A stretch of DNA of 64,000 nucleotides, from the NCBI RefSeq assembly GCF_040546585.1, contig NZ_JBEPOC010000001.1, positions 1,116,001 through 1,180,000 of the forward strand, written 5' to 3'. Source of the DNA: Marmoricola sp. OAE513 (GTDB lineage Bacteria; Actinomycetota; Actinomycetes; Propionibacteriales; Nocardioidaceae). Shown in pieces: positions 1-64,000 of this stretch. The position numbers and the translations under genes are program-made. The notes under the pieces were generated by a model. That model was given only the letters and a program-made list of their open reading frames with translations, did not search any database and was not told the origin of the DNA. Position 1 is the stretch's first letter, and every line of letters starts with the position of its first letter.

Positions 1-716
1 AGCTCGGCGGCGGACCCGGCCACGGCCACGCACTCCTCCAGCAGCTCGCCGATGGTGGTGTGGCCCGGCTTGCTGACCGTGTTGAACGTGCCGGTGGTTC
101 CCGACTCGGCGCAGAGCAGCAGCCACGCGGCGAGGTCGCGGCCGTCGACGTACTGCAACGGGCGGTCGACGGGTCCGGGCGCCGGCACGCGGCCGCCGGC
201 CGCGATCCGGCCGAGCCACCACGGCAGCCTGCCGACGACCTCGTACGGACCGAGGACGAGACCGGCACGTGCGCTCAGCGACGGCCCGGCGAAGGACTGC
301 TCGACAGCGAGCTCGCCACCCCGCTTCGCCGCGGCGTAGTCGCCTGCGTCGGTGCTCGCCGGGTCCGCGTCGACCACCGGCGCCGACTCGTCCGCGCGAG
401 AAGGGATCGGCCAGCGGTGGACCGATCGGCTCGACACGTACGACAGGTGGCCCGTGCGGCCGTTCAGGAGCCGGGCGGAGTCACCGACGACCGCGGGCTC
501 CTCCGACCAGGTGTCGACGACCGCATCCCAGGTGTCCTCTCCGAGCGCCGCCGCCAGTGCTCCGGGAGTCCGACGGTCCGCCGTACGGGCGTCGACGCCC
601 CGAGCAGCGGGAGTGCTGCCCCGATTCACCGTCGTGACCTCGTCGCCGCGGGCAAGGCCCGCCTCCACGACCGCACGTCCGACGTGCCGGGTACCTCCGA
701 GGACCAGTAATCGCAT
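1..716 (-). CDS. NAD-dependent epimerase/dehydratase family protein, 3' end outside window
   Basis: Reading the minus strand from the ATG at 716 gives MRLLVLGGTRHVGRAVVEAG, a Rossmann start with the GGTxHVG variant of the GxxGxxG dinucleotide motif. About 238 residues follow without a stop up to the window edge. A YVSSRSVH segment and the later DGRDLAAWLL segment are typical of extended short-chain dehydrogenases that act as nucleoside-sugar epimerases or atypical reductases. I do not see a clear YxxxK and the C-terminus is missing, so the substrate cannot be given. The gene is separated by 60 nt from the MFS gene downstream of it in the list, which is on the same strand, and could be the last gene of that transcript. 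Confidence 0.75.
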   Translation of the reverse strand, partial: MRLLVLGGTRHVGRAVVEAGLARGDEVTTVNRGSTPAARGVDARTADRRTPGALAAALGEDTWDAVVDTWSEEPAVVGDSARLLNGRTGHLSYVSSRSVHRWPIPSRADESAPVVDADPASTDAGDYAAAKRGGELAVEQSFAGPSLSARAGLVLGPYEVVGRLPWWLGRIAAGGRVPAPGPVDRPLQYVDGRDLAAWLLLCAESGTTGTFNTVSKPGHTTIGELLEECVAVAGSAAE

Positions 717-776
717 GACGCCGACTCTGGTCGCCGGGGGCGTCCGGGGCAAGAGCGATCCGCCCTCGGCAGAACC

Positions 777-2012
777 TCAGCGCCGCTGGAGCGTCCGGAT
801 GTCGCGGGACACGCAGACCGCCAGCAGGCTCGAGCCCGCCATGACACCGCCCACCACCAGCAACCACTGGCTGTAACCGACGGCCGCGGCGATCGGGCCG
901 GTGAGCGCGAGTCCCAGGGGACGGGCGACGAACGACCCGACCGCGTCGAAGGAGAACACCCGGGAGAGCTTGTCCTCGGGGACGTTTTGCACGATCGAGA
1001 TCTCCCAATTCTGGTCGAACACCTCCAGACCGAACCCGTGCAGCGCAGCTCCGAGGAGGATCACCACGAGGTGGTCGGACACGGCGAGAGCGAACGGGAA
1101 GCACGCAGTCAGCGACAGGCAGAACGTGCCGACCAGCAGGCCGCGCCGGGGACGCCAGCGCAGGTTGATCAGGCTGCCGACCATGAACCCACCCATCAGG
1201 GCGCCGAGCGCCAGACCCCAGGCGGCCTCGCCGACGGCGTCCTTGACGACGATCGGGCCGAGCACCGACGCCGCACCCCCGTAGAACAGGTGGTAGAGCA
1301 GGGCCTGGCTGATCAGCAGCCAGAGCCAGGTGTGCCGGAACACCTCGGCGGCCCCGGCTCGCATCTCGGCGAGGATCGGCTCGCGGACGCCCGTCCCGGT
1401 CACCCGCGGTACGTCGATGAAGTGGAAGCAGGCGGCAGCGACCGCGAACGTCCCGGCGTCGACCGCGATCGCCCAGCCGGAGCCGACCGACGCCACCAGC
1501 ACGCCACCGAGCGCGTAGCCCAGCGTGTTGGCGCCGTTCTGGAGCACCCGGCGCAGGGCGATGGCGGAGGACAGCTCGTCGGGCGGGATCGTCTGCGGGG
1601 TGAGCGCCGAGGACGACGGTCCGCTCAGTGCGCCGAGCATCCCGTTGACCGCTCCGACGATGCCGAGCAGCGTGATCGAGGACCAGCCGCCGACCAGGCT
1701 CGCCGCGATCAGCGCCTGGGTGAGCGCGGCTCCGGCGGCGGAACCCTGCATCATCAGCTGGCGCGGCAGCCGGTCCCCGAGGACGCCGCCGAACAGCGTC
1801 GTGACGACCTCGGCGAGCGCGAAGGACGCCACCACCAGGCCGAGCTGGGTCGCCGAGCCGCCGAGGTCGAGGACGGCGAACGCGAGTGCGACCGGGGTGA
1901 TCGAGTTGCCCAGCGCACTGACGCCCGCGCCGAGGGCCAGCAGCCGGAAGTTGCGGTGCCGGAGCACCGCCAGCGCTCGGGAGCGCTGCGGGGTGGGGCT
2001 GGTCCCGTTCAT
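777..2012 (-). CDS. MFS transporter (enterobactin exporter EntS-like drug/siderophore exporter fold)
   Basis: The 411-residue protein begins MNGTSPTPQRSRALAVLRHR. I chose the ATG at 2012 because the upstream 35 codons are Arg/Gly-rich non-membrane sequence overlapping the ABC-F gene, and because this start gives a 4-bp ATGA overlap with the ABC-F stop. After the start comes RNFRLLALGAGVSALGNSI, the usual first helix of MFS proteins of the MFS_3/EntS type, then about twelve hydrophobic segments with a charged central loop. The role is probably proton-driven export of a small molecule across the inner membrane. Its overlap with an ABC-F gene suggests the two serve the same antibiotic-related task, but the substrate is unknown. 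Confidence 0.85.
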   Translation of the reverse strand: MNGTSPTPQRSRALAVLRHRNFRLLALGAGVSALGNSITPVALAFAVLDLGGSATQLGLVVASFALAEVVTTLFGGVLGDRLPRQLMMQGSAAGAALTQALIAASLVGGWSSITLLGIVGAVNGMLGALSGPSSSALTPQTIPPDELSSAIALRRVLQNGANTLGYALGGVLVASVGSGWAIAVDAGTFAVAAACFHFIDVPRVTGTGVREPILAEMRAGAAEVFRHTWLWLLISQALLYHLFYGGAASVLGPIVVKDAVGEAAWGLALGALMGGFMVGSLINLRWRPRRGLLVGTFCLSLTACFPFALAVSDHLVVILLGAALHGFGLEVFDQNWEISIVQNVPEDKLSRVFSFDAVGSFVARPLGLALTGPIAAAVGYSQWLLVVGGVMAGSSLLAVCVSRDIRTLQRR

Positions 2013-3706
2013 CGATCCCGCTCGACGCGACCCTCGTCCCACACCGGGTCGTCGGACTCGTAGACCGAGCCGTCCGACCCGAACACCAGGAACCGGTCGA
2101 AGCCGCGGGCGAACCACCGGTCGTGGGTGACAGCGAGGACGGTGCCCTCGAACGCCCCCAGGCCCTCCTCGAGCGCCTCGGCGGACTCCACGTCCAGGTT
2201 GTCGGTGGGTTCGTCGAGCAGCAGCAGCGTGGCCCCGGACAGCTCGAGGAGCAGGATCTGGAACCGTGCCTGCTGGCCACCGGAGAGCGACTCGAAGTTC
2301 TGCTCGGACGCGTGCGCGAGCTCGTAGCGGTCCAGGACCCGGGCGGCTTGCTCCTGGCCCATCCCCTGCCGGTGCGCGTCACCGCGGTGCAGGATCTCCA
2401 GCAGGGTTCGTCCGATGAGCTCGGGGTGGTCGTGCGTCTGCACGAACCAGCCGGGGCGCACCCGGGCGCCGAGCTTGGCGCGGCCCGCGTGCCGCACGGG
2501 CACGATCTCCGCCTCGCCGACCGGGCGGTGCTCGACGTCGGGGTCCGAACCTCCCGCCGCGAGCAGCCGCAGGAAGTGGGACTTGCCGGAGCCGTTGGAC
2601 CCCAGGACGGCGACGCGCTCGCCGTACCAGACCTCGAGGTCGAACGGCTTCATGAGCCCCGTCAGCTCGAGGCCCTCACACACCACGGCGCGCTTGCCCG
2701 TGCGACCACCGACCAGGCGCATCGTGACCTTCTGCTCGCGCGGGATCGCCTGCGGTGGGCCGGCCTCCTCGAACTTGCGGAGCCGGGTCTGCGCCGCGCG
2801 GTACTGCGAGGACATGCCGTCGTTGTACTCGGCCTTGATCTTGAGGCGCAGCACTAGAGCCTTGACCTTGGCGTGCTCCTCGTCCCAGCGCCGCTGAAGC
2901 TCCTCGAACCGCTCGAACCGGGTCTTGCGGGCCTCGTAGTAGCTGGTGAACCCGCCGGGGTGGGTCCACGTGCTGTTGCCGACCCCGTGACCGCCTCGGG
3001 CCAGCTCGACGGTGATGATGCGGGTGGCCGTGTTGGCGAGCAGCTCCCGGTCGTGGCTGATGAACAGGATGGTCTTGGGTGAGGAGCTGATCCGCTCCTC
3101 CAACCAGATCTTGCCGGGGACGTCGAGGTAGTTGTCCGGCTCGTCGAGCATCAGCACCTCGTCGGGCCCGGCCAGCAGGTACTCGAGCACGAGCCGCTTC
3201 TGCTCACCACCGCTGAGCGTCGAGAGCGCCCGGTACTTCGCCTTGTCGTAGCCGATCCCGAGCCCGGCGGTGCAGCAGGTGTCCCAGACGACCTCGATGT
3301 CGTACCCGCCGGCATCGGCGAACTCCGCGAGTGCCGTGGCGTACTTCATCTGGGTGGCCTCGTCGTCGGTCTCCATGAGGAGCATCTCGAGCCGGTCGAC
3401 CTCCGCCGACGCGGCCCGCACCCGTGCCGGCGAGACCGAGAGCAGCAGGTCGGCCACCGTCGGGTCGGGGCCGAGACCGGCACCTACGGCTTGGCGCATC
3501 ACGCCGAGTCCCCCTGTGCGGGTGACCGCGCCGGCGTGCGGCGTGAGCTCGCCGGTGATGATGCGCAGCAGCGTGGTCTTGCCGGCACCGTTGGCTCCCA
3601 CCAGAGCGGCCTTGGCGCCCTCACCGACCCGGAAGGCGACGTCGTCCAGCAGGACGCGGCCGTCCGGCAGCTCGTACCGGACTCCGGCGACGTCGACATG
3701 ACCCAC
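2009..3706 (-). CDS. ABC-F family ATPase (ribosome-associated, duplicated ATP-binding cassette)
   Basis: The 565-residue soluble protein carries two ABC modules and no membrane segment, the hallmark of ABC-F proteins. Module one has Walker A GANGAGKT (residues 37-44), signature LSGGEQKRL and Walker B VLMLDEPDNYLD. Module two has Walker A GSNGSGKS, signature LSGGQQARF and Walker B LLLLDEPTDNLD. Between them lies a long charged helical linker that in ABC-F proteins reaches into the ribosomal E site. Such proteins either assist translation or protect the ribosome from antibiotics bound at the peptidyl transferase centre. Pairing with an MFS exporter favours a resistance or self-protection role, but the linker alone does not settle it. 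The first Walker B reads DEPDNYLD rather than the common DEPTNHLD. Confidence 0.9.
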   Translation of the reverse strand: MGHVDVAGVRYELPDGRVLLDDVAFRVGEGAKAALVGANGAGKTTLLRIITGELTPHAGAVTRTGGLGVMRQAVGAGLGPDPTVADLLLSVSPARVRAASAEVDRLEMLLMETDDEATQMKYATALAEFADAGGYDIEVVWDTCCTAGLGIGYDKAKYRALSTLSGGEQKRLVLEYLLAGPDEVLMLDEPDNYLDVPGKIWLEERISSSPKTILFISHDRELLANTATRIITVELARGGHGVGNSTWTHPGGFTSYYEARKTRFERFEELQRRWDEEHAKVKALVLRLKIKAEYNDGMSSQYRAAQTRLRKFEEAGPPQAIPREQKVTMRLVGGRTGKRAVVCEGLELTGLMKPFDLEVWYGERVAVLGSNGSGKSHFLRLLAAGGSDPDVEHRPVGEAEIVPVRHAGRAKLGARVRPGWFVQTHDHPELIGRTLLEILHRGDAHRQGMGQEQAARVLDRYELAHASEQNFESLSGGQQARFQILLLELSGATLLLLDEPTDNLDVESAEALEEGLGAFEGTVLAVTHDRWFARGFDRFLVFGSDGSVYESDDPVWDEGRVERDR

Positions 3707-3726
3707 GAGGAAGGATTGTGCCCGGA

Positions 3727-4056
3727 TCAGGCGTGCGCGGCCACCAGGTTCAGTCCCAACACCCCGAGCACGATCATCGCCAGCGAAGCTGCTTTGAACC
3801 AGCTCATCGACTCCCCGAGGAAGGCGAACCCGATCACGGCCACCGCCGCGGTGCCGACACCGGCCCAGACGGCGTACGCGATGCTCACCGGGATCGAGCG
3901 AACCACGAGCGCGAGCAGCCAGATCGAGACGCCGTAACCGGCGACGACGACGAGGCTCCAGAAGGGGTGGGTGAAGCCGGCCGCCTTCGGGAGGAGTGCC
4001 GTCGCACCGACCTCGACCCCGATCGCCACCGACAACATCACTACCGCGCCCAGCAT
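3727..4056 (-). CDS. Small multidrug resistance (SMR) family transporter
   Basis: The protein is 109 residues with four hydrophobic helices, the size and topology of SMR exporters such as EmrE, QacC or SugE-like guanidinium exporters. The first helix has AIGVEVGATALLPKAAGF, where Glu15 matches the essential membrane-embedded Glu14 of EmrE. The protein should work as an antiparallel dimer exchanging protons for a cationic compound. A GTG at 4065 is an alternative start. I prefer the ATG at 4056, which gives the normal N-terminal length. The gene is divergent from a TetR regulator, with two identical palindromes between them, so it is probably the regulated target. A 20-nt gap separates it from the ABC-F start. 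Confidence 0.88.
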   Translation of the reverse strand: MLGAVVMLSVAIGVEVGATALLPKAAGFTHPFWSLVVVAGYGVSIWLLALVVRSIPVSIAYAVWAGVGTAAVAVIGFAFLGESMSWFKAASLAMIVLGVLGLNLVAAHA

Positions 4057-4101
4057 GGGAACCACTGCCCTTCGTCGTGCAGGCTCGACGACCGAGCCCG
4101 A

Positions 4102-4140
4102 TGTAGCACTCGCTACAGATCTAATGTAGCACTCGCTACA
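4102..4140. promoter_or_regulatory. Two tandem identical 16-bp palindromes, probable TetR operators
   Basis: TGTAGCACTCGCTACA occurs at 4102-4117 and again at 4125-4140. Each copy is a perfect inverted repeat, TGTAGC-ACTC-GCTACA, and the two centres are 23 bp apart (about two helical turns). They lie between the divergent SMR and TetR genes, and the second copy ends 10 bp before the -10-like TAATCT of the regulator gene. This is the classical layout of an autoregulated TetR/efflux pair. The assignment to this regulator is inferred from position. Confidence 0.85.
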
Positions 4141-4150
4141 GTCAGCACGC

Positions 4151-4156
4151 TAATCT
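4151..4156 (+). promoter_or_regulatory. -10 element TAATCT of the TetR gene, probable leaderless transcript
   Basis: TAATCT ends seven bases before the ATG at 4164 and no Shine-Dalgarno sequence lies in between. This is the usual arrangement for a leaderless actinobacterial mRNA. No convincing -35 hexamer is visible. The expected position falls in the downstream palindrome, so a bound repressor would block polymerase. Confidence 0.6.
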
Positions 4157-4163
4157 TTACCGC

Positions 4164-4727
4164 ATGGCCGACCACCACCGCGAGGAGCTCCTCGAGCAGG
4201 CCACCGACTACGTGCTGGAGCACGGTCTGATCGGGCTCTCCTTGCGCCCGCTGGCCGCGGCGATCGGGACCAGCGACCGGATGCTCATCTACCACTTCAC
4301 CAACCGGGACGCGCTGATCTCCGCGGTGGTCGCGCGCTCCAACGAGCGGGCGATGGCGGCGGTCGCCGCGCTCCCAGGTGCGCCGAGCATCCGTTCCGGG
4401 GTGAACCGGCTCTGGGCTGCCTACCGCACCGAGCCGTTGTCGAGCTGCATGGACGTCTACTGCCAGGCAGCCGCGACCGGGCTGATCGGACGCGAGCCGT
4501 ACCTCAGCGACGCCCGCGCCACGGCCGAGCTCTGGGTCGCCGCCCTGCGGGAGTACCTGGTCCGCTGCGGGGCGCCGCCGCGCCGGGTCGCCCGGATCGT
4601 GACCCTGGTCGACTCCGCGCTGTACGGCTTCCACCTGGACCTGGTCACCGATGACCCCGACGAGCTCGCGCGTGGAGTCGACGACCTCGCGCGTGCAGCC
4701 GAGACGATCGGGACTAGCCGGGCGTGA
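4164..4727 (+). CDS. TetR/AcrR family transcriptional regulator
   Basis: The 187-residue protein has an N-terminal TetR helix-turn-helix: the stretch GLIGLSLRPLAAAIGTSDRM continues into IYHFTNRDALISAV (residues about 20-60), matching the T-x-x-x-I-A-x-x-x-G-x-S-x-x-x-x-Y-x-H-F pattern. The rest is an all-helical ligand-binding domain that cannot be assigned to a ligand. It is divergent from the SMR exporter with two palindromes between, so it probably represses both. Its last 14 bp overlap the end of the convergent beta-propeller gene. Confidence 0.9.
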   Translation: MADHHREELLEQATDYVLEHGLIGLSLRPLAAAIGTSDRMLIYHFTNRDALISAVVARSNERAMAAVAALPGAPSIRSGVNRLWAAYRTEPLSSCMDVYCQAAATGLIGREPYLSDARATAELWVAALREYLVRCGAPPRRVARIVTLVDSALYGFHLDLVTDDPDELARGVDDLARAAETIGTSRA

Positions 4728-5637
4728 TCCGGGTGACGGTCCCGGTGAAGCTGGTCGCGTAGAGCGACGCCGGGTCCCACCCCGGTCCTGCCCCGAAGCG
4801 AACCGAGGACACGAAAGCGATGCCTTGCGCGACCGTGCACTGCGCGCCGGTGTCCGGGTTCACCCGGATCACCTTGCCGGCGACGTTGAGCGCGACGTAC
4901 AGGTTGCCGTCGGCCCCGAGGGTCAGGTCGTCGGCGGAGTTGAGGGGGCCGAAGCCGGGGATCTCGATCGTCCGCGGCGTGGCCGTCGGGTCGTTCAGGT
5001 CGATCACGCTGATCAGCGTCTTCGCGTCGAAGGTCGAGTCGACGTACAGGACGTTGCGCACGGGGTCGACGGCCATGCCGTTCGTCGACGTCGCGGCCGG
5101 GGCGAACGGAGTCGCGCCGCCGGTCGACGGGGTGACCCGCGTCATCGACCCCTTGCCCAGGTCCCGGCTGACCACGAGGTCTCCGCCGGGCAGGCGGGTC
5201 ATGCCGTTGGGCATGACCAGACCGGTCGCCACCGTGCTCACCACGCCGGTGTCGAGGTCGACCTTGTTGATCCTGCCGTCCTTGATGTCGAACAGTCCGG
5301 ACAGGACACCGTTACCGCTGGTGAAGTAGAGCGTGCGACCGTCGACGACCAAGCCGCCCGGCGAGGTCACGTTCGGGACTGCCGTGCCCTTGACGCCCGT
5401 CGGCGTGAGGGTCCGGACGCCGCCGGGCGTCCCCAACGCGCCGGTCTCCGACAGCAGCATCCTGCCGGCGCCGTCGAACGCGAGGTTCTCCAGCGTGCTG
5501 TAACCGCCGGCCACCTTGGACTTGGTCCACAGCGGACAGCCGGCGGCGAACGCCGAGGACTCGGTGCCGGAGACGGCGAGGCAGGACGCGACCAGTGCGG
5601 TGGCAGCACCGATCACCCACCGGGAGGGAGAGGGCAT
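4714..5637 (-). CDS. Secreted beta-propeller protein (SMP-30/gluconolactonase-like, ScyD/ScyE-type repeats)
   Basis: The 307-residue protein starts with a signal peptide (MPSPSRWVIGAATALVASCL, cleavage probably after AFA near residue 31). The mature part is made of repeated blades with LAFDGAGRMLLSE, LVVDGRTLYFTS, MTRLPGGDLVVS and LTLGADGNLYVALN motifs, the pattern of six-bladed propellers related to SMP-30 and the ScyD/ScyE family. No complete set of SMP-30 metal ligands is evident, so enzymatic activity is uncertain. A TAGGAT box (complement of 5644-5649) lies six bases before the ATG, so the mRNA is probably leaderless. Confidence 0.75.
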   Translation of the reverse strand: MPSPSRWVIGAATALVASCLAVSGTESSAFAAGCPLWTKSKVAGGYSTLENLAFDGAGRMLLSETGALGTPGGVRTLTPTGVKGTAVPNVTSPGGLVVDGRTLYFTSGNGVLSGLFDIKDGRINKVDLDTGVVSTVATGLVMPNGMTRLPGGDLVVSRDLGKGSMTRVTPSTGGATPFAPAATSTNGMAVDPVRNVLYVDSTFDAKTLISVIDLNDPTATPRTIEIPGFGPLNSADDLTLGADGNLYVALNVAGKVIRVNPDTGAQCTVAQGIAFVSSVRFGAGPGWDPASLYATSFTGTVTRITPG

Positions 5638-5717
5638 GCGCAGATCCTAGGCGAACCGACGGCTGGCTCTCGGGCGGTTCAAAGGTGCTCCACAGGAAGC
5701 GGGAGCACGGTCGTCCC

Positions 5718-5978
5718 ATGACCACCAGGGAGCACCAGAAGCGTCTGATCAGCAAGCTGCGGCGGAGTCTCGTCGCATCGTCGGTGGTGGGCTCGCTCGG
5801 CATCGCCGGGTACCTCGGTTTCACCACGCAGGCCGCGAGCCCCACCGACGGGACCTCCACAGACACCACGTCAACGGACACGACCACGGGCTCCGCCTCG
5901 TACGCCGACCAGACCGGCGGCTCCCCCGACCTCTCCCCCGGTTCCGGCGACTCGCACGCGACGGCGAGCGGGTCATGA
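5718..5978 (+). CDS. Small Thr/Ser-rich membrane-anchored protein, first gene of an ApbE cluster
   Basis: The 86-residue protein has a basic N-terminus (residues 1-16), one hydrophobic helix (about 17-38) and a low-complexity tail rich in Thr, Ser, Asp and Gly (residues 41-86). It should sit in the membrane with its tail outside. The ATG at 5718 follows a purine-rich stretch, GGAAGCGGGAG. Its stop overlaps the ApbE start by 4 bp (ATGA), so the two are translationally coupled. The tail holds TTGSAS (56-61) and GDSHATAS (77-84), which loosely resemble the S/T-G-A-T sites where ApbE attaches FMN. A normal FMN-binding domain is absent. I do not recognise a named family. Confidence 0.7.
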   Translation: MTTREHQKRLISKLRRSLVASSVVGSLGIAGYLGFTTQAASPTDGTSTDTTSTDTTTGSASYADQTGGSPDLSPGSGDSHATASGS

Positions 5979-6886
5979 CCGCGGCACTCGAGTGGAGTGT
6001 GTGGAGCACGACTGCTCGCGTCGTCGTCACGGAACCGGCGGTGCTCGAGGAGGCTCACGAGCTCTGCGTCGGGATCCTCACCGTGATCGGTGCCGTCGCG
6101 AGCCGGTTCGACCCGGGTAGCGAGATCAGCGTCCTCCCGGACGACGGTCTGCCTCACCCGGTCTCGCCGCTGCTCGCCGACCTGGTCGCGGAGGCGCTCA
6201 GCGCCGCCGAGATCACCAACGGGGCCGTCGACCCGACCGTGGGCTCGACGTTGATCGACCTCGGCTACGACCGCGACATCACCCTTCTCGAGTCCGGGCC
6301 GGAGTCAGGCGGCAGCGCGGTCGCGCAGATCCGACAGGTCCGCGGCTGGCGCTGCGTCCGCCTGTCCCGCGACACCCTCACGGTGCCGGTGGGCGTCGTC
6401 CTGGACCTGGGCGCCACCGCGAAGGCGAGCGCCGCCGACCGGTGCGCGCGCGCCGTCGCTGCACGCTTCCGGTGCGGCGTGCTGGTGGCCCTCGGGGGCG
6501 ACATCGCCACAGCGGGAGCGGGACCGGACGGCGGCTGGCAGGTCCGCGTCCAGGACCTCGCCTCGGACCGCCCGGACCAGGTCACGCTGCCCTCCGGCTG
6601 GGCGATCTGCACCTCGAGCACCCAGCGGCGGACGTGGGACCGTGACGGCTGCCAGCACCACCACGTGATCGATCCGCGCACGTCCCGCCCGGTAGCCGAC
6701 ACCTGGGCGTCGGTCTCGGTCGTCGCCCGGACCTGCCTGGCAGCGAACACGGCGTCCACGGCTGCCCTGGTGCACGGCCGCTCCGACCTCAGCTGGTTGG
6801 CACGGCTGGGGCTGCCGAGCCGGGCGCTGGCGAGGAACGGCAGCGTGTACCGGTTCGGCGGATGGCCGCGTGAGGACGCCGCATGA
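5975..6886 (+). CDS. apbE: FAD:protein FMN transferase (ApbE family)
   Basis: This 303-residue protein transfers FMN from FAD to a Ser/Thr of a target protein through a phosphoester bond. Family motifs are present in order: SRFDPGSEIS, NGAVDPTVG, VVLDLGATAKASAADR, LVALGGDIATAG and HHHVIDPRTSRPV. They form the FAD and Mg2+ site. No signal peptide or lipobox is seen, so the enzyme appears cytoplasmic, unlike lipoprotein ApbE of Gram-negative bacteria. It overlaps the genes on both sides by 4 bp, so the three genes are one operon. The expected FMN-binding-domain target is not in the window. The 86-residue protein before it and the heme-type membrane protein after it are the local partners. Confidence 0.9.
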   Translation: MTAALEWSVWSTTARVVVTEPAVLEEAHELCVGILTVIGAVASRFDPGSEISVLPDDGLPHPVSPLLADLVAEALSAAEITNGAVDPTVGSTLIDLGYDRDITLLESGPESGGSAVAQIRQVRGWRCVRLSRDTLTVPVGVVLDLGATAKASAADRCARAVAARFRCGVLVALGGDIATAGAGPDGGWQVRVQDLASDRPDQVTLPSGWAICTSSTQRRTWDRDGCQHHHVIDPRTSRPVADTWASVSVVARTCLAANTASTAALVHGRSDLSWLARLGLPSRALARNGSVYRFGGWPREDAA

Positions 6887-7527
6887 ACGCCGAAGAACTC
6901 GAGACCGCCCTGTGGGTGCTGGGTCGCGGCACCGGCATCGTGGCGCTGGTCCTGCTCACCGTCAGCGTGGTCCTCGGCATCACCGTGAGGTCGCGCAAGG
7001 TTCTCGGACCCGTTCCCCGGTTCGGGGTGACCGACCTCCACCGGACCGCCGGGCTCACCGCCAGCGGTCTGGTCACCACGCACGTGCTCACCCTGCTCCT
7101 CGACCCGCAGGCGGGACTGCGGCTGCTCGACCTGGTGGTCCCCTTCGTCGGCGGTTACCGGCCGTTCTGGCTCGGCCTGGGCACGCTGGCCCTCGAGCTC
7201 GTCCTGCTGGTGGCGGTCACCGGACTGCTCCGGAAACGGATCGGCGAACGAGCCTTCCGTGCCGCGCACCTGACGTCGTACGCGCTCTGGCCGATCGCGC
7301 TCGGGCACAGTCTCGGGACCGGGACGGACGCCGGGACCCTCTGGATGGACGGCCTCGCGGTCTGCTGCGCCGTCGCGGTGCTCGCGGCCGGCTGGTGGCG
7401 GATCGGACCGGACTTCGGAAAGCCCTCCCGGGCCTCAGCCCCGGCGCGACTCCAGCACCCGGAAGCCCTTGGCGCTGCCGACCTTGACGGTCGGGTACCC
7501 CTGGTCGGTGAGCCACGTCGCCAGTGA
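6883..7527 (+). CDS. Ferric-reductase-like bis-heme transmembrane protein
   Basis: The 214-residue protein has about five or six membrane helices and two histidine pairs, His53/His67 (DLHRTAGL and TTHVLTLL) and His129/His142 (RAAHLTSY and LGHSLG). The 13-14 residue spacing is that expected for two stacked b hemes in the ferric reductase-like domain. It should move electrons across the membrane, here perhaps to or from a covalent flavin made by ApbE. It overlaps the ApbE gene by 4 bp. Its last 93 bp are antisense to the convergent methyltransferase gene, and that C-terminal tail (after about residue 184) looks non-conserved. Confidence 0.8.
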   Translation: MNAEELETALWVLGRGTGIVALVLLTVSVVLGITVRSRKVLGPVPRFGVTDLHRTAGLTASGLVTTHVLTLLLDPQAGLRLLDLVVPFVGGYRPFWLGLGTLALELVLLVAVTGLLRKRIGERAFRAAHLTSYALWPIALGHSLGTGTDAGTLWMDGLAVCCAVAVLAAGWWRIGPDFGKPSRASAPARLQHPEALGAADLDGRVPLVGEPRRQ

Positions 7528-8040
7528 GTCCGCGCCCAGGTTCTTGCCGACGACCAGACGAGCGCGACCGCCCGGCGCGAGCCGCGGCAGCCAGGTCAGC
7601 AGCAGCTCGTGCAGGGCTTCCTTGCCGATCCGGATCGGCGGGTTGGACCAGATCTCGTCGTACGTCGCCGACGGGTCGACCTGCTCGGGAAGGGCCGCGG
7701 TGAACCGGTCGGCGACGCCGAGCTCGGCGGCGTTCTCGTTGGCGAGCAGGACAGCGCGCTCGTTCACGTCGACGGCGGTCACCGTGCAGCCGGGAACAGC
7801 GATCGCCACGGCCAGGCCGATCACGCCGTAGCCGCAGCCGAGGTCCAGCACGGTCCGTGCGTCCTCCGGCGGAGCCGAGTCCTGCAGCAGCACACCGGTA
7901 CCGATGTCCAAGCGGCCCTGGGCGAAGACGCCCGAGCCCGTGGTCAGCTCGAGCCAGTGGCCCCAGATGTTGGTCCGCACCGGAACCCGCTTGAACGGGG
8001 TCCGGGGGTCGGCGGTGAAGTAGTGCTCGTCCTCTGCCAC
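7435..8040 (-). CDS. Class I SAM-dependent methyltransferase, RsmC/RlmG-like small domain
   Basis: The 201-residue protein is a single methyltransferase-small domain. Motif I is VLDLGCGYGVIGL, and the acidic residue after strand two is in VTAVDVNERAV. The catalytic motif WSNPPIRIGKEA contains the NPP signature of enzymes that methylate exocyclic amino groups of guanine or adenine. The opening EHYFTADP is also typical of the family. It probably methylates rRNA, but the duplicated N-terminal half of E. coli RsmC is absent, as is common in Gram-positive homologues. The 3' end overlaps the convergent ferric-reductase-like gene by 93 bp. Confidence 0.85.
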   Translation of the reverse strand: MAEDEHYFTADPRTPFKRVPVRTNIWGHWLELTTGSGVFAQGRLDIGTGVLLQDSAPPEDARTVLDLGCGYGVIGLAVAIAVPGCTVTAVDVNERAVLLANENAAELGVADRFTAALPEQVDPSATYDEIWSNPPIRIGKEALHELLLTWLPRLAPGGRARLVVGKNLGADSLATWLTDQGYPTVKVGSAKGFRVLESRRG

Positions 8041-8055
8041 GGGTCGAGGCTACTA

Positions 8056-8073
8056 GGCTCACGATCGTGAGCC
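8056..8073. promoter_or_regulatory. 18-bp perfect palindrome overlapping a start codon, candidate operator
   Basis: GGCTCACGATCGTGAGCC is identical to its own reverse complement. It spans the end of a TAGGCT -10-like box (8054-8059) and the GTG start at 8067, which follows that box by seven bases. A protein bound here would cover the transcription start of a leaderless gene. In the RNA it could also fold and hide the start codon. The binding protein is unknown. Confidence 0.6.
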
Positions 8074-9722
8074 TTCCGCTGATCGTGCTGTGCGCGCCCG
8101 AGAACCGTGACGTCCTCGCCGACGAGTTCAGCCGCTACTCCCGCGACTACGAGATCCGCACCACCGCCTCCGCGCAGGAGACCGCCGAGCTGCTCACCCG
8201 GGCCCGCGCCGACGGCGAGGCCGTAGCCCTGCTGGTCACCGAGTCCCGGCTGCCCGACAGCGAGGTGCACCCGGCCCTGCACGTCTGGCGCGGGATCGTG
8301 CCGACCGCCCGCCGGATCGTGGCGGCGCACTGGAACCACTTCATGGAGGACGCCGACCAGCTCCGCCCGGGGCTGGCCACCGGCAAGTACGACGCGTTCC
8401 TGCTGACTCCGCGCGGGGCCCGGGACGAGGAGTTCCACACCGCGATCACCGAGCTGCTGTCCGACTGGGGGTCGACGGTCGCCGCCCCCGAGGTGGTCGC
8501 GGTCGAGGTGCTCAGCCCGCCGCGCAACCACGTCGTGGCGGGCATCCGGGACTTCCTCGACCGGATGGGCATGCCCAGCGCGGTCGTCGACCCGACGTCC
8601 GAACGCGGCCGCGAGCTGCTCGCGACGTACGACGGCGAGCACGTCTTCCCGCTCGTCTCGCGCGCCAACCGTCCCCTCGCCCCGGTCCTGACGGTCCGTG
8701 ACGTCGCCGCGCTGATCTACGGGACACCGGGCGACATCGAGGTCGACACCGTGGTGGACCTGGTCGTCCTGGGCGCCGGGCCGGCCGGCCTGGCCGCCGC
8801 CGTGTACGGGTCTTCCGAGGGCCTGTCCACCGTGGTCATCGAGTCCGAGGCGATCGGCGGGCAGGCAGGCACCAGCTCGATGATCCGGAACTACCTCGGC
8901 TTCCCCCGCGGCATCTCCGGGATGCGCCTGGCCCAGCGCGCCCGCAACCAGGCGATCCGCTTCGGCACCCGGTTCTTCACCGGATGGCCGGTGACCGCCC
9001 TCGTCCCCGGCGAGCCGGGACAGCCCCACCGGGTGTGCACCGAGGGCGGGGACGTCCTGGCACGGGCCGTGGTGATCTCGACCGGGGTCGACTACCGACG
9101 ACTCGGCATCGCCGCACTCGACGAGCTGGTCGGGCACGGGGTCCACTACGGCGCTGCGGTGAGCGCCGCCCGCGAGCTCGACGGGTACGACGTCGTCGTG
9201 GTCGGTGGAGGCAACTCGGCCGGACAGGCAGCCATCCACCTGGCCCGGTTCGCGCGGTCGGTGACCATCATGATCCGCCGCCCCGACCTGTCGGAGACGA
9301 TGTCGGACTACCTGATCCGGGAGATCTCCTACAACGACGTGATCTCGGTGCAGCCGTGCGCCCAGGTCGTCGACGGCGGAGGCGACGAGCGGCTGCAGTG
9401 GATCGACGTCCTCGACCTGAACACCGAGCAGGTCACCCGACGCGAGGTAGCCGGCCTGTTCCTGCTGCTGGGCGCGGACCCCGGCTGCGACTGGCTGCCG
9501 GACGACATCTGCCGCGACGAGCGGGGCTTCGTCCTCGCTGGCCGGGACATCCCGCAGCACCTGTGGCGTGACGGCGTACCCCCGGCCAACCTCGAGACGT
9601 GCGTTCCCGGGATCTTCGCCGCCGGCGACGTCCGGGGCGGCTCGATGAAGCGCGTCGCGGCCGCCTCCGGCGAGGGCGCGTCGGTGGTCCCGCTCGTGCA
9701 CAGCTACCTGAACGGCGTCTAG
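8067..9722 (+). CDS. FAD-dependent pyridine nucleotide-disulfide oxidoreductase-like protein with degenerate receiver domain
   Basis: The 551-residue protein has three parts. Residues 1-135 resemble a response-regulator receiver domain, but the phospho-acceptor position reads [10 protein letters not shown], with Glu59 where Asp is expected, and the acidic N-terminal pair is missing. Residues 140-222 look like a glutaredoxin/thioredoxin-fold segment without a CxxC. Residues 230-551 form a thioredoxin-reductase-like module: FAD site GAGPAG (236-241), NADPH site [10 protein letters not shown] (380-389) and [12 protein letters not shown] near the end. The position of the redox CxxC (about 362-369) reads YGAAVSAA, so disulfide reductase chemistry is not expected. 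The gene is leaderless, with a palindrome at its start, and ends overlapping truA by 4 bp. Confidence 0.8.
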
Positions 9723-10549
9723 TCCCCCAGGGTCCGCCGTCGACGCGCACCCGTCGCCTGGGCTTCCAGATCGGCGTCCTCGGGGTAGGCGACCTCTTCC
9801 AGCGTGAGCCCGTGCGCGTGCGCGACGATGATCGCGGAGTCGCGCTCCTTCGCGGACAGCACCTCGGCCAACCAGGCCGCTTCGCGCCGTCCCTCCCCGA
9901 CGACGGTCAGCGCGCCCACCAGCGAGCGGACCATGCTGTGGCAGAAGGCGTCCGCCTGGACCGTCGCCACCAGGATGCCGTCCACGCGCTCCCACCCCAG
10001 ACCGGTCAGCGACCTGATCGTGGTGGCCCCGGCACGCTTCTTGCAGAAGGCCGCGAAGTCGTGGAGACCGAGCAGGTGGGCGGAGGCCTCGTTCATCGCA
10101 TCCAGGTCCAGCGCCCGCGGCCAGGCGACCACGTGGCTGCGCGACAGCGGGTCGACCAGTGCGGGGTCGTCGGCGATCCGGTAGGCGTAGCGGCGCCAGA
10201 GCGCTCCGAACCGGGCGTCGAAACCAGCCGGCGCCTCGGCGACCCGGTGCAACCGGACGTCAGCGGCGACGACGCCGTTGACCCGGCGCAGCAGCGCGTC
10301 GGTCGAGGCGGGCTCGGCCCTGGTCGACATCCGGTCGAGCGCGTCGTCGTCGAGGTCGACGTGTGCCACCTGACCCCGGGCGTGCACACCGGTGTCGGTA
10401 CGGCCGGCCACGGTCAGCGTCGTTCCGCTGGTGCGCAGCACCGTGTCGAGCGCGGCCTCCAGCTCGCCCTGCACGGTGCGCAGGCCAGGCTGCCGGGCCC
10501 AGCCGTGGAAGGCGGAGCCGTCGTAGGCGAGATCCAGGCGCAGTCGCAC
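9719..10549 (-). CDS. truA: tRNA pseudouridine synthase A
   Basis: The 276-residue protein converts uridines 38-40 of the tRNA anticodon stem to pseudouridine. The catalytic motif [14 protein letters not shown] contains the essential Asp. The start [20 protein letters not shown] and the later RRYAYRI and [17 protein letters not shown] segments are typical. The start is a GTG at 10549. In many actinobacteria truA follows rplQ directly. Here the same order is kept on the minus strand, but two plus-strand genes lie between them. The C-terminal residues are Arg-rich and their end overlaps the convergent flavoprotein gene by 4 bp. Confidence 0.95.
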
Positions 10550-10661
10550 GCAGACATCATGCCGTGCGGCGCCGTGCCGGTGACCCCCGCCCGGCGCATG
10601 TCCGCTTGATGTGCTTTAGTTGCGGTTCCTCCCTCCCGCCACCACGAGGAGAGGGAGCAGC

Positions 10662-11504
10662 ATGCCCAGGATCGATGCAGCACGGGAAGCACTGGCCGAG
10701 GGAGGCGTTGCCGAGCTGGTCCGCCGGACCCGGCTCTGGTCAGCAGGCAAGATCTACCCCGGCGTCATGCCGCGGCCGCGACCGAAGCGGCCCCGGGTGC
10801 GTCCAGCGCCCACACCGTCAGCCCGCGACGTCGGGCACGCAGCGGCGCTCGCCTGGTTCGACGAGCGCCGATCCACCTACGAGCGACTCGCGACCGCGGT
10901 CGCCCCGTACGTCGACCCGGAGGGCGTTTTCTTCGACGTCGGCGCGAACATCGGCTACTTCACCCGGACCCTCGCGGAGCAGACCGGCTTCCGCGGGACG
11001 GCGCACCTCTTCGAGCCCGTCCCTCACCTCGTCGGCCTGTGCGCACAGACGCTGGCCGGTGCGCCGTACGAGTCGGTGGTGCACGCGTTCGGCCTCAGCG
11101 ACACCGACGCCACCTTGGACCTGTACCTCAGTGCCGACGGCAACCTGGGGTGGAACACGATGGTGGCCGCGAAGGCGACCCCGGGGATGGTCCGCACCGA
11201 GATCGAGGTGCGCTCCTGGGCGAGCAGCGGCGTCACCGACGTCCCGACATTCATCAAGATCGACGTCGAGGGTGCCGAGCACCGCGTCCTGACCGGCTTG
11301 CTGCCGGCGCTGCGGACGTGGACGCGCCGCCCGGCCATCCTGTGCGAGATCGGCTGGGGCACCACGCACCCCGACTGGACCGACGAGCTGGCCGCCTTCG
11401 CCGCGATGACCGCGATCGGCTACCGGATCGTCGACCTCGACGGCCGACCGATCGACGTCGCTACCCTGACCAGGACCACCGACGTGCTCTTCCTGCCGTC
11501 CTGA
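10662..11504 (+). CDS. FkbM family SAM-dependent methyltransferase
   Basis: The 280-residue protein starts at the ATG at 10662, which follows a GAGGAGAGGGAG ribosome binding site. An upstream in-frame ATG at 10620 lacks one. The methyltransferase core has motif I FFDVGANIGYFTRTL, an acidic strand-two end LFEPVPH and the FkbM signature FIKIDVEGAEHRVL. FkbM-type enzymes usually O-methylate sugars or polyketides, but the substrate cannot be read from sequence. About 70 basic, Pro-rich residues precede the domain. With the next gene it forms a two-gene plus-strand cassette between truA and rplQ. Confidence 0.85.
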   Translation: MPRIDAAREALAEGGVAELVRRTRLWSAGKIYPGVMPRPRPKRPRVRPAPTPSARDVGHAAALAWFDERRSTYERLATAVAPYVDPEGVFFDVGANIGYFTRTLAEQTGFRGTAHLFEPVPHLVGLCAQTLAGAPYESVVHAFGLSDTDATLDLYLSADGNLGWNTMVAAKATPGMVRTEIEVRSWASSGVTDVPTFIKIDVEGAEHRVLTGLLPALRTWTRRPAILCEIGWGTTHPDWTDELAAFAAMTAIGYRIVDLDGRPIDVATLTRTTDVLFLPS

Positions 11505-11523
11505 CCTCGATCCCAGGAGCCTG

Positions 11524-12120
11524 ATGTCCCGCTACCCGTTCGGGAAGATCCTCAGGCTCCTGGTCGGCTGCGTCGTGCTCGGGGTCGGCGTCGGGCTGCT
11601 GCTCACCGCCGACCTCGGCTCGGACGGCTACTCGACCCTGGTCAGCGGGGTCGCCCGGGTCAGCGACTGGGAGTTCGTGGTCGCCAACGTCCTGGTCAGC
11701 GCGGTCTTCCTGGCCGCGGCTGCGGTACGTCGGGTGCTGCCCGACGTCGGCACCGTGGTGCAGATCGTCGTGGTCGGGCTGACGGTCTCGGTCGTCCTGG
11801 ACGCGCTGGAGACCCCGGGGTCGCTGCTCGGTCGTGGCGCCTGCCTGGCTGTCGCTCTCCCGGTGCTGGCAGTCGGCATCGCCGTCTACCTCGGCACCCA
11901 CCTCGGCGCCGGGCCGGCGGAGGGTGCCGCCCAGGCGTGGGACCCGCCACTGCCGTTCCGTTGGTCCTACTCGGCCCTCCAGGCCGGTTGCGCCGTCACG
12001 GGGTGGCTCCTGGGCGCGTCGGTGGGCGTCGGGACCGCGCTCGTGATCCTGCTCCTCGGTCCCACGGTGGACGCAGCAGCGCGGGTGCTGCGCGTCGACC
12101 TGAGCGCCGACAAGACCTGA
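11524..12120 (+). CDS. YczE/YitT-like integral membrane protein
   Basis: The 198-residue protein has about five membrane helices. The opening ILRLLVGCVVLGVGVGLLLTADLGSDGYSTL and the central YLGTHLGAGPAEG motif match the YczE family of Gram-positive bacteria, whose molecular function is not known. The ATG at 11524 is preceded by CCCAGGAGCCTG, which gives an AGGAG binding site. The gene follows the FkbM gene by 19 nt and is probably co-transcribed with it. A strong hairpin follows directly after the stop. Confidence 0.75.
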   Translation: MSRYPFGKILRLLVGCVVLGVGVGLLLTADLGSDGYSTLVSGVARVSDWEFVVANVLVSAVFLAAAAVRRVLPDVGTVVQIVVVGLTVSVVLDALETPGSLLGRGACLAVALPVLAVGIAVYLGTHLGAGPAEGAAQAWDPPLPFRWSYSALQAGCAVTGWLLGASVGVGTALVILLLGPTVDAAARVLRVDLSADKT

Positions 12121-12130
12121 GCAGAAGCAC

Positions 12131-12164
12131 GAAGGCCCGCCACCCTCGCGGGTGACGGGCCTTC
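12131..12164. terminator. Bidirectional hairpin terminator between the YczE-like gene and rplQ
   Basis: GAAGGCCCG pairs perfectly with CGGGCCTTC, and inside that CACCC pairs with GGGTG after one C/A mismatch, around a TCGC loop. It lies 10 nt after the plus-strand stop and 14 nt after the minus-strand rplQ stop, so it can serve both convergent transcripts. There is no U-tract, as is usual for high-GC actinobacteria. Confidence 0.85.
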
Positions 12165-12178
12165 GACCGAGCGTGGGC

Positions 12179-12760
12179 TCAGGCTTCGGGCTTCTCGTCA
12201 GCAGCCTCGTCAGTAGCCTCGTCCGTGGCGGCCTCCGGGGCCTCCTCCGTCTCGGCAACCTCCGTCTCGGCAACCTCCGTCTCGGCAACCTCAGCCTCGG
12301 GGGCCTCGGTCTCCTCGACGACGTCCTCGACCGGGGTCTCCTCGGCCTTCGGAGCAGCGGCCGGAGCAGCCTTCTCCTTCTTGGCCTTCGGGTTCGCCCT
12401 GTACGCCTCGGTCACGAGCTCGATGACGGCCATGGGCGCGTTGTCACCCTTGCGGGGACCGAGCTTCGTGATGCGGGTGTAGCCACCGGGACGCTCCGCG
12501 AAGGTCGGGGCGATGTCCGCGAACAGGGTGTGCACGACGGACTTGTCGCGAACGGTCTTGAGGACCTCGCGACGGTTGTGCAGGTCGCCCTTCTTGGCCT
12601 TGGTGATCAGCTTCTCCGCGAGCGGGCGCAGCGTGCGCGCCTTCGCCTCGGTGGTGGTGATCCGACCGTGCTCGAACAGGGCGGTGGCCAGGTTCGACAG
12701 GATCAGGCGCTGGTGGGCCGGGCTACCGCCGAGGCGGGCACCCTTCTTGGGAGTAGGCAT
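12179..12760 (-). CDS. rplQ: 50S ribosomal protein L17 with long acidic C-terminal tail
   Basis: The first 122 or so residues are standard L17 ([62 protein letters not shown]), which binds 23S rRNA near the tunnel exit. The remaining 70 residues are an Ala/Glu/Thr-rich tail that includes three consecutive AETEV units. Many actinobacterial L17 proteins have a tail, but its role is unknown. rplQ is the last gene of the alpha operon. It is 106 nt from rpoA, with a perfect hairpin in the gap. Confidence 0.97.
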
Positions 12761-12818
12761 TGCTTCTCTCGTTTCTCCCGAGCCGTATCAGGTACTCGGA
12801 TAGATGGTGCTTGTCGGC

Positions 12819-12856
12819 CGATCGAGCGTGGTCGGGATCTCGTCCACGCTCGATCG
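12819..12856 (-). promoter_or_regulatory. Perfect 13-bp hairpin in the rpoA-rplQ intercistronic gap
   Basis: CGATCGAGCGTGG at 12819-12831 pairs exactly with CCACGCTCGATCG at 12844-12856 around a 12-nt loop. It lies 10 nt after the rpoA stop and 59 nt before the rplQ start. It could slow 3'-5' RNA decay after rpoA, act as an RNase processing site, or be a partial terminator that lowers rplQ. There is no U-tract. Confidence 0.7.
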
Positions 12857-12866
12857 CCCAGGGATG

Positions 12867-13880
12867 TCAGTACTGCTCGTCCTCGACGAACGAGTCGTCG
12901 TCATCGTCGTACGCCGCGAGGGCGGTGGCCGGGTCGAAACCGGGCGCGCTGTCCTTGAGGGACAGACCCATCTCGACGAGCTTGGCCTTGACCTCGTCGA
13001 TCGACTTCGCACCGAAGTTACGGATGTCGAGCAGGTCCTGCTCCGAACGGCCGACGAGCTCGCCCACGGTGTGGATGCCCTCGCGCTTGAGGCAGTTGTA
13101 GGAACGGACGGTGAGGTTCAGGTCCTCGACCGGCATGGCCAGGTCCTGGGCCAGCTGCTCGTCGACCGGCGACGGGCCGATGTCGATGCCCTCGGCCTCG
13201 ACGTTCAGCTCACGCGCCAGACCGAACAGCTCGACCAGCGTCTTGCCGGCCGACGCGATCGCGTCACGGGGACGGATCGAGGACTTGGTCTCGACGTCGA
13301 TGACGAGCTTGTCGAAGTCGGTGCGCTGCTCGACTCGGGTGGCCTCGACCTTGTAGGTCACCTTGAGCACGGGCGAGTAGATCGAGTCGACCGGGATCCG
13401 GCCGATCTCGTTGTCCGCACCCTTGTTCTGGACCGAGCTGACGTAGCCGCGGCCGCGCTCGACGACGAGCTCGAGCTCGAGCTTGCCCTTGTCGTTCAGC
13501 GTCGCGATCTGCAGGTCCGGGTTGTGCACCTCGACACCGGCCGGCGGCGCGATGTCAGCGGCGGTGACGGCACCCGCGCCCTGCTTGCGCAGGTACATGG
13601 TGACCGGCTCGTCGTGCTCCGAGGAGACGACCAGACCCTTGAGGTTCAGGATGATCTCGGTGACGTCTTCCTTGACGCCCTCGATGGTGGAGAACTCGTG
13701 CAGAGCCGTGTCCACCTTGATGCTGGTGACCGAGGCCCCCGGGATCGAGGAGAGCAGGGTGCGACGGAGCGAGTTGCCGAGCGTGTAGCCGAAGCCAGGC
13801 TCCAGCGGTTCGATCACGAAACGCGAACGGAACTCGTCAACGGCCTCTTCCGACAGGGTCGGGCGCTGTGCGATGAGCAC
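12867..13880 (-). CDS. rpoA: DNA-directed RNA polymerase subunit alpha
   Basis: The 337-residue protein has the usual N-terminal dimerisation domain ([28 protein letters not shown]) that starts polymerase assembly. The C-terminal domain (about 250-320, [45 protein letters not shown], helix-hairpin-helix) contacts UP elements and activators. The tail ends with an acidic [13 protein letters not shown] stretch. The length is normal for actinobacteria. It is in the alpha operon between rpsD and rplQ, with 82 nt after rpsD that hold a short hairpin. Confidence 0.98.
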
Positions 13881-13895
13881 TGGTGATTTCCTTTC

Positions 13896-13923
13896 CGAGC
13901 CCCACCTCTATTTGAAGGGCTCG
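13896..13923 (-). promoter_or_regulatory. Short hairpin upstream of rpoA
   Basis: CGAGCCC at 13896-13902 pairs with GGGCTCG at 13917-13923 around a 14-nt AT-richer loop. It ends 16 nt before the rpoA start codon, so it borders the ribosome binding region. A role in tuning rpoA translation is possible, but seven base pairs could arise by chance. Confidence 0.4.
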
Positions 13924-13962
13924 AACTCACTGTGGGTGGTGGGTTGCTGTGAAGCGGGGTGA

Positions 13963-14571
13963 CTACTTCTTCGAGTAGTACTCGACGATGAGCTGCTCCT
14001 GGACCGGCAGGTCGATCTGCGCACGGACCGGGACAGAGTGCACGAGCACGCGCATCCGGTTCGGGAGCGCCTCGAGCCAGGCCGGGACGATCCGCTCGCC
14101 GTGGGTCTCGCGAGCCACGATGAACGGGGTCATCTCCAGGCTCTTCTCCCGGACGTCGATGACGTCGTGGGCCGAGACCTGGTACGACGGGATGTCGACC
14201 TTCTTGCCGTTGACCAGGAAGTGGCCGTGGACGACCAGCTGCCGGGCGTGACGACGCGTGCGGGCGAAGCCGGCACGGTAGACGACGTTGTCCAGGCGGA
14301 GCTCGAGGAGCTGCAGCAGGTTGTCACCGGTCTTGCCGGAACGACGGGCAGCGATCTCGTAGTACTTGTGGAACTGCTTCTCCATCACGCCGTAGGTGAA
14401 GCGCGCCTTCTGCTTCTCCTGCAGCTGGTTGCGGTACTCGCTCTCCTTGATCCGCGCACGTCCGTGCTGGCCGGGAGCGTAGGGACGCTTCTCGAAAGCT
14501 GCGTCGCCACCGACGAGGTCGACACCGAGACGGCGCGACTTCTTGGTCATGGGTCCGGTGTAACGGGCCAT
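13963..14571 (-). CDS. rpsD: 30S ribosomal protein S4
   Basis: The 202-residue protein starts MARYTGPMTKKSRRLGVDLV and contains the S4 RNA-binding domain (RLDNVVYRAGFARTRRHARQLVVHGHFLVNG). It has no cysteines in the N-terminal region, so it is the zinc-free form of S4. S4 nucleates 30S assembly and, with S5, lines the mRNA entry channel. In other bacteria it represses the alpha operon by binding its leader. No such pseudoknot could be judged here. Confidence 0.98.
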   Translation of the reverse strand: MARYTGPMTKKSRRLGVDLVGGDAAFEKRPYAPGQHGRARIKESEYRNQLQEKQKARFTYGVMEKQFHKYYEIAARRSGKTGDNLLQLLELRLDNVVYRAGFARTRRHARQLVVHGHFLVNGKKVDIPSYQVSAHDVIDVREKSLEMTPFIVARETHGERIVPAWLEALPNRMRVLVHSVPVRAQIDLPVQEQLIVEYYSKK

Positions 14572-14600
14572 TTCTGATCAGTCTCCTTCTGGGTCTCGGG

Positions 14601-15008
14601 TCAGACGCGCCGGCGCTTGGGCGGGCGGCAACCGTTGTGGGGGGTGGGCGTGACGTCCTGGATGGTGCCGACCTCGAGGCCGATGGCACCGAGCGAACGG
14701 ATGGCGGTCTCGCGACCGGAACCCGGGCCCTTGACGAAGACGTCGATCTTCTTCATGCCGTGGTCCATCGCACGACGACCGGCTGCCTCGGCAGCCATCT
14801 GGGCGGCGTACGGGGTGGACTTGCGCGAGCCCTTGAAGCCGACGGTGCCGGCAGAGGCCCACGAGATGACCGCCCCGGTGGGGTCGGTGATCGTGACGAT
14901 GGTGTTGTTGAACGTGCTCTTGATGTGGGCTTCGCCCTGAGCGATGTTCTTCTTCTCCTTGCGGCGGATCTTCTTCGCGCCGGCCGCGGTGCGGCTCTTG
15001 GGAGGCAT
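14601..15008 (-). CDS. rpsK: 30S ribosomal protein S11
   Basis: The 135-residue protein has the standard S11 core ([64 protein letters not shown]). S11 forms the 30S platform near the mRNA exit and the Shine-Dalgarno helix. It lies 29 nt before rpsD and 73 nt after rpsM in the alpha operon. Confidence 0.98.
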
Positions 15009-15081
15009 GCAGTTCTCCTGTGTTAGCTGGTCTGGAAGTTCGAGGTGTGGAGGTCAGCGACGGGTTGCCGGAGGCAACGGG

Positions 15082-15456
15082 TCACTTGGCCTTCTTCTTG
15101 CCGGCGACAGTCCGCTTCGGACCCTTGCGGGTACGAGCGTTGGTCTTGGTGCGCTGACCGCGGACCGGGAGGCCCATGCGGTGGCGGCGACCCTGGTAGC
15201 TGCCGATCTCGATCTTCCGGCGGATGTCAGCCTGGACCTCGCGACGGAGGTCACCCTCGATCTTGAAGTTGGCTTCGATCTCGTCACGGAGCTTGACCAG
15301 CTCTTCGTCACCCAGCGTGTGGACGCGCGCGTTCGGGTCGACCCCGGTGGCGGCGAGCAGCTGCTGGGCGCGGGTACGTCCGATGCCGTAGATGTAGGTA
15401 AGTGCGATCTCGATGCGCTTGTCGCGCGGGAGGTCAACACCAACAAGGCGTGCCAT
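15082..15456 (-). CDS. rpsM: 30S ribosomal protein S13
   Basis: The 124-residue protein starts [20 protein letters not shown] and has the helix-hairpin-helix [14 protein letters not shown] and the C-terminal [21 protein letters not shown] tail that reaches the P-site tRNA. S13 forms the head bridges to the 50S subunit. A 165-nt gap separates it from rpmJ. I see only a weak five-pair hairpin (CCAGG/CCTGG) there and no other gene. Confidence 0.98.
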
Positions 15457-15622
15457 GTGTATTTCCTTCGATGTTTCACGGTGGTCTGGTCGTGTCGCGT
15501 CTGGACTGGGCCGTGTTGTTCGGCGGGGCCAGCTCCGGCCATCCGTTCCGGAGGTGATTCACCAGGCTGGGCCTGGCTAAGCGATCACGTAGTGGATGTA
15601 TTCAGTTGTGGCGCTTCTGCGT

Positions 15623-15736
15623 TCAGCCCTGGCGCTGCTTGTGGCGCGGGTTCTCGCAGATCACCATGACGCGGCCGTGGCGACGGATCACCTTGCACTT
15701 GTCACAGATCGGCTTGACGCTCGGGTTGACCTTCAT
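15623..15736 (-). CDS. rpmJ: 50S ribosomal protein L36
   Basis: The 37-residue protein is encoded from the ATG at 15736 to the TGA at 15623. It starts [19 protein letters not shown] and ends with the usual basic NPRHKQRQG. The zinc ligands Cys11, Cys14, Cys27 and His32 are all present, so this is the zinc-binding (C+) form. It lies 33 nt after infA and should be co-transcribed with it. Confidence 0.97.
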
Positions 15737-15769
15737 GTCAGCCCTTTCTTGCTAGTTCGGCTGTTGGAC

Positions 15770-15991
15770 TCACTTGTAGCGGTAGACGATCCGACCCCGG
15801 GTGAGGTCGTACGGCGAGAGCTCCACCACGACCCGGTCCTCGGGGAGGATCCGGATGTAGTGCTGACGCATCTTGCCGCTGATGTGGGCGAGCACCTTGT
15901 GTCCGTTGGCCAGTTCGACCCGGAAAAAAGCGTTCGGAAGGGCCTCCAGCACGGAGCCCTCCATCTCGATCACGCCTTCTTTTTTCGGCAT
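15770..15991 (-). CDS. infA: Translation initiation factor IF-1
   Basis: The 73-residue OB-fold protein starts [20 protein letters not shown] and ends [16 protein letters not shown]. It binds the 30S A site during initiation. The start is debatable: a GGAGG sits only two bases before this ATG (too close for normal use) and is itself part of an in-frame GTG start at 16000 that would add MED. The family consensus favours the ATG. infA heads the minus-strand unit infA-rpmJ-rpsM-rpsK-rpsD-rpoA-rplQ, so a promoter must lie between 16000 and about 16270. A TAGATA box (minus strand, about 16017-16022) is a candidate -10, without a clear -35. Confidence 0.96.
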
Positions 15992-16273
15992 GTCCTCCAC
16001 AATCTGTTGATCGTTTATCTACCGTTGACCCGGGAACCGCCTCGCACGGAGCGAGTGGACCTCGTGACGAGCCTCAGGGCGCCCAGTCCTTCGCACGCGC
16101 GCTCCAGAGAATCCCGGAGCGAGACGTGTTCAGGCAGCCGTGCAGGCACCATGAAACCCAGCCACGTTGGGCCGACGCACCAGTCTAGGGGAGACGGCGG
16201 GGTTATACCAATCCGGCGAGCGAGCCGCAGCACGGACCGGAACGAACCGGGACGTCGTGGTAGGAATCGGGTC

Positions 16274-17431
16274 ATGAAGACGGTCGCTCTCGTGGTCGCG
16301 CTCGTCCTGGTCGGAGCGGGGTGCGCGGGCGACCCAGGACCCGACGAAGGCGGTCGTGCCCCGAAGTCGACGGCATCGACCCCTGGCTCGGCGCCTCCCC
16401 CGGTCCCGCCGTCCGCCGGCGCGCCGGTTCCGTCCCCGACACCCACGAAGCGGCGGGTCGCCGCCCCGCCGCTCGTCATCCTGATCTCCGTCGACGGCTT
16501 GAACCCCTCTGCCATCAGGCGCCTGGACCGTCAGGGTCGGGTGCCTGCGTTCCGCAAGCTCCTCCGCGAGGGCTCGTGGACCCTGAACGCCCGGACCGCG
16601 CACGAGCAGACCAACACGCTCCCGAACCACACCGGCATGCTCACCGGACGGCCGATCACCGGCAGGAGCGGCACCCGGGTGACGTTCAACGAGGACCGCC
16701 CCGGCAACCTCGCCTCGCTGAACGGGCGCTACGTCGCCGGCGTCTTCGACCCGGTGCACGACGCCGGGCTCTCGACGGCCTTCCTCGCCGAGAAGGACAA
16801 GTTCAACTTCCTGATCCGCTCCTGGAACGCAGCGGGCGGCGCCAGGGACGTCACCGGGAAGGACGACGGGCGCAACAAGCTCGACGTCGCTCGGATCGCC
16901 GGGCCGCAGAAGCTGACCCGGGTGCTCCTGCGACGGCTGCGCTCGGACCCGCCGAACCTCACCTTCCTGCACATCGGCGGTGCTGACGGAGCCGGGCACG
17001 GGGACAAGGTGAACGGCTTCATGGGCCCCCGGTACCTCGACGCCGTGGTGGCCGCGGACCGGCAGATCGGCCGGATTCTGGCCCTCGTGGAAGCACGCCC
17101 GGCGTTGGAGCAACGCACCACCGTCGTGCTCACCGCCGACCACGGCGGCCGAGGGACAGCCAGCAGCCCGGCCCAGGAGCACCGGAACCCGACCAACCTG
17201 GACAACTACCGGATCCCGTTCATCGTGTGGGGCAGAGGCACCGTCCCCGGGACCGACCTCTACGCGCAGAACCGGAAGACCCGGCGCAATCCCGGGGACG
17301 CACGCACGTCGTACGCCGGCACGCAGCCGATCCGCAACCTGGACGCCGCCGACCTGGTCCTCAGCCTCTTCCGGCTCCCCGCCCTCCCCGGCACGCTCCC
17401 CCGGGGTCTTGAGACGCTGCGGCTGCGGTGA
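16274..17431 (+). CDS. Lipoprotein of the alkaline-phosphatase-like nucleotide pyrophosphatase/phosphodiesterase family
   Basis: The 385-residue protein has a lipoprotein signal (MKTVALVVALVLVGAGC, lipidated Cys17) followed by a Pro/Ser-rich linker to about residue 70. The catalytic domain has metal-site motif ILISVDGLNPSA, the nucleophile region QTNTLPNHTGMLTG with the likely Thr nucleophile, HIGGADGAGHG and TADHGGRG. These fit two-zinc phosphodiesterases of the NPP type acting outside the membrane. I start at the ATG at 16274 because the longer upstream frame is antisense to infA and has no signal peptide. It opens the three-gene plus-strand cassette between infA and map. Confidence 0.85.
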   Translation: MKTVALVVALVLVGAGCAGDPGPDEGGRAPKSTASTPGSAPPPVPPSAGAPVPSPTPTKRRVAAPPLVILISVDGLNPSAIRRLDRQGRVPAFRKLLREGSWTLNARTAHEQTNTLPNHTGMLTGRPITGRSGTRVTFNEDRPGNLASLNGRYVAGVFDPVHDAGLSTAFLAEKDKFNFLIRSWNAAGGARDVTGKDDGRNKLDVARIAGPQKLTRVLLRRLRSDPPNLTFLHIGGADGAGHGDKVNGFMGPRYLDAVVAADRQIGRILALVEARPALEQRTTVVLTADHGGRGTASSPAQEHRNPTNLDNYRIPFIVWGRGTVPGTDLYAQNRKTRRNPGDARTSYAGTQPIRNLDAADLVLSLFRLPALPGTLPRGLETLRLR

Positions 17432-17553
17432 CCCGCGCCACCCGGCGCCCGTTGGCCGTTTCCACCCTGGGCGGTCCGTTGCTCGGTACCGTGGGCGCCG
17501 TGAACGCGTGCCTGCCGCACGACGTCTCGATGAAGTAGCAGGAGGAGCACCAC

Positions 17554-19398
17554 ATGGGGGAGATCCCGCAGCCTGGAGCGACGATCGGTCGGTACACGAT
17601 CGGCGAGCGCCTCGGACAGGGCGGCACCGGAACGGTGTTCCGTGCGACGCGCAGCATGCCCCGCCGCGAGGTCGCGCTCAAGGTGATCCCCGCCGAGCTG
17701 GCCGCCCTCCCCGGTTTCCGCGACCAGTTCCTGCACGAGGCCGACCTGCTGGCCGAGCTGAACAGCCCCCACGTCGTCGCGATCCACGACGTCGGGGAGG
17801 AGGACGGCTACCTCTTCATCGCCACCGACCTGATCACGGGCGGGGACCTCGGCACCCGGCTCGCGCGCGGCCCGGTCCCGCTCAAGCCTGCCCTGACCCT
17901 CGGCGCCCAGGTCGCCCAGGCCCTGTCGGCCGCGCACGCCGCCGGCGTCGTCCACCGCGACGTGAAGCCCAGCAACGTCCTGCTCGGGGAGGTCGACGGC
18001 AAGCCGCACGCCTACCTCTGCGACTTCGGCATCGCTCAGCCCGGCGGCGCCGGGGGCACCCGGCGCAACGTCGTCGTCGGCACCTACGCCTACCTGGCCC
18101 CCGAGCTGCTCACCGGTGGAGCCGCGAGCCCGGCCAGCGACGTCTACGCCCTCGGCTGCCTGCTCGTCGCCGCGATCACCGGCGCGCCGCCGTACAGCGG
18201 CACCGACGAGGAGATCGCCCAGCAGCACCTGAGCAGCGAGATCCCGCACTGGGAGGAGACCTCCCCGCTCCTGGCCCAGCTCAACCAGCTGATCCAGATC
18301 TCGATGGCGAAGAACCCGGCCGACCGGTACGCGACCGCGGACCACTTCGGGGCGGCGATGCTCGCGGTGCTCGGCGAGGTCCCGCAGGTCGCGCCGGCGG
18401 CCGCACCCGTGCCGCCGGTGTTCCCGACCCCGGAGCCGGTCGCCGAGTCGGAGCCCGAGCCGGTCGCCACGCCCGAACCGGAGCCCGAGCCGATCGCCAC
18501 CCCCGAACCGGAGCCCACCCCGGAGCCCGAGCCCGAGCCCACCCCGGAGCAGCCGACGCCGTCGATCTTCGCGGACCCCACGCCCGAACCCACGCCCGAA
18601 CCCACGCCGGACCCCACGCCCGACCCCACGCCCGAGCCCCCGATCTGGGAGCCGCGCGCGGAGGAGGACGAGGAGACCCAGGTCCGGATGGCGCCGATCG
18701 CCGAGCCGCTCTACGTCCCCGCTGACGACCTGCTCTCCTCCGACGGGCGGCACTGGGACGACGAGGACGAGCCCAAGCGCGGCGGCAAGGTCCTGGTCTC
18801 CAGCATCATCGCGCTGCTGCTCGTGGTCGGTGCCGTGGCCGGGATCGTTTTGCTGCAGAAGGATGACGACGGCAAGGATCCCGCTTCGAGCAGCCCCGCA
18901 CCCACCACGCCCACGATCTCCAGCACCCCGTCCCGGACGCCCTCCCCCGGGGAGACCAAGGTCTGCCAGGAAGGACGCACGATCCCGGCGACCGAGCGCT
19001 GTGGCGAGCCCTACGGCATCCCTGGCCTGAAGTACGTGTTCCCCAACAGCAAGGGTGACTGCACCGAGTCCCGCCTGAACTCCGACAAGTACTGGCAGAT
19101 CCGCTGCGTCGTCGGGGGCGAGAACCCGGCGACCGTGACGTACTCGACGTACAAGACGAACCCGCTCGCACGCCAGGTCAACGACGAGCTGTACAAGAAC
19201 ACCACGCCGAGCACCCTGCCCAGCGGCCTGATCCAGTACGGCCCGCAGCAGATGCCGTCAGGCAAGTGGCTCGTCACGCTGACCTACCCCGACCGGCACC
19301 CGTACGCCGTCCAGATCTCCACCACGAGCAGCCAGGCTGCCCAGCAGATCGCCGACACCACCGAGGTGCGTGCGATCGAGGACTTCGTCGTCGAGTGA
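17554..19398 (+). CDS. Receptor-type Ser/Thr protein kinase (PknB-like) with single membrane helix and Cys-containing sensor domain
   Basis: The 614-residue protein follows an AGGAGGAG ribosome binding site. The kinase domain (residues 13-272) is complete: glycine loop GQGGTGTVF, catalytic Lys43, HRDVKPSN (134-141), DFG (157-159) and LAPE (181-184). Residues 288-365 form a Pro/Glu/Thr linker. EETQVR at 373-378 is a possible phospho-Thr site. A membrane helix follows at about 413-435, then an extracellular domain with Cys471, Cys483, Cys503 and Cys518, which could form two disulfides. It is not PASTA-like and I do not recognise its ligand. The FHA gene downstream is the likely partner. Confidence 0.92.
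18424..18640 (+). repeat. Low-complexity PEP/TPEP codon repeat inside the kinase gene
   Basis: Units encoding PEPEP, TPEP and TPDP are iterated (GAGCCCGAGCCC, CCCACGCCCGAA and variants), giving an extended acidic linker between the kinase domain and the membrane helix. Such tracts are prone to slippage, so the copy number may differ between strains. The SIFADP motif lies inside it at residues 337-342. Confidence 0.8.
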
Positions 19399-19605
19399 TC
19401 GCAGGGACCACGTCCAGCCCTGAGGTCCGCGCTCGACGCCGGTTGTGACATCAGGACGGTCAAACACCCCTGTCATGTCTCGAGGCGGAACCACGCCGAT
19501 CGCTGAACTTCAGCCCGCCGACGCTGTGCGGTCGCCGGTTCGCGTGAGGCGCGGATCGCGGTATCTTCCTAGTCGCCGTGCGACAGGGAGTCCGAGAGGT
19601 CCGTC

Positions 19606-20850
19606 ATGACAGATACCTACGTGTCCTACACGCCGGGCGGCTGGACCCTCCTGGCGCGGAACGGCCGCTACCTGCTGGTCGAGGCCGTGCCGACCGAGGC
19701 CGCCGTGAGCCGGGTCTGGGCTTCCTGGGAGTCCGGTAACGACCTGGCAGGCGCGATGAGCACCGTCGAGAACGAGCTCCCGCAGCGACGGTTCTGCCTG
19801 ATCCACGTGGACGGCGGCACGGTGCACCTCGCCCAGGACGGTGTCGCCGCCGCCCTGGACGGACGAGCGGTCAAGGCCGAACGCGCCCCGGTCAGGGTTC
19901 CTGTCCCCGACGAGGGCGGGATGCTCACGGCCGCCGGCGACTTCGGCGCCTCGGGCCTCCAGCTCCCGATCGAGGGCGGTGTCGTCGCCGCAGGCGCGGT
20001 CTTCGTCGTCCAGGTCGACAGCGGCGACGACGTGGCCCCCGAGGCCGCCCCGGTCAGCGTCGAACCTGAACCGGTCGCCGTCGAACCCGCACCGATCGCC
20101 GTCGAACCCGCACCGGTGCCCGTGCCGCTCACGTCGATCTTCGCCGAGCCCGAGCCCGACCCCGAGCCGGAGCCCACGTCAGTCTTCGCCGAGACCGAAC
20201 CCGTCGATGAGCCGAGTCCTGCCCTCTGGGCCGAGGTCCCGCCGCTGGAGGCGGACCCGCAGCCCGAGGACACCCCTGAGGAACTGCCTGAGGACCTGCC
20301 CGAGGACGACGAGCCGCTGACCGACACCGCGACGGTCCTCGCCCCGCCGCCTGTGCCGCACTCCCCGGAGGTACCGATCCCGGACCCGAGCGGCGCCACC
20401 GTGCTCGCCGGCTTCTGCCTGAACGGTCACGCGACCGGCGCGTACGCGCCGACGTGCCGGGTCTGCGGCGACGATGTCCCGGAGCAGAGTCCGCGTTCCA
20501 TCCCGCGCCCGTCGCTGGGCGCCCTGGTGCTGGCCAACGGCGAGAAGGTCGACCTGGCACGCAGCGCGATCCTGGGTCGTGCGCCGCACGTCCCCGGGGA
20601 CGCCGACGAGGAGCCGCAGCTGGTGAACCTCGCCGCCTATGGTCGTGACATCTCCCGCCAGCACGCTGAGGTGATCGTGCACGGCTGGAGCGTGTTCGTG
20701 CGCGACCTCGGCTCGGCCAACGGGACCCGGATCCGCACCCACGACGGCCAAGTGCTCGCACTCACGCCCGGCGTGGCAGTGCCGCTGGCGCCGGACGGCG
20801 TGATCGAGATCGCCGAGGTCACCACGTTGGAGTACCGGACCGCGGGCTGA
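19606..20850 (+). CDS. FHA-domain protein with acidic linker and zinc-ribbon-like motif
   Basis: The 414-residue cytoplasmic protein has an N-terminal domain (1-140) of unknown type and a Pro/Glu linker (145-262). A CLNGH-x8-CRVC metal-binding-like motif follows (Cys271, His275, Cys284, Cys287), then a C-terminal FHA domain (about 308-408). The phospho-threonine pocket residues are in place: LGR (323-325), SRQH (350-353) and SANGT (370-374). The linker has TSIFAEP (176-182) and TSVFAET (191-197). A GAGAGG binding site precedes the ATG. A TATCTT box at 19562-19567 may be a -10. The 206-nt gap after the kinase holds no other gene. Confidence 0.88.
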   Translation: MTDTYVSYTPGGWTLLARNGRYLLVEAVPTEAAVSRVWASWESGNDLAGAMSTVENELPQRRFCLIHVDGGTVHLAQDGVAAALDGRAVKAERAPVRVPVPDEGGMLTAAGDFGASGLQLPIEGGVVAAGAVFVVQVDSGDDVAPEAAPVSVEPEPVAVEPAPIAVEPAPVPVPLTSIFAEPEPDPEPEPTSVFAETEPVDEPSPALWAEVPPLEADPQPEDTPEELPEDLPEDDEPLTDTATVLAPPPVPHSPEVPIPDPSGATVLAGFCLNGHATGAYAPTCRVCGDDVPEQSPRSIPRPSLGALVLANGEKVDLARSAILGRAPHVPGDADEEPQLVNLAAYGRDISRQHAEVIVHGWSVFVRDLGSANGTRIRTHDGQVLALTPGVAVPLAPDGVIEIAEVTTLEYRTAG

Positions 20851-20871
20851 CGTCTGCTGGATCCCGGGGGC

Positions 20872-21696
20872 TCAGCGGCCCCCGAAGGGGACACCCAGCT
20901 CAGCCAGCTTGGCCTCACCGCCGTCGATCGCGGTCAGGACCCACGGACCGCGCTCGGTCAGCGTGAAGGTGTGCTCGAAGTGGGCGGCCCAGGACTCGTC
21001 GGTCGTGACGATCGTCCAGTCGTCCTCGGCCACCAGGGTGTGCTTGCTGCCCAGCGTGACCATGGGCTCGACCGCGAGTGCCAGACCGAGCTCGAGCTTG
21101 GGTCCCTTGCCGGGCTTGCCGTAGTTCGGCACGTTGGGCGGCTGGTGCATCTCGGTGCCGATCCCGTGGCCCGTGTAGTCCTCGAGGATCCCGTAGTCGC
21201 CGTGGCGGCGTACGTGGGCCTCCACCGCGTGGGAGATGTCCGAGACCCGTCCCCCGAGTCGCGCGGCGGCGAAGCCGGCCCACATCGATCCCTCGGTGAC
21301 CTCCATCAGCGTCTGCACCTCGGCAGGGACCTCCCCGACCGCGACCGTGATGGCCGCGTCGCCGTGCCACCCGTCGACGATCGCGCCGCAGTCGATCGAG
21401 ATGACGTCGCCGGCGGCGAGCACGCGCTCCCCCGGCACCCCGTGCACCACCTCGTCGTTGACCGACGCGCAGATGCTGCCGGGGAACGGCGGGTGCCCGT
21501 AACCCTTGAAGGAGGGGATGCCGCCGCCCGACCGGATGTTGTCCTCGGCGATCGCGTCGAGCTCAGCCGTGCTGATCCCGACCCGTACGGCGGCGCGCAG
21601 CACCTCGAGCGTCTCCCCGACCAGGAGCCCGGCCACCCGCATCTTCGCGATCTGCTCGGGAGTCTTGATCTCGATCCCGCGGTCGCGCCACCCCAT
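20872..21696 (-). CDS. map: Type I methionine aminopeptidase
   Basis: The 274-residue enzyme removes the initiator Met from new proteins. The five metal ligands are recognisable in ISIDCGAIVDGWHGD (two Asp), TGHGIG (His), AVEPMV (Glu) and FEHTF (Glu). There is no N-terminal zinc finger or SH3-binding extension. It follows adk by 6 nt in the secY-adk-map unit. In most bacteria infA comes next. Here three plus-strand genes intervene. Confidence 0.97.
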   Translation of the reverse strand: MGWRDRGIEIKTPEQIAKMRVAGLLVGETLEVLRAAVRVGISTAELDAIAEDNIRSGGGIPSFKGYGHPPFPGSICASVNDEVVHGVPGERVLAAGDVISIDCGAIVDGWHGDAAITVAVGEVPAEVQTLMEVTEGSMWAGFAAARLGGRVSDISHAVEAHVRRHGDYGILEDYTGHGIGTEMHQPPNVPNYGKPGKGPKLELGLALAVEPMVTLGSKHTLVAEDDWTIVTTDESWAAHFEHTFTLTERGPWVLTAIDGGEAKLAELGVPFGGR

Positions 21697-21702
21697 CTGG
21701 GA

Positions 21703-22278
21703 CTAGCTCTGGTGGACGCTGGCGAGCGCGTCGAAGATGCGCTCGGTGACCTCGTCGACCTCGCCGAGGCCGTCGACCTCGATCAGCAGCCCGCGCTCCC
21801 GGTAGACCTCGATGAGCGGCTCGGTCTGCTCGGCGTAGACCTCCTGGCGACGGCGGATGACGTCCTCGGTGTCGTCCGCACGTCCCTCGGTGAGGGCCCG
21901 CTGGAGCAACCGCGCGACGAGCTCGTCGGGGTTGACCGTCAGCACGACGACCGCGTCGAGGGAGTGACCGGTGAACTCGATCATGCCGTCCAGCTCGGTC
22001 ACCTGCGCCAGGGTGCGCGGGTAGCCGTCGAGCAGGAACCCGGGCTTGGCGTCGTCCTCGTCGATCCGGTTGCGGACCATGAGGTTGGTGACCTCGTCGG
22101 GCACGTACTCGCCGGCGTCCATGTAGCGCTTCGCCTCGACGCCCAGCTCGGTGCCCTGCGACACGTTCGCGCGGAAGATGTCACCGGTGGAGATGGCGGG
22201 GATGCCGAACTTGTCCGCCACGTAGCGCGCCTGGGTGCCCTTGCCGGCTCCCGGCGGGCCCATCAGGATCAGTCTCAT
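21703..22278 (-). CDS. adk: Adenylate kinase
   Basis: The 191-residue enzyme interconverts ATP + AMP and 2 ADP. P-loop [10 protein letters not shown] is at residues 7-16, the AMP site ISTGDIFR follows, and [10 protein letters not shown] is present. It is of the short type, without the zinc-binding LID insert, as is normal for actinobacteria. The start overlaps the secY stop by 4 bp. Confidence 0.98.
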
Positions 22279-23567
22279 CGCAGGAAACCTTCATAGTTGC
22301 GCTGCTGCAACTGGCTCTCGATCTGCTTCACGGTGTCGAGTGCGACACCGACCATGATGAGCAGGGAGGTGCCACCGAACGGGAAGTTCTGGTTGGCGTT
22401 GACCAGCACGAGCGCGATGAGCGGGATCAGTGCGATGAGACCCAGGTACAGCGCGCCCGGCAACGTGATGCGGGAAAGGACGTAGTTGAGGTACTCCTCA
22501 GTCGGCTTGCCCGCCCGGATCCCGGGGATGAAGCCTCCGTACTGCTTCATGTTGTCGGCGACCTCTTGGGGGTTGAAGGTGATCGCGACGTAGAAGTAGG
22601 TGAAGAAGATGATCAGCAGGAAGTAGAGCGCCATGTAGTACGGGTGGTCGCCCTTGACCAGGTGCGCGCTGATCCAGGTGAGGACCGGGTTCGTCGACCC
22701 GGTGTTGAACTGGACCGCCATGGCGGGCAGGTAGAGCAGGCTGGAGGCGAAGATGACCGGGATGACGCCGGCCTGGTTCACCTTGAGCGGGATGTAGGTC
22801 GAGGATCCGCCGAACATCTTGCGGCCGACCATCCGACGGGCGTACTGCACCGGGATCCGGCGCTGCGCCTGCTCGATGAAGATGACTCCGGCGACGACCA
22901 CCATGCCGACGATGATCACGCCGCTGAAGACCCAGGGGCCCTGGTCCTTCTGCACGTTCCAGAGGGCGACCGGGAAGGTCGCGACGACCTGGGTGAAGAT
23001 GAGGATCGACATGCCGTTGCCGATGCCGCGGTCGGTGACGAGCTCACCGAGCCACATGATGACGGCGGTACCCGCGGTCATCGTGACGACCATGATGGCC
23101 GCGGTCCGGAAGTCGTTCTTGTAGAGGACGTTGTCGCAGTTCTGCAGCAGGTTGCCCGACCGCGCGAGCGCCACGATGCCGGTCGCCTGCAGGATCGCCA
23201 GGGCGAGCGTGACGTACCGGGTGTACTGGGTGATCTTGGCCTGGCCGGACTGGCCTTCCTTCTTCAGCGTCTCGAGCCGCGGGATGACCACGACGAGCAG
23301 CTGGAGGATGATGCTCGCAGTGATGTACGGCATGATGCCGAGCGCGAAGATGGTCAGCTGGAGGAGCGCTCCACCGGAGAACAGGTTGATCAGGCTGTAG
23401 ATGCCGTCGTCCTTGACCGCGTCGAAGCAGGCCTGGACGGCGGTGGTGTTCACGCCCGGCGCCGGGATCTGCGACCCGAGCCGGAAGACCGCCACGATGA
23501 GCAGGACGAACAGCAGCTTCTTGCGCAGGTCCGGGGTTCGGAATGCGTTGGCGAATGCGCCTAGCAT
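22275..23567 (-). CDS. secY: Preprotein translocase subunit SecY
   Basis: The 430-residue protein has ten membrane helices and forms the Sec channel with SecE and SecG. It starts [20 protein letters not shown] at the ATG at 23567, which follows a GAGGAGC binding site. A longer frame to 23672 has no family support. Typical motifs include [16 protein letters not shown] (helix 2) and the cytosolic loop residues around GKPTEEYL. A 166-nt gap with a stable hairpin separates it from rplO, so secY-adk-map probably has its own promoter. Confidence 0.98.
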
Positions 23568-23655
23568 TGCTCCTCTTTCGGTCTTTGATGAACGACTGTG
23601 GCCGGTCGTTCCCGCGGCGTTGCGCGCGAACTCACCGAGCCGTGAGAGCCTAACA

Positions 23656-23702
23656 GGGCAGAGGGATCGCACACCCGTGAAGGTGGCGGATCGCCTCTGC
23701 CC
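23656..23702. terminator. Stable hairpin between rplO and secY
   Basis: GGGCAGAGGGATC at 23656-23668 pairs with GATCGCCTCTGCCC at 23689-23702 with one bulged base, and CACC/GGTG can pair inside the loop. On the minus strand it lies 31 nt after the rplO stop and about 90 nt before the secY start. It probably ends part of the spc transcript. A TAGGCT box (complement of 23647-23652) just after it could be the -10 of a separate secY promoter. Confidence 0.65.
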
Positions 23703-23733
23703 CGATAGACACGGTTCAGCGTTGCTCCAGCTC

Positions 23734-24174
23734 TCAGAGCTCGGTCGCGGTACCGCCGGCGGCCGCGATCTTCTCCTTGGCCGATGCCGAGAACTTGTCA
23801 GCGGTGATCTGGACCTTGACGGTCAGCTCGCCGTCGCCGAGGACCTTGACGAGCTGGCCCTTGCGGACGGCGCCCTTGGCCACCAGGTCGGCGACGGTGA
23901 TGTCGCCACCCTTCGGGAACAGGGCGCTGATCCGGTCGAGGTTCACGACCTGGAACTCGACCCGGAACGGGTTCTTGAAGCCCTTGAGCTTGGGCAGACG
24001 CATGTGGATCGGCATCTGGCCACCCTCGAAGGCAACCGGGACCTGGTAGCGAGCCTTGGTGCCCTTGGTACCGCGGCCGGAGGTCTTACCCTTCGAGCCC
24101 TCACCACGACCCACGCGGGTCTTGGCGGTCTTGGCACCCGGAGCGGGACGCAGGTGGTGCAGCTTGAGCGGCAT
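23734..24174 (-). CDS. rplO: 50S ribosomal protein L15
   Basis: The 146-residue protein starts [20 protein letters not shown] and has the glycine-rich [20 protein letters not shown]-terminal extension that threads through 23S rRNA, plus the globular domain. It is the last gene of the spc block before the hairpin at 23656, and its start is 1 nt from the rpmD stop. Confidence 0.98.
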
Positions 24175-24175
24175 G

Positions 24176-24358
24176 TCAGTTCACTTCCTCGACCGTCACC
24201 AGGTGACGGACCGTGTGGACCATGCCCCGGAACTCCGGGCGGTCCTCCTTGACGACCACATCGTTGATCCGCTTGAGACCCAGCGAGCGCAAGGTGTCGC
24301 GCTGGTTCTGCTTGAGACCGATGAGGCCCTTCTTCTGCGTGATCCGGAGCTGAGCCAT
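24176..24358 (-). CDS. rpmD: 50S ribosomal protein L30
   Basis: The 60-residue protein starts [20 protein letters not shown] and contains [17 protein letters not shown], the bacterial L30 signature. I use the ATG at 24358, which overlaps the rpsE stop by 1 bp (TGATG-type coupling). A longer upstream frame is only the shadow of rpsE. Confidence 0.97.
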
Positions 24359-24990
24359 CAGGCCGTCACCTCCGCCGCCGCAGCCGCGTTCGCGTCGGCG
24401 ATGCCCTCCGCACGTGCCCGCAGCAGAGCCGCCGGGGCCACCTGCTCGACCGAGAGGCCACGGCGAGCGGCCACGGACTCGGGCTCCTCGAGCATGCGCA
24501 GCGCCTCGACGGTCGCGTGCACGATGTTGATCTGGTTGGACGAACCGAGCGACTTGCTCAGCACGTCGTGGATGCCGGCGCACTCGAGCACCGCACGCAC
24601 CGGACCACCGGCAATGACACCGGTACCGGGGGCCGCGGGGCGCAGGAACACGACGCCGGCGGCCTTCTCGCCCTGGACCGGGTGCGGGATGGTGCCCTGG
24701 ACGCGCGGGACCTTGAAGAAGTGCTTCTTGGCCTCCTCGACACCCTTGGCGATCGCCGCGGGCACCTCCTTGGCCTTGCCGTAGCCGACGCCGACCATGC
24801 CGTCGCCGTCACCGACGATCACCAGGGCGGTGAAGCTGAAGCGACGACCACCCTTGACGACCTTGGCGACGCGGTTGATCGCGACGACGCGCTCGATGTA
24901 CTGGCTCTTCTCCTGCTGACCGCCGCGACCACCGTCGCGGCCGCCGCGGCCGCCACCGGCGCGCTGGCCGCGCTGCTGGGATCCGCTCAT
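24358..24990 (-). CDS. rpsE: 30S ribosomal protein S5
   Basis: The 210-residue protein has an actinobacterial Arg/Gly-rich N-terminal extension (first 30 residues, [18 protein letters not shown]). The S5 double-stranded RNA-binding domain ([30 protein letters not shown]) and C-terminal domain ([20 protein letters not shown]) follow. S5 contributes to the mRNA entry channel and decoding accuracy. It is 31 nt after rplR. Confidence 0.98.
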
Positions 24991-25021
24991 CAGATAACTC
25001 CCTTGAATGTCATGTCTGCCA

Positions 25022-25405
25022 TCAGAAGGTCAGGCCGCCCTCGCGAGCAGCGTCGGCAAGGGCCGCGATGCGACCGTGGTACTTGTTGCCGGCGCGGTCG
25101 AAGACGACCTCGCCCACGCCCGCGGCCTTGGCGCGCTCGGCGACGAGCTCACCCACCTTGCGGGCCTTGGCGGACTTGTCGCCGTCGAAGGCCCGGAGGT
25201 CCTTCTCGGTGGTCGACGCGAACGCGAGGGTCTTGCCGACCAGGTCGTCCACGACCTGCACGGTGATGTGCTTGGAGGACCGGGTGACCACCAGGCGCGG
25301 ACGCTCGGCGGTGCCGTGCAGCTTCTTGCGGCCACGGACCTGACGACGCAGGCGCGACGCGGTACGAGCAGCAGTGTGCTTGTTGTTCTTCAGCGAGATC
25401 GCCAT
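25022..25405 (-). CDS. rplR: 50S ribosomal protein L18
   Basis: The 127-residue protein starts [20 protein letters not shown] and ends [17 protein letters not shown], the usual L18 that carries 5S rRNA into the central protuberance. The ATG at 25405 is 1 nt from the rplF stop. The longer upstream frame overlaps rplF and is not real. Confidence 0.97.
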
Positions 25406-25406
25406 G

Positions 25407-25949
25407 TCACTTACCGGCCTTTCCGACCTTGCGGCGGATGTGCTCGCCTGCGTAGCGCACGCCCTTGCCCTTGTACGGCTCGGGCTTGCGCAGCTTGCGG
25501 ATGTTCGCCGCAACCTCGCCGACCAGCTGCTTGTCGATGCCGACGACACCGAGCTTCGTCTGGGACTCGACGGCGAAGGTGATGCCCTCGGGAGCCTTGA
25601 AGTTGATCACGTGCGAGTAGCCGAGCTGGAACTCCAGCTCCGTGGGGCCCTTGGAGAGCACCCGGTAACCGACCCCGACGATCTCGAGCTTCTTCTCGAA
25701 GCCGTCGGTGACACCGACGACCATGTTGTTGATCAGCGTGCGGCTGAGGCCGTGAAGAGCCTTGCTCCGGCGCTCGTCGTTCGGACGCTGCACCTCGAGG
25801 GTGCCGTCCTCCGACTTCACGACCGTGATCGGCTCCGCGACCGTGTGGCTCAGGGTGCCCTTGGGGCCCTTGACCGTCACGACGCTGCCGTCCAGCTGGA
25901 CGTCCACCCCGGAAGGAACCGGGACGGGAAGCTTGCCAATGCGCGACAT
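25407..25949 (-). CDS. rplF: 50S ribosomal protein L6
   Basis: The 180-residue protein starts [20 protein letters not shown] and has two L6 repeats, ending with the diagnostic [26 protein letters not shown]6 sits near the sarcin-ricin loop and factor-binding site. It lies 26 nt after rpsH, with a GAGGAGAAAGC binding site. Confidence 0.98.
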
Positions 25950-25975
25950 TGCTTTCTCCTCCTCGTGTTTCCGGG

Positions 25976-26395
25976 TTACCAGACGTAGGCGAGGACTTCC
26001 CCACCCACGCCCTTCTTGTTGGCCTGGCGGTCGGTGAGCAACCCCTGGCTGGTCGAGATGATCGCCACGCCGAGGCCACCGAGGACCTTGGGCAGGCCGG
26101 TGCTCTTCGCGTACACGCGCAGACCGGGCTTGCTGATGCGGCGGACGCCGGCGATCGAGCGCTCACGGCTGCGGCCGTACTTGAGCTCGATGGTCAGGGT
26201 CTTGCCGACGGCCGGCTCGCCCTTCTCGTCCACGTTGTCGGCGACTTTCCAGGAGGTGATGTAACCCTCCTGCTGGAGGATCTCCGCGAGGCCCTGCTTC
26301 AGCTTGCTGTAGGGCATGGAGACCGAGTCGTGGTACGCCTGGTTGGCGTTGCGCAGACGCGTCAGCATGTCTGCGATCGGGTCAGTCATTGTCAT
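25976..26395 (-). CDS. rpsH: 30S ribosomal protein S8
   Basis: The 139-residue protein has the N-terminal [13 protein letters not shown] and C-terminal [26 protein letters not shown] motifs of S8, a primary 16S rRNA binder. ATG codons occur at 26395 and 26389. A GAAGGA sits nine bases before the first, which I use. A 77-nt gap precedes it, after rpsN. Confidence 0.97.
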
Positions 26396-26472
26396 GGTGT
26401 GTGTTTCCTTCTCGAAGTGGTTTCGCGCGGTTCACGACCGGGCGACCTGTTTCGTTGTGGGTTCGGGTGCTG

Positions 26473-26658
26473 TTACCAGCTCGACTTGGTGACGCCGGGC
26501 AGCTCGCCGCGGTGGGCCATCTCGCGCAGGCAGATCCGGCACAGGCCGAACTTCCTGTAGACGGCCTTGGGCCGGCCGCAGCGCTGGCAGCGGGTGTAGC
26601 CGCGCACCTTGAACTTCGGCGTCTTCGCGGCCTTGACCTTGAGTCCAGTCTTCGCCAT
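26473..26658 (-). CDS. rpsN: 30S ribosomal protein S14, zinc-binding type Z
   Basis: The 61-residue protein is the short zinc form of S14. Cys24, Cys27, Cys40 and Cys43 form the zinc ribbon (CQRC and CRIC) and the protein ends [10 protein letters not shown]. Actinobacteria often carry a second, zinc-free copy elsewhere under Zur control. None is in this window. The gene is 1 nt from the rplE stop. Confidence 0.97.
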
Positions 26659-26659
26659 G

Positions 26660-27220
26660 TCAGTTCTCCTTGAACGGGAAGCCGAGCTGCTTGAGCAGCG
26701 CCCGACCCTCGTCGTCGTTGGTGGCGGTGGTCACGATGGTGATGTCCATCCCTCGCGACCGGTCGATCTTGTCCTGGTCGATCTCGTGGAACATGACCTG
26801 CTCGGTGAGACCGAAGGTGTAGTTGCCGCGACCGTCGAACTGCTTGCCGTTGAGGCCACGGAAGTCACGGATGCGCGGGAGCGCGAGCGCCAGCAGGCGG
26901 TCGAGGAATTCCCACATCCGGTCGCCGCGCAGCGTCACGTGGGCGCCGATCGGCATGCCCTCGCGCAGCTTGAACTGGGCGATGGACTTGCGCGCCTTGG
27001 TGACCTGCGGCTTCTGGCCGGTGATCGCGGTGAGGTCCTTGACAGCACCCTCGATCAGCTTGGAGTCGCGAGCAGCCTCGCCGACACCCATGTTGACCAC
27101 GATCTTGGTCAGGCCGGGGACCTGCATGACGTTCGCGTAGCCGAACTCCTCGCGCAGGGCGGGGAGGATCTCGGAGCGGTAGCGCTCCTTCATCCGCGGG
27201 ATGTTGGTCGTCTCAGTCAT
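26660..27220 (-). CDS. rplE: 50S ribosomal protein L5
   Basis: The 186-residue protein contains the standard [18 protein letters not shown] and [20 protein letters not shown] segments. L5 binds 5S rRNA and contacts the P-site tRNA. Its start overlaps the rplX stop by 1 bp. Confidence 0.98.
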
Positions 27221-27576
27221 CAGATCTCATCTCCGGTCTTCCGCGAGATGCGGACGCTCCGGTTCGCCTTGTACGTCGAGCCGTCGGGGCGGGTCTTGGT
27301 GACCTCGACCCGCTTGAACCCGATCCGGGTCACGCCCTTGCCCTCGATCAGCATCACGTTGGACACGTGGATCGGGGCCTCGGTCGTGATGATGCCGCCG
27401 GTGTTGCCGGCACGCCCACCCTGGTTCATGACCTTGGTGTGCTTCTTGATCCGGTTCACGCCCTCGACGATGACCCGGTTCTCCTCGCGCAGGACGCGGA
27501 TGACCTTGCCCTCGGCGCCCTTGTCCTTGCCAGCGATGACGCGGACCTGGTCGCCCTTCTTGATGGAAACACCCAT
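27220..27576 (-). CDS. rplX: 50S ribosomal protein L24
   Basis: The 118-residue protein has the KOW motif [23 protein letters not shown] and starts 50S assembly. I use the ATG at 27576, which overlaps the rplN stop as TGATG and lies seven bases after GGAGG. A GTG one codon earlier is possible but less well spaced. Confidence 0.97.
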
Positions 27577-27944
27577 CACAGCACCTCCGGCGCCAGCGAA
27601 ATGATCTTCATGAACTTCTTCTCGCGCAGCTCACGGCCCACAGGGCCGAAGATGCGGGTGCCTCGCGGCTCGCCATCGGCCTTGAGGATCACGGCGGCGT
27701 TCTCGTCGAAGCGGATGTAGGAACCGTCTGCACGACGGCGCTCCTTCACGGTCCGCACGATCACGGCCTTGACGACATCACCCTTTTTGACGTTGCCGCC
27801 CGGGATCGCGTCCTTGACCGTGGCGACGATGACGTCGCCGATGCCGGCGTAGCGCCGACCCGAGCCGCCGAGGACACGGATGCAGAGGATCTCCTTCGCA
27901 CCGGTGTTGTCGGCGACCTTGAGTCGCGACTCCTGCTGGATCAT
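27576..27944 (-). CDS. rplN: 50S ribosomal protein L14
   Basis: The 122-residue protein starts [20 protein letters not shown] and has the L14 signature [20 protein letters not shown]. It forms intersubunit bridges with the 30S. It is the first gene of the spc block. The 92-nt gap to rpsQ holds a weak six-pair hairpin (CTCAAC/GTTGAG at 27974-27996) and may hold a promoter that I could not define. Confidence 0.98.
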
Positions 27945-28036
27945 CGGTTTTTCTCCTGGTTGTCGTGCCGGTTCTCAACCACTCGCGGTCGTTGAGCCTT
28001 GCCGAACTTGTTTGCTGAAACTTGGGGGGACGGGTG

Positions 28037-28309
28037 CTACTTGGCCTTCTCGACGATCGAGACGACGCGCCACCGCTTGGTGGCGGACAGCGGGCGGGTC
28101 TCCATGATCAGGACCCGGTCACCGATGCCGCACTCGTTCTGCTCGTCGTGCGCTTTGAGCTTCGACGTACGGCGGAGAACCTTGCCGTACAGCGCGTGCT
28201 TGACGCGGTCCTCGACGGTGACGACGACGGTCTTGTCCATCTTGTCGCTGACGACGAGACCCTCGCGCACCTTGCGGCGCGTACGGTCCTCTGCGGTTAC
28301 TTCACTCAT
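28037..28309 (-). CDS. rpsQ: 30S ribosomal protein S17
   Basis: The 90-residue OB-fold protein has the S17 motifs [27 protein letters not shown] and [29 protein letters not shown]. It binds helix 11 of 16S rRNA early in assembly. It overlaps the rpmC stop by 4 bp and is the last gene of the S10 operon. Confidence 0.98.
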
Positions 28310-28548
28310 GCGGCACCATCCTTAGCTGCGCCCGGGGCGGTCCGGATGCCGAGCTCGCGCTCGCGCACCACGGTGTAGATCCGGGCAATGTCCTTCTTGA
28401 CCGAGCGGAGCCGGCCGTGGCTCTCGAGCTGGCCGGTCGCGGCCTGGAAGCGCAGGTTGAACAGCTCTTCCTTGGCCTCGCGCAGCTTGCCCTCGAGGTC
28501 GATGTCGTTGAGCTCGTCGAGCTCGGTCGCGGTGACGATGTCAGCCAT
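28306..28548 (-). CDS. rpmC: 50S ribosomal protein L29
   Basis: The 80-residue helical protein has [30 protein letters not shown], the L29 signature. It lies at the tunnel exit, a docking site for SRP and trigger factor. It overlaps rplP by 1 bp and rpsQ by 4 bp. Confidence 0.97.
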
Positions 28549-28964
28549 CAGATCTGCCCCTCACGGGTGACGAACTTGCACTTCATCGGGAGCTTGTGCA
28601 TCGCACGGCGCATCGCCTCACGAGCGACGTCCTCCGGAACTCCGGAGAGCTCGAACATGACGCGGCCGGGCTTGACGTTGGCGATCCACCACTCCGGGGA
28701 ACCCTTACCGGAACCCATGCGGGTCTCGGCAGGCTTCTTGGTCAGCGGGCGGTCCGGGTAGATGTTGATCCAGACCTTTCCGCCACGCTTGATGTGACGG
28801 GTCATCGCGATACGAGCGGACTCGATCTGACGGTTGGTCACGTAGTGACCCTCGACCGCCTGGATGCCGAAGTCACCGAACGCCAGCGACGTACCGCCCT
28901 TGGCGGCGCCGGTCCGCTTGGGGTGGTGCTGCTTGCGGTGCTTGACCCTACGAGGCATCAACAT
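28548..28964 (-). CDS. rplP: 50S ribosomal protein L16
   Basis: The 138-residue protein starts [20 protein letters not shown] and contains [30 protein letters not shown], standard for L16, which positions the A-site tRNA. The ATG at 28964 fits the family start ML-PRR. It lies 2 nt from the rpsC stop, with an AGGAGT binding site inside rpsC. Confidence 0.98.
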
Positions 28965-28966
28965 GG

Positions 28967-29815
28967 TCAGGACTCCTCAGTGGTTGCAGGCGCGACAACA
29001 GCGTCAACAGCCGCTGCGTTGTCGGCAGGGGCCTCGGCCGGGGCCTCGGCACGGTCCGCACGCGTCGGGCGGTCGCCGCCCCGCGTGCCACGGCTCGGAC
29101 GCTCGCCACCGCGGGCGCCGCCACGGGCGTCGCGGCCGCGGCCAGGAGCACCGGCGCGGGAGGCAGCCTGCGCCTCGCGCTCGGCGCGGGTGCCGGCGAC
29201 CTCGCCCTTGTAGATCCAGACCTTGACGCCGATGCGGCCGAAGGTGGTCCGGGCCTCGTAGAAGCCGTAGTCGATGTCGGCACGCAGCGTGTGCAGCGGG
29301 ACGCGACCCTCGCGGTAGAACTCCGAGCGCGACATCTCAGCACCGTTGAGACGGCCCGAGCACTGGATCCGGATGCCCTTGGCACCGGAGCGCATCGAGG
29401 TCTGCATGGCCTTCTTCATCGCACGACGGAACTGCACGCGACCGGAGAGCTGCTCGGCAACTCCCTGGGCGACGAGCTGGGCGTCGATCTCGGGGTTCTT
29501 GACCTCGAGGATGTTGAGCTGGACCTGCTTGCCCGTGAGCTTCTCCAGCTCGGTGCGCAGGCGGTCGGCCTCGGCGCCGCGGCGACCGATGACGATGCCC
29601 GGACGAGCGGTGTGGATGTCCACGCGGACACGGTCACGGGTGCGCTCGATCTCGACCTTGGAGATGCCGGCCCGCTCCATGCCCTTGGAGAGCAGCTTGC
29701 GGATGGCGACGTCCTCGCCGACGTACGACTTGTACAGCTTGTCGGCGTACCAACGCGACTTGTGGTCGGTCGAGATGCCGAGACGGAAGCCGTTCGGGTT
29801 GATCTTCTGTCCCAT
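28967..29815 (-). CDS. rpsC: 30S ribosomal protein S3 with Arg/Gly- then Ala/Glu-rich C-terminal tail
   Basis: Residues 1-212 are standard S3: [20 protein letters not shown], a KH domain with [13 protein letters not shown], and the [20 protein letters not shown]-type C-terminal domain that lines the mRNA entrance. The last 70 residues are an extension: [19 protein letters not shown] followed by an acidic Ala-rich end. Tails like this occur in actinobacteria and are of unknown function. It overlaps the rplV stop by 1 bp. Confidence 0.97.
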
Positions 29816-30219
29816 TACTTAGCAACCTCCGCCGGCTGGACAACGATCGTGATGTGGCTGGTGCGCTTGTTGATCCGGGTGGCCCGGCCCTGCGCACGCG
29901 GACGCCAACGCTTCATCGTCGGGCCCTCGTCGACCGTCGCCTTGCTCACCACGAGGGTGTTCCGGTCGAGGTCCTCGGTGGTCTCGGCGTTCGCGACGGC
30001 GCTCTCGAGGACCTTGAAGACGGTCTCGGCGGCAGCCTGCGGCGCGAACTTCAGCAGGACGAGGGCGTCGTCGACGGGAAGACCGCGAACCAGGTCCACC
30101 ACGCGGCGGGCCTTCAACGGGGTGATCCGCACGAAGCGAGCCGATGCGAAGGCACCGGCCTCGTCGCCGAGCAGCGAGTCACGGCGGGCGCTGGTGCGCC
30201 GACGCTCAGTAGTACTCAT
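29815..30219 (-). CDS. rplV: 50S ribosomal protein L22
   Basis: The 134-residue protein has [29 protein letters not shown] and the tunnel hairpin [19 protein letters not shown]. Changes in that hairpin give macrolide resistance in other species. It appears intact here. The first 20 residues ([20 protein letters not shown]) are a variable extension. Confidence 0.97.
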
Positions 30220-30244
30220 CTCAGTATCTCCTTGCGTCCCCGCG

Positions 30245-30526
30245 TCAGCGGCGACGGCTCTTCCGGTCGTCCTTGACGTGCCCGCGGTAGGTGCGGGTCG
30301 GGGCGAACTCGCCCAGCTTGTGGCCGACCATCGAGTCGGTCACGAAGACCGGGACGTGCTTGCGGCCGTCGTGCACGGCAAGCGTGTGACCGATCATCGT
30401 CGGCAGGATCATCGACCGACGCGACCAGGTCTTGATCACGTTGTGCGTACCGGCCGCGTTCTGCGCGTCCACCTTCTTCTCGAGGTGGCCGTCGACGAAC
30501 GGGCCCTTCTTCAGACTGCGAGGCAT
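30245..30526 (-). CDS. rpsS: 30S ribosomal protein S19
   Basis: The 93-residue protein starts [20 protein letters not shown] and has the S19 signature around [20 protein letters not shown]. It sits with S13 in the 30S head. It lies 12 nt after rplB. Confidence 0.98.
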
Positions 30527-30538
30527 CTCAGTTCCCTA

Positions 30539-31375
<837 letters not shown>

Positions 31376-31407
31376 GAGTTATCTCTGCTCTCTGTCTTCT
31401 CGGCCGG

Positions 31408-31713
31408 TCAGGAGACCGGTCCCCCGAAGATGTCGATGCGGTGACCCTCGGCGAGGCTGACAATGGCGCGCTTGGTGTCCTTGCGCTTGCCCAGGCCGCT
31501 GGCCGTACGACGCGTCTTGCCCTGACGGTTCAGGGTGTTGACCGAGGTGACCTTCACGTTGAACACCTTCTCGACCGCGATCTTGATCTCGGTCTTGTTG
31601 GCGTCCGGACGGACGATGAAGGTGTACTTGTTGTTGTCGAGGAGGCCGTAGCTCTTCTCGCTCACGACCGGCGCGATCAGGACGTCGCGGTGGTCCTTGT
31701 GCAGGGTGCTCAT
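31408..31713 (-). CDS. rplW: 50S ribosomal protein L23
   Basis: The 101-residue protein has [20 protein letters not shown] and the C-terminal [20 protein letters not shown] of L23, the tunnel-exit protein that recruits trigger factor. It overlaps the rplD stop by 4 bp. Confidence 0.98.
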
Positions 31714-32498
31714 GCGGTCTCCTCCTCAGCGGCCTCGGGCGCCTCGTCGGCGGCCTCGGCGGCCGGCTCCTCGACCTTCTCGGCCTTCGGAGCGGTCTTC
31801 TTGGCAGCAGCCTTCTTCGCCGGCTTCTCCTCGACCTCGGCATCCGCACCGACGAACGCGTTGTACGCGCCCTGGGTGAAGACGACGTCGTCGGCGAGCA
31901 GCACGTCGTAGGTGTTGAGCTGGTCGACGGCGAGGATGTGCACGTTCGGCACGTTCCGCAGCGACAGCCAGGTCAGCGCGTCGTCGCGCTGCAGCACGAT
32001 CAGCTGACGGCGACCGCCGGACAGGCTGTTCAGCAGGGCGACAGCGGTCTTGGTGGACGGCTTGTCACCGGCCGAGAGCGCCTCGACGACGTGGATGCGA
32101 CCCTCGCGGGCCCGGTCGGACAGGGCGCCCTTGAGAGCGGCAGCCTTCATCTTCTTCGGGGTGCGCTGGTCGTAGTCACGCGGCTTGGGACCGTGGACGA
32201 CGCCGCCGCCGACGAACTGCGGCGCACGGGTCGAGCCCTGACGAGCCCGGCCGGTGCCCTTCTGCTTGTACGGCTTGCGACCGCCACCACGGACCTCGCC
32301 ACGACGCTTGGTCGAGTGCGTGCCCTGGCGCGCGGCAGCCTGCTGCGCGACGACGACTTGGTGGATCAGGGGGATGTTGGTCGCGACGTCGAAGATCTCG
32401 GCCGGCAGCGAGACCTTGACGACCTTGGCGGCGTCGGTGGTCGCAGCCTTCTTGGCCGTCGTCTTCTTCGCCGGAGCCTTCTTGGCAGTCTCAGCCAT
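31710..32498 (-). CDS. rplD: 50S ribosomal protein L4 with Lys/Ala N-terminal and Ala/Glu C-terminal extensions
   Basis: The 262-residue protein has a central L4 domain (about 28-215). It includes the tunnel loop [24 protein letters not shown] that narrows the exit tunnel near the macrolide site. Before it is a Lys/Ala-rich stretch ([14 protein letters not shown]), and after it about 45 residues of [14 protein letters not shown] and acidic Ala-rich sequence. The core is normal and the tails are lineage extensions. Confidence 0.97.
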
Positions 32499-32500
32499 GC

Positions 32501-33160
32501 TCAGGCCTCCGTTCCGGACTTGGCGGCGGAGCGGATCACGATCAGGCCGCCCTTGGGGCCGGGAACGGCGCCCTTGAGCAGGATCAGGCCCTTCTCCACG
32601 TCGACCGCGTGCACGGTCACGTTCTGGGTGGTGATGGTGTCCGTACCCATGCGGCCGGCCATCCGGGTGCCCTTGAAGACGCGACCCGGGGTCGCGCAGG
32701 CGCCGATGGAACCAGGCTTGCGGTGGTTGCGGTGGGCACCGTGGGAGGCACCGACGCCGGCGAAGCCGTGGCGCTTCATGACACCGGCGTAGCCCTTGCC
32801 CTTGCTGGTGCCGGTGACGTCGACGTCGTCGCCGGCGGCGAACAGCTCGGGGCTGATCTCCTGGCCGACCTCGTACGACGCGGCGTCAGCGGTGCGGATC
32901 TCGTGCAGGTGGCGACGCGGGGTCACACCGGCCTTGTCGAAGTGTCCGGCGGACGGCTTCGTGACCTTGCGGCCCTCGATCTCGCCGTAGCCGAGCTGGA
33001 TGGCGTTGTAGCCGTCCTTCTCGGGGGTGCGGACCTGGGTGATCACGTTGGTGCTCGCGGCGACCACGGTGACGGGGACGATCTTGTTGTTCTCGTCCCA
33101 CAGCTGGGTCATGCCGAGCTTGGTGCCCAGCAGCCCCTTCACGTTGCGTTCGAAAGTCAT
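32501..33160 (-). CDS. rplC: 50S ribosomal protein L3
   Basis: The 219-residue protein starts [20 protein letters not shown] at the ATG at 33160, with GAGG a short distance upstream. A longer frame to 33196 adds no conserved sequence. The [22 protein letters not shown] loop is the L3 extension that reaches the peptidyl transferase centre. It lies 10 nt after rpsJ. Confidence 0.97.
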
Positions 33161-33170
33161 CTCTACTACC

Positions 33171-33479
33171 TCAGAGCTTGATCTCGATGTCGACACCGGC
33201 AGGCAGGTCGAGGCGCATCAGCGAGTCGACCGTCTTCGGCGTGGGGTCAATGATGTCGATGAGGCGCTTGTGGGTGCGCATCTCGAAGTGCTCGCGAGAG
33301 TCCTTGTACTTGTGCGGCGAACGGATGACGCAGAAGACGTTCTTCTCCGTCGGCAGCGGCACGGGGCCGGCCACCTTCGCGCCGGTACGGGTAACCGTGT
33401 CAACGATCTTCCGAGCCGAGGTGTCGATCACCTCGTGGTCATAGGCCTTGAGCCTGATGCGGATCTTCTGTCCCGCCAT
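33171..33479 (-). CDS. rpsJ: 30S ribosomal protein S10
   Basis: The 102-residue protein starts [20 protein letters not shown] and contains [30 protein letters not shown]10 is in the 30S head and couples to NusB/NusG in antitermination. The ATG at 33479 has AAAGGA about seven bases upstream. A GTG one codon earlier is less likely. It is the first gene of the S10 operon. Unlike the common order, tuf is not directly upstream. Confidence 0.98.
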
Positions 33480-33872
33480 CACGCGTCCTTTACTTCTCGT
33501 CTCACGATGAGTCTCGTCTCGTCTCGGTGAGACGATCCGCCCTGCTCTCCCCGCTCAGATCCCCGACCCCCGCGGTCGGGCGTGTCGCGGCTGGTAGGCG
33601 CACGACGAGCTCGACCTGGCGGTCGGTGTTTCTCAGGGGTGTGCCCGACGGGGAGTCGGGCTGAACGGGATCTCCAGGTGCGGCACGGACACGCGACCAC
33701 AGCGCTTCCTTCACCAGGAAGCCAGGAGAACCTGTTCAGTAGTCAATGTCCGCGCCCCGGCAATCCCGCCGGAGCAACCGGACTATCTTGGCAGAGATCC
33801 GCACCAGCGCCAAATCGGGGCCCGGGTGACAGGATGTGCGACTCAGGCACGCAGCAGCGCGAGGGAGCAACG
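33480..33872. other. Divergent intergenic region: S10 operon leader and upstream region of the membrane-protein gene
   Basis: This 393-bp gap has no convincing gene. Near rpsJ it contains iterated GTCTC/GAGAC units, including a six-pair hairpin CGTCTC-GGT-GAGACG at 33520-33534. A TTGACT (minus strand, about 33740-33745) and a TATCTT (plus strand, 33784-33789) look promoter-like, but neither has a properly spaced partner, so promoters for rpsJ and for the plus-strand gene at 33873 cannot be fixed. The S10 leader would be up to about 250 nt, long enough for L4-type autogenous control, which I cannot confirm. Confidence 0.5.
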
Positions 33873-35021
33873 ATGTCGGATCTCGGGTCCTACCCCCCTC
33901 CGGGGTCTCCGGAGCCGCCCCCTCCCCCGCCGCCGGGGTCCCCCGCCGCTGCGCCCGCGCAGCAGTCCTGGTTCAACCCGGTCAGCCCGCAGACGGCAGC
34001 CCAGGTCGGACAGGTCGCCCAGCCCGGGTACCCGGTGACTCCGCCCGGGTACTACGCCCCTCCGGTGGCAGCGGCCGCCCACAAGCCCGGGGTGATCCCG
34101 CTGCGGCCGCTCGGCCTCGGCGACATCTACGACGGCGCGTTCAAGATCATCCGGTTCAGCCCGGGCGCCACCGTCGGTTCGGCTGTTCTGGTGACCGCCG
34201 TCGCGATGGCGATCCCCCTGGCGATCACGGGCCTCCTGGCCGCGGTCTTCGACCTGTCCCTGTCCTCGATCGACAGCATCGACCCGGACACCGCGGACGT
34301 CGCCAGCCTGCTCGCGGGCAGCGGCACCGTCGTGGGGGGCGCGATCCTCCAGGGCATCGGGCTGATCTTCGTGACCGGGATGGTCGCCCACGTGACCGCG
34401 GCAGCCGCCGTGGGGCGCAAGCTCACCCTGTCGGAGTCGTGGGCCGCAACAGCGGGAAGGCGCGGCAAGCTGGTCGGCCTGACCCTCGTCCTGCTGCTCG
34501 GCACGGTCCTCTACCTGGCCCTCGGCACGGCCGTCGTCGTGCTGCTCGCTTTCGCACTGCCCGAAGCGGCGGCGGTCGTCACGGGGATCCTGGTCGGGAT
34601 CGCGCTCGTGTGCGGCCTGGTGTTCCTGTGGGCACGCATCTACTACCTGGCCGTCCCGCCGCTGCTCCTGGAACCGGTCGGGGTCCTCGGCGCACTCGGC
34701 CGCTCCTGGCAGCTCACCTCCGGGGCCTTCTGGCGCACCTTCGGCATCGCACTGCTGACCATCCTCGTCACCCAGGTCGCCGGCGGCATGCTCGGCATCC
34801 CCTTCGGGATCATCGGCGAGATCGCGCGTACGGCCACCGGTGAGGGCGAGGTCGGGCTGCTGGTCTACCTGACCTGCACCGCTTTGTCGAGCGTGATGTC
34901 CGCGGCTTTCGTCGCTCCCTTCACGAGTGCGGTCACCACGCTGCAGTACGTCGACCTGCGCATGCGCAAGGAGGGGTACGACGTCGAGCTCCTCACCCGG
35001 GCGGGTGTGCCGACGCCGTGA
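33873..35021 (+). CDS. Membrane protein with proline-rich N-terminus (glycerophosphodiester phosphodiesterase membrane-domain-like)
   Basis: The 382-residue protein starts at the ATG at 33873, which follows GAGGGAGC. The first 75 residues are Pro/Gly/Ala-rich. IPLRPLGLGDIYDGAFKIIR then leads into about six membrane helices. The GDIYDGAFKIIR start is characteristic of actinobacterial proteins that share the membrane domain found next to some glycerophosphoryl diester phosphodiesterases. No catalytic domain is present. It opens a five-gene operon with 4-bp overlaps to the DUF4129 gene. Confidence 0.75.
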   Translation: MSDLGSYPPPGSPEPPPPPPPGSPAAAPAQQSWFNPVSPQTAAQVGQVAQPGYPVTPPGYYAPPVAAAAHKPGVIPLRPLGLGDIYDGAFKIIRFSPGATVGSAVLVTAVAMAIPLAITGLLAAVFDLSLSSIDSIDPDTADVASLLAGSGTVVGGAILQGIGLIFVTGMVAHVTAAAAVGRKLTLSESWAATAGRRGKLVGLTLVLLLGTVLYLALGTAVVVLLAFALPEAAAVVTGILVGIALVCGLVFLWARIYYLAVPPLLLEPVGVLGALGRSWQLTSGAFWRTFGIALLTILVTQVAGGMLGIPFGIIGEIARTATGEGEVGLLVYLTCTALSSVMSAAFVAPFTSAVTTLQYVDLRMRKEGYDVELLTRAGVPTP

Positions 35022-35659
35022 CGCACGTCGACAACGTTCTGGGCGCCGCGGCGTACGTGCCCTGGGGGGCGCCCCTGGACCCGTCGCCCGACGGGGCCCG
35101 CACGTCGCTGCGTCGCGAGCTACTCCGTCCCGAGTACCACCAGGACAACCCCCTGCAACAGGTGCTGCGCTGGCTCCAGGACCGCATCGGTTCCGGACTG
35201 GACGCTGCCTCGAACACCTCCCCGATCGGCGCGGCCGGCGCGCTGGTCGTGTTCCTCGTCGTCCTCGGTCTGCTCGGCTGGTTCCTGTCGCGCTTCCGAC
35301 GCAGCAGCCAGGCGGTCGCGACCAGCGGCGCGGTGCTGACCGAGGAGCGGGTCACCGCCGCCGAGCTGCGCTCGCGCGCCGTGGCGGCGATGGCCGAGAA
35401 CCGGTACGAGGACGCAGTGACCGACGGCTTCCGAGCACTCGCGCTGCGGCAGATCGAGCACGGACGACTCGACGAGCAGCCGGGCGCCACCGCGCACGAG
35501 GTCGCAGTCCAGCTCGGCAACGAGTTCGCCGGGACCCGGGACCGGATCTTCGACGCCGCCGGGCTCTTCGACCTCGTCCTGTACGGCGACCGGGCGGCTA
35601 CGCGCGAGCAGGCCGAGTCCGTGCTCGCCCTGGACGACGACCTGGTCGGTGTCCGGTGA
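35018..35659 (+). CDS. DUF4129 domain membrane protein
   Basis: The 213-residue protein has one membrane helix (about 70-90). A cytoplasmic helical domain RVTAAELRSRAVAAMAENRYEDAVTDGFRALALRQIEHGRL follows and ends HEVAVQLGNEF, the pattern of DUF4129. The start is a GTG at 35018 that overlaps the previous stop as GTGA. The function is unknown. It is usually encoded with MoxR, DUF58 and DUF4350 proteins, as here. Confidence 0.8.
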   Translation: MTHVDNVLGAAAYVPWGAPLDPSPDGARTSLRRELLRPEYHQDNPLQQVLRWLQDRIGSGLDAASNTSPIGAAGALVVFLVVLGLLGWFLSRFRRSSQAVATSGAVLTEERVTAAELRSRAVAAMAENRYEDAVTDGFRALALRQIEHGRLDEQPGATAHEVAVQLGNEFAGTRDRIFDAAGLFDLVLYGDRAATREQAESVLALDDDLVGVR

Positions 35660-36825
35660 GCACCACGACCGCGGAACCCCCTGCCCCGGCCTCGGCGACC
35701 TCGCCGCGACGCGGGTGGTTGCGCCGCCACAAGGCCCTCGTGCTGGTCCTGGTCGGCCTGGTCGCGGCCACGGCGCTGTCAGTGCTGAGTGGCGACGACG
35801 ACCGGTTCACCGAGCCCCTCGACCCCGCGAACGCCCGTCCCGAGGGTGCGCGGGCGGTCGCACGCGTCCTGGCGAACGAGGGCATCGACGTCGACGTCGT
35901 GCGCAGCGCCGCGGAGCTCGAGAGGGCCCGCACCGACGCGGACACCACGGTGGTCATCACCTCCACCGACGGCCTCGGCCGGCGTACGGCCCGGCAGGTG
36001 CGCACCCAGGCGTCCGAGTCCACCCTGGTCCTGGTCGAGCCCCGGTTCGCGGTGCCGTCGATGTTCGGCGAGGAGGACGGCGTCGGGTACTCCCGCACGA
36101 GGAAGGTCGACGGGAGCTGTCGCGACGACCGGTTCGACGGGCTGACCCTGGAGTCCGACAAGGGGGCCGTCTTCGCCTCCTCGTCCGCCGCCTGCTTCGC
36201 GACCGGGAGCGGCGCGCTGCTGACCGAACCCTCGGACGGCACCTACTTCCTCGGCGCGGGTGACGTGCTGGCCAACGAGCAGATCACCCGCTCCGACAAC
36301 GCGGCGTTCGCGCTGCGCCTGCTCGGCGGCCACCCGCACCTGGTCTGGTACGTGCCGGACCCGTTGGACCTGAGCGCCGACGAGGGCGTGACCTTCTCCT
36401 CGCTGCTGCCCCGCTGGCTCGGACCCGCGATGCTGCTGCTCGGCGTTGCGGCGGTCACCCTCATCCTCTGGCGCTCGCGGCGGCTGGGCGCGCTCGCGGT
36501 CGAACCGCTGCCCGTGGCGGTCACGGCCATCGAGACGACCCGCAGCCGGGGGCGCCTGTACCGCAAGGTCAACGACCGCGGGTACGCCGCCGGGGCGCTG
36601 CGGCACGCCGCTCGGACGGACATCGCGGCGCACCTGCTGATGCCGCGGCACACCGCGAACGACCCCGAGCTGCTGGTGCGGGTGCTCGGCAGCTACTCCG
36701 TGCTCGGGGCCGACCGGCTCCGCGAGCTGCTCCGCACCGACGGGCCCGCCCCCGCCTCCGACAAAGACCTGATCACCCTGGCCAACGACCTGGCCGACCT
36801 GCTGAGAGAGGTACACCGCTCATGA
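35656..36825 (+). CDS. DUF4350 domain membrane protein
   Basis: The 389-residue protein starts at the GTG at 35656 (GTGA overlap with the previous stop). A membrane helix lies at about 28-45, an extracytoplasmic domain with RPEGARAVARVLANEGIDVDVVRSA and VVITSTDGLG follows, and a second helix lies at about 256-272. The C-terminal cytoplasmic part is about 115 residues. The GARAV-L--G--V start and two-helix layout match DUF4350, a degenerate GATase-like domain of unknown function. It overlaps the MoxR start by 4 bp. Confidence 0.8.
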   Translation: MSTTTAEPPAPASATSPRRGWLRRHKALVLVLVGLVAATALSVLSGDDDRFTEPLDPANARPEGARAVARVLANEGIDVDVVRSAAELERARTDADTTVVITSTDGLGRRTARQVRTQASESTLVLVEPRFAVPSMFGEEDGVGYSRTRKVDGSCRDDRFDGLTLESDKGAVFASSSAACFATGSGALLTEPSDGTYFLGAGDVLANEQITRSDNAAFALRLLGGHPHLVWYVPDPLDLSADEGVTFSSLLPRWLGPAMLLLGVAAVTLILWRSRRLGALAVEPLPVAVTAIETTRSRGRLYRKVNDRGYAAGALRHAARTDIAAHLLMPRHTANDPELLVRVLGSYSVLGADRLRELLRTDGPAPASDKDLITLANDLADLLREVHRS

Positions 36826-37802
36826 CCGAGAACGTGCACACCCCTGAGGACGTCTCCCAGGCGCGGGAGCGGCTGATGTCGGTCCGCGGCGAGGTGGCCA
36901 AGGTGGTCGTCGGCCAGGACGCTGCGGTCTCCGGCCTGCTGGTCGCCCTGCTGTGCCGCGGCCACGTGCTGATGGAGGGCGTGCCCGGTGTGGCCAAGAC
37001 CCTGCTGGTCCGCACGCTGGCCGGAGCGTTGTCGGTGGACACCAAGCGGGTCCAGTTCACCCCGGACCTGATGCCGGGCGACATCACCGGGTCGATGGTC
37101 ATCGACAGCCAGGCCGGCGAGCTGAGCTTCCGCGAGGGCCCCCTGTTCACCAACCTGCTGCTCGCCGACGAGATCAACCGGACACCCCCCAAGACCCAGT
37201 CCGCGCTGCTCGAGGCGATGGAGGAGGGGCAGGTCTCCGTCGACGGCGTCTCCCGGACGCTGCCACGACCGTTCCTGGTCGCGGCCACGCAGAACCCGGT
37301 GGAGTACGAGGGCACCTACCCGCTGCCCGAGGCACAGCTCGACCGGTTCCTGCTCAAGGTGATCCTGCCGCTGCCCGAGCGCGAGGCCGAGCTGGAGATC
37401 CTGCGACGGCACGCGACAGGTTTCGACCCGCGTGACGTCGCCGGCGCCGGTGTCCGAGCGGTCGCGGGGCCCGAGGACATCCTGGCCGGCCAGCGCGGCG
37501 TCGCTGCCGTCCAGGTCTCCCCCGAGGTCTCCGGGTACATCGTCGACATCGCCCGGGCGACCCGGAGCTCGCCGTCGCTCAGCCTCGGCGTCAGCCCGCG
37601 CGGCAGCACCGCGCTGCTGCACGCCGCCCGGGCCTGGGCCTGGTTGTCGGGCCGGGACTTCGTGACGCCGGACGACGTCAAGGTCCTCGCGCACGCCACC
37701 CTCGCCCACCGCCTCGGACTGCGACCGGAGGCCGAGCTCGACGGCACCGACGTCAACCAGGTGCTCGCCTCCGCGCTCGGCTCGGTCCCGGTCCCGCGGT
37801 GA
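36822..37802 (+). CDS. MoxR-family AAA+ ATPase
   Basis: The 326-residue protein has Walker A GVPGVAKT, Walker B LLLADEINR, a sensor-1 AATQNP and a sensor-2 region in the C-terminal helical bundle. MoxR ATPases act as chaperones that help fold or activate partner proteins, usually a VWA protein. Here the next gene encodes a DUF58 protein with a VWA-like fold, 27 nt downstream. The complex probably works at the inner membrane face with the DUF4129/DUF4350 proteins. Confidence 0.92.
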   Translation: MTENVHTPEDVSQARERLMSVRGEVAKVVVGQDAAVSGLLVALLCRGHVLMEGVPGVAKTLLVRTLAGALSVDTKRVQFTPDLMPGDITGSMVIDSQAGELSFREGPLFTNLLLADEINRTPPKTQSALLEAMEEGQVSVDGVSRTLPRPFLVAATQNPVEYEGTYPLPEAQLDRFLLKVILPLPEREAELEILRRHATGFDPRDVAGAGVRAVAGPEDILAGQRGVAAVQVSPEVSGYIVDIARATRSSPSLSLGVSPRGSTALLHAARAWAWLSGRDFVTPDDVKVLAHATLAHRLGLRPEAELDGTDVNQVLASALGSVPVPR

Positions 37803-37829
37803 CCAGGACACCGTGAGGGAACGGTACTG

Positions 37830-39119
37830 ATGTCGATCACGGGTCGGGTTCCGCTCCTGCTGCTGGCAGGGGTGCTGCCGGTCGTGCTCCGACCCCACCT
37901 GGGCACGGCCTGGATGTGGATCGGGCTGGTCCTCCTGGTCGTCGTGGCCGACTGGGCGCTGGCGCCGTCGCCGAGCACGCTGGAGGTCAGCCGGTCCAGC
38001 GACTCCCGGGTCCGTCTGGGAGAGCCCGCGGAGACCACGCTGACCGTGACGAACACCGGACGCCGTCGTGCTCGCGGGGTGCTCCGGGACGCCTGGCAGC
38101 CGACCGCCGGCGCGACCGGCAACCGGCACCGGTTGCAGCTGGCCCCCGGTGACCGCACCCGCCTGCGCACACCCCTGCAACCGGTACGCCGGGGCGACCT
38201 GCAGGCGGTCGGCGCCACGGTGCGCCTGCTCGGCCCCCTGGGACTCGCCGCGCGTCAGCGGACGCGCCACGTCCCCGGCGCGATCCGGTCGCTGCCGCCC
38301 TTCGGGTCCCGCAAGCACCTGCCCAGCAGGCTCGCCCGGCTGCGCGACCTCGACGGTCGCTCGGCGGTCCGGGTCCGCGCTCCGGGCACCGAGTTCGACT
38401 CCCTGCGCGAGTACGTGCGCGGCGACGACGTCCGCAGCATCGACTGGCGCGCGAGCGCCCGCAACCGCAACGTGGTCGTCCGCACCTGGCAGCCCGAGCG
38501 CGACCGGCGCATCGTCCTGGTCCTGGACACCTCGCGCACCTCGGCAGGCCGGGTCGCCGACGTCCCGCGGCTGGACTCCGCCATGGACGCCGCCCTGCTG
38601 CTGGCGGCGCTGGCCGCGCGGGCCGGCGACCGGGTGGACTTCCTGGCCGGCGACCGACGGGTCCGCAGCCGGCTCCGGCTCTCGGGCACCGACGTGGTCG
38701 CGCCGTTGCAGGACGCGATGAGCGGGCTCGTCCCGATCATCGCCGAGGCCGACTGGTCGGGGCTGGCCGGCGCGATCACCCAGCTCGGACGGCAGCGTGC
38801 GCTGGTCGTGCTGCTCACGCCGCTCGAGCCTTCCGCGATCGAGGAGGGGTTGCTGCCGGTGCTGCCGACGCTGGCGCGCCACCACCGGGTGGTCGTCGCG
38901 TCCGTCAAGGACCCGGCCCTGGACGAGATGGTGGCCAGCCACGAGGACATCGACGAGGTCTACGGCGCCGCCGCGGCCACCCAGACGCTGCAGCGACGAC
39001 GTCGTACGGCGGAGGTGCTCGGCGCGCTCGGCGTCGAGGTGGTCGACGCCGATGCGGACAAGCTCCCGCCGGCCCTTGCTGATCACTACCTCATGCTCAA
39101 GGCCCGCGGCTTCCTCTGA
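37830..39119 (+). CDS. DUF58 domain-containing protein (VWA-like)
   Basis: The 429-residue protein has two N-terminal membrane helices (about 8-40) and a middle beta-rich segment. The DUF58 signature EFDSLREYVRGDDVRSIDWRASAR then appears near residue 190. Downstream IVLVLDTSRTSAG resembles a MIDAS DxSxS site of VWA domains, but reads D-T-S-R-T. It is the usual partner of MoxR. The ATG at 37830 has GAGGGA upstream. It ends 27 bp from the convergent SpoIIM-type gene. Confidence 0.9.
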   Translation: MSITGRVPLLLLAGVLPVVLRPHLGTAWMWIGLVLLVVVADWALAPSPSTLEVSRSSDSRVRLGEPAETTLTVTNTGRRRARGVLRDAWQPTAGATGNRHRLQLAPGDRTRLRTPLQPVRRGDLQAVGATVRLLGPLGLAARQRTRHVPGAIRSLPPFGSRKHLPSRLARLRDLDGRSAVRVRAPGTEFDSLREYVRGDDVRSIDWRASARNRNVVVRTWQPERDRRIVLVLDTSRTSAGRVADVPRLDSAMDAALLLAALAARAGDRVDFLAGDRRVRSRLRLSGTDVVAPLQDAMSGLVPIIAEADWSGLAGAITQLGRQRALVVLLTPLEPSAIEEGLLPVLPTLARHHRVVVASVKDPALDEMVASHEDIDEVYGAAAATQTLQRRRRTAEVLGALGVEVVDADADKLPPALADHYLMLKARGFL

Positions 39120-39146
39120 GCGTCATGCGCGGCACGTGGCCAAGGG

Positions 39147-40142
39147 TCACGAGGCGGTGGCCACCCGGTCCTCCAGGAGCGAGGCGTCGACGTCTCCGGT
39201 CTGGCCGCGCTGGTAGGCCGTCCGCCCGAGCGTGAAGACGTAGGCGAAGAACGCGAGCTCGGCGAGGATGCCGATCCCGATCCGCGCCCAGGTCGGCAGG
39301 CCCGAGGGCGTGACGAACCCCTCGATCGCGCCACTGATCATCAGCACGACCACCAGGCCGAGCGCGACCGTGGCCGCAGTCCGGCCCTCGCGGGCGACCG
39401 ACTGGGTCCGGGTCCGGTCGCCGGGTTCTATCCACGACCAGAACAGCTTGAGCCCGACTCCGCCCGCGACGAATACGGCCGTGAGCTCGAGCAGCCCGTG
39501 CGGGAGGATCAAGCCCCAGAAGTGACCCGCGTGCCCGTGGTTGATCATCACCGAACCGATCACCGCCAGGTTCAGGATGTTGTTGAAGAGCAGGTAGATC
39601 ACCGGGAAGCCCAGGATGCCGAGCGCGAGGCAGAGCGCCGAGACCCAGGCGTTGTTCACCCAGACCTGCAGGGCGAAGTGGCTCGAGGCGTAGGTGCTGT
39701 AGTAGTCCTCGAAGTCGTGGTTGACCAGCTGGTCGACCTCACCGGGGCTCATCAGGGTCTGCTCCACCATCGGGTGGTCGAGCAGCCAGATGATCATCAC
39801 TGCGGTGACCACGACGTTGGCGAGCAGGCAGCCGATCCACCACCGGCGCAACCGGTACAGCGCGGCCGGGAACACCTCGGTGAAGAACCGGCCCACGTTG
39901 CGCCAGCTCGTCACCCGCGTCCCGACCGATCGGTTCCGGGCCCGCGCGAGGATCGAGGACAGGTAGGAGACCAGCGATGCGTCCGGCGCTGCCGTGCGGA
40001 TCACCGAGAGGTGCGTGGCCACCTGCTGGTAGCGGTCGATCAGCTCGTCGCTCTCGGCACCGCTGAGCCGGCTGCGCCGGGTGAGCACGTCGAGGCGGTC
40101 CCACTCGTGCCCGTGCGCGATCACGTAGGCGTCGAGGTCCAT
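39147..40142 (-). CDS. Stage II sporulation protein M (SpoIIM)-family membrane protein
   Basis: The 331-residue protein has a helical cytoplasmic N-terminus (WDRLDVLTRRSRLSGAESDELIDRYQQVATHLSVIR) and then about six or seven membrane helices, including FWGLILPHGLLELTAVFVAGGVGLKL, the SpoIIM/DUF95 signature. This organism group does not form endospores, so the name reflects the fold only. A TAGGGT box (complement of 40150-40155) lies seven bases before the ATG, so the mRNA is probably leaderless. It is divergent from the RDD gene, and the pair is a regular neighbour of MoxR-DUF58 loci. Confidence 0.87.
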   Translation of the reverse strand: MDLDAYVIAHGHEWDRLDVLTRRSRLSGAESDELIDRYQQVATHLSVIRTAAPDASLVSYLSSILARARNRSVGTRVTSWRNVGRFFTEVFPAALYRLRRWWIGCLLANVVVTAVMIIWLLDHPMVEQTLMSPGEVDQLVNHDFEDYYSTYASSHFALQVWVNNAWVSALCLALGILGFPVIYLLFNNILNLAVIGSVMINHGHAGHFWGLILPHGLLELTAVFVAGGVGLKLFWSWIEPGDRTRTQSVAREGRTAATVALGLVVVLMISGAIEGFVTPSGLPTWARIGIGILAELAFFAYVFTLGRTAYQRGQTGDVDASLLEDRVATAS

Positions 40143-40149
40143 GTGCCCA

Positions 40150-40188
40150 ACCCTAAGCCGGACACGCGTGTGGCCGGGTGCCTATGCT
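40150..40188. promoter_or_regulatory. Divergent -10 elements for the SpoIIM-type and RDD genes
   Basis: On the minus strand TAGGGT (40150-40155) precedes the ATG at 40142 by seven bases. On the plus strand TATGCT (40183-40188) precedes the ATG at 40196 by seven bases. Only 27 bp separate the two boxes, so polymerases bound at both promoters would overlap and compete. No good -35 hexamers are visible. Confidence 0.55.
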
Positions 40189-40195
40189 GGTCGGA

Positions 40196-41008
40196 ATGTC
40201 CTCTTCCCTCGAAGCCGCCAGCCTCACCGCCGACGACCTGGTCACCGGCGAGGCAGTCGCGCTCGACCTCCCGGCGGCATCCTTCGGGTCGCGGGTGGTC
40301 TCGGGTCTGCTGGACCTCGTCGCCACCCTGGTGACGTTGTTCTTCGTGACCATCCTGATGACGTCGCTGTCCTCGGGCACCGACGAGGCGCTGTTCTGGG
40401 CTTCGCTGATCGCGACCCTGATGACCGTCTTCCTGGTGATCCCGACGACACTGGAGACCCTCACCCGCGGCAAGTCGCTGGGCAAGATGGCGATGGGCCT
40501 GCGCACCGTGCGCGACGACGCCGGACCGATCTCCGCCCAGCACGCCTTCGTCCGCTCGCTGATCGGCTTCGTCGAGATCTACACCTTCTTCGGGGCGCCG
40601 GCCTTCTTCTCCTCCCTGCTCAGCGAGCGCGGCAAGCGCCTCGGCGACCACGCTGCCGGCACCTACGTGATTCGCGAGCGGTTCCCGCTGCGGTTCCCGC
40701 TGCCGGCCCCGATGCCGCCGCACCTCGCCGACTGGGCGCGCAACGCCGACATCGCGCCCCTCCCGACGGCGGTCGCGCTGGGCGTCCGCCAGTTCCTCGC
40801 TCGCGCGAACCAGATCGGTCCCGCGGCCAGTGCGCAGCTCGCCCGCACCCTGGCCGACCAGGTGCAGCCGTTCGTGTCCCCTGCCCCGCCGCCGGGCACG
40901 ACGCCGGAGTACTTCCTCGCGGCCGTCCTGGTCTCGCGGCGTGAGCGCGACCTGGCCCGGATCCACCGCGAGAACGAGCTGCGACGTCGCCTGGTGTCCC
41001 GCGGTTGA
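40196..41008 (+). CDS. RDD family membrane protein
   Basis: The 270-residue protein contains the RDD domain. GSRVVSGLLDLVATLVTLFF provides the R-D-like opening, GKSLGKMAMGLRTVRDD the central loop, and KRLGDHAAGTYVI the final motif. It has three or four membrane helices. The C-terminal 110 residues are cytoplasmic and include FVSPAPPPGTTPEYFLAAVLVSRRERD. I use the ATG at 40196, directly behind a -10-like TATGCT. The GTG at 40178 and ATG at 40184 would lie inside the promoter. The function is unknown. It belongs to the MoxR-DUF58-SpoIIM locus. Confidence 0.85.
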   Translation: MSSSLEAASLTADDLVTGEAVALDLPAASFGSRVVSGLLDLVATLVTLFFVTILMTSLSSGTDEALFWASLIATLMTVFLVIPTTLETLTRGKSLGKMAMGLRTVRDDAGPISAQHAFVRSLIGFVEIYTFFGAPAFFSSLLSERGKRLGDHAAGTYVIRERFPLRFPLPAPMPPHLADWARNADIAPLPTAVALGVRQFLARANQIGPAASAQLARTLADQVQPFVSPAPPPGTTPEYFLAAVLVSRRERDLARIHRENELRRRLVSRG

Positions 41009-41107
41009 CCACCGGGTGAACCAGCACCCCGGGTAGATCACCAACCTTCACCCGACGTCTGCATCGACGTCATCGGCCCGGGGGTGCGGCCTCGTCATCG
41101 TGAGCAC

Positions 41108-42778
41108 GTGGTCACGCTCACGCGCCGACGAGTCCTGCAAGCCGGAGCCACTTCCGGGGCCCTGGCGATCTGGCCCACCGCCCTGCTCTTCGACTGGCCC
41201 CGGCTCCAGGGTCGCCCGGTGTTCTCTGCGGGAACGACCCTGGAGTCGACCATCGGCATGCGCGCGGGTCCGGCGTACCGGCAGCTGCGGCTGCGGGAGG
41301 GCGAGGCCGCCGAGCTCCGCGAGGACCTCGCACGGGGGCGCCGCGGTCGGGAGGACCGGCGCGAAGGCGTCGGCGTCCTCGTCCAGGTCTCCGACCTGCA
41401 CGTGACCGATGCCCAGCACCCGTTGCGGTTCGAGTACCTCGACCGGATCAACCAGGTCGGGCACCGCCCCGGCGAGTTCCTCGGGCTGCACGGGACGAAC
41501 GCGCTCGTCTCCCGGATCAACGGCCTGGACGGCGGGCCCTGGACCGGGCGCAGGATCGACGCGGTGGTCAGCACCGGCGACAACACCGACAACCAGTCCC
41601 GCAACGAGCTGGACTGGTTGCTCGGGGTCCTGGCTGGTGGTGTCGTGCGTGCCGACAGCGGCAGTCTCGACGGGTACGAAGGCGTCGCGGCCAGCGGCCA
41701 CCGGGAGTACTGGCAGCCGGAGAGCACCCGTCGCGACGCGTTCAAGGACCGCGGGTTCCCGGTCGTGCATGGCCTGCTGGGCGCCGCGACCCGACCGTTC
41801 ATCGCGCCCGGGCTCGACGTGCCGTGGGTCCTGACGATGGGCAACCACGACGACGTCGCCGGGGGCATGCTCGGCAACCGTCAGTACGTCGAGGACTGGT
41901 CGCTGGGCGACCGGAAGATCTTCTCCTCCCACGGCGACGTCACCTACCGGCTCGCCTCCATGCTCAAGGGCGTCCGCGCCGGCGACGACGCCCGCGAGAT
42001 GCTCGCCTCGATCGTGTCCTCGGGCCGGACCCGGACCGTGCACGCCGACCCGCGTCGAGCGCCGTTCACCGGCGCCGACTACCTCGCAGCGCTCCGCGAC
42101 CCCCGGTACGTCGGAGCAGGTCCGGTCGGGCACGGGTACGCCGAGGACGCCGATCCGGACCACCTCTACTTCACCTACCGTGCCAGCGAGCTGGTCACCG
42201 TGATCAGCCTGGACACGACCAACCAGGCCGGTGGCGCCGAGGGATCGATCGGCTCCGGCCAGCTCGCCTGGCTCGAGCGGCAGCTGACGACCCTGACCGA
42301 CCAGTACGTCGTCGTGCTCAGCCACCACCCGTCCGGCTCGATGCGCAACCTCGCCGAGGACCCACGCTTCCCGGGCGAGCAGCGGCACGGCGACGACGAG
42401 CTGCGTCGGGTGCTGCACCGCCACCCGCAGGTGGTCGCGTGGGTCAACGGCCACACCCACCGCAACGACATCACCCCGCACCGGCACGACGAGGCGAAGC
42501 GCTCCTTCTGGGAGATCAACTCCGCCTCGCACACCGACGCCCCGCAGCAGGCCCGGGTGATCGAGGTCGCCCGGAACGGCGACGGCACGATCTCCCTGTT
42601 CACCACGATGATCGACGCCGACGCCCCGCTGGTGGCGGACCCGGACGACCTGTCGCCGGCGGGCCTGGCGTCGTACTACCGCGAGCTCGCGTTCAACGAC
42701 CGGCCGTGGCACGCGCGCGCCGGGAGACGACGCGACCGGAACACCGAGCTGCTGCTCCGGGACCCGCTGCCGGCCTGA
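41108..42778 (+). CDS. Tat-exported metallophosphoesterase (TIGR03767-like)
   Basis: The protein of about 556 residues has a twin-arginine signal, TRRRVLQAGATSGALAI, at its start. The calcineurin-like metal motifs follow in order: VQVSDLHVTD, VSTGDNTDN, MGNHDDV, LSHHPSG and WVNGHTHRND. It should hydrolyse a phosphoester outside the membrane. I take the GTG at 41108, which gives a short n-region. A GTG at 41084 adds eight residues. No clear binding site helps to decide. It stops 2 bp from the convergent trmB. Confidence 0.87.
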   Translation: MVTLTRRRVLQAGATSGALAIWPTALLFDWPRLQGRPVFSAGTTLESTIGMRAGPAYRQLRLREGEAAELREDLARGRRGREDRREGVGVLVQVSDLHVTDAQHPLRFEYLDRINQVGHRPGEFLGLHGTNALVSRINGLDGGPWTGRRIDAVVSTGDNTDNQSRNELDWLLGVLAGGVVRADSGSLDGYEGVAASGHREYWQPESTRRDAFKDRGFPVVHGLLGAATRPFIAPGLDVPWVLTMGNHDDVAGGMLGNRQYVEDWSLGDRKIFSSHGDVTYRLASMLKGVRAGDDAREMLASIVSSGRTRTVHADPRRAPFTGADYLAALRDPRYVGAGPVGHGYAEDADPDHLYFTYRASELVTVISLDTTNQAGGAEGSIGSGQLAWLERQLTTLTDQYVVVLSHHPSGSMRNLAEDPRFPGEQRHGDDELRRVLHRHPQVVAWVNGHTHRNDITPHRHDEAKRSFWEINSASHTDAPQQARVIEVARNGDGTISLFTTMIDADAPLVADPDDLSPAGLASYYRELAFNDRPWHARAGRRRDRNTELLLRDPLPA

Positions 42779-42780
42779 GG

Positions 42781-43533
42781 TCAGCGGGTCCGGTAGGCGA
42801 GGTCGATGATGTCGCGGTCGACCGCGACGCCCTTGCGCTCGAACTTGGTGACGGGGCGGTCCACCCAGCGCTCGACGCGCCCGCCCTCGAGTGCGGGCTC
42901 GGCGTCGAGGACGGCGATCATCTGCTCGGCGTACTCGCCCCAGTCGGTCGCGAGCCGCCACGTCCCGCCCGGCTTCAGCCGGGTAGCGACCAGCGCCGCG
43001 AACTCGGGGCCGACGAGGCGCCGCTTGTGGTGCTTCTTCTTGGGCCACGGGTCGGGGAAGAACGTCCAGAGCTCCGCCAGGCTGCCGGGCTCGACCAGGT
43101 TCTCCAGGAACCAGACGGCGTCGACACCGAGCATCCGGACGTTGTCGGCCCCCGCTTCCGCCAGCAGACCGAGGGTGTGCGCGACGCCGGGCATCCAGAC
43201 CTCGAGCGCCAGCACGTTGTACTCCGGCCGGGCCGCCGCCAGCGATGCCGTCGCCTCGCCGATGCCGGACCCGATCTCGATGATCAGCGGCGCGTCGCGA
43301 CCGAACAGTGCCGCGAGGTCGAAGCCGGGCTCGTCGACGGCCGACTCGGGGATCACCCAGTCGCGGTGGTAGGCGTCCCAGGACTCCTGCTGGCTGGGCG
43401 TGAACCGGCTGCCGCGCCGCGAGTAGGTCAGCACCTCGCGCATCCGGCGGCCGTCCTCGGTGAGACGACGGTGCGGACGGGCGGGCGGCAGGGCATCAGG
43501 CACGACGAGAAGGGTACGTGTCGTTTCGGTCAC
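42781..43533 (-). CDS. trmB: tRNA (guanine-N7-)-methyltransferase
   Basis: The 250-residue protein methylates G46 of tRNA. Motif I is LIIEIGSGIGEATASLA, and the TrmB signature is WTFFPDPWPKKKHHKRRLVGPEF, with WRLATDWGEYAEQM further on. The GTG start at 43533 is followed by MTETTRTLLVVPDALPPARP. The N-terminal 60 residues are a variable basic extension. It is convergent with the phosphoesterase and divergent from the SGNH hydrolase gene. Confidence 0.95.
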   Translation of the reverse strand: MTETTRTLLVVPDALPPARPHRRLTEDGRRMREVLTYSRRGSRFTPSQQESWDAYHRDWVIPESAVDEPGFDLAALFGRDAPLIIEIGSGIGEATASLAAARPEYNVLALEVWMPGVAHTLGLLAEAGADNVRMLGVDAVWFLENLVEPGSLAELWTFFPDPWPKKKHHKRRLVGPEFAALVATRLKPGGTWRLATDWGEYAEQMIAVLDAEPALEGGRVERWVDRPVTKFERKGVAVDRDIIDLAYRTR

Positions 43534-43595
43534 GAGAGGGACCCGGCCTTCGCAAACGCCTGCGCAGAAGGGGATCCAGGACGCAGGATGTCCGC

Positions 43596-44294
43596 GTGCG
43601 CAGGCGATTTCGGGTGCCTACACCTCTTCTCATGGCAGCAGCCGCCGGTCTGGTGATCGGCGTGCTGGGCCTGCTCACCGCTGCCCAACCGGCCCAGTCC
43701 ACCGAGCTCGACCGCTGCGCGAAGTTCGCGAACGACTCCCGCGCCCGGGCCAAGGTCGTCACCGGGACCGGCTCGGACGTCGTCGTGATCGGCGACTCGT
43801 ACTCGGTCGGGCTCGGCCTGACCGACCCGCTCCGCGCGTGGCCCGAGCAGCTGCCCGGTCGTCTCCAGGTGTTCGGCTTCTCCGGCTCCGGGTTCAGTCA
43901 CGGCTCCAGCCCCTGCGGCGAGGTCGCCTACTACCAACGGGCTCCGCAGGCACTGCGTGACAACGGCGCCACCGTCGTCATCGAGGGCGGCCTCAACGAC
44001 GAGTTCCAGACCACTGCCGGCATCCGTGCGGGAGTACGCCGTGTCCTCGCCGCGGCCCGCGGCCACCGGGTCCTCATCGTCGGTCCCGCCAAGGCCCCGT
44101 CCCGCGCGGCCCAAGCGGTCCGGATCGACAAGATCCTGCGTGCGGCCGCCGCGCGCTCCGACGTCGGGTACGTGAGCATGCTCGACCACCGGTTCAGCTA
44201 CCTTCCGGACCGTCTCCACCTCACCCCTGCCGGTCACCGCGCCTTCGGCCGCGCCGTCGCTGAGGCACTCGTCACAAGCGCAAAGTCGAGTTAA
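43596..44294 (+). CDS. Exported SGNH/GDSL-type hydrolase
   Basis: The 232-residue protein has an N-terminal hydrophobic helix (about 13-32), either a signal anchor or a signal peptide, and then an SGNH fold. Block I VVIGDSYSVG holds the Ser nucleophile, EGGLNDEF is the Asn block, and DRLHLTPAGH holds the Asp-x-x-His pair. Likely activities are removal of acetyl or other acyl groups from cell-wall glycans. I prefer the GTG at 43596, which has AGGA seven bases upstream. A longer frame from 43518 would overlap trmB. Confidence 0.8.
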   Translation: MRRRFRVPTPLLMAAAAGLVIGVLGLLTAAQPAQSTELDRCAKFANDSRARAKVVTGTGSDVVVIGDSYSVGLGLTDPLRAWPEQLPGRLQVFGFSGSGFSHGSSPCGEVAYYQRAPQALRDNGATVVIEGGLNDEFQTTAGIRAGVRRVLAAARGHRVLIVGPAKAPSRAAQAVRIDKILRAAAARSDVGYVSMLDHRFSYLPDRLHLTPAGHRAFGRAVAEALVTSAKSS

Positions 44295-44341
44295 CTGGCA
44301 GACTTCGGCGCAATCCCCTATCGGTGAGAGGAAACCGCCCC

Positions 44342-44950
44342 ATGACGAACACCCCCGAAGAGCCGCAGCAGCCCGCTGACTCGACTCCCCCGCCGCCCCC
44401 GGCCCCGACCCCGCCGCCGGCCGCCCCTGCTGCAGGCGGTCCGGACTTCGCCGCCGCCGGCGACGCCGCCAAGGCCGCCTACGGCGACGCCGTGAACACC
44501 TTCAAGACAGGCACGCTGACCCAGAAGCTCGGCCTGGTCGCCGGCGCCCTGGCCATCCTGGCCCTGATCGCAGCGATCCTGCCGTGGGTCTCCGTCGAGG
44601 CCGGCGCGCTCAGCGAGTCCTCCAGCGGCTTCGGAGACGGCGGCGACGGAACGCTGACCTTCCTGCTCGCCCTGGTCGCCGGTGGCCTCGGTGTCGCCTA
44701 CGCGCTCAAGGGCATCCTGGCCAAGCCGTTCGCCATCGCGGCGGCCGCAGCAGGCGCCCTGATCACCCTGATCTCGATCATCGACCTCGCTGACATCAGC
44801 GACAAGGGCGGCGACCTCGAGGACATTGGCCGCCCCGGCTTCAAGGTCGACGTGAGCAGCGGGATCGGCCTCTGGCTGACGCTGATCATCGGTCTGGCCT
44901 ACATCGGCCTCGGCGTGGTCGCCTTCCTGCAGATCCAGAAGGAGAGCTGA
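44342..44950 (+). CDS. Membrane protein with Pro-rich N-terminus, unknown function
   Basis: The 202-residue protein has a Pro/Ala-rich cytoplasmic N-terminus (residues 5-38). It then has four hydrophobic segments: about 62-82, 100-118, 122-142 and 172-195. A short acidic loop, SDKGGDLEDIGRPGFKVDVSSG, lies before the last helix. GAGAGGAAA sits before the ATG. I do not recognise a named family. The DUF4870/YtpI-like look is too weak to assign. It lies alone before a strong terminator. Confidence 0.7.
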   Translation: MTNTPEEPQQPADSTPPPPPAPTPPPAAPAAGGPDFAAAGDAAKAAYGDAVNTFKTGTLTQKLGLVAGALAILALIAAILPWVSVEAGALSESSSGFGDGGDGTLTFLLALVAGGLGVAYALKGILAKPFAIAAAAAGALITLISIIDLADISDKGGDLEDIGRPGFKVDVSSGIGLWLTLIIGLAYIGLGVVAFLQIQKES

Positions 44951-44971
44951 CCACCAGCTCCATCAGCAACG

Positions 44972-45000
44972 AACGGCCCCGGGCAACGCCCGGGGCCGTT
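44972..45000. terminator. Strong hairpin terminator after the membrane-protein gene
   Basis: AACGGCCCCGGGC pairs perfectly over 13 bp with GCCCGGGGCCGTT around an AAC loop, followed by a short CTGCATTCC. It starts 22 nt after the stop at 44950. The same GAACGGCCCCGGGC sequence recurs in the tuf terminator at 45249-45275. Confidence 0.9.
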
Positions 45001-45249
45001 CTGCATTCCCAACCCGACGCACCGAGGCAACGACCCTGCAAAGACCAAAGGCGCTGCGACGACGAGCGACCCGGCAGCAGAGTGACCAGGGTCGCGTGGC
45101 GGCGCACGGGCAGGGCCCGGAGGAGCCGGCGTAAAAGCGCAGCGCGGCGCCGCAAGCGGGTGACGGGCACCCCACCGTCTGTAGCGGCGACGCGCCAAGC
45201 CAGCCGGTCCGAGGAGCGCTGGACGGGCGCCGCCACACCTAAAGCAGAA
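45001..45249. other. Spacer between two near-identical terminators, no supported gene
   Basis: This 249-bp stretch lies between the terminator of the plus-strand membrane gene and the terminator of tuf. Its composition is unusually rich in GCG/CGG runs. An Arg-rich plus-strand frame (45082-45291) runs into the tuf terminator and has no family features, so I do not call it. A small RNA or remnant sequence is possible but nothing supports it directly. Confidence 0.5.
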
Positions 45250-45275
45250 CGGCCCCGGGCCGAAGCCCGGGGCCG
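45250..45275. terminator. Hairpin terminator after tuf
   Basis: CGGCCCCGGGC pairs with GCCCGGGGCCG over 11 bp around a CGAA tetraloop. It lies 17 nt after the tuf stop on the minus strand. It shares its 5' arm with the hairpin at 44972. There is no U-tract. Confidence 0.85.
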
Positions 45276-45292
45276 AACTGAGAAGAACTAGA

Positions 45293-46486
<1,194 letters not shown>

Positions 46487-46558
46487 TTCTGGCTCCTCCT
46501 GGTTGTGTTTTCTTGACTCGTAAATAGAACGTTTGTTGCTGCCGAGGTGCGTGGAGAA

Positions 46559-48670
<2,112 letters not shown>

Positions 48671-48718
48671 TGAAAGTCAGTTCCTCAGATGTTGGTGGAT
48701 GCAGGTGGGTGGTGCGCA

Positions 48719-48740
48719 GGCGCCCCGATCGAGGGGCGCC
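48719..48740 (-). promoter_or_regulatory. Perfect 8-bp GC hairpin between rpsG and fusA
   Basis: GGCGCCCC at 48719-48726 pairs with GGGGCGCC at 48733-48740 around a six-base loop. It begins 10 nt after the rpsG stop on the minus strand. It may be a partial terminator or a processing/stability site that separates rpsLG from fusA-tuf in output. There is no U-tract. Confidence 0.6.
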
Positions 48741-48750
48741 GCCGCAACGA

Positions 48751-49221
48751 TCACCAGCGGTAGTGGGCGAAGGCCTTGTTGGACTCGGCCATCTTGTGGG
48801 TGTCCTCGCGCTTCTTCACAGCGGCACCCAGGCCGTTGCTCGCGTCGAGGATCTCGTTCATCAGGCGCTCGGCCATCGTCTTCTCACGACGCTCCGAGGC
48901 GTACCCGACCAGCCAGCGCAGCGCGAGCGTGGTGCCACGCGTGCCCTTGACCTCGATCGGGACCTGGTAGGTGGCGCCACCGACACGGCGGCTCTTGACC
49001 TCGATGGCCGGCTTGACGTTGTCGAGCGCGCGCTTGAGCGTGACGACCGGGTCGGTGCCGGTCTTCTCGCGGGCACCTTCGAGAGCCTTGTAGACGATGC
49101 GCTGGGCAGTCTGCTTCTTGCCGTCCTGGAGCACCTTGGAGACGAGCTGGGTGACGACCTGCGAACCGTAGACCGGGTCGACGACGATCGGGCGCTTGGG
49201 CGCGGGACCCTTGCGAGGCAT
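48751..49221 (-). CDS. rpsG: 30S ribosomal protein S7
   Basis: The 156-residue protein starts [20 protein letters not shown] and contains [22 protein letters not shown] and the [14 protein letters not shown] hairpin. It nucleates the 30S head. Its ATG overlaps the rpsL stop (TAATG). Confidence 0.98.
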
Positions 49222-49595
49222 TAGCTCTTCTCCTTCTTGGCGCCGTAGCGGCTGCGGGCCTGCTTGCGGTTCTTGACACCCTGGGTGTCGAGCGTGCCGC
49301 GGATGATTTTGTAGCGGACACCGGGGAGGTCCTTCACCCGGCCGCCGCGGACGAGCACGATGGAGTGCTCCTGGAGGTTGTGACCGACACCCGGGATGTA
49401 AGCGGTGACCTCGACGCCGCTGGAGAGCCGCACGCGGGCGACCTTCCGGAGGGCGGAGTTCGGCTTCTTCGGGGTGGTGGTGTAGACGCGGGTGCAGACG
49501 CCGCGACGCTGGGGCGAACCCTTCAGGGCAGGCGTCTTGTTCTTCGACACCTTGTCCTGGCGGCCCTTGCGGACCAGCTGGTTAATAGTGGGCAC
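49221..49595 (-). CDS. rpsL: 30S ribosomal protein S12
   Basis: The 124-residue decoding-centre protein starts at a GTG ([20 protein letters not shown]) behind AGGAAAGGGAA. The [11 protein letters not shown] loop with Lys43 and the [11 protein letters not shown] loop with Lys88 are wild type, so no streptomycin-resistance substitution is present at those two positions. It is the first gene of the str operon, with a leader of about 136 nt. Confidence 0.98.
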
Positions 49596-49737
49596 CGGGT
49601 GGTTCCCTTTCCTGTTTGATATCAGTGCGTGACGCTCTGCCGCGCACGATGGTGTTGCTCAGTGCTGTAGCGAGTCCGGGGACCGGCGCTGCCCCGGGCA
49701 TGGCCGAGGCGCCTGGGATGCCCAGACACAAGGATTG

Positions 49738-49766
49738 AGATTACCGGGTGCCGTAGCGGCGGTCAA
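49738..49766 (-). promoter_or_regulatory. Sigma-70-type promoter of the rpsL-rpsG-fusA-tuf operon
   Basis: Read on the minus strand, TTGACC (complement of 49761-49766) is followed by exactly 17 bp and TAATCT (complement of 49738-49743). This is the best-matched housekeeping promoter in the window. Transcription would start near 49731 and give a 5' leader of about 136 nt before the rpsL GTG. The same region is upstream of the divergent hydrolase gene at 49864. Confidence 0.8.
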
Positions 49767-49863
49767 AACGCGCAGACGCCCGTTCCGGGCCCTACCAGGG
49801 CTCGGGAGCCGATGTTCACCTCCGATTCGCCTCCCGGACTCGCCCTGCCGTCATCCTCGCCGC

Positions 49864-50658
49864 ATGGCAGAGCGGTTCGTGGCGATCGGGGACTCCTTCA
49901 CCGAGGGCGTCGGCGACTGGGACGAGCGCTTCCCCAACGGGGTCCGCGGCTGGGCCGACCGGGTCGCCAAGCAGCTCTCCAAGGCGGACCCGGAGACCGA
50001 GTACGTCAACCTCGCCCTGCGCAGCCGGGTGCTGGACGACGTGATCGAGCACCAGGTCGAGGCCGCAGCCGCCCTGGACCCGACGCTGGTGTCGTTCTTC
50101 GCCGGCGGGAACGACATCCTGCAGATCCGGATCGACCTCGACGACGTGCTCGCCCGCTACGAGAAGGCGGTCGCCCAGCTGGCGGCCACCGGCGCCCGGG
50201 TCCTGCTGTTCACCAGCTACGACCTGCGCCTCTCCCCGCTCCTCGAGCCGCTGCGGCTGCGCAACAACCAGTTCAACCGTCGGGTCCGCGAGGTGGCGCT
50301 CGCCCACGACGCCCTGCTGGTCGACCACTGGGCGATGCGGGCGTTCGCGCATCCCCGGATGTGGGAGCCGGACCGCCTGCACATGTCCCGCCACGGGCAC
50401 CGCTACCTGGCCGCCGCCGTTCTGCGCACGCTGCAGGTCGACCACACCATCACCCTGCGCGACCTCGGCCGGATCCCCGAGCGGACCTGGGCCGAGGCGG
50501 TCACCGACGAGATCGACTGGTGGCAGGGCTGGGTGATCCCGATGCTCGGTCGCCGCTGGCGCCGTACGCCCCTCGGCGGTGCGCTCACGCCGAAGTGGCC
50601 CGAGCCGATCAAGCCGGCGTCAGGGATGAAGCGGAGCGCTCGCGAGCAGCTGGGCTAG
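49864..50658 (+). CDS. SGNH/GDSL-type hydrolase, cytoplasmic
   Basis: The 264-residue protein has MAERFVAIGDSFTEGVGDWD at the start (block I Ser), SFFAGGNDIL (Asn block) and PDRLHMSRHGHRYLA (Asp-x-x-His). There is no signal peptide, in contrast to the other SGNH protein at 43596. The SGNH core is followed by about 70 residues with WWQGWVIPMLGRR. The substrate is unknown. Family members include esterases and lipases. No binding site is seen, so a leaderless start at the ATG at 49864 is possible. Its last 39 bp overlap the convergent dehydrogenase gene. Confidence 0.85.
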   Translation: MAERFVAIGDSFTEGVGDWDERFPNGVRGWADRVAKQLSKADPETEYVNLALRSRVLDDVIEHQVEAAAALDPTLVSFFAGGNDILQIRIDLDDVLARYEKAVAQLAATGARVLLFTSYDLRLSPLLEPLRLRNNQFNRRVREVALAHDALLVDHWAMRAFAHPRMWEPDRLHMSRHGHRYLAAAVLRTLQVDHTITLRDLGRIPERTWAEAVTDEIDWWQGWVIPMLGRRWRRTPLGGALTPKWPEPIKPASGMKRSAREQLG

Positions 50659-53448
50659 GTGCACCGCCGGTACGTCGGCGAGGTCGTCGAGCTGGATCCG
50701 GCAGGACATCCCGTCGGCCAGGAACACCGTGCCCTCGGCGGAGGCCCGGACCGCGGGCAGCAGCGCCAGCTCGGCAACGGCGACGCTGGTCTCGTAGTGG
50801 CCCTGCTCCACCCCGAAGTTCCCCGCCAACCCGCAGCAGCCGCCCAGACGGGTGACCGAGGCGCCCGCTGCCTCCAGCAGCGCGAGGTCGGCGTCGAAGC
50901 CGAGCACGCTCGCGTGGTGACAGTGGGGTTGCACCAGGACTTCGGTGCCGCGCAGGTCCGGAATCGTCCAACGACCCTCGGCGGTCAGCCGGGTCAGGTA
51001 CTCGGCGAGGGTCAGCATCCCCGCGGCGACCTCGGCGACCCGCGGGTCCTCGAGCAGCTCCCCCGCATCGCTGCGGATGCTGGCCAGGCAGCTCGGTTCC
51101 AGCCCGATGATCGGCACCCCGCTGGCCACGTACGGGTAGAGCGTGCTCAGTGAGCCGTCCAGGATGGACCGGGCCTGGTCGAGCTGGCCGGTGGTGATCC
51201 AGGTGAGGGCGCAGCAGGCACGCTCCGGGATCACCTTCGCGTCGATCCCTGCGGCCGCGAACAGGTCGAGCGCCGCTCGACCCGTCTCCGAGGCGAAGTG
51301 GTCGGTGAAGCTGTCGGCCCAGATCCAGACGTCCGGCGAGCTCGCCGGGCGCACCCGGGACGGCTCGGCGTACGAACGCAGGCGCTGGGGGGAGAACGCG
51401 GGCAGCCCGCGTCGGGCGTCGATCCCCGCCACGCGCTTGACCACCGACGCGAGAGCACGGCTGCGCAGCGCCAGGTTGGCCACCCGGGGCGGTGTCATCG
51501 CCGCCCACCTCGGCAGCCGGCCGAGGGCGTAGTGCGAGCGCGGGCGGCGCTTGCCGGCGTACTGGGCCTCGAGGACCTGCGACTTGTACATCGCCATGTC
51601 CACCCCCGTGGGGCAGTCGCTGGCACAGCCCTTGCAGGACAGGCAGAGGTCGAGGGCCTCGCCGACGGCCGGGTCCGACACGGGTACGGCACCGACCACG
51701 ACGTCCTGCAGCACCCGGGACCGACCGCGGGTGCTGTCCTTCTCGTTCCGGGTCGCCGCGTACGACGGGCACATCACCGTGGTCGCGGAGGCGCCGACCG
51801 CGACGCACTTGCCGACCCCGGTGCACCGGTGCGCGTCGTCGAAGAGCGCGGCGAGCGGGCCCGACGCCGGCGCCGCGAGCCGCAGCGACTCGTCGAACGG
51901 CGCCGGGTCCACCAGCACACCGGCGTTGAGGATGTTCTGCGGGTCCAACGCGTGCTTGACCGCGGCCATCAGGCCGAGCGCCTCGGGCGAGTACATCCGG
52001 CCGAGCAGCTCCGAACGGGCCCGGCCGTCCCCGTGCTCCCCGCTGAGCGAGCCGCCGTACGACGCCACCAGGGTCGCAGCGTCCTCGGTGAAGGAGCGGA
52101 ACCGTTCCCGCCCCGAGCGGTCCGTCAGCTCGAAGTCGATCCGGGCGTGCACGCACCCGTCCCCGAAGTGCCCGTACGGGACCGTGTCGTAGCCGAACTG
52201 GTCGAGGAGCGACTCGAAGTCCCGGAGGTAGTCACCGAGCCGGTCCGGTGGGACCGCGGCGTCCTCCCACCCCGAGTGCGCCGGACGGGCGAGCGACCGG
52301 GCAGCCAGGCCTGCCCCGTCCTCCCGGATCCGCCACAGAGCCGCCTGCTCGACGGGGTCGGTGACGATGCGGCTGGGCGCGTCGACCGCGGCGGCAACGG
52401 TCGCGGCGGCCTCCTCGGCACCGGAGGCGCTGCTCGCGGTGACCTCGACGAAGAGCCACCCGGCACCCGCGGGCAGCTGCGGTGCGTTCGCCACCAAGCC
52501 GGTGATGCGCTCGTCGAGGCCCTCGCAGGCGACCAGCTGTCCCTCGAGCCCCACCGCGGTCGCCAGCACCGCAGGCACTGCGTCCGCGGCATCAGCCATC
52601 GAGGCGAAGCCGAGCACGGCCAGGGCGCGGAACGGCGCGTCCTCGACCAGCCGGACGGTCGCCTCCAGCACCACACCCAGGGTGCCCTCACTGCCGACGA
52701 GGAAGCGCTCGAAGCTGCGGTCGTTCTCGGGCAGCAGGTGCTCCAGCGCGTAGCCGGAGACCTGCCGGGAGAACCGACCGAACTCGGTCCGGATCAGCGC
52801 CAGGTTCGCGTCGACCAGGTCGGTCAGCCCGGCGATCAACGCGGACTGCTCTGACCCGGTGCCCGCGGCGAACCCGCGCAGCCCGCGCTCCTCGGCCACC
52901 GAGAACCCCCTCGCGTGCCGGGCGGCTCCCCGCGGGTTGATCACCTCGCCGTCGGAGAGCGCGATCTTGAGCGCCCGCACGTTGTCAGAGGTGCGGCCGT
53001 AGCCCAGTGCCCGCGACCCGCAGGCGTTGTTGCCGATCATGCCGCCGATGGTGCAGCGGGTGTGCGTGGAAGGGTCCGGTCCGAAGCGCAGCCCGTGCCG
53101 CGCCGCCTGCCGCTGCAGCGCGGCGTGCACCATCCCGGGCTGGACGGTCGCGGTGCGCGCGTCCGGATCGAGCCGGAGCAGCTTGTTCAGGTGCCTGCTG
53201 GTGTCGATCACGATGCCTGCACCGACCGCGTTGCCGGCGATCGACGTACCGGCTCCGCGCAGGGTGACGCTCGTCCCGAACTCCCGGGCCACCGCGAGCA
53301 CGGCGAGCACGTCGTCGCTGTCCCGCGGGAACGTCACCGCCTGCGGCGGCACCCGGTACAACGACGCGTCACTGGCGTAGAGCGAACGCGCCAGGGTCGA
53401 GTCGTCGACCTGCAGACCCGCCTGGCGCAGGGCGTGAGCAGGCGTCAC
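50620..53448 (-). CDS. YdiJ-type FAD/4Fe-4S dehydrogenase, probable D-2-hydroxyglutarate dehydrogenase
   Basis: The 942-residue protein fuses four parts. The first is an FAD-binding-4 domain (about 38-215, with RGAGTSIAGNAVG and IGGMIGNNACGSRALGYGRTS). The second is an FAD-oxidase C-terminal domain (to about 525, with YGHFGDGCVHARI and LSGEHGDGRARSE). Next come two 4Fe-4S clusters (CTGVGKC to MCP, and CLSCKGCASDCP), and last the CCG-type redox repeats (GGCCGLAGNFG, PHCHHASVLG). E. coli YdiJ has this architecture and oxidises D-2-hydroxyglutarate. The gene overlaps the transhydrogenase stop by 4 bp, and that enzyme family makes D-2-hydroxyglutarate, which supports the assignment. Glycolate or D-lactate remain alternatives. 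Confidence 0.85.
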   Translation of the reverse strand: MTPAHALRQAGLQVDDSTLARSLYASDASLYRVPPQAVTFPRDSDDVLAVLAVAREFGTSVTLRGAGTSIAGNAVGAGIVIDTSRHLNKLLRLDPDARTATVQPGMVHAALQRQAARHGLRFGPDPSTHTRCTIGGMIGNNACGSRALGYGRTSDNVRALKIALSDGEVINPRGAARHARGFSVAEERGLRGFAAGTGSEQSALIAGLTDLVDANLALIRTEFGRFSRQVSGYALEHLLPENDRSFERFLVGSEGTLGVVLEATVRLVEDAPFRALAVLGFASMADAADAVPAVLATAVGLEGQLVACEGLDERITGLVANAPQLPAGAGWLFVEVTASSASGAEEAAATVAAAVDAPSRIVTDPVEQAALWRIREDGAGLAARSLARPAHSGWEDAAVPPDRLGDYLRDFESLLDQFGYDTVPYGHFGDGCVHARIDFELTDRSGRERFRSFTEDAATLVASYGGSLSGEHGDGRARSELLGRMYSPEALGLMAAVKHALDPQNILNAGVLVDPAPFDESLRLAAPASGPLAALFDDAHRCTGVGKCVAVGASATTVMCPSYAATRNEKDSTRGRSRVLQDVVVGAVPVSDPAVGEALDLCLSCKGCASDCPTGVDMAMYKSQVLEAQYAGKRRPRSHYALGRLPRWAAMTPPRVANLALRSRALASVVKRVAGIDARRGLPAFSPQRLRSYAEPSRVRPASSPDVWIWADSFTDHFASETGRAALDLFAAAGIDAKVIPERACCALTWITTGQLDQARSILDGSLSTLYPYVASGVPIIGLEPSCLASIRSDAGELLEDPRVAEVAAGMLTLAEYLTRLTAEGRWTIPDLRGTEVLVQPHCHHASVLGFDADLALLEAAGASVTRLGGCCGLAGNFGVEQGHYETSVAVAELALLPAVRASAEGTVFLADGMSCRIQLDDLADVPAVHLAQLLASAPLHP

Positions 53449-54728
53449 CAGAGCCCCAAGGACCGGCCCAGGATCCCGGCTGCGTCCTCCTCGGTGACCT
53501 CGCGCGGAGCGGTCGAGAGCAGCCGCTGCTGCTGCATGGTGCCGGTGACCAGGTCGTCGATGTCACCCTCGCCGTAGCCGACCTCACCGAGTCCGTTGGG
53601 GATCCCGATGTCGCGCATCAGGTCGCCGAGCACTGCGGGCAGGGTCCCCGCGTCGGCGCCGTGGTCGTGGCCGGGTGCGAGCAGGCCGGCTGCGCGCAGG
53701 TGACGCTCGGGGCTCGAGGAGAACGTCCACCGGAACGCCTCGGGCGCGGTCAGGGAGACGGCCATGCCGTGCGGCACCATCGCCTCGTCCGCCGGGTAGC
53801 CGGCTGGTCGGAAGTCGGGGCAGGACTCGTGCACCCGACCCGCGATCGGGTAGGCGTTCGCGTGCGGGATGTGCACCCCGGCGTTGCCGAAACCGAGGCC
53901 GGCCATCGTGGCCGCGAGCGCCATCTGCTCCCGCGCGGCGGCGTCGTCGCCGTGGTGGACCGCGCGGCGGAAGGAGGTCGAGAGCAGCGTCATCGCCTGC
54001 TCGGACCAGAGGTCCGAGATCGGGTTCGATCCGCAGTAGGGGACCCGCTGCTCCGGGGACTTGGAGTCGTAGGAGGTGAACGAGCGCGCGGTGTAGGACT
54101 CCAGCGCGTGGCAGAGGATGTCCATCCCGGCGGCTGCGGTGACGCCGGCCGGCTGCGACAGCGTCAGGGCAGGGTCGACGACCGCGAGGGTCGGGCGCAA
54201 CCGGGCGTGGCTGATGCCGGTCTTGACCTTGAGCGCGAGCACGTCGAGCACGCAGATGGTGGTGGACTCCGCGCCGGTCCCCGTCGTCGTCGGTACGGCG
54301 ACCAGCGGCTTCAGCGGGTTCTTCGGCGCCCGGGCCTTGCCGACCGGCGCGTTCACGTAGTCCATCAGCTCGCCGTCGTTGCTCGTCAGCAGGTTCACGG
54401 CCTTCGCGGTGTCGATCGTCGAGCCACCACCGACGGCGACGAACGCGTCCCACGGGCCGGTCTGCCGGGCGTGGTCGATGGCCGCGGTGAAGCTGGCATC
54501 GGTCGGCTCGACCTGCACGCCGTCGAAGACCCGGGCCTCGATGCCGAAGCCGGCCATCTGCTCGGCGATGCGCTGGGGGTGACCGGTGGCGGCGACGCCG
54601 GGGTCGGTGAGCACCAGGACGCGACGGACGTCGTACTGGCCGAGGTCGTAGCCGATCTCCTCAGAAGCCCCGACTCCGAACTTCAGCCCCGGGGCACCGT
54701 AGGTGAAGATCGTCTCCGCGCCGCTCAT
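53445..54728 (-). CDS. Iron-containing alcohol dehydrogenase, hydroxyacid-oxoacid transhydrogenase (ADHFE1-like)
   Basis: The 427-residue protein starts at the ATG at 54728 (MSGAETIFTYGAPGLKFGVG). Nucleotide motifs are FVAVGGGSTIDTAKAVNLL and VPTTTGTGAEST. The iron site includes GMDILCHALESYTAR and EAMVPHGMAVSL. The long PEQRVPYCGSNPISDLWSEQA and DFRPAGYPADEAMVPHG segments are features of the transhydrogenase subgroup. That subgroup oxidises 4-hydroxybutyrate to succinic semialdehyde while reducing 2-oxoglutarate to D-2-hydroxyglutarate with bound NAD. It overlaps both neighbours by 4 bp, so Nudix, transhydrogenase and YdiJ-type genes form one operon. Confidence 0.85.
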   Translation of the reverse strand: MSGAETIFTYGAPGLKFGVGASEEIGYDLGQYDVRRVLVLTDPGVAATGHPQRIAEQMAGFGIEARVFDGVQVEPTDASFTAAIDHARQTGPWDAFVAVGGGSTIDTAKAVNLLTSNDGELMDYVNAPVGKARAPKNPLKPLVAVPTTTGTGAESTTICVLDVLALKVKTGISHARLRPTLAVVDPALTLSQPAGVTAAAGMDILCHALESYTARSFTSYDSKSPEQRVPYCGSNPISDLWSEQAMTLLSTSFRRAVHHGDDAAAREQMALAATMAGLGFGNAGVHIPHANAYPIAGRVHESCPDFRPAGYPADEAMVPHGMAVSLTAPEAFRWTFSSSPERHLRAAGLLAPGHDHGADAGTLPAVLGDLMRDIGIPNGLGEVGYGEGDIDDLVTGTMQQQRLLSTAPREVTEEDAAGILGRSLGLW

Positions 54729-55654
54729 GGCGCTGAACCTACCGCCAACGCGTGCCGGACGACCTCGGTCACCTCGACCGTTCCGGCCTCGACGGCCGCA
54801 CGATCGATCCACGCGACGTCGTCGGTGGTGCCGTCGATCTCCAGAACCTGCGGCTCGGCGCCATCCGGGACGGTCACCGCGAAGATCAGGTTCACGGCGT
54901 GGAAGTCCTCGTGCCGGCCGTTCGGAGCGGTCCCGGTCAGGTGCAGGTCGTGCACGTCGAGCAGCTCGCCGACCTGCGCCACCAGTCCGGTCTCCTCCAG
55001 CATCTCCCGGGCAAGCGCGACGGCCGGCTTCTCGCCGTGGTCGACTCCCCCGCCCGGAAGCGTCCAGTGACCGGACTCGACGGCGTACCGGCTCAACCGG
55101 GCCAGCAGCACCTGCTCGCGGCCGTCGACCTGGCGCCGTACGAGCGCCTTGGCGGCCAGGCGCTGGACCCGGTGCGCCTCGTGCTCCTCGATCGCGGCGC
55201 GGACCCAGGCGACCACCGGCCAGGCGCCGCCGAGGACGGAGGCGAGCGGCACCCAGCGGGCGTCGACGGTGGACCCGTTCTCCTCCACGACCCGCGGCTC
55301 CGGGCTGTCGACGGGCGCCCAGCCCTCGAAGACCATCCGGACGGAGTGCATGTCAGTGTCGCTGACCGACGCGTACCGACGCGCGGAGTCGATCCACGCC
55401 CGGTCGCCGACCTCGACACTCAGACCGGTCTCCTCGTAGACCTCGCGCACGACCGCGTCGCGGGGGTCCTCCCCGAAGTCGATCCCGCCCCCGGGAAGCG
55501 TCCACTGCTCGTTCGGGCCGAGGTACGGCGCCAACCGCGACAGCAGGATGTCGTCCCCGCGGACAATCACCGCATATGCCGCAACTCGCTGTCTGCGAGG
55601 TAGTTCACGGCCCTCTGAGGAGTCAGTCACAGGGTCAGCGGGTACTCCAGACAC
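54725..55654 (-). CDS. Tandem Nudix hydrolase (two complete Nudix domains)
   Basis: The 309-residue protein carries two Nudix domains. The first box is GGGIDFGEDPRDAVVREVYEETGL, with GX5EX7REVYEETGL intact, at about residues 53-76. The second is GGGVDHGEKPAVALAREMLEETGL at about 196-219. Both keep the metal-binding Glu residues, so both may be active on nucleoside-diphosphate-linked or other pyrophosphate substrates. Starts are GTG at 55654, placed six bases behind a TAGAGT box (complement of 55661-55666), or GTG at 55630. The first would put it back to back with the next gene with no gap. The link to the two downstream oxidoreductases is unexplained. Confidence 0.87.
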   Translation of the reverse strand: MSGVPADPVTDSSEGRELPRRQRVAAYAVIVRGDDILLSRLAPYLGPNEQWTLPGGGIDFGEDPRDAVVREVYEETGLSVEVGDRAWIDSARRYASVSDTDMHSVRMVFEGWAPVDSPEPRVVEENGSTVDARWVPLASVLGGAWPVVAWVRAAIEEHEAHRVQRLAAKALVRRQVDGREQVLLARLSRYAVESGHWTLPGGGVDHGEKPAVALAREMLEETGLVAQVGELLDVHDLHLTGTAPNGRHEDFHAVNLIFAVTVPDGAEPQVLEIDGTTDDVAWIDRAAVEAGTVEVTEVVRHALAVGSAP

Positions 55655-56776
55655 ATGACGACTCTACGCAGCCAGGCCGTCCTCGAGCGCGAGAACGCCG
55701 CCGAGGCTCCCGCTGCGCGTCGCCAGCCCCGGCGCCGCGAGCCCTGGTTCGACAACATCAAGATGGTGCTGGTCACCCTGGTCGTGGTCGGCCACGCCTG
55801 GGCAGTCGTGCCGAGCTCGCCGACCAACGACTGGGCCTACGACTTCCTCTACTCCTGGCACATGCCGGCGTTCGCGATCATCACCGGCTACTTCTCCCGC
55901 CGGTTCTCCTGGACCCCGGAGCGCCTCCGCTCGCTGGTGACCACCGTGGCGGTTCCGTACCTGATCTTCGAGGCCGCGCTCGCCTACTACCGCGAGTGGC
56001 TCGGCGGCGTCCGGATCAACGACCTGTTCGCGGACCCGCACTGGCCGATGTGGTACCTGGCGGCTCTGTTCTTCTGGCGGCTGAGCGCACCGCTCTTCCT
56101 GGCGGTCCCGCGGTGGGCGGCTCTCGGCGGCGCCGTCGCGATCAGCATCACCTCGGGGCTGTGGGTCGGGGAGACCCTCGACGGCCCGCGCATCCTGGGC
56201 ATGCTGCCCTTCTTCGTCCTCGGTCTGCGGGTGAGCGACCGCGACTGGGCACGGCTGCGCTCGCCGAAGGCCGTTCCGTGGGCTCTCGTCGGCATGGCGG
56301 CGCTGCTGGTCCTCGCCCGCTACACCGACGCCTGGCTCGACACGGAGTGGTATTACTACCGCACGACCTACGACCTGCTGCAGCCCGACGCCGTGCTGGC
56401 GATGGCGACCCGTGCCGCGGTGCTCGCGATCGGGCTGGTGGGTGCGGCCTCGGTGTTCGCGCTCGTCCCCCGCGGCAGGAGCTGGTTCAGCACGCTCGGG
56501 TCGGCCACCCTCGTGGTCTACCTGTTCCACGGCTTCGTGCTGCTCTTCGCCCGCTACCACGGCTACCCGGAGTGGGCTGCTGACCACCTCGGCCTCTCCT
56601 TCGCGATCGCGACCGCGGCGGGCGTCGTGCTGGCACTGCTCCTCGCCGCCCCTCCGGTGGCGCGACGACTCAACGCGTTCGTCGACCCGATCGGGTGGTG
56701 GGAGAAGCGTCGGGACCGGCACCAGACCCCGCGCGAGAGCGAACCTCGGGAGCCGGCGGCCACCACGTCGGGGTGA
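55655..56776 (+). CDS. Acyltransferase-3 family integral membrane protein
   Basis: The 373-residue protein has about ten membrane helices. It begins, after a basic N-terminus, with EPWFDNIKMVLVTLVVVGHAW, the acyltransferase-3 opening with the catalytic-type His, and SWHMPAFAIITGYFSRR follows. This family O-acylates surface sugars or other exported molecules. The start codon is directly back to back with the Nudix start (55654/55655). The last 107 bp are antisense to the convergent PlsC-like gene and encode a charged, poorly ordered tail. Confidence 0.85.
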   Translation: MTTLRSQAVLERENAAEAPAARRQPRRREPWFDNIKMVLVTLVVVGHAWAVVPSSPTNDWAYDFLYSWHMPAFAIITGYFSRRFSWTPERLRSLVTTVAVPYLIFEAALAYYREWLGGVRINDLFADPHWPMWYLAALFFWRLSAPLFLAVPRWAALGGAVAISITSGLWVGETLDGPRILGMLPFFVLGLRVSDRDWARLRSPKAVPWALVGMAALLVLARYTDAWLDTEWYYYRTTYDLLQPDAVLAMATRAAVLAIGLVGAASVFALVPRGRSWFSTLGSATLVVYLFHGFVLLFARYHGYPEWAADHLGLSFAIATAAGVVLALLLAAPPVARRLNAFVDPIGWWEKRRDRHQTPRESEPREPAATTSG

Positions 56777-57527
56777 CCGCGCTGGTCGGTACGACGTCGA
56801 GGGCCCGTGCTTCCTCGCGCGTCGGGGCGTGGCCTCCCAGGTGCGCCGGGTACCAGGTCGCGTGCTCGCCCGGACGCGGCACGTGCTCCGGCATCCGCTG
56901 CAGACCCTCCAGCATCCCGGTGAGTGTGGCTCCCAGACGCTGCGTCTCCGCGATCAGGTCCGCACCGGGTGGCACCTGCCACGGCGCCCCGAACTCGATG
57001 TCGACCCGCCGACCACGCGTCAGGTCGGGCGGCGGCTCGGGCACGCCGACCGAGAAGATCCGCTGCGAGCCCCAGATGGCGACGGGGACCAGCGGTGCGC
57101 CGGTCTCACGGGCCAGCGCCACGGCACCACGCATCAGCGAGCGGACCGTGAAGGAGTAGCTGATCCCGGCCTCGGGGAAGACGCCCACCGCCTGGCCGGA
57201 CTGCAGCAGCCTCCGGGCCCTCAGGTACGCCGCGACGGGGACGGTCCGGTCGACGGGGATGTGGCCCATCCGGTCCATCGCCCACGCGATCGGGCCGGGC
57301 TTCCACACGTCGTACCGGGTCATGAAGCGGACGTAGCGTGCGCGGTCGACGGCCGCCTTCTCGATCATGATGAAGTCGAGGTAGGAGACGTGGTTCGCTG
57401 CGAGCACGACGGGGCCGGTGGCGGGCAGGTTCTCGAGCCCGTGGGGGTGCACCCGGACGTCGAGGGCGCGCAGGGCTAGGCGGCCCAGGGCGTTGATGGC
57501 TTTGTAGGTGCGGTCCACGGTCGTCAT
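56670..57527 (-). CDS. PlsC-like 1-acyl-sn-glycerol-3-phosphate acyltransferase
   Basis: The 285-residue protein starts at the ATG at 57527 (MTTVDRTYKAINALGRLALR). The longer frame runs into an inverted repeat. Acyltransferase motifs are present: AANHVSYLDF (H-x4-D), block II near RYVRFMTRYDV, VGVFPEAGIS (block III) and APLVPVAIWG (block IV). It transfers a fatty acyl chain to a phospholipid precursor at the membrane. The C-terminal 40 residues are Pro/Arg-rich and overlap the convergent acyltransferase-3 gene by 107 bp. It lies 93 nt after the flavoprotein gene. Confidence 0.88.
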   Translation of the reverse strand: MTTVDRTYKAINALGRLALRALDVRVHPHGLENLPATGPVVLAANHVSYLDFIMIEKAAVDRARYVRFMTRYDVWKPGPIAWAMDRMGHIPVDRTVPVAAYLRARRLLQSGQAVGVFPEAGISYSFTVRSLMRGAVALARETGAPLVPVAIWGSQRIFSVGVPEPPPDLTRGRRVDIEFGAPWQVPPGADLIAETQRLGATLTGMLEGLQRMPEHVPRPGEHATWYPAHLGGHAPTREEARALDVVPTSAVTPTWWPPAPEVRSRAGSGAGPDASPTTRSGRRTR

Positions 57528-57552
57528 TCGACACCAGGCGACCGCCGGATGC

Positions 57553-57625
57553 GCTGACCTGGCACCTTTGTGCAGGTGCTCCCCCGCTGCGCTCCTCCCC
57601 ACCTGCACAAAGGTGCCAGGTCAGC
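57553..57625. repeat. Perfect 26-bp inverted repeat with 21-nt spacer
   Basis: The left arm (57553-57578, beginning GCTGACCTGGCACC) and right arm (57600-57625, ending GGTGCCAGGTCAGC) are exact reverse complements over 26 bases. The spacer is pyrimidine-rich on the plus strand. Each arm also contains its own short palindrome (GCACCT-TTGTGC-AGGTGC in the left). The right arm includes the stop codon of the upstream flavoprotein gene. The left arm ends 25 nt before the PlsC start. It could be a terminator, attenuator or a dispersed palindromic element of REP/MITE type. Confidence 0.9.
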
Positions 57626-58892
57626 TGAAAGGCGGGCGGTGGTCGAGCTTCACGCTGCGGCGACCGGCCCAGCGCCACACCCGGGCGGACCGGTCCCGGT
57701 CCTCCTCGGTCACCAGGTTGCCCATCCAGCGCAGCGCCAGCGTCATCATCCAGTCCGAGCGCATGCCGACAGGTCCCAGTGCGGCGAGCGCCCGCGGCAC
57801 CGTGACGATCCCGGCCAGACGACGGGCGATCGAGAACGCCTCGCCGTAGTGCTCGCGGAGCAGCGTCGGCCACACCGTGGCGAGGTCCTCGTCCAGGACG
57901 TCGACGACCAACCGGCCCGTCTCCAGGCCGTAGTCGATGCCCTCGCCGTTGAGCGGGTTCACGCAGGCCGCGGCATCGCCGATCAGCGCCCAGTTCGGAC
58001 CGGCGACGTTCGAGACCGCGCCCCCCATCGGCAGCAGTGCCGAGGTGGGCATGCGGATGTCCCCGCTGAGCTGGAAGTCCTCGCGGCGCTGCTCGGCGTA
58101 GTGCTTCATCAGCGGCCGCAGCGCCACCTCGGCCGGACGCTTCGCGGTGGCCAGCGTGCCCACACCCAGGTTCACCGAGCCGTCGCCGAGCGGGAAGATC
58201 CACCCGTAGCCCGAGAGGATCTCGCCCTGCTCGCCGCGGAGCTCGAGGTGCGAGCTGATCCAGGGGTCGTCCGACATGGCCGAGTCGATGTAGGAGCGGC
58301 CGGCGACGCCGTACACCGTGTCCCGGTGCCACTCACGTCCGAGGACCTTGCCGAGCCCGGAGCGGACACCGTCCGCCACCACGAGCCGGTTGCAGGCGAT
58401 CTCGACCCGCTCCCCGTCACGGCCGTCGAGCTCGAAGACGACCGCAGCGACCTTTCCCCCGTCCATCCGGACGTCGACCGCGCGGGCACCGTCGATCGCG
58501 GTCGCGCCCGCCTTGATCGCGGTGGTGCGGAGGTGGTCGTCGAGCTCGGTACGCGCGACCGCCGACCCGTACGCCGGCAGTCCGGTCCCGGACCGGCCCG
58601 GACCGGGCCACGGGAGCAGCAACGTCTGCCCGAAACCGTGCGCGCGCAGTCCGTGGTTGACCGTGTGCGCCGTGATCCAGTCCTCGAGGCCGAGGCGGGA
58701 GAGCTCGGCGATGGCACGCGGGGTGAGCCCGTCACCACAGGTCTTGTCGCGCGGGAAGACGGCGGCATCGACGATCACGGTGTCGCGTCCAGCCCGCGCG
58801 GCCCAGGTCGCCGCCGAGGAGCCTGCGGGGCCGGCGCCGACGACGAGCACGTCGGTGCGGGTGGGCCCGGAGAAGGACGGCTGGGTGGTCAC
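57621..58892 (-). CDS. Geranylgeranyl reductase family FAD-dependent oxidoreductase
   Basis: The 423-residue protein has an N-terminal FAD motif, VLVVGAGPAGSSAA (about 15-28). The family signature FPRDKTCGDGLTPRA follows near residue 46. The second FAD contact is ALIGDAAACVNPLNGEGIDYGLETG (about 300-325). In actinobacteria these enzymes reduce isoprenoid chains, for example one double bond of the menaquinone side chain (MenJ type) or geranylgeranyl lipids. The start is a GTG at 58892. It is the first gene of a two-gene unit with the PlsC-like acyltransferase, so a membrane-lipid role is likely. Its stop lies in the inverted repeat. Confidence 0.85.
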   Translation of the reverse strand: MTTQPSFSGPTRTDVLVVGAGPAGSSAATWAARAGRDTVIVDAAVFPRDKTCGDGLTPRAIAELSRLGLEDWITAHTVNHGLRAHGFGQTLLLPWPGPGRSGTGLPAYGSAVARTELDDHLRTTAIKAGATAIDGARAVDVRMDGGKVAAVVFELDGRDGERVEIACNRLVVADGVRSGLGKVLGREWHRDTVYGVAGRSYIDSAMSDDPWISSHLELRGEQGEILSGYGWIFPLGDGSVNLGVGTLATAKRPAEVALRPLMKHYAEQRREDFQLSGDIRMPTSALLPMGGAVSNVAGPNWALIGDAAACVNPLNGEGIDYGLETGRLVVDVLDEDLATVWPTLLREHYGEAFSIARRLAGIVTVPRALAALGPVGMRSDWMMTLALRWMGNLVTEEDRDRSARVWRWAGRRSVKLDHRPPFS

Positions 58893-58933
58893 CCGCCCAT
58901 CTTCCCATCCGGCAGGTGAGGGGCGGCAATCGG

Positions 58934-58939
58934 TAGCGT
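58934..58939 (+). promoter_or_regulatory. -10 element TAGCGT of the small membrane-protein gene
   Basis: TAGCGT ends six bases before the ATG at 58946 and no ribosome binding site lies in between, so the transcript is probably leaderless. No -35 hexamer is evident. Confidence 0.5.
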
Positions 58940-58945
58940 GTGCCC

Positions 58946-59467
58946 ATGGCCGATCCGACTCCCTCCACCTTCCTGCAGACCCTCCGGGTGCTCTGCGTGG
59001 CCCTGATGTCCTCCCTGGTGGTCATCCTCGTGGCCGTCACGTTCATCCTCACCTCCGAGCAGGGATCCGACCCGGCGCCGCCGTGGACCTTCGCCGTGCT
59101 GGCTGCGGTGGCTCTGGCCGCGACGGCGGCGATCTCCCAGCTCGGGTACCGGTTCCGGCCGATCGCCCCGGGCACGCCCGAGGACGAGGCTCGGCGCAGC
59201 TCGGTCACCCAGATGCAAACCACCACCCTCCTGCGCTTCGCGTTCGCCGAGTCGGTGGCGATGGTCGGGATCGCCCTGGCCTTCGTCGCCGAGGACGGCG
59301 GCATCGTGCTCGTGCTGATCGGGGTCGCGGTTGCCGAGCTGCTGCTGTTCCGGCACATCTGGCCCAGCGACCGGATCATCACGAAGGTCACCGAGGCCCT
59401 GGAGGCCGAGGGCGGCCGGTCCTACCTGCGCGAGGCGCTCGACTCCCCGGCTCCGCCTCGCGGCTAG
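58946..59467 (+). CDS. Four-helix integral membrane protein, unknown function
   Basis: The 173-residue protein has hydrophobic segments at about 11-35, 47-66, 97-115 and 119-137, and cytoplasmic ends. I use the ATG at 58946, behind a -10-like box. GTG codons two and more residues earlier fall in the promoter. No family is recognised. It overlaps the convergent DUF429 gene by 4 bp. Confidence 0.7.
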   Translation: MADPTPSTFLQTLRVLCVALMSSLVVILVAVTFILTSEQGSDPAPPWTFAVLAAVALAATAAISQLGYRFRPIAPGTPEDEARRSSVTQMQTTTLLRFAFAESVAMVGIALAFVAEDGGIVLVLIGVAVAELLLFRHIWPSDRIITKVTEALEAEGGRSYLREALDSPAPPRG

Positions 59468-60297
59468 ACCCGGATCGCGGCCGGTAGCCCGTCGCTGAAG
59501 ACCTCGGGCTCGGGCGGGAACGACTCGCTCTCCCCCGCTGCGTGCCGGCTGGCGGACCAGGCGCAGGCGCACGCGTCGAGCAGGTCGTCGAGGGCGAATC
59601 CCTGACCTGCGTAGTAGTGCGGAGCCGTCAGGCCGGCACCGGTCAGCAGTGCGCGCCGCTCGTCGGCTCCCTCCGGGGTCGCCTTGCGGCTGATGACCGG
59701 GGTCCCGGCCAGGCGCGCGAACGCGAGCTCGGGATGCACCTCGACCACCTCGACCCGCGGGCGGGTGCGCAGCCACTGGTCGACCTCGCGGATCTTCGGG
59801 ACGATCCCCCAGGTCTGCACGGCGATGCTCGTGCCGGACGCCGTGGCGGCGATGTTGATCTCCTTCGCCTCCTCCCACGAGGACGCGTAGACGGCCGCAC
59901 GGGTCGGCGGGGTGAACACCGAGCTCGACTTCGGCCCGAGCTCCGCCCGCACCAGGCCGTCGGCACGACGGGCGTCCCGGTCCGCGAGCCCGATCGGCAT
60001 GTCGACCGCGACCACCCGGACGTCGAGGTTCTGCCGGACGCTCTCGACCAGGGCGGCAATCGCCCCGGCCACGTGCACCGCGGTGGTCCCGTCGGTGTCG
60101 AGCGCGACCCCGACCCAGCCACCGGGGCAGCCGTCGACGCCGAGCACCGGGACGACGGGCCGGAGCACCTCAGGCGCCTCCGGGGCGAGCGCTTCTGCAG
60201 CGGCGACCAACGCCTCGGCGGTCCGCGCCGTACCGGACTGGGCGACCGCACGGGCGACGAGGTCCGCCAGGTCGCGCTCCCAGCCATCGGTGCTCAT
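59464..60297 (-). CDS. DUF429 domain protein
   Basis: The 277-residue protein has VLGVDGCPGGWVGVALD (about 51-67), VVAVDMPIGLAD and SSVFTPPTRAAVY, which are the DUF429 signatures of an RNase-H-like fold of unknown activity. The conserved Asp residues of VDGCPGGW and VDMPIGL are present. An N-terminal helical segment of about 45 residues precedes the domain. The ATG at 60297 is chosen because upstream sequence crosses the rpoC terminator. Confidence 0.82.
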   Translation of the reverse strand: MSTDGWERDLADLVARAVAQSGTARTAEALVAAAEALAPEAPEVLRPVVPVLGVDGCPGGWVGVALDTDGTTAVHVAGAIAALVESVRQNLDVRVVAVDMPIGLADRDARRADGLVRAELGPKSSSVFTPPTRAAVYASSWEEAKEINIAATASGTSIAVQTWGIVPKIREVDQWLRTRPRVEVVEVHPELAFARLAGTPVISRKATPEGADERRALLTGAGLTAPHYYAGQGFALDDLLDACACAWSASRHAAGESESFPPEPEVFSDGLPAAIRV

Positions 60298-60330
60298 GGG
60301 CCCATCCTGGCCGACGCGGCCGGGAACGGC

Positions 60331-60367
60331 GAAGGCCCCGTCGCACCTCGCGGTGGGACGGGCCTTC
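60331..60367. terminator. Hairpin terminator after rpoC
   Basis: GAAGGCCC pairs with GGGCCTTC, extended inward with GTC/GAC and CACC/GGTG around a TCGC loop. It lies 27 nt after the rpoC stop. It closely resembles the rplQ terminator at 12131-12164 in arms and loop. Confidence 0.85.
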
Positions 60368-60394
60368 GTGGCTCCTGGCGTGACGCCTACGAGC

Positions 60395-64000
<3,606 letters not shown>

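Follow-up and report, generated by a model that had tools for sequence, protein, structure and literature searches.

A perfect inverted repeat at positions 57553-57625 of the 64-kb stretch of DNA analysed here (the window) is probably a non-autonomous member, in minimal form, of a family of dispersed repeats, M1, and would be moved in trans by a nuclease carrying an AbiEi-type region, thus behaving as a REPIN- or foldback-like element; we would give this reading about two chances in three. The link between the repeats and the nuclease gene is strong, and we infer that the nuclease mobilises them. In what follows, G000 denotes the source genome, other G-numbers its 57 relatives and L-numbers individual loci.

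The hairpin between the flavoprotein and plsC genes

The left arm (GCTGACCTGGCACCTTTGTGCAGGTG, 57553-57578, forward strand) is complementary at 26 of 26 positions to the right arm (57600-57625, reverse strand), with a loop of 21 nt between them (57579-57599). From base composition, arms of 26 bp are expected about 3e-8 times by chance in 64 kb. This is the longest perfect hairpin of the window, the runner-up having 14 bp, and also the longest in 860 kb sampled from the 3.89-Mb genome, where the next perfect one has 22 bp. Folded as RNA it reaches -67.8 kcal/mol (z = -6.6), and an imperfect palindrome, ACCTG-GCAC-CTTT-GTGC-AGGT, lies inside each arm. The surrounding host DNA, whose 69.6% G+C and gene content suit an actinobacterium, carries two minus-strand genes: upstream, a flavoprotein gene (57621-58892; FAD_binding_3, geranylgeranyl-reductase-like, 423 aa) whose TGA stop codon (57621-57623) lies inside the right arm, where the hairpin starts, and downstream a PlsC-like acyltransferase gene (56670-57527; 285 aa; PF01553, E 6e-25). 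Neither arm is followed by a run of T, the U-tract of an intrinsic terminator, on either strand. The earlier note had thus described the structure correctly from the letters alone: the exact arms and gap, the smaller palindrome in each arm, the enclosed stop codon, the missing U-tract and a length far beyond that of other local hairpins. A search of Rfam with the hairpin returned no match, and no clear target-site duplication was seen at the site, which is bordered on each side by just 2 bp, GC, themselves palindromic.

As an exact sequence the arm stands alone. A 22-nt arm has no second copy in the source genome with up to three mismatches, is absent from the 57 relatives with up to two, and does not occur in exact form in GTDB contigs; a looser two-arm pattern matched 15 times in GTDB, always in unrelated phyla and never in actinobacteria. 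The loop, GGAGCGCAGCG, was also considered as a common element and rejected, being at chance level in the window and matching the genome at places without corresponding stems.

The flavoprotein and plsC genes have remained neighbours in 15 relatives, none of which has the hairpin. In the four nearest relatives the stop codon is 25-47 nt from the plsC start and a leader, GCATCCG...GTGTCGA, is conserved, which in the source genome directly follows the hairpin; about 68 nt have therefore been gained in the source genome between the stop codon and the plsC leader. An unrelated 12-bp hairpin occupies the orthologous junction at L043. The comparison of loci with and without the element, proposed in the earlier note, thus finds an empty orthologous site and an element that is not conserved in place.

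The M1 repeats and the nuclease gene that they bracket

A stem-loop scan of the same 860 kb revealed further hairpins with the common outer sequence CGCTGACCYGGCA...TGTGCA. The M1 pattern, GCYGACCYGGCANNNATGTGCA with one mismatch allowed, was searched in all 58 genomes and is present 52 times in the source genome, five times in the congener G007 and in none of the 56 others, a backward-pattern control giving no match. Both arms of the window hairpin fit this pattern with one mismatch. The forward core unit (GCTGACCTGGCACCTTTGTGCA, 57553-57574, forward strand) shows no mismatch to GCTGACCYGGCANNNNTGTGCA and one to the stricter GCYGACCYGGCANNNATGTGCA, and the reverse core unit (57604-57625, reverse strand), likewise a match to the pattern, is the one that holds the flavoprotein stop codon; the deviation from the M1 consensus falls on variable inner bases, which read CCTT instead of the NNNA of other copies. 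Dispersal, a point on which the earlier note had asked for a genome search, is accordingly found for the degenerate arm motif and not for the exact arm, which is unique in the genome.

M1 copies occupy about 15 sites and one gene-bearing locus in the source genome. Nearly all belong to ordered forward-then-reverse arrays, in which a spacer separates one to four forward units from one to three reverse units, with a period of 31-32 bp, mostly intergenic and abutting stop codons. They are thus dispersed inverted doublets in extragenic space, as in REPIN/RAYT systems. The innermost units resemble each other more within an array than between arrays (2.1 vs 4.5 differences, p 0.0002). The window copy has the minimal 1+1 form, one of three such copies with 29, 29 and 30 nt between cores, and shares with the family its unit, a spacer of the 10.5-bp series described below, contact with a stop codon and absence from relatives without the enzyme.

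At the gene-bearing locus (G000:C1:3319627-3320835), which has era on one side and an ABC transporter gene on the other, forward and reverse M1 arrays enclose a gene for a 316-aa protein (G000:C1:3319798-3320745), and G007 displays the same bracketed arrangement at its era-ABC locus with its own repeat variant. The protein matches AbiEi models over residues 24-180 (PADLOC, E 1e-14), and its C-terminus weakly matches two Vsr-type nuclease models, MTES_1575 and DUF559. Among 17 homologues, AbiEi models match all and MTES_1575 matches 11, the Pfam nuclease match being weak for each protein. E209, D243, E254, G257, H261, D269, R272 and R273 are invariant over the 17, which is what an active PD-(D/E)XK-type enzyme would be expected to show; MTES_1575 itself is a Vsr-fold nuclease according to PMC3710099. 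No relatives of the enzyme were detected in viral contigs and two in plasmids, weak and partial; no related solved structure was found. The gene-bearing copies contain no known transposase, a marginal IS110 match appearing in single members only, and the neighbours identified at the era-ABC locus include no AbiEii toxin gene. Two distant AbiEi-like genes of the source genome (L281, L282) are without such arrays. Of 30 enzyme genes (L158-L187), 23 also have a DnaA-box-like (TGTGGATAA) motif, CCTGTGGA(T/C), 50-112 bp ahead of their start, in the stretch that separates it from the left array; the motif lies downstream in two of the 30 and occurs in 1.2% of random windows.

Enzyme-repeat pairs and the spacing of their units

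The left and right 350 bp of the enzyme gene were compared for 30 homologues, 29 of them testable. Flank-to-flank inverted repeats with a score of at least 19 were present at 19 of the 29 enzyme loci and at 0 of 229 controls (0/29 plsC-type loci and 0/200 random intervals), and the sequence of the flanking unit differed from one enzyme gene to another. Repeats read off these flanks, M2 to M5, were then searched in the 58 genomes, and together with M1 the enzyme-repeat pairing extends to five families. M2 was found 121 times in G000 and 95 times in G012 and at most once elsewhere, M3 51 times in G013 and 37 times in G018 and at most once elsewhere, M4 140 times in G002 and at most once elsewhere, and M5 21 times in G043 and 62 times in G056, two genomes of another family, and at most twice elsewhere. 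In the enzyme tree the M1, M2 and M3 pairs each form a clade with 100% support, repeat type thus tracking enzyme clade. M1 and M2 enzymes and repeats all occur in G000, which therefore has two enzymes and two repeat populations. The M5 partner enzyme of G056 was not located, and the M5 array at 341811 in that genome encloses no enzyme gene. The array period is 22 or 33 bp in other lineages, compared with 32 bp for M1. The M5 arrays of G056 at L273 and L274 (33-bp period) were seen to enclose further palindromes with the common inner sequence GGATTCCGACGAATGAATGCAAAGT.

Likeness of the innermost units was also observed within the M2 arrays of G012 (p 0.0004) and was not significant in those of G000. 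According to a simple gene finder based on codon usage, 60 of 65 M1 and M2 arrays are intergenic, most of them 0-10 bp from a stop codon, and about 45% lie between convergent genes against a background of 18%, and 6% between divergent genes, again against 18%; the same gene finder mis-typed the window gene pair, whose real arrangement is tandem.

At orthologous sites the families can differ: M2 in G012 corresponds to M1 in G000 at L208/L151 and L248/L141, both genomes carry M2 at L209/L244, and the G000 orthologues of further G012 M2 sites hold unrelated palindromes. Two explanations offer themselves: gene ends may be hot spots, or one array may replace another at the same position. L087 (G000:C1:1300001-1320000, orthologous to L220) carries a tandem palindromic unit of about 100 bp (GGCGATTGAGCCGAGAGACGCATAAGCGCACAAACGC...) in the place taken by an M2 array in G012, and L092 (orthologous to L214) a REP-like palindrome, GGTTGAGGTGC...GCGGGCCTCGAAACC, again at the position of a G012 M2 array. 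A second abundant dispersed palindrome of G000, CCGGTCGTCGAGCTTGCCGAGA...TCTCGGCAAGCTCGACGACCGG, was recorded at L017:15095-15142, L023:10281-10345, L095:19331-19406 and other places. In different species, enzyme genes are found at the same few conserved loci, mostly with different repeats (L165, L167, L169, L170, L171 and L172; L163, L166 and L184; L161 and L185), through either vertical inheritance with concerted repeat change or repeated insertion at one place.

The innermost forward and reverse units of an array are separated by preferred distances: -2, 8, 19, 29 and 30 for M1 (one exception, 2), -1, 9, 21, 31, 41, 42, 52 and 62 for M3 (one exception, 70) and mostly 5-6, 14-18, 35-36, 47 and 57 for M2. 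Among periods of 5-16 bp the best fit for these three families is 10.5 bp, and none of 3000 uniform simulations was as good when distinct lengths only were counted; phasing is weaker for M4 (p about 0.01-0.03, best period 11.1) and not clear for M5. In the window copy the loop corresponds to a core-to-core distance of 29 nt, a value that falls on the 10.5-bp series of the other M1 elements. Two proteins meeting face to face on a double helix need such phasing, whereas an RNA or single-strand hairpin does not, and the quantised spacers thus argue, from sequence, for recognition of the sites as double-stranded DNA, with the proteins on one face of the helix. For AbiEi and Rv2827c, PMC7319586 describes one monomer on each 23-bp repeat and inverted repeats with gaps of 3 or 13 bp, two spacings that again differ by one helical turn.

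A mobile-element model, its alternatives and known systems

We propose that each 22-24-bp unit would be bound by one AbiEi-type domain and that inverted units on one helix face would bring two enzymes together. The nuclease domain might then cut at or near the array ends, and array pairs could reach new sites by copying or transfer, with a preference for gene 3' ends, in a REPIN- or foldback-like manner, gene-less arrays such as the window copy being moved in trans. More generally, we lean slightly towards the view that AbiEi-Vsr fusions serve a so far undescribed class of bacterial mobile elements as their enzymes; the terminal inverted repeats would be phased arrays of AbiEi sites, and each enzyme lineage would drive its own genome-wide population of gene-less arrays, which would replace or crowd out, at gene ends, the arrays of other lineages. 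Movement of arrays was not seen, nor was a clear target-site duplication. The occurrence of M1 in one genome and M2 in the other at orthologous G000/G012 sites could alternatively reflect conversion of arrays in place, which counts against mobility. The deviating inner bases of the window unit, the array-free genes L281 and L282, the weak nuclease matches, the M5 partner not located in G056 and the fainter phasing of M4 and M5 likewise tell against the model.

The arrays might instead be dispersed operators of the AbiEi-nuclease that serve the host or the enzyme, in autoregulation, as road-blocks or insulators at gene ends or as a mark of self, and that spread by recombination or gene conversion without mobilisation by the nuclease. 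Known AbiEi proteins are autorepressors acting on tandem 23-bp inverted repeats (PMC7319586), 10.5-bp phasing suits cooperative protein binding, and the arrays are found on both sides of the gene, at stop codons and enriched between convergent genes. Autoregulation, however, leaves unexplained the 15-30 distant sites per genome, the two-sided arrays and the empty orthologous sites, and the invariant nuclease residues also speak against operators, so that we consider this explanation unlikely, albeit one to be taken seriously. A local bidirectional terminator or attenuator that arose in place is considerably less probable. The very stable RNA fold, the position at a stop codon and the similar location of the other families at gene 3' ends would suit it, but the family is dispersed and linked to an enzyme, the U-tract is absent and the spacers are helically phased. 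The window copy may still serve as a secondary terminator; the earlier suggestion of an attenuator for the acyltransferase finds no support, spacers that follow the DNA helical repeat being needless for a single-strand hairpin.

Uniqueness of the exact arm in the genome, its absence in relatives and the perfection of the arms would suit a product of template switching, a one-off palindrome without kinship to other repeats. This origin is very improbable given that both arms fit the M1 unit with one mismatch, a pattern seen in 0 of 56 other genomes, and that their 29-nt core spacing recurs in two other 1+1 copies (29 and 30). Hardly any credence is left for a classical REPIN that a RAYT, a tyrosine transposase of the HUH type, would move by way of single-strand hairpins. 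The gene-end location, the dispersed inverted pairs and the single-copy partner gene beside arrays are as described in PMC3116915, yet the only models matched by the bracketed gene are AbiEi and MTES_1575/DUF559, not a Y1 transposase, spacers quantised at 10.5 bp are a double-helix constraint, and multi-unit phased arrays are unlike REPINs. The earlier comparison with a REP-like or miniature mobile palindromic element consequently holds for the dispersed motif and the empty orthologous site, whereas the linked gene is of AbiEi-Vsr type and not the RAYT that had been anticipated.

Our preferred reading, that of an M1 element mobilised by the AbiEi-nuclease, shares features with several known systems. 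Type IV toxin-antitoxin AbiE (AbiEi/Rv2827c) has the same type of N-terminal region and inverted sites of about 23 bp whose spacings differ by one helical turn, but here a C-terminal nuclease is on the same chain, no AbiEii gene was seen beside the loci listed, and the sites are genome-wide and on both sides of the gene. The MTES_1575/DUF559 Vsr-like nucleases, whose models match the C-terminal domain of the partner enzyme, are known from giant HEPN/helicase conflict proteins for which the relevant part of PMC3710099 reports no repeat arrays. In openly licensed papers we found neither AbiEi joined with DUF559 nor a description of such arrays combined with such an enzyme, although an earlier description may exist. 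Terminal inverted repeats made of tandem short units, and gene-less copies outnumbering gene-bearing ones, recall foldback transposons (FB/Galileo) and MITEs; those elements are eukaryotic and have DDE-type transposases and target-site duplications, none of which is shown here.

If the model is true, it would provide a function for a large group of hypothetical proteins annotated as AbiEi or DUF559 and account for one class of palindromes found between the genes of actinobacteria; with a separate enzyme-repeat pair in each genome, specificity lends itself to binding assays and domain swaps of a simple kind. REPIN/RAYT is the well-known example of bacterial palindromes that are dispersed and served by a chromosomal enzyme of their own. 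It resembles the present system in its short inverted pairs dispersed at gene ends, in a partner gene on the chromosome with copies of the repeat on its flanks and in comprising several independent pairs of enzyme and repeat, every pair with a sequence of its own. It differs in that its partner is an HUH Y1 transposase and not an AbiEi-Vsr-type nuclease, and in that the M1-type arrays have tandem units on each side with spacers in helical phase, which suggests double-stranded recognition. Since no known kind matches it in all defining features, the M1-nuclease system is set apart here as a new kind; with REPIN-like selfish palindromes taken as one broad kind, it could equally fall inside that kind. 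As a second, unrelated enzyme class with a REPIN-like architecture, it would show that this life style has evolved more than once.
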